DNA of 10,698 nucleotides from Chromobacteriaceae bacterium. Lineage in GTDB: Bacteria; Pseudomonadota; Gammaproteobacteria; Burkholderiales; Aquaspirillaceae. Positions within the stretch are counted from its first letter, which is position 1, and each line of letters begins with the position of its first letter. The DNA lies in contig JASLDQ010000015.1 of the NCBI GenBank assembly GCA_030151505.1, positions 1-10,698 of the forward strand, given 5' to 3'. The notes below the pieces were generated by a model, which saw nothing but the letters and a program-made list of their open reading frames with translations, did no database searches and was not told the origin of the DNA. A program made the position numbers and the translations under genes. Shown here one piece after another: positions 1 to 10,698 of this stretch.

Positions 1-636
1 GTCGCCCACCAGCACCAGCGTCGGGGCCGCGATGCCGGCCAGCCAGGCGCGGGCGTCGTGCCGGGATACGCCCAGCATCAGCTGGGTGACGGCCTCCCAG
101 TCGATCAGGCTACCCTGCTCCCTGATCGCCTCCACCAGTTCTGCCTGCTCGCGCAGGAGACGGCTGCCGTAAAGCCAGGGCTTGCTCATATCGAAGCGCA
201 GCTCGGCGCCACCGGTCGCCAGGGCACCGCTCCAGCTCGCGGCGATGGCGGCATTGGCGGCATCGGCATGCGCCAGCGTACTGGCCAGCACCAGCCGCCC
301 GACCCGGGCGGGATGACGGTGGACAAGGTGCTGCGCCACCATGCCGCCATAGGACAGGCCCACGACATGAGCCTGGCGGATGTCGAGCGCCTGCAGCAGC
401 TCGGCCACGTCGTCGGCCTGACGGTCAAGATCGTAGAACGGCACCACTGGGCGGACGCTGCGTCACTGGCCGCGGAAATCCAGCGTCAGCACCCGGTAGG
501 CGCGCGTCAGTTGCGGCAACTGCAGATACCAGCCGGCGGAGTCCATGGTGATGCCGTTGAGCAGCACGACCGTCTCGGGGCCGTCGCCATGGAGTTCGTA
601 ATAGAGGGTGGTGTCGGGCAGGCGGAGGTGCGGCAT
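1..636 (-). pseudogene. Alpha/beta-hydrolase gene, interrupted by an in-frame TGA and cut by the window edge
   Basis: Reading leftwards from the ATG at 636-634, the frame encodes an alpha/beta-hydrolase fold protein. It starts MPHLRLPDTTLYYELHGDGP, followed by an oxyanion-loop-like LLNGITMDSAGW (about residues 25-36), a DFRGQ strand end and a nucleophile elbow GLSYGG with Ser95. Codon 58 (465-463) is TGA, between RGQ and RSVRP. Homologues commonly read RGxGRS or RGQGxS here, so a GGA to TGA change is the simplest explanation. After it the same frame stays open to the window edge (codon 212, ending LVLVGD), so the rest of the gene looks intact. The acid and histidine of the triad would lie mostly outside the window. 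The substrate is unknown; enol-lactonase-like or general esterase are possible. It lies 59 bp downstream of folA on the same strand and may be co-transcribed. A recent nonsense mutation and a sequence error are both possible. Confidence 0.8.
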
Positions 637-687
637 GACGGCGGGCCTTTCATGACATTGCTTTATGCCAGCATAGGCCCGCCGTCA
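636..687. repeat. Perfect 13-bp inverted repeat between folA and the hydrolase gene
   Basis: TGACGGCGGGCCT at 636-648 is exactly the reverse complement of AGGCCCGCCGTCA at 675-687, with a 26-base loop. In minus-strand RNA the downstream arm takes in part of the AAAGG ribosome-binding sequence and the first base of the hydrolase ATG (636). The fold could therefore mask hydrolase initiation. It could also mark the 3' end of the thyA-folA message, although no T-run follows the stem on the minus strand. The loop holds a smaller palindrome, TATGC-CA-GCATA (664-675). The repeat is seen directly; its function is inferred. Confidence 0.6.
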
Positions 688-695
688 CGGAAGCT

Positions 696-1175
696 TCAAG
701 CGCGCTCGTAGCGCACGAAGCGGTAACGGAAATCGGCGTTGGCGTGGTCCTCGCACCAGGCTTCGCGCCAGCGCGCGCGGTCGAATTCGGGGAAGAAGGC
801 GTCGCCGGCAACCTCGATGCCGATCTCGGTCAGATAGAGCCGGTCGGCGCGCTCGAGCGCGTGGCCGTACAGTTCGGCCCCACCGATGACGAACACCTCG
901 TCGACCGCCCCGGCAGCGGCCAGCGCGGCGTCCAGCGATGTCGTCGCGACGCAGCCTTCGGCATGCCAGCCGGGATTGCGGGTGACCACGATATTGAGGC
1001 GCCCCGGCAGCGGACGGCCGAGCGATTCCCAGGTCTTGCGCCCCATCACGATGGGCTTGCCCAGCGTGGTGCGCTTGAAGTGGGCCAGGTCTTCCGGCAG
1101 GCGCCACGGCAGGCGGTTATCGATGCCGATGGCGCGGTTTTTCGCCATGGCGGCGATCAGGCTGACGATGGTCAT
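696..1175 (-). CDS. folA: Dihydrofolate reductase
   Basis: The 159-residue product reduces 7,8-dihydrofolate to tetrahydrofolate with NADPH in the cytoplasm. It is full length for bacterial chromosomal DHFR (E. coli has 159). Visible motifs are the N-terminal strand [14 protein letters not shown], the Met20-type loop and substrate segment [12 protein letters not shown], with Asp29 equivalent to catalytic Asp27 of E. coli. Next come [21 protein letters not shown] (about 40-60), which contacts NADPH phosphate, and the FVIGGAELY dinucleotide loop (about 95-103). The ATG at 1175 overlaps the thyA stop as ATGA, a 4-bp overlap that suggests translational coupling. The neighbour is functionally matched, because ThyA makes the dihydrofolate this enzyme recycles. 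No unusual residues were seen. Confidence 0.97.
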
Positions 1176-1966
1176 ACCGCCACCTCGGCCTTGATGTGCG
1201 GATGCGGGTCGTAGCCTTCGATGGCGAAGTCCTCGAACTTGAAGGCGAACAGATCGCGCACCCCGGGATTGATCCGCATAAGCGGTAGCGGTCGCGGTTC
1301 GCGCGTGAGCTGCAGGCGGGCCTGCTCAAGATGGTTGCTGTAGAGATGCGCGTCGCCCAGCGTGTGGACAAACTCGCCCGGCTGCAGGCCGCAGACCTGC
1401 GCCACCATCAGGGTCAGCAAGGCGTAGCTGGCGATGTTGAACGGCACGCCGAGGAAGATGTCGGCCGAACGCTGGTAGAGCTGGCAGGAGAGCTTGCCGT
1501 CGGCGACGTAGAACTGGAACAGCGCGTGACAGGGCGGCAGGGCCATCTCGTCCACCAGCGCGGGGTTCCAGGCCGACACGATCAGGCGACGGCTGTCGGG
1601 ATTCTTCTTGATCATGTTGACCACATTGGCGATCTGGTCGATGTGGCGGCCGTCCGGCGCCGGCCAGCTGCGCCACTGCGCGCCGTAGACCGGGCCGAGG
1701 TCGCCGTTCTCGTCGGCCCATTCGTCCCAGATGCGCACGCCGTTGTCCTGCAGGTATTTGACGTTGGTGTCGCCGGCCAGAAACCACAAGAGTTCGTGGA
1801 CGATGGACCTCAGGTGCAGCTTCTTGGTAGTGAGCATCGGGAAGCCGTCAGCCAAGTCGAAACGCATCTGGTAGCCGAACACCGAACGGGTCCCGGTGCC
1901 GGTGCGGTCGGTCTTGTCGGCGCCGTGTTCGAGCACGTGGCGCATCAGGTCGAGATAGGGCTTCAT
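1172..1966 (-). CDS. thyA: Thymidylate synthase
   Basis: The product methylates dUMP to dTMP using 5,10-methylene-tetrahydrofolate and releases dihydrofolate. The ATG at 1966 gives 264 residues starting [15 protein letters not shown], the same length and start context as E. coli ThyA. A TTG nine bases upstream (1975) is in frame but has no room for a ribosome-binding site, whereas AGAG lies 9 nt before the ATG. The catalytic cysteine is Cys146 in [12 protein letters not shown], and the dUMP-binding residues Arg166, Asp169 and Asn177 are in [13 protein letters not shown]. The [11 protein letters not shown] phosphate loop is near the N-terminus. It is the first gene of a thyA-folA operon and is transcribed divergently from flhB. 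Confidence 0.97.
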
Positions 1967-2276
1967 TCGGGGCAACTCTGAGGAAATCGGATCGCGCGAT
2001 TTTAGCGCACAACGATCCGGCCGGCGGCCGGATCGTCATCACCCCCGACCATGGGTGCCGGCCGTATTGGCCGACGGCGACCGACACGCCGACCGCAGTC
2101 ACCGCATCCGTCCTTCGGCTGGCCGGCCCCCGCGGAGCATCGCCCCGCCCATGCCGCCAACACGTTCTTATGCCAGACGTTTTATCTGTGCATCAGACCG
2201 CTGCCGACAAAATGACGGAGCATTAGCCATGGTAGACTTGCTGCCCAATTGATACCGACCCGGTCAGACGGCGCCG
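1967..2276. other. 310-bp divergent intergenic region between thyA and flhB
   Basis: I see no convincing gene here. The region must carry promoters for thyA (leftward) and for the flhB cluster (rightward). On the minus strand a -10-like TAAAAT (2004-1999) lies about 33 bases before the thyA ATG, without a good -35 at standard spacing. On the plus strand GCCGACAA (2203-2210) matches seven of eight bases of the sigma-28 -10 consensus GCCGATAA, but no TAAA sits at the expected distance upstream. A perfect hairpin at 2012-2036 is listed separately. flhB has no clear Shine-Dalgarno sequence just before its ATG. Confidence 0.5.
2012..2036. repeat. Perfect 11-bp inverted repeat with 3-base loop
   Basis: ACGATCCGGCC (2012-2022) and GGCCGGATCGT (2026-2036) are exact reverse complements around the loop GGC. 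The stem is very stable but no T-run follows on either strand, so an intrinsic terminator is unlikely, and none is expected between divergent genes. It could be an operator, a barrier between the two transcription units or a 5'-UTR hairpin in the thyA message. The symmetry is seen directly; the role is not known. Confidence 0.5.
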
Positions 2277-3455
2277 ATGGCACAAGACAGCGACGAGGAA
2301 CGCACAGAAGAGGCGACACCCCGACGAATACAGAAGGCCCGCGAAGAAGGCCAGGTACCCCGTTCGCGCGAGTTGTCGACCTTTGCCGTGACCATGACCG
2401 GCACCGCCCTGCTGATCGCGACCGGCGGCCACATCTACCGGCAGTTCAACCGCGTGCTGGAACGGGCTTTCACCTTCGACCAGAAAACGCTGGCCGACCA
2501 GAGCCTGATCGGCAATCAGCTGCGCGAATCGCTGTTCGATATGCTGCTGGCGCTGGCGCCACTGCTGGCGGCGCTGTTTATCGCGGCGGCGGTGGTGCCG
2601 CTGCTGGTGGGCGGCTGGAACGTGGCGGACAACGCCTTCGAGCCAAAGTTTTCCAAACTCAACCCGATTTCCGGCTTCAAGCGGATGTTCTCGGTGATGA
2701 GTCTGGTGGAAGCGGCCAAGGCGGTACTCAAGAGCTTCCTGATCGGTGGCATCGCCACCTGGGTGATCTGGCACGAGCGCGACCAGTTGATCGGCCTCAT
2801 CACCCTGCCGCTGGACCGCAGCATCAAGAGCGTGTTCGAAATGACCGAGCACACCTTCCTGATCGTGGTCAGCGCGATGGTGCTGCTGGTGGTGATCGAC
2901 GTACCGTGGCAGATATACCAGTACAACAAGAATCTCCGCATGAGCAAGCAGGAGATCAAGGAAGAAATGAAGCAGAGCGAAGGCAGCCCCGAAGTGAAGG
3001 GCCGCATTCGCCAGATGCAGCGCGCCGCGGCCCGGCGTCGGATGATGCGCGACGTGCCCAATGCCAGCGTGGTGGTGACCAACCCGACCCACTACGCGGT
3101 GGCGATCCAGTACGAGGACGGCATGCCCGCCCCCAGGATCGTGGCAAAAGGCACGCTGCGGCTGGCCGAGAAGATCGTCGGCGCGGCCAAGGAACACCGG
3201 GTCACCATCATGCGGGCTCCGCCGTTTGCCCGCGCGCTGTACCACAACACCGAAATCGGCGACGAGATTCCGGCGGCCCTCTACAGTGCCGCCGCCCAAG
3301 TGCTGGCCTATGTGTTCCAGCCCAAGCAATACGAAACGGCCGGCGGCGTGGCGCCGGTCTATCCGGATCAGCTGCCGGTCCCGGCCGAGCTCGATCCCGA
3401 AACCAAACAAAGCAAGCCACCCAGTGGGCCTGATACGGCACGGAACGACGCATGA
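2277..3455 (+). CDS. flhB: Flagellar type III export switch protein FlhB
   Basis: FlhB is the inner-membrane subunit of the flagellar type III export gate. Its cytoplasmic domain cleaves itself and switches export from rod/hook to filament substrates. The 392-residue product has a charged N-terminus (DEERTEEATPRRIQKAREEG), a hydrophobic region with about four membrane segments (roughly 33-52, 86-112, 144-165 and 190-212), and a basic linker with KQEIKEEMKQSEGSPEVKGR (about 224-243). The autocleavage motif NPTH is at 269-272, the same numbering as the Asn269-Pro270 site of Salmonella FlhB. The ATG at 2277 gives the canonical family start; no strong ribosome-binding site precedes it. Its stop overlaps the flhA ATG by 4 bp. 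It is the first gene of the plus-strand flagellar cluster. Confidence 0.97.
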   Translation: MAQDSDEERTEEATPRRIQKAREEGQVPRSRELSTFAVTMTGTALLIATGGHIYRQFNRVLERAFTFDQKTLADQSLIGNQLRESLFDMLLALAPLLAALFIAAAVVPLLVGGWNVADNAFEPKFSKLNPISGFKRMFSVMSLVEAAKAVLKSFLIGGIATWVIWHERDQLIGLITLPLDRSIKSVFEMTEHTFLIVVSAMVLLVVIDVPWQIYQYNKNLRMSKQEIKEEMKQSEGSPEVKGRIRQMQRAAARRRMMRDVPNASVVVTNPTHYAVAIQYEDGMPAPRIVAKGTLRLAEKIVGAAKEHRVTIMRAPPFARALYHNTEIGDEIPAALYSAAAQVLAYVFQPKQYETAGGVAPVYPDQLPVPAELDPETKQSKPPSGPDTARNDA

Positions 3456-5536
3456 ATTTTGACGCTCTGCTGAAACGCTTCAACCTCAACTACACCGCGC
3501 TGGCCGGCCCCATCCTCATCCTGCTGATCCTGGCGATGATGGTGCTGCCGCTGCCGACCATCGTGCTGGACATGTTCTTCACCTTCAACATCGCGGTGTC
3601 GATCATCGTGCTGATGGTCGGCCTGCAGGTGAGAAAGCCGCTGGAATTCTCCGCCTTCCCGTCCATCCTGCTGCTGACCACGCTGTTGCGCCTGTCGCTC
3701 AACGTCGCGTCCACCCGGGTGATCCTGCTGCACGGCCACGAAGGCGCCGACGCCGCCGGCAAGGTGATCGAGGCCTTTTCCCACTTCCTGGTCGGCGGCA
3801 ACCCCGCCATCGGCATCGTGGTGTTCGTCATCCTCACCATTATCAACTTCGTGGTGATCACCAAGGGCGCCGGCCGCATTGCCGAAGTGAGCGCCCGCTT
3901 CACCCTGGACGCGATGCCGGGCAAGCAGATGGCGATCGACGCCGACCTCAACGCCGGCCTGATCGACGAAGACGAGGCGCGCCGACGCCGCGGCGAGATT
4001 TCCGAGGAGGCCGACTTCTTCGGCTCGATGGACGGCGCGTCCAAGTTCGTGCGCGGCGACGCGATGGCCGGCATCCTGATCATGCTGATCAACGTGGTCG
4101 GCGGCCTGCTCGTCGGGGTGGCCCAGCATGACCTGCCGATCGGCCAGGCGCTGGAAACCTACACCCTGCTGACCATCGGCGACGGTCTGGTCGCCCAGAT
4201 CCCGGCCCTCATCATCTCGACCGCCGCCGGTATCGTCGTCACCCGAGTCGGCTCCGACAAGGACCTGTCCGAGCAGTTCGTCGGCCAGATGTTCGCCAAG
4301 CCGCAGGTGTTGTACGTGACTGCCGTCGTGATCGGCCTGATCGGCCTGATTCCGAACATGCCGCACTTCTCCTTCCTGCTGATCGCCGGCAGCCTGGCCG
4401 GCCTCGGCTGGTGGATGGACCAGCGCGCAATCAAGCTGGCCGCCGCGCAGAAACAGGCCGCGCTCGACATTCCGGCCGAACCGGATCAGCCGCTGGCCGA
4501 GGTCAGCTGGAACGACGTGCAGCCGGTCGATCCGATCGGGCTGGAGGTCGGCTACCGCCTGATCCCGCTGGTGGACCGCGCGCAGGACGGCGAACTGCTG
4601 CGCCGCGTGCGCGGCATCCGCAAGAAAATCGCGCAGGAAGTCGGCTTTCTGGTGCCGGCGGTGCACATCCGCGACAACCTCGAGATCAAGCCCAACGCCT
4701 ACCGCATCCTATTGCGCGGGGTGGAGGTCGGCAGCGGCGAGGCTTTTGTCGGCCAGTATCTGGCGATCAATCCCGGCCGGGTGATGGGCGAGGTGCCCGG
4801 CACGCCGACCACCGACCCGGCCTTCGGCCTGCCGGCCCTGTGGATCGACGCGATCCAGCGCGACAATGCCCAGTCGCTGGGCTACACCGTGGTCGATGCC
4901 AGCACCGTGGTCGCCACGCATATTTCCAACGTGCTGCAGAATCACTCGGCCGAACTCCTGGGCCGCGAGGAAACCCAGCAACTGGTCGACCATGTGGCCA
5001 AGGACTCGGCCAAGCTGATCGAGGAACTGGTGCCGAAGGTCATCCCGATCGGCACGCTGCAGAAGGTGTTGCAAAGCCTGCTGACCGAGGAAATCCCGAT
5101 CCGCGACATGAAGGGCATCATCGAAACGCTGGCCGAACACATCCCCCTCACCCAGGACATCGACGAGCTGACCGCCGCCGTGCGCGTCAAACTCGCGCGC
5201 GCCATCGTGGCGCAGGTTTTCCCCGGCAACGGCGAGCTGTCGGTGATGACGCTCGACCCGCAACTCGAACATATCCTCGTGTCCGCCATCCAGAGCAAGG
5301 CCGGCGGCGGGCTGGAGCCGGGACTGGCCGAAACGCTGATCCAGTCGGCGGCCCAGCAGGCCGAACGCATCGAGCAGCAGGGGCTCAACCCGGTCATGCT
5401 GGTGCCCCAGCCCCTGCGGCCGGTGCTGTCGAAATTCCTGCGCCGCGCGCTGCCGCACCTGGCGGTGCTGGCCCACAACGAAATTCCCGACAACCGCACG
5501 ATCCGCGTGGTCGCCGTGGTCGGAGGCAGAGCATAA
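3452..5536 (+). CDS. flhA: Flagellar type III export gate protein FlhA
   Basis: FlhA forms the large export-gate ring in the flagellar basal body. Its membrane half uses proton-motive force, and its cytosolic half docks chaperone-substrate complexes. The 694-residue length is normal for the FHIPEP family. The N-terminal third has several membrane helices (for example 17-39, 41-58, 118-138, 205-225 and 287-315). Family signatures are RLSLNVASTR (80-89), AGRIAEVSARFTLDAMPGKQ (about 140-159) with the following IDADLNAG, and EADFFGSMDGASKFVRGDAM (186-205). A soluble C-terminal domain runs from about 330, with the conserved GYRLIPLVD near its beginning. The start lies inside the flhB stop (ATGA), so translation is probably coupled. 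A 92-bp gap separates it from flhF. Confidence 0.97.
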   Translation: MNFDALLKRFNLNYTALAGPILILLILAMMVLPLPTIVLDMFFTFNIAVSIIVLMVGLQVRKPLEFSAFPSILLLTTLLRLSLNVASTRVILLHGHEGADAAGKVIEAFSHFLVGGNPAIGIVVFVILTIINFVVITKGAGRIAEVSARFTLDAMPGKQMAIDADLNAGLIDEDEARRRRGEISEEADFFGSMDGASKFVRGDAMAGILIMLINVVGGLLVGVAQHDLPIGQALETYTLLTIGDGLVAQIPALIISTAAGIVVTRVGSDKDLSEQFVGQMFAKPQVLYVTAVVIGLIGLIPNMPHFSFLLIAGSLAGLGWWMDQRAIKLAAAQKQAALDIPAEPDQPLAEVSWNDVQPVDPIGLEVGYRLIPLVDRAQDGELLRRVRGIRKKIAQEVGFLVPAVHIRDNLEIKPNAYRILLRGVEVGSGEAFVGQYLAINPGRVMGEVPGTPTTDPAFGLPALWIDAIQRDNAQSLGYTVVDASTVVATHISNVLQNHSAELLGREETQQLVDHVAKDSAKLIEELVPKVIPIGTLQKVLQSLLTEEIPIRDMKGIIETLAEHIPLTQDIDELTAAVRVKLARAIVAQVFPGNGELSVMTLDPQLEHILVSAIQSKAGGGLEPGLAETLIQSAAQQAERIEQQGLNPVMLVPQPLRPVLSKFLRRALPHLAVLAHNEIPDNRTIRVVAVVGGRA

Positions 5537-5628
5537 TCACGCACCGGGCCGGGACCGGAGACGGCCAGCACCGCGCAGGCATTCCGGCTGAATCGGCCAT
5601 GGACAGACTTAACAACAGGCTTTAGGCG

Positions 5629-7119
5629 ATGGTTGTCAAAAAGTATTACGGCAAGACCACCCGCGACGCATTGCGTCAGGTACGGGATGAACTGGGTACC
5701 GACGCGCTCATTCTTTCCAACCGCACCATTCAGGGCGGTGGCGTGGAGATCATGGCGGTGGCCGACGGGGACGTGAACGCACTGGCGGCCTCGCTGTCCA
5801 CCAGCCCCGGCGGCAGCGCGATGGGAGCCCGGCTGACGCGGCAGGCACCGGCCGGCAAGCAGCCGTCGCCGGTGGCCAGCGCGCTGGCGCGCACCTACGC
5901 GCTGCCGGTCGAGCCGCTGGACGAGCCGGTCGCCCGCGTCTTCCACCCGGACGAACAGCCCGAGGCGATCCGCCGCCCGGATTTCCCCCGCTTCACCCCG
6001 CATCCGTCGCCGGCCTACGCCGCACCGGCCGCGCCGCCGGAGCCGTCCCCGCCTGCCGTGGTCGCGACCCAGCCGGCCGCAACTGCACCGGAGATGCCGA
6101 AGGACGACGTCGAGAGCCTGCCGGAACTGGGAGAGTCGCCCGGCGAAACCGCGACGACGCAAAAGCTCGATCAGCTCAACGACGAGATGCGCGAGCTCAA
6201 ATCTCTGCTGCAGACCCAGATGGCCAGCCTTGCCTGGGCGCAGCTGGAGGATCACAGCCCGCGCCAGGCCGAGCTGTTCCGCCAGCTGCTGTCGATCGGC
6301 ATGAGCCCGTCGTTGTGCCGTCAGCTGACCAGCCGCCTGCCGGCCCAGTTCGACGACGAGGCCGCGCTGAAATGGGCCAAATCCGCACTGGCGCACAATC
6401 TGCGCACGATCAAGGACGACGACGACATGGTCACCGGCGGCGGGATTTTCGCGCTGGTCGGCCCGACCGGCGTCGGCAAGACCACCACGGTCGCCAAGCT
6501 CGCCGCCCGTGCCACCATCCGCCACGGCGCCGAGTCGGTCGCACTGATCACCACCGACAGCTACCGCATCGGCGCGCAGGACCAGCTCAAGCTCTACGGC
6601 CGCATCCTCGGGGTGTCGGTGTACGCGGTCGACAACGAGGCTGACCTGCAACTGACGCTGGCCGACCTCTCCCACAAGCGGCTGGTGCTGATCGACTCGG
6701 TCGGCATGGGACAGCGCGACAGCCGGGTGGCGGCGCAGACCACCATGTACGCCGCGGGCGGCATGAACAAGGGGCGGCCGATCAAGCGCATTCTGCTGCT
6801 CGCCGCCAATGCCGCCGGCCATACGCTGCAGGATGTCATTACGCGCTATCAGGGCGACAACCTGATCGGTTGCGTGCTGTCCAAGATCGACGAATCGCCG
6901 ACCCTGGGCGTGGCGCTCGACGTGGCGATCCGCCATCGCCTGCCGCTGTTCTACGTCACCAACGGTCAGCGCGTGCCGGAAGACCTCCATCTGGCCGACC
7001 CGCAGTATCTGGTCGAGCGGGCCTTCCAGCCGCTCAAGGGCAATGCCGGACCGTTCGCGCTCAAGCAGGACGAATTCCGCATCCTGCAGGCCGCCCAAAC
7101 CAACTGGACCCAGGGCTGA
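5629..7119 (+). CDS. flhF: Flagellar placement GTPase FlhF (SRP family)
   Basis: FlhF is a signal-recognition-particle-type GTPase that dimerises on GTP and directs where the first flagellar parts assemble, usually at a pole. The 496-residue protein starts with the typical MVVKKYYGKTTRDALRQVRD and LILSNR segment. A low-complexity Pro/Ala-rich B domain follows (about 60-165), then a short helix-rich N domain (about 175-262) and the G domain. GTPase motifs are G1 GPTGVGKT (278-285), G2 region TTDSYRIGAQDQ (308-319), G3 DSVGMGQRD (356-364), G4-like SKID (418-421) and closing TNGQRVPEDL (444-453). G3 has Ser where DT is more usual, a mild change. The last base of its TGA is the first base of the flhG ATG (TGATG), so the two genes are probably translated together. 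Confidence 0.96.
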   Translation: MVVKKYYGKTTRDALRQVRDELGTDALILSNRTIQGGGVEIMAVADGDVNALAASLSTSPGGSAMGARLTRQAPAGKQPSPVASALARTYALPVEPLDEPVARVFHPDEQPEAIRRPDFPRFTPHPSPAYAAPAAPPEPSPPAVVATQPAATAPEMPKDDVESLPELGESPGETATTQKLDQLNDEMRELKSLLQTQMASLAWAQLEDHSPRQAELFRQLLSIGMSPSLCRQLTSRLPAQFDDEAALKWAKSALAHNLRTIKDDDDMVTGGGIFALVGPTGVGKTTTVAKLAARATIRHGAESVALITTDSYRIGAQDQLKLYGRILGVSVYAVDNEADLQLTLADLSHKRLVLIDSVGMGQRDSRVAAQTTMYAAGGMNKGRPIKRILLLAANAAGHTLQDVITRYQGDNLIGCVLSKIDESPTLGVALDVAIRHRLPLFYVTNGQRVPEDLHLADPQYLVERAFQPLKGNAGPFALKQDEFRILQAAQTNWTQG

Positions 7120-7979
7120 TGGCAGTCGAGGATCAGGCCGCCAGCCTTCGTCGCCTGCGCCTGTCGATATCCGCGCCGTCGAGCTTCGCCTTTCTGGGGG
7201 GGCGCGATGCTGGCACCAGCACGCTGGTGGCGGAACTGGGCATGGCGCTGGCATTGATGCAGCACCGGCGGGTACTATTGGCCGATGGTCATCACGGCCA
7301 GTTGCTGGCACGCCGCTTCAACCTGACTGAGCGCGCGTCGCTGGACGTGGTGCTGTCATCGCAGCTGGCGCTGGACGATGCGGTCGCCACCCTGCCCGGC
7401 CAGGTGCCGCTGCTAAATCTGCACGCCCGTCCGGTCATGCTGGCCCAGCTCAACCAGGCTCTGCAGGACCGCATCCAGCACGAATATGCCGCGCTGGTGC
7501 GCGACACCGAGTTCGTCCTGATCGACACGCCGGCCGACGATGACCTGGCCCTGGCCGCGGTGGCCGACGACATCGTGCTGGTGCTGTCGCCCGACGGCGC
7601 CGGACTGACCGAGACGTACGCGGCGGTCAAGCGCCTGTCGACCGATTTTGGCCGCCGCAAGTTCAACGTGCTGGTCAACCGGGCGCACGGACTGGATGAG
7701 GCGCAACAGCTGTTTCAGCGGCTGTCCCGTGTCGCCAGCGAGTACCTGACCGTCTCGCTGCGCTGGGTGGGCTTTGTGCCGGAAGACCACCGGATGAAGC
7801 GTGCGGCGGTGATGAAAACCACCGCCGTGCAGGCGTTCAGCGATTGCGAAGGGGCGATCGCTTGCTGCCAGCTGGCCAATGCGCTGCCCTTGTGGAGCAC
7901 GATGGCCGGCAGCGCGCCGGAATTGTTCGAACGACTCAGCAGCGCCAGGCGCCTGCTGGTCGAAGTGGATACGCCTTGA
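7119..7979 (+). CDS. flhG: FlhG/FleN-like MinD-family protein with degenerate ATPase motifs
   Basis: The position between flhF and fliA and the MinD/ParA-like fold identify this as FlhG (FleN/YlxH), which limits flagellar number and stimulates FlhF. The ATG at 7119 gives 286 residues and places a DQAASLR motif at 5-11, matching the DQAxxLR helix known to activate FlhF GTPase. The nucleotide site is abnormal. The deviant Walker A (family KGGVGKT) reads GGRDAGTS (27-34), so the signature Lys is Gly28 and the catalytic Lys is Thr33. The DxD segment after the second strand reads DGHHG, with His58 where MinD has catalytic Asp40. Switch II reads DTPADDD (136-142), where the family usually has DxxAG. 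Strands and spacing are otherwise kept (VLVLSPDGAGLTETYAAVK, KFNVLVNRA). The C-terminal LFERLSSARRLL could be an amphipathic membrane helix. ATP hydrolysis is probably lost; FlhF activation may remain. Confidence 0.9.
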   Translation: MAVEDQAASLRRLRLSISAPSSFAFLGGRDAGTSTLVAELGMALALMQHRRVLLADGHHGQLLARRFNLTERASLDVVLSSQLALDDAVATLPGQVPLLNLHARPVMLAQLNQALQDRIQHEYAALVRDTEFVLIDTPADDDLALAAVADDIVLVLSPDGAGLTETYAAVKRLSTDFGRRKFNVLVNRAHGLDEAQQLFQRLSRVASEYLTVSLRWVGFVPEDHRMKRAAVMKTTAVQAFSDCEGAIACCQLANALPLWSTMAGSAPELFERLSSARRLLVEVDTP

Positions 7980-8015
7980 TCCGGATCACAACAAGAAAGA
8001 AAACTGACGTTCAGC

Positions 8016-8753
8016 ATGAGCCGACTTCGTGCCTACAAAACTGATGCTGTCGCACCGCATCTCGATGTAACGCCTTACACCCCGTTGGTGCGCAAGCTGG
8101 CTGGCATGATGATCAGCCGCCTGCCGGCCAGCGTGGAGCTTGACGATCTGGTGCAGGTCGGCCTGATCGGCCTGATCGAAGCCTCGCAGCAATTCGACGC
8201 AGCCCAGGGCGTCCTGTTCGAGACTTTCGCCTCGCAGCGCATCCGCGGCGCGATGCTGGACGAGTTGCGCCGGCTCGACTGGCTACCGCGTCAGGCGCGC
8301 CGCAACGCCCGCCAGATCGAAGAAGCGATCACCCGGCTGGAGCAGGAGCATGGCCGGCCGCCGCGAGAAGAGGAAGTCGCGGACCGGCTGCAGATGACAC
8401 TGGCCGACTACCAGTCGGCCCTGTTCGACTGCAAGGGCCACCAATTGCTGTACTACGAGGATTTTGCCAGCGCCGACGAGGATGGCAGCGCGAGCGCCTT
8501 CGTCGACAACGTGGCCGACACCCATCAAGGTGATCCGCTCGAGACCTTGCGTGACGGACGCTTTCGCCAGCAGCTGGTGGAGGTGATCGGCCAGTTGCCG
8601 GAGCGCGACCAGCTGGTGATGAGCCTCTATTATCAGCAGGAGCTGAATCTCAAGGAAATCGGCGCGGTGCTGGGAGTGACCGAGTCGCGCGTCAGCCAGC
8701 TGCACAGCCAGGCGGTGGCGCGCATCCGCGCCCGTCTGCAGGAATGGCTGTGA
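8016..8753 (+). CDS. fliA: Flagellar sigma factor FliA (sigma-28)
   Basis: FliA directs RNA polymerase to late flagellar, motor and chemotaxis promoters and is held inactive by FlgM until the hook is finished. The 245-residue length fits the family. Region 2 spans about 22-92 (YTPLVRKLAGMMISRLPASV, ELDDLVQVGLIGLIEA, FETFASQRIRGAMLDELR, DWLPR). Region 3 is about 96-140 (IEEAITRLEQEHGRPPREEE). Region 4 is about 190-240, with LPERDQLVMSLYY and the helix-turn-helix LNLKEIGAVLGVTESRVSQL. The start is 36 bp after flhG. No convincing Shine-Dalgarno lies at normal spacing, only an A-rich AAGAAAGAAAA stretch, so translation may depend on read-through from flhG. No flgM is visible in the window. Confidence 0.96.
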   Translation: MSRLRAYKTDAVAPHLDVTPYTPLVRKLAGMMISRLPASVELDDLVQVGLIGLIEASQQFDAAQGVLFETFASQRIRGAMLDELRRLDWLPRQARRNARQIEEAITRLEQEHGRPPREEEVADRLQMTLADYQSALFDCKGHQLLYYEDFASADEDGSASAFVDNVADTHQGDPLETLRDGRFRQQLVEVIGQLPERDQLVMSLYYQQELNLKEIGAVLGVTESRVSQLHSQAVARIRARLQEWL

Positions 8754-8807
8754 TACGACGGCAAGGCGGCACCGCTATCGCCTGAATCGGCCGGGCAAAA
8801 AAACAAC

Positions 8808-8813
8808 AAGGAA
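8808..8813 (+). promoter_or_regulatory. Strong ribosome-binding site for motC
   Basis: AAGGAA lies 6 nt before the ATG at 8820 and fixes that start. It is the clearest Shine-Dalgarno sequence in the flagellar cluster, which fits a stator protein needed in many copies. No sigma-28 promoter (TAAA, 15 bases, GCCGATAA) was found in the 66-bp gap before motC. Confidence 0.6.
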
Positions 8814-8819
8814 TCATAG

Positions 8820-9560
8820 ATGGACGCGATCAGCATCATCGGTATCATCGTCGGCATCGCCGCCATTTTGCTGGGGCAAGCGCTGGAAGGCGGCCACGTC
8901 GGTTCACTCGTACAACTGACGGCTTTCCTGATCGTCATCGGCGGCACACTGGGAGCCGTCCTGCTGCAGAGCACCCCCAAACAGTTTGGCGAAGGCATCA
9001 GGATGCTGAGCTGGGTCTTCAGCCCGCCGCCGGTCAACAGCCAGAAGATCATCCGCGACGTGGTGAACTGGAGCCAGAACTCCCGCAAGAGCGGCCTGCT
9101 GTCACTGGAGGCATTTGTCGGCGCCCAGCGCGATCCGTTTGCCAAGAAAGGCCTGCAGATGCTGGTGGATGGCGCCGCGCCTGACATCATCCGCGCCTCG
9201 CTCGAACTGGACATCAGTGCCTACGAAAACCGCCAGCGCCTCGCAGCCAAGATTTGGGAATCGGCAGGCGGTTACGCTCCGACCATCGGGATCATTGGGG
9301 CCGTGCTCGGTCTGATTCATGTGATGGAAAACCTGGCAGATCCCTCCAAACTCGGTGCCGGCATCGCCGTGGCCTTCGTCGCGACGGTCTATGGCGTCGG
9401 CTCGGCCAACCTGCTGTTCCTGCCCATCGCCAACAAGCTCAGAACGCTGATCGCGGCTCAAGTTGCCACGAAAGACATGCTGGTTGAAGGTTTGGTATCG
9501 ATTGCCAACGGAGAGAATCCACGGCTGATCGAAAGCAAGCTGCAAGGCTTCGTCGGCTGA
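8820..9560 (+). CDS. motC: Flagellar motor stator protein, MotA/PomA family (MotC-like)
   Basis: This is the A subunit of the stator, which surrounds a B-subunit dimer and turns ion flow into rotor torque. The 246-residue protein resembles the shorter PomA/MotC group rather than the longer E. coli MotA (295 residues). Four membrane segments are visible: about 4-20, 29-50, 152-170 and 179-205. The cytoplasmic loop carries NSRKSGLLSLE, where Arg89/Lys90 and Glu97 fit the conserved charged residues that act on FliG. YAPTIGIIGAVLGLI holds the conserved proline (Pro154) at the start of the third segment. EGGH at 23-26 is typical of MotC-type proteins. Such genes are normally followed by motD/motB; here a terminator and a convergent gene follow. 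The ion used (proton or sodium) cannot be told without the B subunit. Confidence 0.93.
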   Translation: MDAISIIGIIVGIAAILLGQALEGGHVGSLVQLTAFLIVIGGTLGAVLLQSTPKQFGEGIRMLSWVFSPPPVNSQKIIRDVVNWSQNSRKSGLLSLEAFVGAQRDPFAKKGLQMLVDGAAPDIIRASLELDISAYENRQRLAAKIWESAGGYAPTIGIIGAVLGLIHVMENLADPSKLGAGIAVAFVATVYGVGSANLLFLPIANKLRTLIAAQVATKDMLVEGLVSIANGENPRLIESKLQGFVG

Positions 9561-9571
9561 TCGCCATGAAA

Positions 9572-9598
9572 GACGGCACGTCTGCAAAACGTGCCGTC
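9572..9598. terminator. Probable bidirectional intrinsic terminator between convergent genes
   Basis: GACGGCACGT (9572-9581) and ACGTGCCGTC (9589-9598) are perfect 10-bp arms around a 7-base loop, 11 bp after the motC stop. On the minus strand the stem is followed by TTTC; on the plus strand only CCTGTTCCC follows. The U-tracts are weak both ways. Its position between the convergent motC and prepilin genes supports a terminator for both. Confidence 0.75.
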
Positions 9599-9630
9599 CT
9601 GTTCCCACGCAAACGTCCTTGCAACCCGCG

Positions 9631-10338
9631 CTATAACCTCCCCGCCAACGCCAGCCGGTTCTTGAGCGTCAGTTCGACCACCGGCCAAACCAGATCATCC
9701 AGTCGCTCCTGGCTGCCGTCGCGGGCCGCTTGGTAATAGGGTTGCAGGCTGCTACTGCCCGGCAGGTTGGCGCTTTCATAGTTGTTGACACTCCCGCCGC
9801 CGACCCCGGCGCGATTGGGACCATGACTGATCACGACGGCGACATAGTTTCCCAGATCGGTTTCCGACACGCTGCCGGCATTGAGCGACAACCCCGTCAG
9901 ACGGATAGCCCCCGCCGTGGCGAAAGTTATGGATGGTGCCGCGCCGCTCGCATCCGTGTAGTTGCGGCTGACCGCATAACTCAGCGGCGTCATCCATTTG
10001 TCCCGGCCACTTCCCAATCCCAGCGCGGCCCAAGGCAGCCAACCGGTCCTGTCGACCATGCTGCAGTCAGGCATTCCGACCTGACTGCTTGCCGCAGGAT
10101 TGGCCGGGCACGGCAGGTAGCCATGCTTGAGCGCGTACAGTTCCAGCGCGCCCACCGCCGTTTCGGGCATCAATGCGTTGGGGTTGCTGCCCTGCTGTTG
10201 CTGCGATGCCCGCAGCAACGGCAGCCCGACCATGCCCATCGCCATTCCCACGACCAGCAGGACGACGGCCAGTTCGACCAAGGAAAAGCCCCGTGCCTTT
10301 CTCCGTATTACCGGCCACTCAACATGGCATGCCGTCAT
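9631..10338 (-). CDS. Prepilin-like protein with N-terminal methylation motif and LPCPA signature
   Basis: The 235-residue product has a 17-residue leader rich in basic residues (RRKARG) before the prepilin peptidase site GFSLVE. Cleavage after Gly17 would give an N-terminal Phe, with Glu at mature position 5. A hydrophobic helix (about 18-42) follows. The body carries GYLPCPA (73-79), Cys92, GWLPWAALGLGSGRDKW (99-115) with PLSYAV following, AVVISHGPNRAG (167-178) and a C-terminal DDLVWPV with a final RLALAGRL. This series is typical of a recurring family of type IV pilus/type II secretion-like minor pilins with an LPCPA motif and no settled function. Cys77 and Cys92 could form a disulphide in the periplasm. 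The ATG at 10338 has GGAG 7 nt upstream (10349-10346), and no other in-frame start lies before the cleavage site. It overlaps the upstream gene by 20 bp. Confidence 0.85.
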   Translation of the reverse strand: MTACHVEWPVIRRKARGFSLVELAVVLLVVGMAMGMVGLPLLRASQQQQGSNPNALMPETAVGALELYALKHGYLPCPANPAASSQVGMPDCSMVDRTGWLPWAALGLGSGRDKWMTPLSYAVSRNYTDASGAAPSITFATAGAIRLTGLSLNAGSVSETDLGNYVAVVISHGPNRAGVGGGSVNNYESANLPGSSSLQPYYQAARDGSQERLDDLVWPVVELTLKNRLALAGRL

Positions 10339-10698
10339 GTTCTATCTCCGCGCCGCTCATGGTTTTTTTCAGGGTGAAACGGGTCTGGCACCCCGAGAAG
10401 GTGAAGGTCGCCCGGGTTGGGCTGAGCTGTTGATAGTCTTCGATGGTATCGAGCCAGCAGGCCAGCCATTGCGAGGAGCTACACGAGTAGCCTCCCGGCG
10501 GACTGGCGATCGCAAGCCGAAGCTCCGTCGACGTAGTTGGCAAGATCGTGGCCGTAGCCAGCCAGGCCTGGGCCAGCCGCCTCGCGACTTGTCTGACTAC
10601 GGGCGTCAGGAAATCATCAAGGGTGATGAAACGGTAACGTCCTGGCCATTGAGTAGCAGAGAAATCCAGCTGATAGGAATAATCACACTGGCTGCTCG
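10319..10698 (-). CDS. C-terminal part of an unrecognised protein (5' end beyond the window)
   Basis: A frame open from the right edge to TGA at 10321-10319 gives 125 C-terminal residues. Recognisable stretches include CDYSYQLDFSATQWPGRYRF, LDDFLTPVVRQVARRLAQAW, and a Cys-containing tail with GGYSCSSSQWLACWLDTIED and FTFSGCQTRFTL. Several cysteines suggest an exported or periplasmic protein. I do not recognise the family. The 20-bp overlap with the downstream prepilin-like gene and the shared strand indicate one operon, so it may be another pilus or pseudopilus component; that is inference from context. The N-terminus, which would show any signal or prepilin site, lies outside the window. Confidence 0.65.
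   Translation of the reverse strand, partial: SSQCDYSYQLDFSATQWPGRYRFITLDDFLTPVVRQVARRLAQAWLATATILPTTSTELRLAIASPPGGYSCSSSQWLACWLDTIEDYQQLSPTRATFTFSGCQTRFTLKKTMSGAEIEHDGMPC

Follow-up and report, generated by a model that had tools for sequence, protein, structure and literature searches.

FlhG is described, in the available text of a December 2025 review, as an ATPase whose ATP-driven dimerisation lets it shuttle between cytoplasm and membrane (PMC12826062). The flhG gene analysed here lies in a 10,698-nucleotide stretch of DNA from a Chromobacteriaceae bacterium (the window) and encodes a protein with a degenerate nucleotide site.

The flhG gene of the window and its nucleotide site

The gene follows flhF directly and precedes fliA within a flagellar operon, its start overlapping the flhF stop by a single base (TGATG); the features are listed in Table 1. 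A sequence-only reading of this DNA had claimed that three nucleotide-site motifs are altered within one intact frame, and the open reading frame and alignments place each of the three where it had been located. The multiple alignment, and a profile-profile alignment (probability 100) against 15 FlhG-like proteins with an intact KGGxGK[T/S], set the window's loop opposite KGGVGKT, His58 opposite the second Asp of DAD and DTPAD opposite DTAAG. A KGGxGK[T/S] motif with both lysines is absent, the signature Lys being replaced by Gly and the P-loop Lys by Thr, and neither the catalytic Asp after strand 2 (His58) nor the DxxAG of switch II (DTPAD) is present. The DQAxxLR helix is present at the N-terminus, where that reading had found DQAASLR intact; its further observation of intact GTPase motifs in the neighbouring FlhF (GPTGVGKT, DSVGM and SKIDE) was likewise borne out.

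Table 1. Flagellar genes of the window and features of the encoded FlhF and FlhG (residue numbers are those of FlhG).
Feature	Position	Strand	Basis
flhB	2277..3455	+	ORF; named by eye from sequence and gene order
flhA	3452..5536	+	ORF; named by eye from sequence and gene order
flhF, SRP-type GTPase	5629..7119	+	TIGR03499, 267.9 bits (cut-off 174.15)
Intact FlhF P-loop, GPTGVGKT	6460..6483	+	sequence
flhG orthologue (286 aa), nucleotide site degenerate	7119..7979	+	intact ORF
DQAASLR, motif of the enhancer (FlhF-activating) helix, residues 5–11	7131..7151	+	sequence
GGRDAGTS, degenerate P-loop, residues 27–34	7197..7220	+	alignments
DGHHG after strand 2, residues 56–60; His58 at catalytic Asp position	7284..7298	+	alignments
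DTPADDD, altered switch II (canonical DxxAG), residues 136–142	7524..7544	+	alignments
Lys171, equivalent of GtFlhG Lys177 (C-ring/FliY binding)	7629..7631	+	alignment; role from available text of PMC12327844
Arg201, equivalent of GtFlhG Arg207	7719..7721	+	alignment
Tyr209, equivalent of GtFlhG Phe215	7743..7745	+	alignment
Predicted C-terminal helix, residues 266–284; site of the membrane-targeting sequence in canonical FlhG	7914..7970	+	predicted secondary structure
fliA (sigma-28)	8016..8753	+	NF005413, 304.6 bits
MotA-type stator gene	8820..9560	+	NF006583, 386.1 bits

The window protein has a MinD-like fold and is nearest to FlhG and FleN; the structure model is poor at residues 1–16, so the enhancer helix itself is badly modelled. 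No Pfam family matched at E<=0.001, and the best NCBIfam match scored 60.2 bits against a cut-off of 201.75. This is a weak test, as a canonical FlhG (L075) likewise falls below the NCBIfam MinD cut-offs, yet lies above several Pfam ones. The best 18-residue hydrophobic moment at the C-terminus, 0.41, is within the range of the control proteins described below and is not diagnostic. Taken from sequence, these comparisons support the assignment of the window protein by descent to the FlhG/FleN/YlxH orthologue group, with its ATPase site lost, and predict that nucleotide binding has been lost as well.

Spread of the motif loss

An initial protein search returned 12 homologues besides the window's own protein, six of them named Chromobacterium. 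Both lysines are missing in all 12, and the helix from D5 to R11 is invariant across the 13 sequences; the nearest relatives are 64–65% identical to the window FlhG (P0002, P0003 and L010). A FastTree phylogeny of 189 FlhGs, built with the motif columns left out, places the window in a clade of 17 rows (support 100) that includes Crenobacter luteus and Gulbenkiania mobilis, whose loci show the same motif loss. Because Gulbenkiania belongs to the Neisseriales in the NCBI taxonomy, the clade is taken as Neisseriales. Both lysines, the catalytic Asp and DxxAG are lost jointly in this clade; none of the 17 rows has Lys at either the signature or the P-loop position, and six, the window not among them, have a Lys elsewhere in the loop. 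In the alignment of FlhGs from related genera, a normal P-loop was looked for in close relatives and none was found. A sequencing slip at the run of seven Gs, which the earlier reading had already dismissed, is ruled out, since the relatives (the 12 database homologues and the 16 other clade rows, none with both lysines) share the motif loss in open frames.

We surveyed 300 genomes of the GTDB order, which we take to be Burkholderiales in the class Gammaproteobacteria, using a profile of degenerate proteins; 176 genomes matched. The loci are the matches listed, and the bias of such a profile could hide canonical FlhGs. After removal of duplicates (L003, L004 and L078), 149 loci including L001 and L002 remained, or 150 with the window, and 142 of these passed a test for adjacent flhF and length. 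Those dropped had no adjacent flhF (L026, L179, L181, L186, L189, L196 and L201) or were a stub (L056); L026 is degenerate too. Among the matches listed, both lysines occur in 6/142 order-set FlhGs, the P-loop-column Lys only in 40, the signature Lys only in 11, and neither in 85. The catalytic position of the six with both lysines is His (one) or Asn (five), and the full set of Lys, Lys and Asp is found in none of the 142 among the matches listed. DQAxxLR is kept in 141/142 among these same listed matches, the remaining protein having HQASGLQ. The earlier proposal that the FlhF-activating helix is kept while the ATPase site is lost thus holds, and it extends to all 17 clade rows and to the sampled order.

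A control set came from a class-level search: 49 non-duplicate loci, 29 from the search and 20 picked down its listing, of which 47 passed the same test. The two dropped for want of an adjacent flhF (L115 and L123) have KGGVGK[T/S]. All 47 control proteins have both lysines, the Asp and DxxAG, and DQAxx[L/M]R is present in 38 and missing from nine; the helix is typical of the FlhG group, not obligatory. The class and order draws shared genomes G002 and G051, of which the G002 locus was dropped and G051 gave none. A single change separates control from order rows on each of three trees, namely the FlhG tree (support 100), an FlhF tree (188 rows) and an rplB tree (support 88) of 19 control and five order genomes, which left out five order sequences (motif filter), G460 (no match) and the remaining control genomes.

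Two further samples agree in the absence of a complete site. The first was drawn from the best 120 entries that a 30-row profile listed and comprised 113 database proteins; it is biased to the profile's kind, and adjacency to flhF was not established. It contains no protein with Lys, Lys and Asp, while 19 have the P-loop-column Lys and all 113 have DQAxxLR; source names include Sideroxydans, Sideroxyarcus, Gallionellaceae, Nitrosomonadales and one 'Gammaproteobacteria bacterium' MAG. The second was entered through FlhF to offset the profile bias. The FlhF cut-off was passed in 193/300 order genomes, and 26 FlhF loci, picked by eye among the matches listed, were taken from genomes without a collected FlhG adjoining flhF. 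An FlhG-like ORF lies downstream in 21 of the 26; as read by eye, two of these have GK[T/S] (L213 and L221) and none has KGGxGK[T/S]. No FlhG match was found downstream in the other five (L204, L223, L225, L227 and L228, the last at a contig end).

The adjoining FlhF proteins do not share this erosion. Among the matches listed, their P-loop is intact in 141/142 loci, the exception being a 217-aa partial ORF; [T/S]KxDE is found in 139/142, and D[T/S]xG in 136/142 with a wide pattern or 104/142 with a strict one. In 16/16 clade genomes searched, the best match to a canonical FlhG profile is the degenerate gene itself, and the second matches collected have KGGVGKT in 14/14 and were read by eye as MinD. 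With the P-loop kept in FlhF and KGGVGKT kept in these MinD-like proteins, the loss is specific to FlhG. The MinD-like proteins are also what might recommend a split of function, in which a second FlhG or a MinD elsewhere in the genome would supply the ATP-dependent part, and MinD-like KGGVGKT proteins without the helix occur in some other order genomes too. We consider such a split very unlikely: no second FlhG was seen among the matches inspected in the 16 clade genomes, where the stronger matches were read, and four of the helix-less loci, examined by eye, adjoin SulP-permease-like frames (4/4) and rhodanese-like frames (2/4) and have no flagellar neighbours.

The presence of the FlhDC master regulator, as something that would make the ATP function needless, was rejected as a driver. 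With genome lists compiled by hand, FlhC (E<1e-50) was found in 38/107 genomes without GK[T/S], 10/33 with it, and 0/15 genomes of the window's clade.

What remains of the loop leaves room for a different reading, namely an altered switch in which a Gly-rich loop would bind ATP, GTP or another nucleotide without the lysines, binding driving a conformational change. All 17 clade rows keep a Gly-x4-Gly-x-[S/T]-[S/T] loop, and since its glycines and hydroxyls are retained, it may still bind a nucleotide or another ligand. The closest clade pairs (L005/L006/L007 and L015/L016) do not differ in the loop, though in other clade pairs it is only 64–82% identical. GK[T/S], with Gly before the Lys and Thr or Ser after it, persists in 33/142 order-set FlhGs among the matches listed, so that binding without hydrolysis may be common, and in Vibrio ATP binding is reported to outweigh hydrolysis (available text of PMC7226244). 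However, the lysines, the Asp and DxxAG have gone together in the clade, the last loop Gly is also missing in 20/142 order-set members among the matches listed, and the shortened proteins described below have no loop at all. We therefore regard an altered switch as a tentative and rather unlikely alternative.

Losses, selection and shortened proteins

Mapping of GK[T/S] on the FlhG tree requires at least nine changes by parsimony and 13 when changes are restricted to losses; once branches with support under 80, 90 or 95 are collapsed, the count becomes 12, 10 or six. As this is a quick FastTree phylogeny in which long branches meet, we claim several losses and no fixed number. Since proteins that keep GK[T/S] lack the Asp as well, hydrolysis was probably the first activity to be lost. 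A likely history begins inside the order, with an ancestor in which the hydrolytic Asp disappeared; the ATP-binding Lys would then have been lost in many lineages, and in one group the nucleotide half would have been deleted outright.

That group is exemplified by locus L211 (genome G152), where flhF is followed by a 117-aa ORF and then, as read by eye, by fliA- and motA-like frames. This mini-FlhG consists of DQAEGLRRL, a short link, and then AYARIK and FDSLQRVAREYLGVRLEYLG; only the helix and the AYARIK ... EYLGVRLEYLG segment are kept, and the P-loop, strand 2 and switch II are gone. A database search limited to similar length gave 51 mini-FlhG-like proteins of 87–136 aa, identified by sequence and not by gene context; some may be fragments, their contigs measuring a few kb or less, and the contigs of others reach 2.56 Mb. 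Named sources are Rhodocyclaceae MAGs, Sulfuricystis multivorans (Sterolibacteriaceae in the NCBI taxonomy) and Sulfuritalea, and most of the annotations shown read 'hypothetical protein' or 'MinD-like ATPase ...'. D12, Q13, Y41 and K45, the last equivalent to K171 of the window, are invariant in 20/20 rows (L211 and 19 of the 51). The mini-FlhG offers a ready minimal construct with which to ask what the ATP cycle adds.

The degenerate genes are under purifying constraint. In 18/21 close pairs without GK[T/S], dN/dS stays at <=0.20 in each half of the gene, the former ATP half and the C-terminal half alike, and the remaining three have 0.24–0.31 in a half; the values for the window with L010 and L015 (0.30–0.53) are unreliable because dS is near 1. 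Over the window's 286 columns, those conserved at >=90% in the order set (matches listed) are D5, Q6, A7, L10, R11, D56, Y167, K171, G218, D223, P241 (Ser in the window) and A253, with Q6, Y167 and K171 present in 142/142 among the matches listed. Columns that are invariant or nearly so in the control set include those of the P-loop, both Asps and switch II.

These data bear on whether FlhG is simply a decaying gene on its way out, preserved only because it overlaps flhF and sits within the operon. The nucleotide half has been eroded repeatedly and in places deleted, as would be expected of such a gene; five of the 26 FlhF-led loci had no FlhG match downstream (one at a contig end), and a stop lies inside the matched stretch in L024, L063, L166, L174 and L199, a few of which may be broken or mis-framed. 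However, the frames are open in the window and in most other loci, and the low dN/dS in both halves and the residues without exception in the order set argue against decay, which we hold to be the least probable of the explanations weighed here.

The kept C-terminal residues correspond in part to a known binding face. In GtFlhG, K177, R207 and F215 (K185, R215 and F223 in chain numbering of 4rz3, which is the published numbering plus 8, chain Lys44 being K36) are reported as crucial for binding of the C-ring protein FliY, independently of nucleotide (available text of PMC12327844). The window equivalents are K171, R201 and Y209, with F changed to Y, and C-ring binding is predicted. The K171 column is Lys in all 142 order-set proteins among the matches listed and in 47/47 control proteins. 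Position 201 is Arg in 17/17 clade rows, and position 209 is Phe or Tyr in 17/17 and less kept elsewhere. Outside the clade the face is only partly kept, because the Arg207 equivalent is Asn in 83/142 order-set proteins among the matches listed.

A putative adaptor, and comparison with known systems

With the degenerate site confirmed and extended to the sampled order, we hold with fair confidence that the window FlhG is no longer a MinD-type ATPase and acts most likely as a nucleotide-independent adaptor of FlhF and the C-ring. The two activities that it would need are reported for studied FlhGs: the Gln of the helix stimulates FlhF (PMC12826062), and the C-ring is bound independently of nucleotide (PMC12327844, PMC7226244). 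Other functions are tied to ATP, namely dimerisation, membrane binding, GpsB binding and, in Vibrio, polar targeting. Judged from residue conservation, the order appears to have kept the FlhF-helix and C-ring modules and to have eroded the nucleotide site that the other functions need.

In such a protein the Gln of the N-terminal helix would enter the GTP-bound FlhF dimer and bring about GTP hydrolysis, as in canonical FlhG, and the C-terminal half, around Y167/K171 and residues 182–218, would dock on FliM or FliN of the C-ring. The cycle of dimerisation and membrane binding that ATP drives would be gone or reduced, and the number and place of flagella may be set by adaptor dose, by FlhF's own GTP cycle and by C-ring assembly. 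The simplest reading is an adaptor that joins C-ring assembly to FlhF GTP hydrolysis. Flagellar number and placement would then be controlled differently; the earlier wording that they must be calls for caution, because flagellar distribution is reported to need no hydrolysis in B. subtilis (D65A; PMC12327844) and hardly any in Vibrio (D60A), where ATP binding matters (PMC7226244). Vibrio K31A is non-functional (PMC7226244), and so another lineage does depend on ATP binding.

By a slight balance of probability we would extend this proposal to a Betaproteobacteria-wide FlhG pseudo-ATPase, in most lineages a nucleotide-free adaptor, pared down in Rhodocyclaceae, Sulfuricystis and Sulfuritalea to a mini-FlhG of ~117 aa that would consist of the FlhF and C-ring modules alone. 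If true, the ATP cycle, seen as central to the control of flagellar number, would not be needed across a major bacterial group. The sampled FlhGs amount to a natural experiment on a large scale: their nucleotide site has been eroded many times, while the FlhF-activating helix and the predicted C-ring-binding region are kept. Names such as 'MinD/ParA family ATP-binding protein' and 'AAA family ATPase' may mislead for degenerate FlhGs. The dispensability of hydrolysis in B. subtilis, its near-dispensability in Vibrio and the lack of the helix in Pseudomonas FleN have been published (PMC12327844, PMC7226244, PMC12713375). No account of an FlhG without an ATP site, or of a mini-FlhG, was found in the open literature searched, subscription papers lying mostly outside its scope. 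The available portions of the December 2025 review do not mention either form, and state that, beyond monotrichous species, the interactions of FlhG are little known (PMC12826062).

Several known systems can be set beside the window FlhG. MinD has the same fold, but the MinD-like proteins of the clade genomes keep KGGVGKT and have an N-terminus without DQAxxLR. TadZ is an atypical MinD-like pole protein with the MinD fold and an altered Walker A; unlike the window FlhG it belongs to pilus assembly and is not known to have an FlhF helix. The FlhG or YlxH of Geobacillus and Bacillus and the FlhG of Vibrio and Shewanella form an ATP-dependent homodimer with a membrane cycle and ATPase activity, as far as the available texts describe them (PMC12826062, PMC12327844, PMC7226244), whereas the window protein is without the corresponding motifs. 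FleN binds FleQ, and a strong FleQ domain (PF06490, E<1e-10) was found in 0/300 order genomes (best 1.9e-9) as against 16/20 control genomes, weak matches above the Pfam cut-off in 127/300 order genomes being taken for receiver domains. This single contrast between two groups fits a loss of the FleN-FleQ role. Pseudomonas FleN is the mirror image of the window FlhG, having the P-loop lysines in its solved chains and no DQAXXLR (available text of PMC12713375), and its lack of the helix recurs in the nine control proteins noted above.

Loci with no FlhG match, or with a degenerate or shortened FlhG, beside flhF

Four flhF loci (L204, L223, L225 and L227) show no FlhG match downstream of flhF; two of them, L225 and L227, have a very long open frame for flhF itself, of about 880–906 aa. 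In genome G173, flhF is followed by an extremely degenerate FlhG-like ORF (L224), and the same genome carries a separate KGGVGKT protein (L181) that is helix-less, that is, without the DQAxxLR motif. The nucleotide half is missing from the mini-FlhG of locus L211; 51 short database proteins resemble this form, and those that bear an organism name belong to Rhodocyclaceae, Sulfuricystis and Sulfuritalea.

Features of the fetched loci and the window (window frames identified by eye)
Feature	Locus	Position	Strand
Mini-FlhG, 117 aa, between flhF and fliA	L211	1906-2259	+
Degenerate FlhG-like ORF, DQGAGLR	L224	1872-2762	
Helix-less KGGVGKT MinD-like protein	L181	1883-2704	
Same	L189	1905-2765	
Same	L196	1844-2743	
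Same	L186	1887-2840	
Dihydrofolate reductase-like frame	window	696-1175	-
Thymidylate synthase-like frame	window	1172-1975	-
Frame with prepilin-like N-terminus, GFSLVELAVVLLVVGMA	window	9631-10338	-

Genomic surroundings and regulators

The four helix-less MinD-like proteins, all from Burkholderiales genomes, resemble FlhG in sequence. Each gene is adjoined by a SulP-permease-like frame and two by a rhodanese-like frame; flagellar genes are not their neighbours. By eye, the dihydrofolate reductase-like and thymidylate synthase-like frames of the window sit upstream of its flagellar genes, and the prepilin-like frame sits downstream of the motA-type gene.

No strong FleQ domain (PF06490, E<1e-10) was found in the 300 Burkholderiales genomes searched, nor strong FlhC (E<1e-50) in 15 tested genomes of the window's FlhG clade.

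Control proteins with an ATP site

KGGxGK[T/S] is kept and DQAxx[L/M]R absent in 9 of 47 flhF-adjacent control FlhG/FleN proteins (L112, which has SQMSGLR, L113 and L116-L122). These nine are the mirror image of the window's FlhG.
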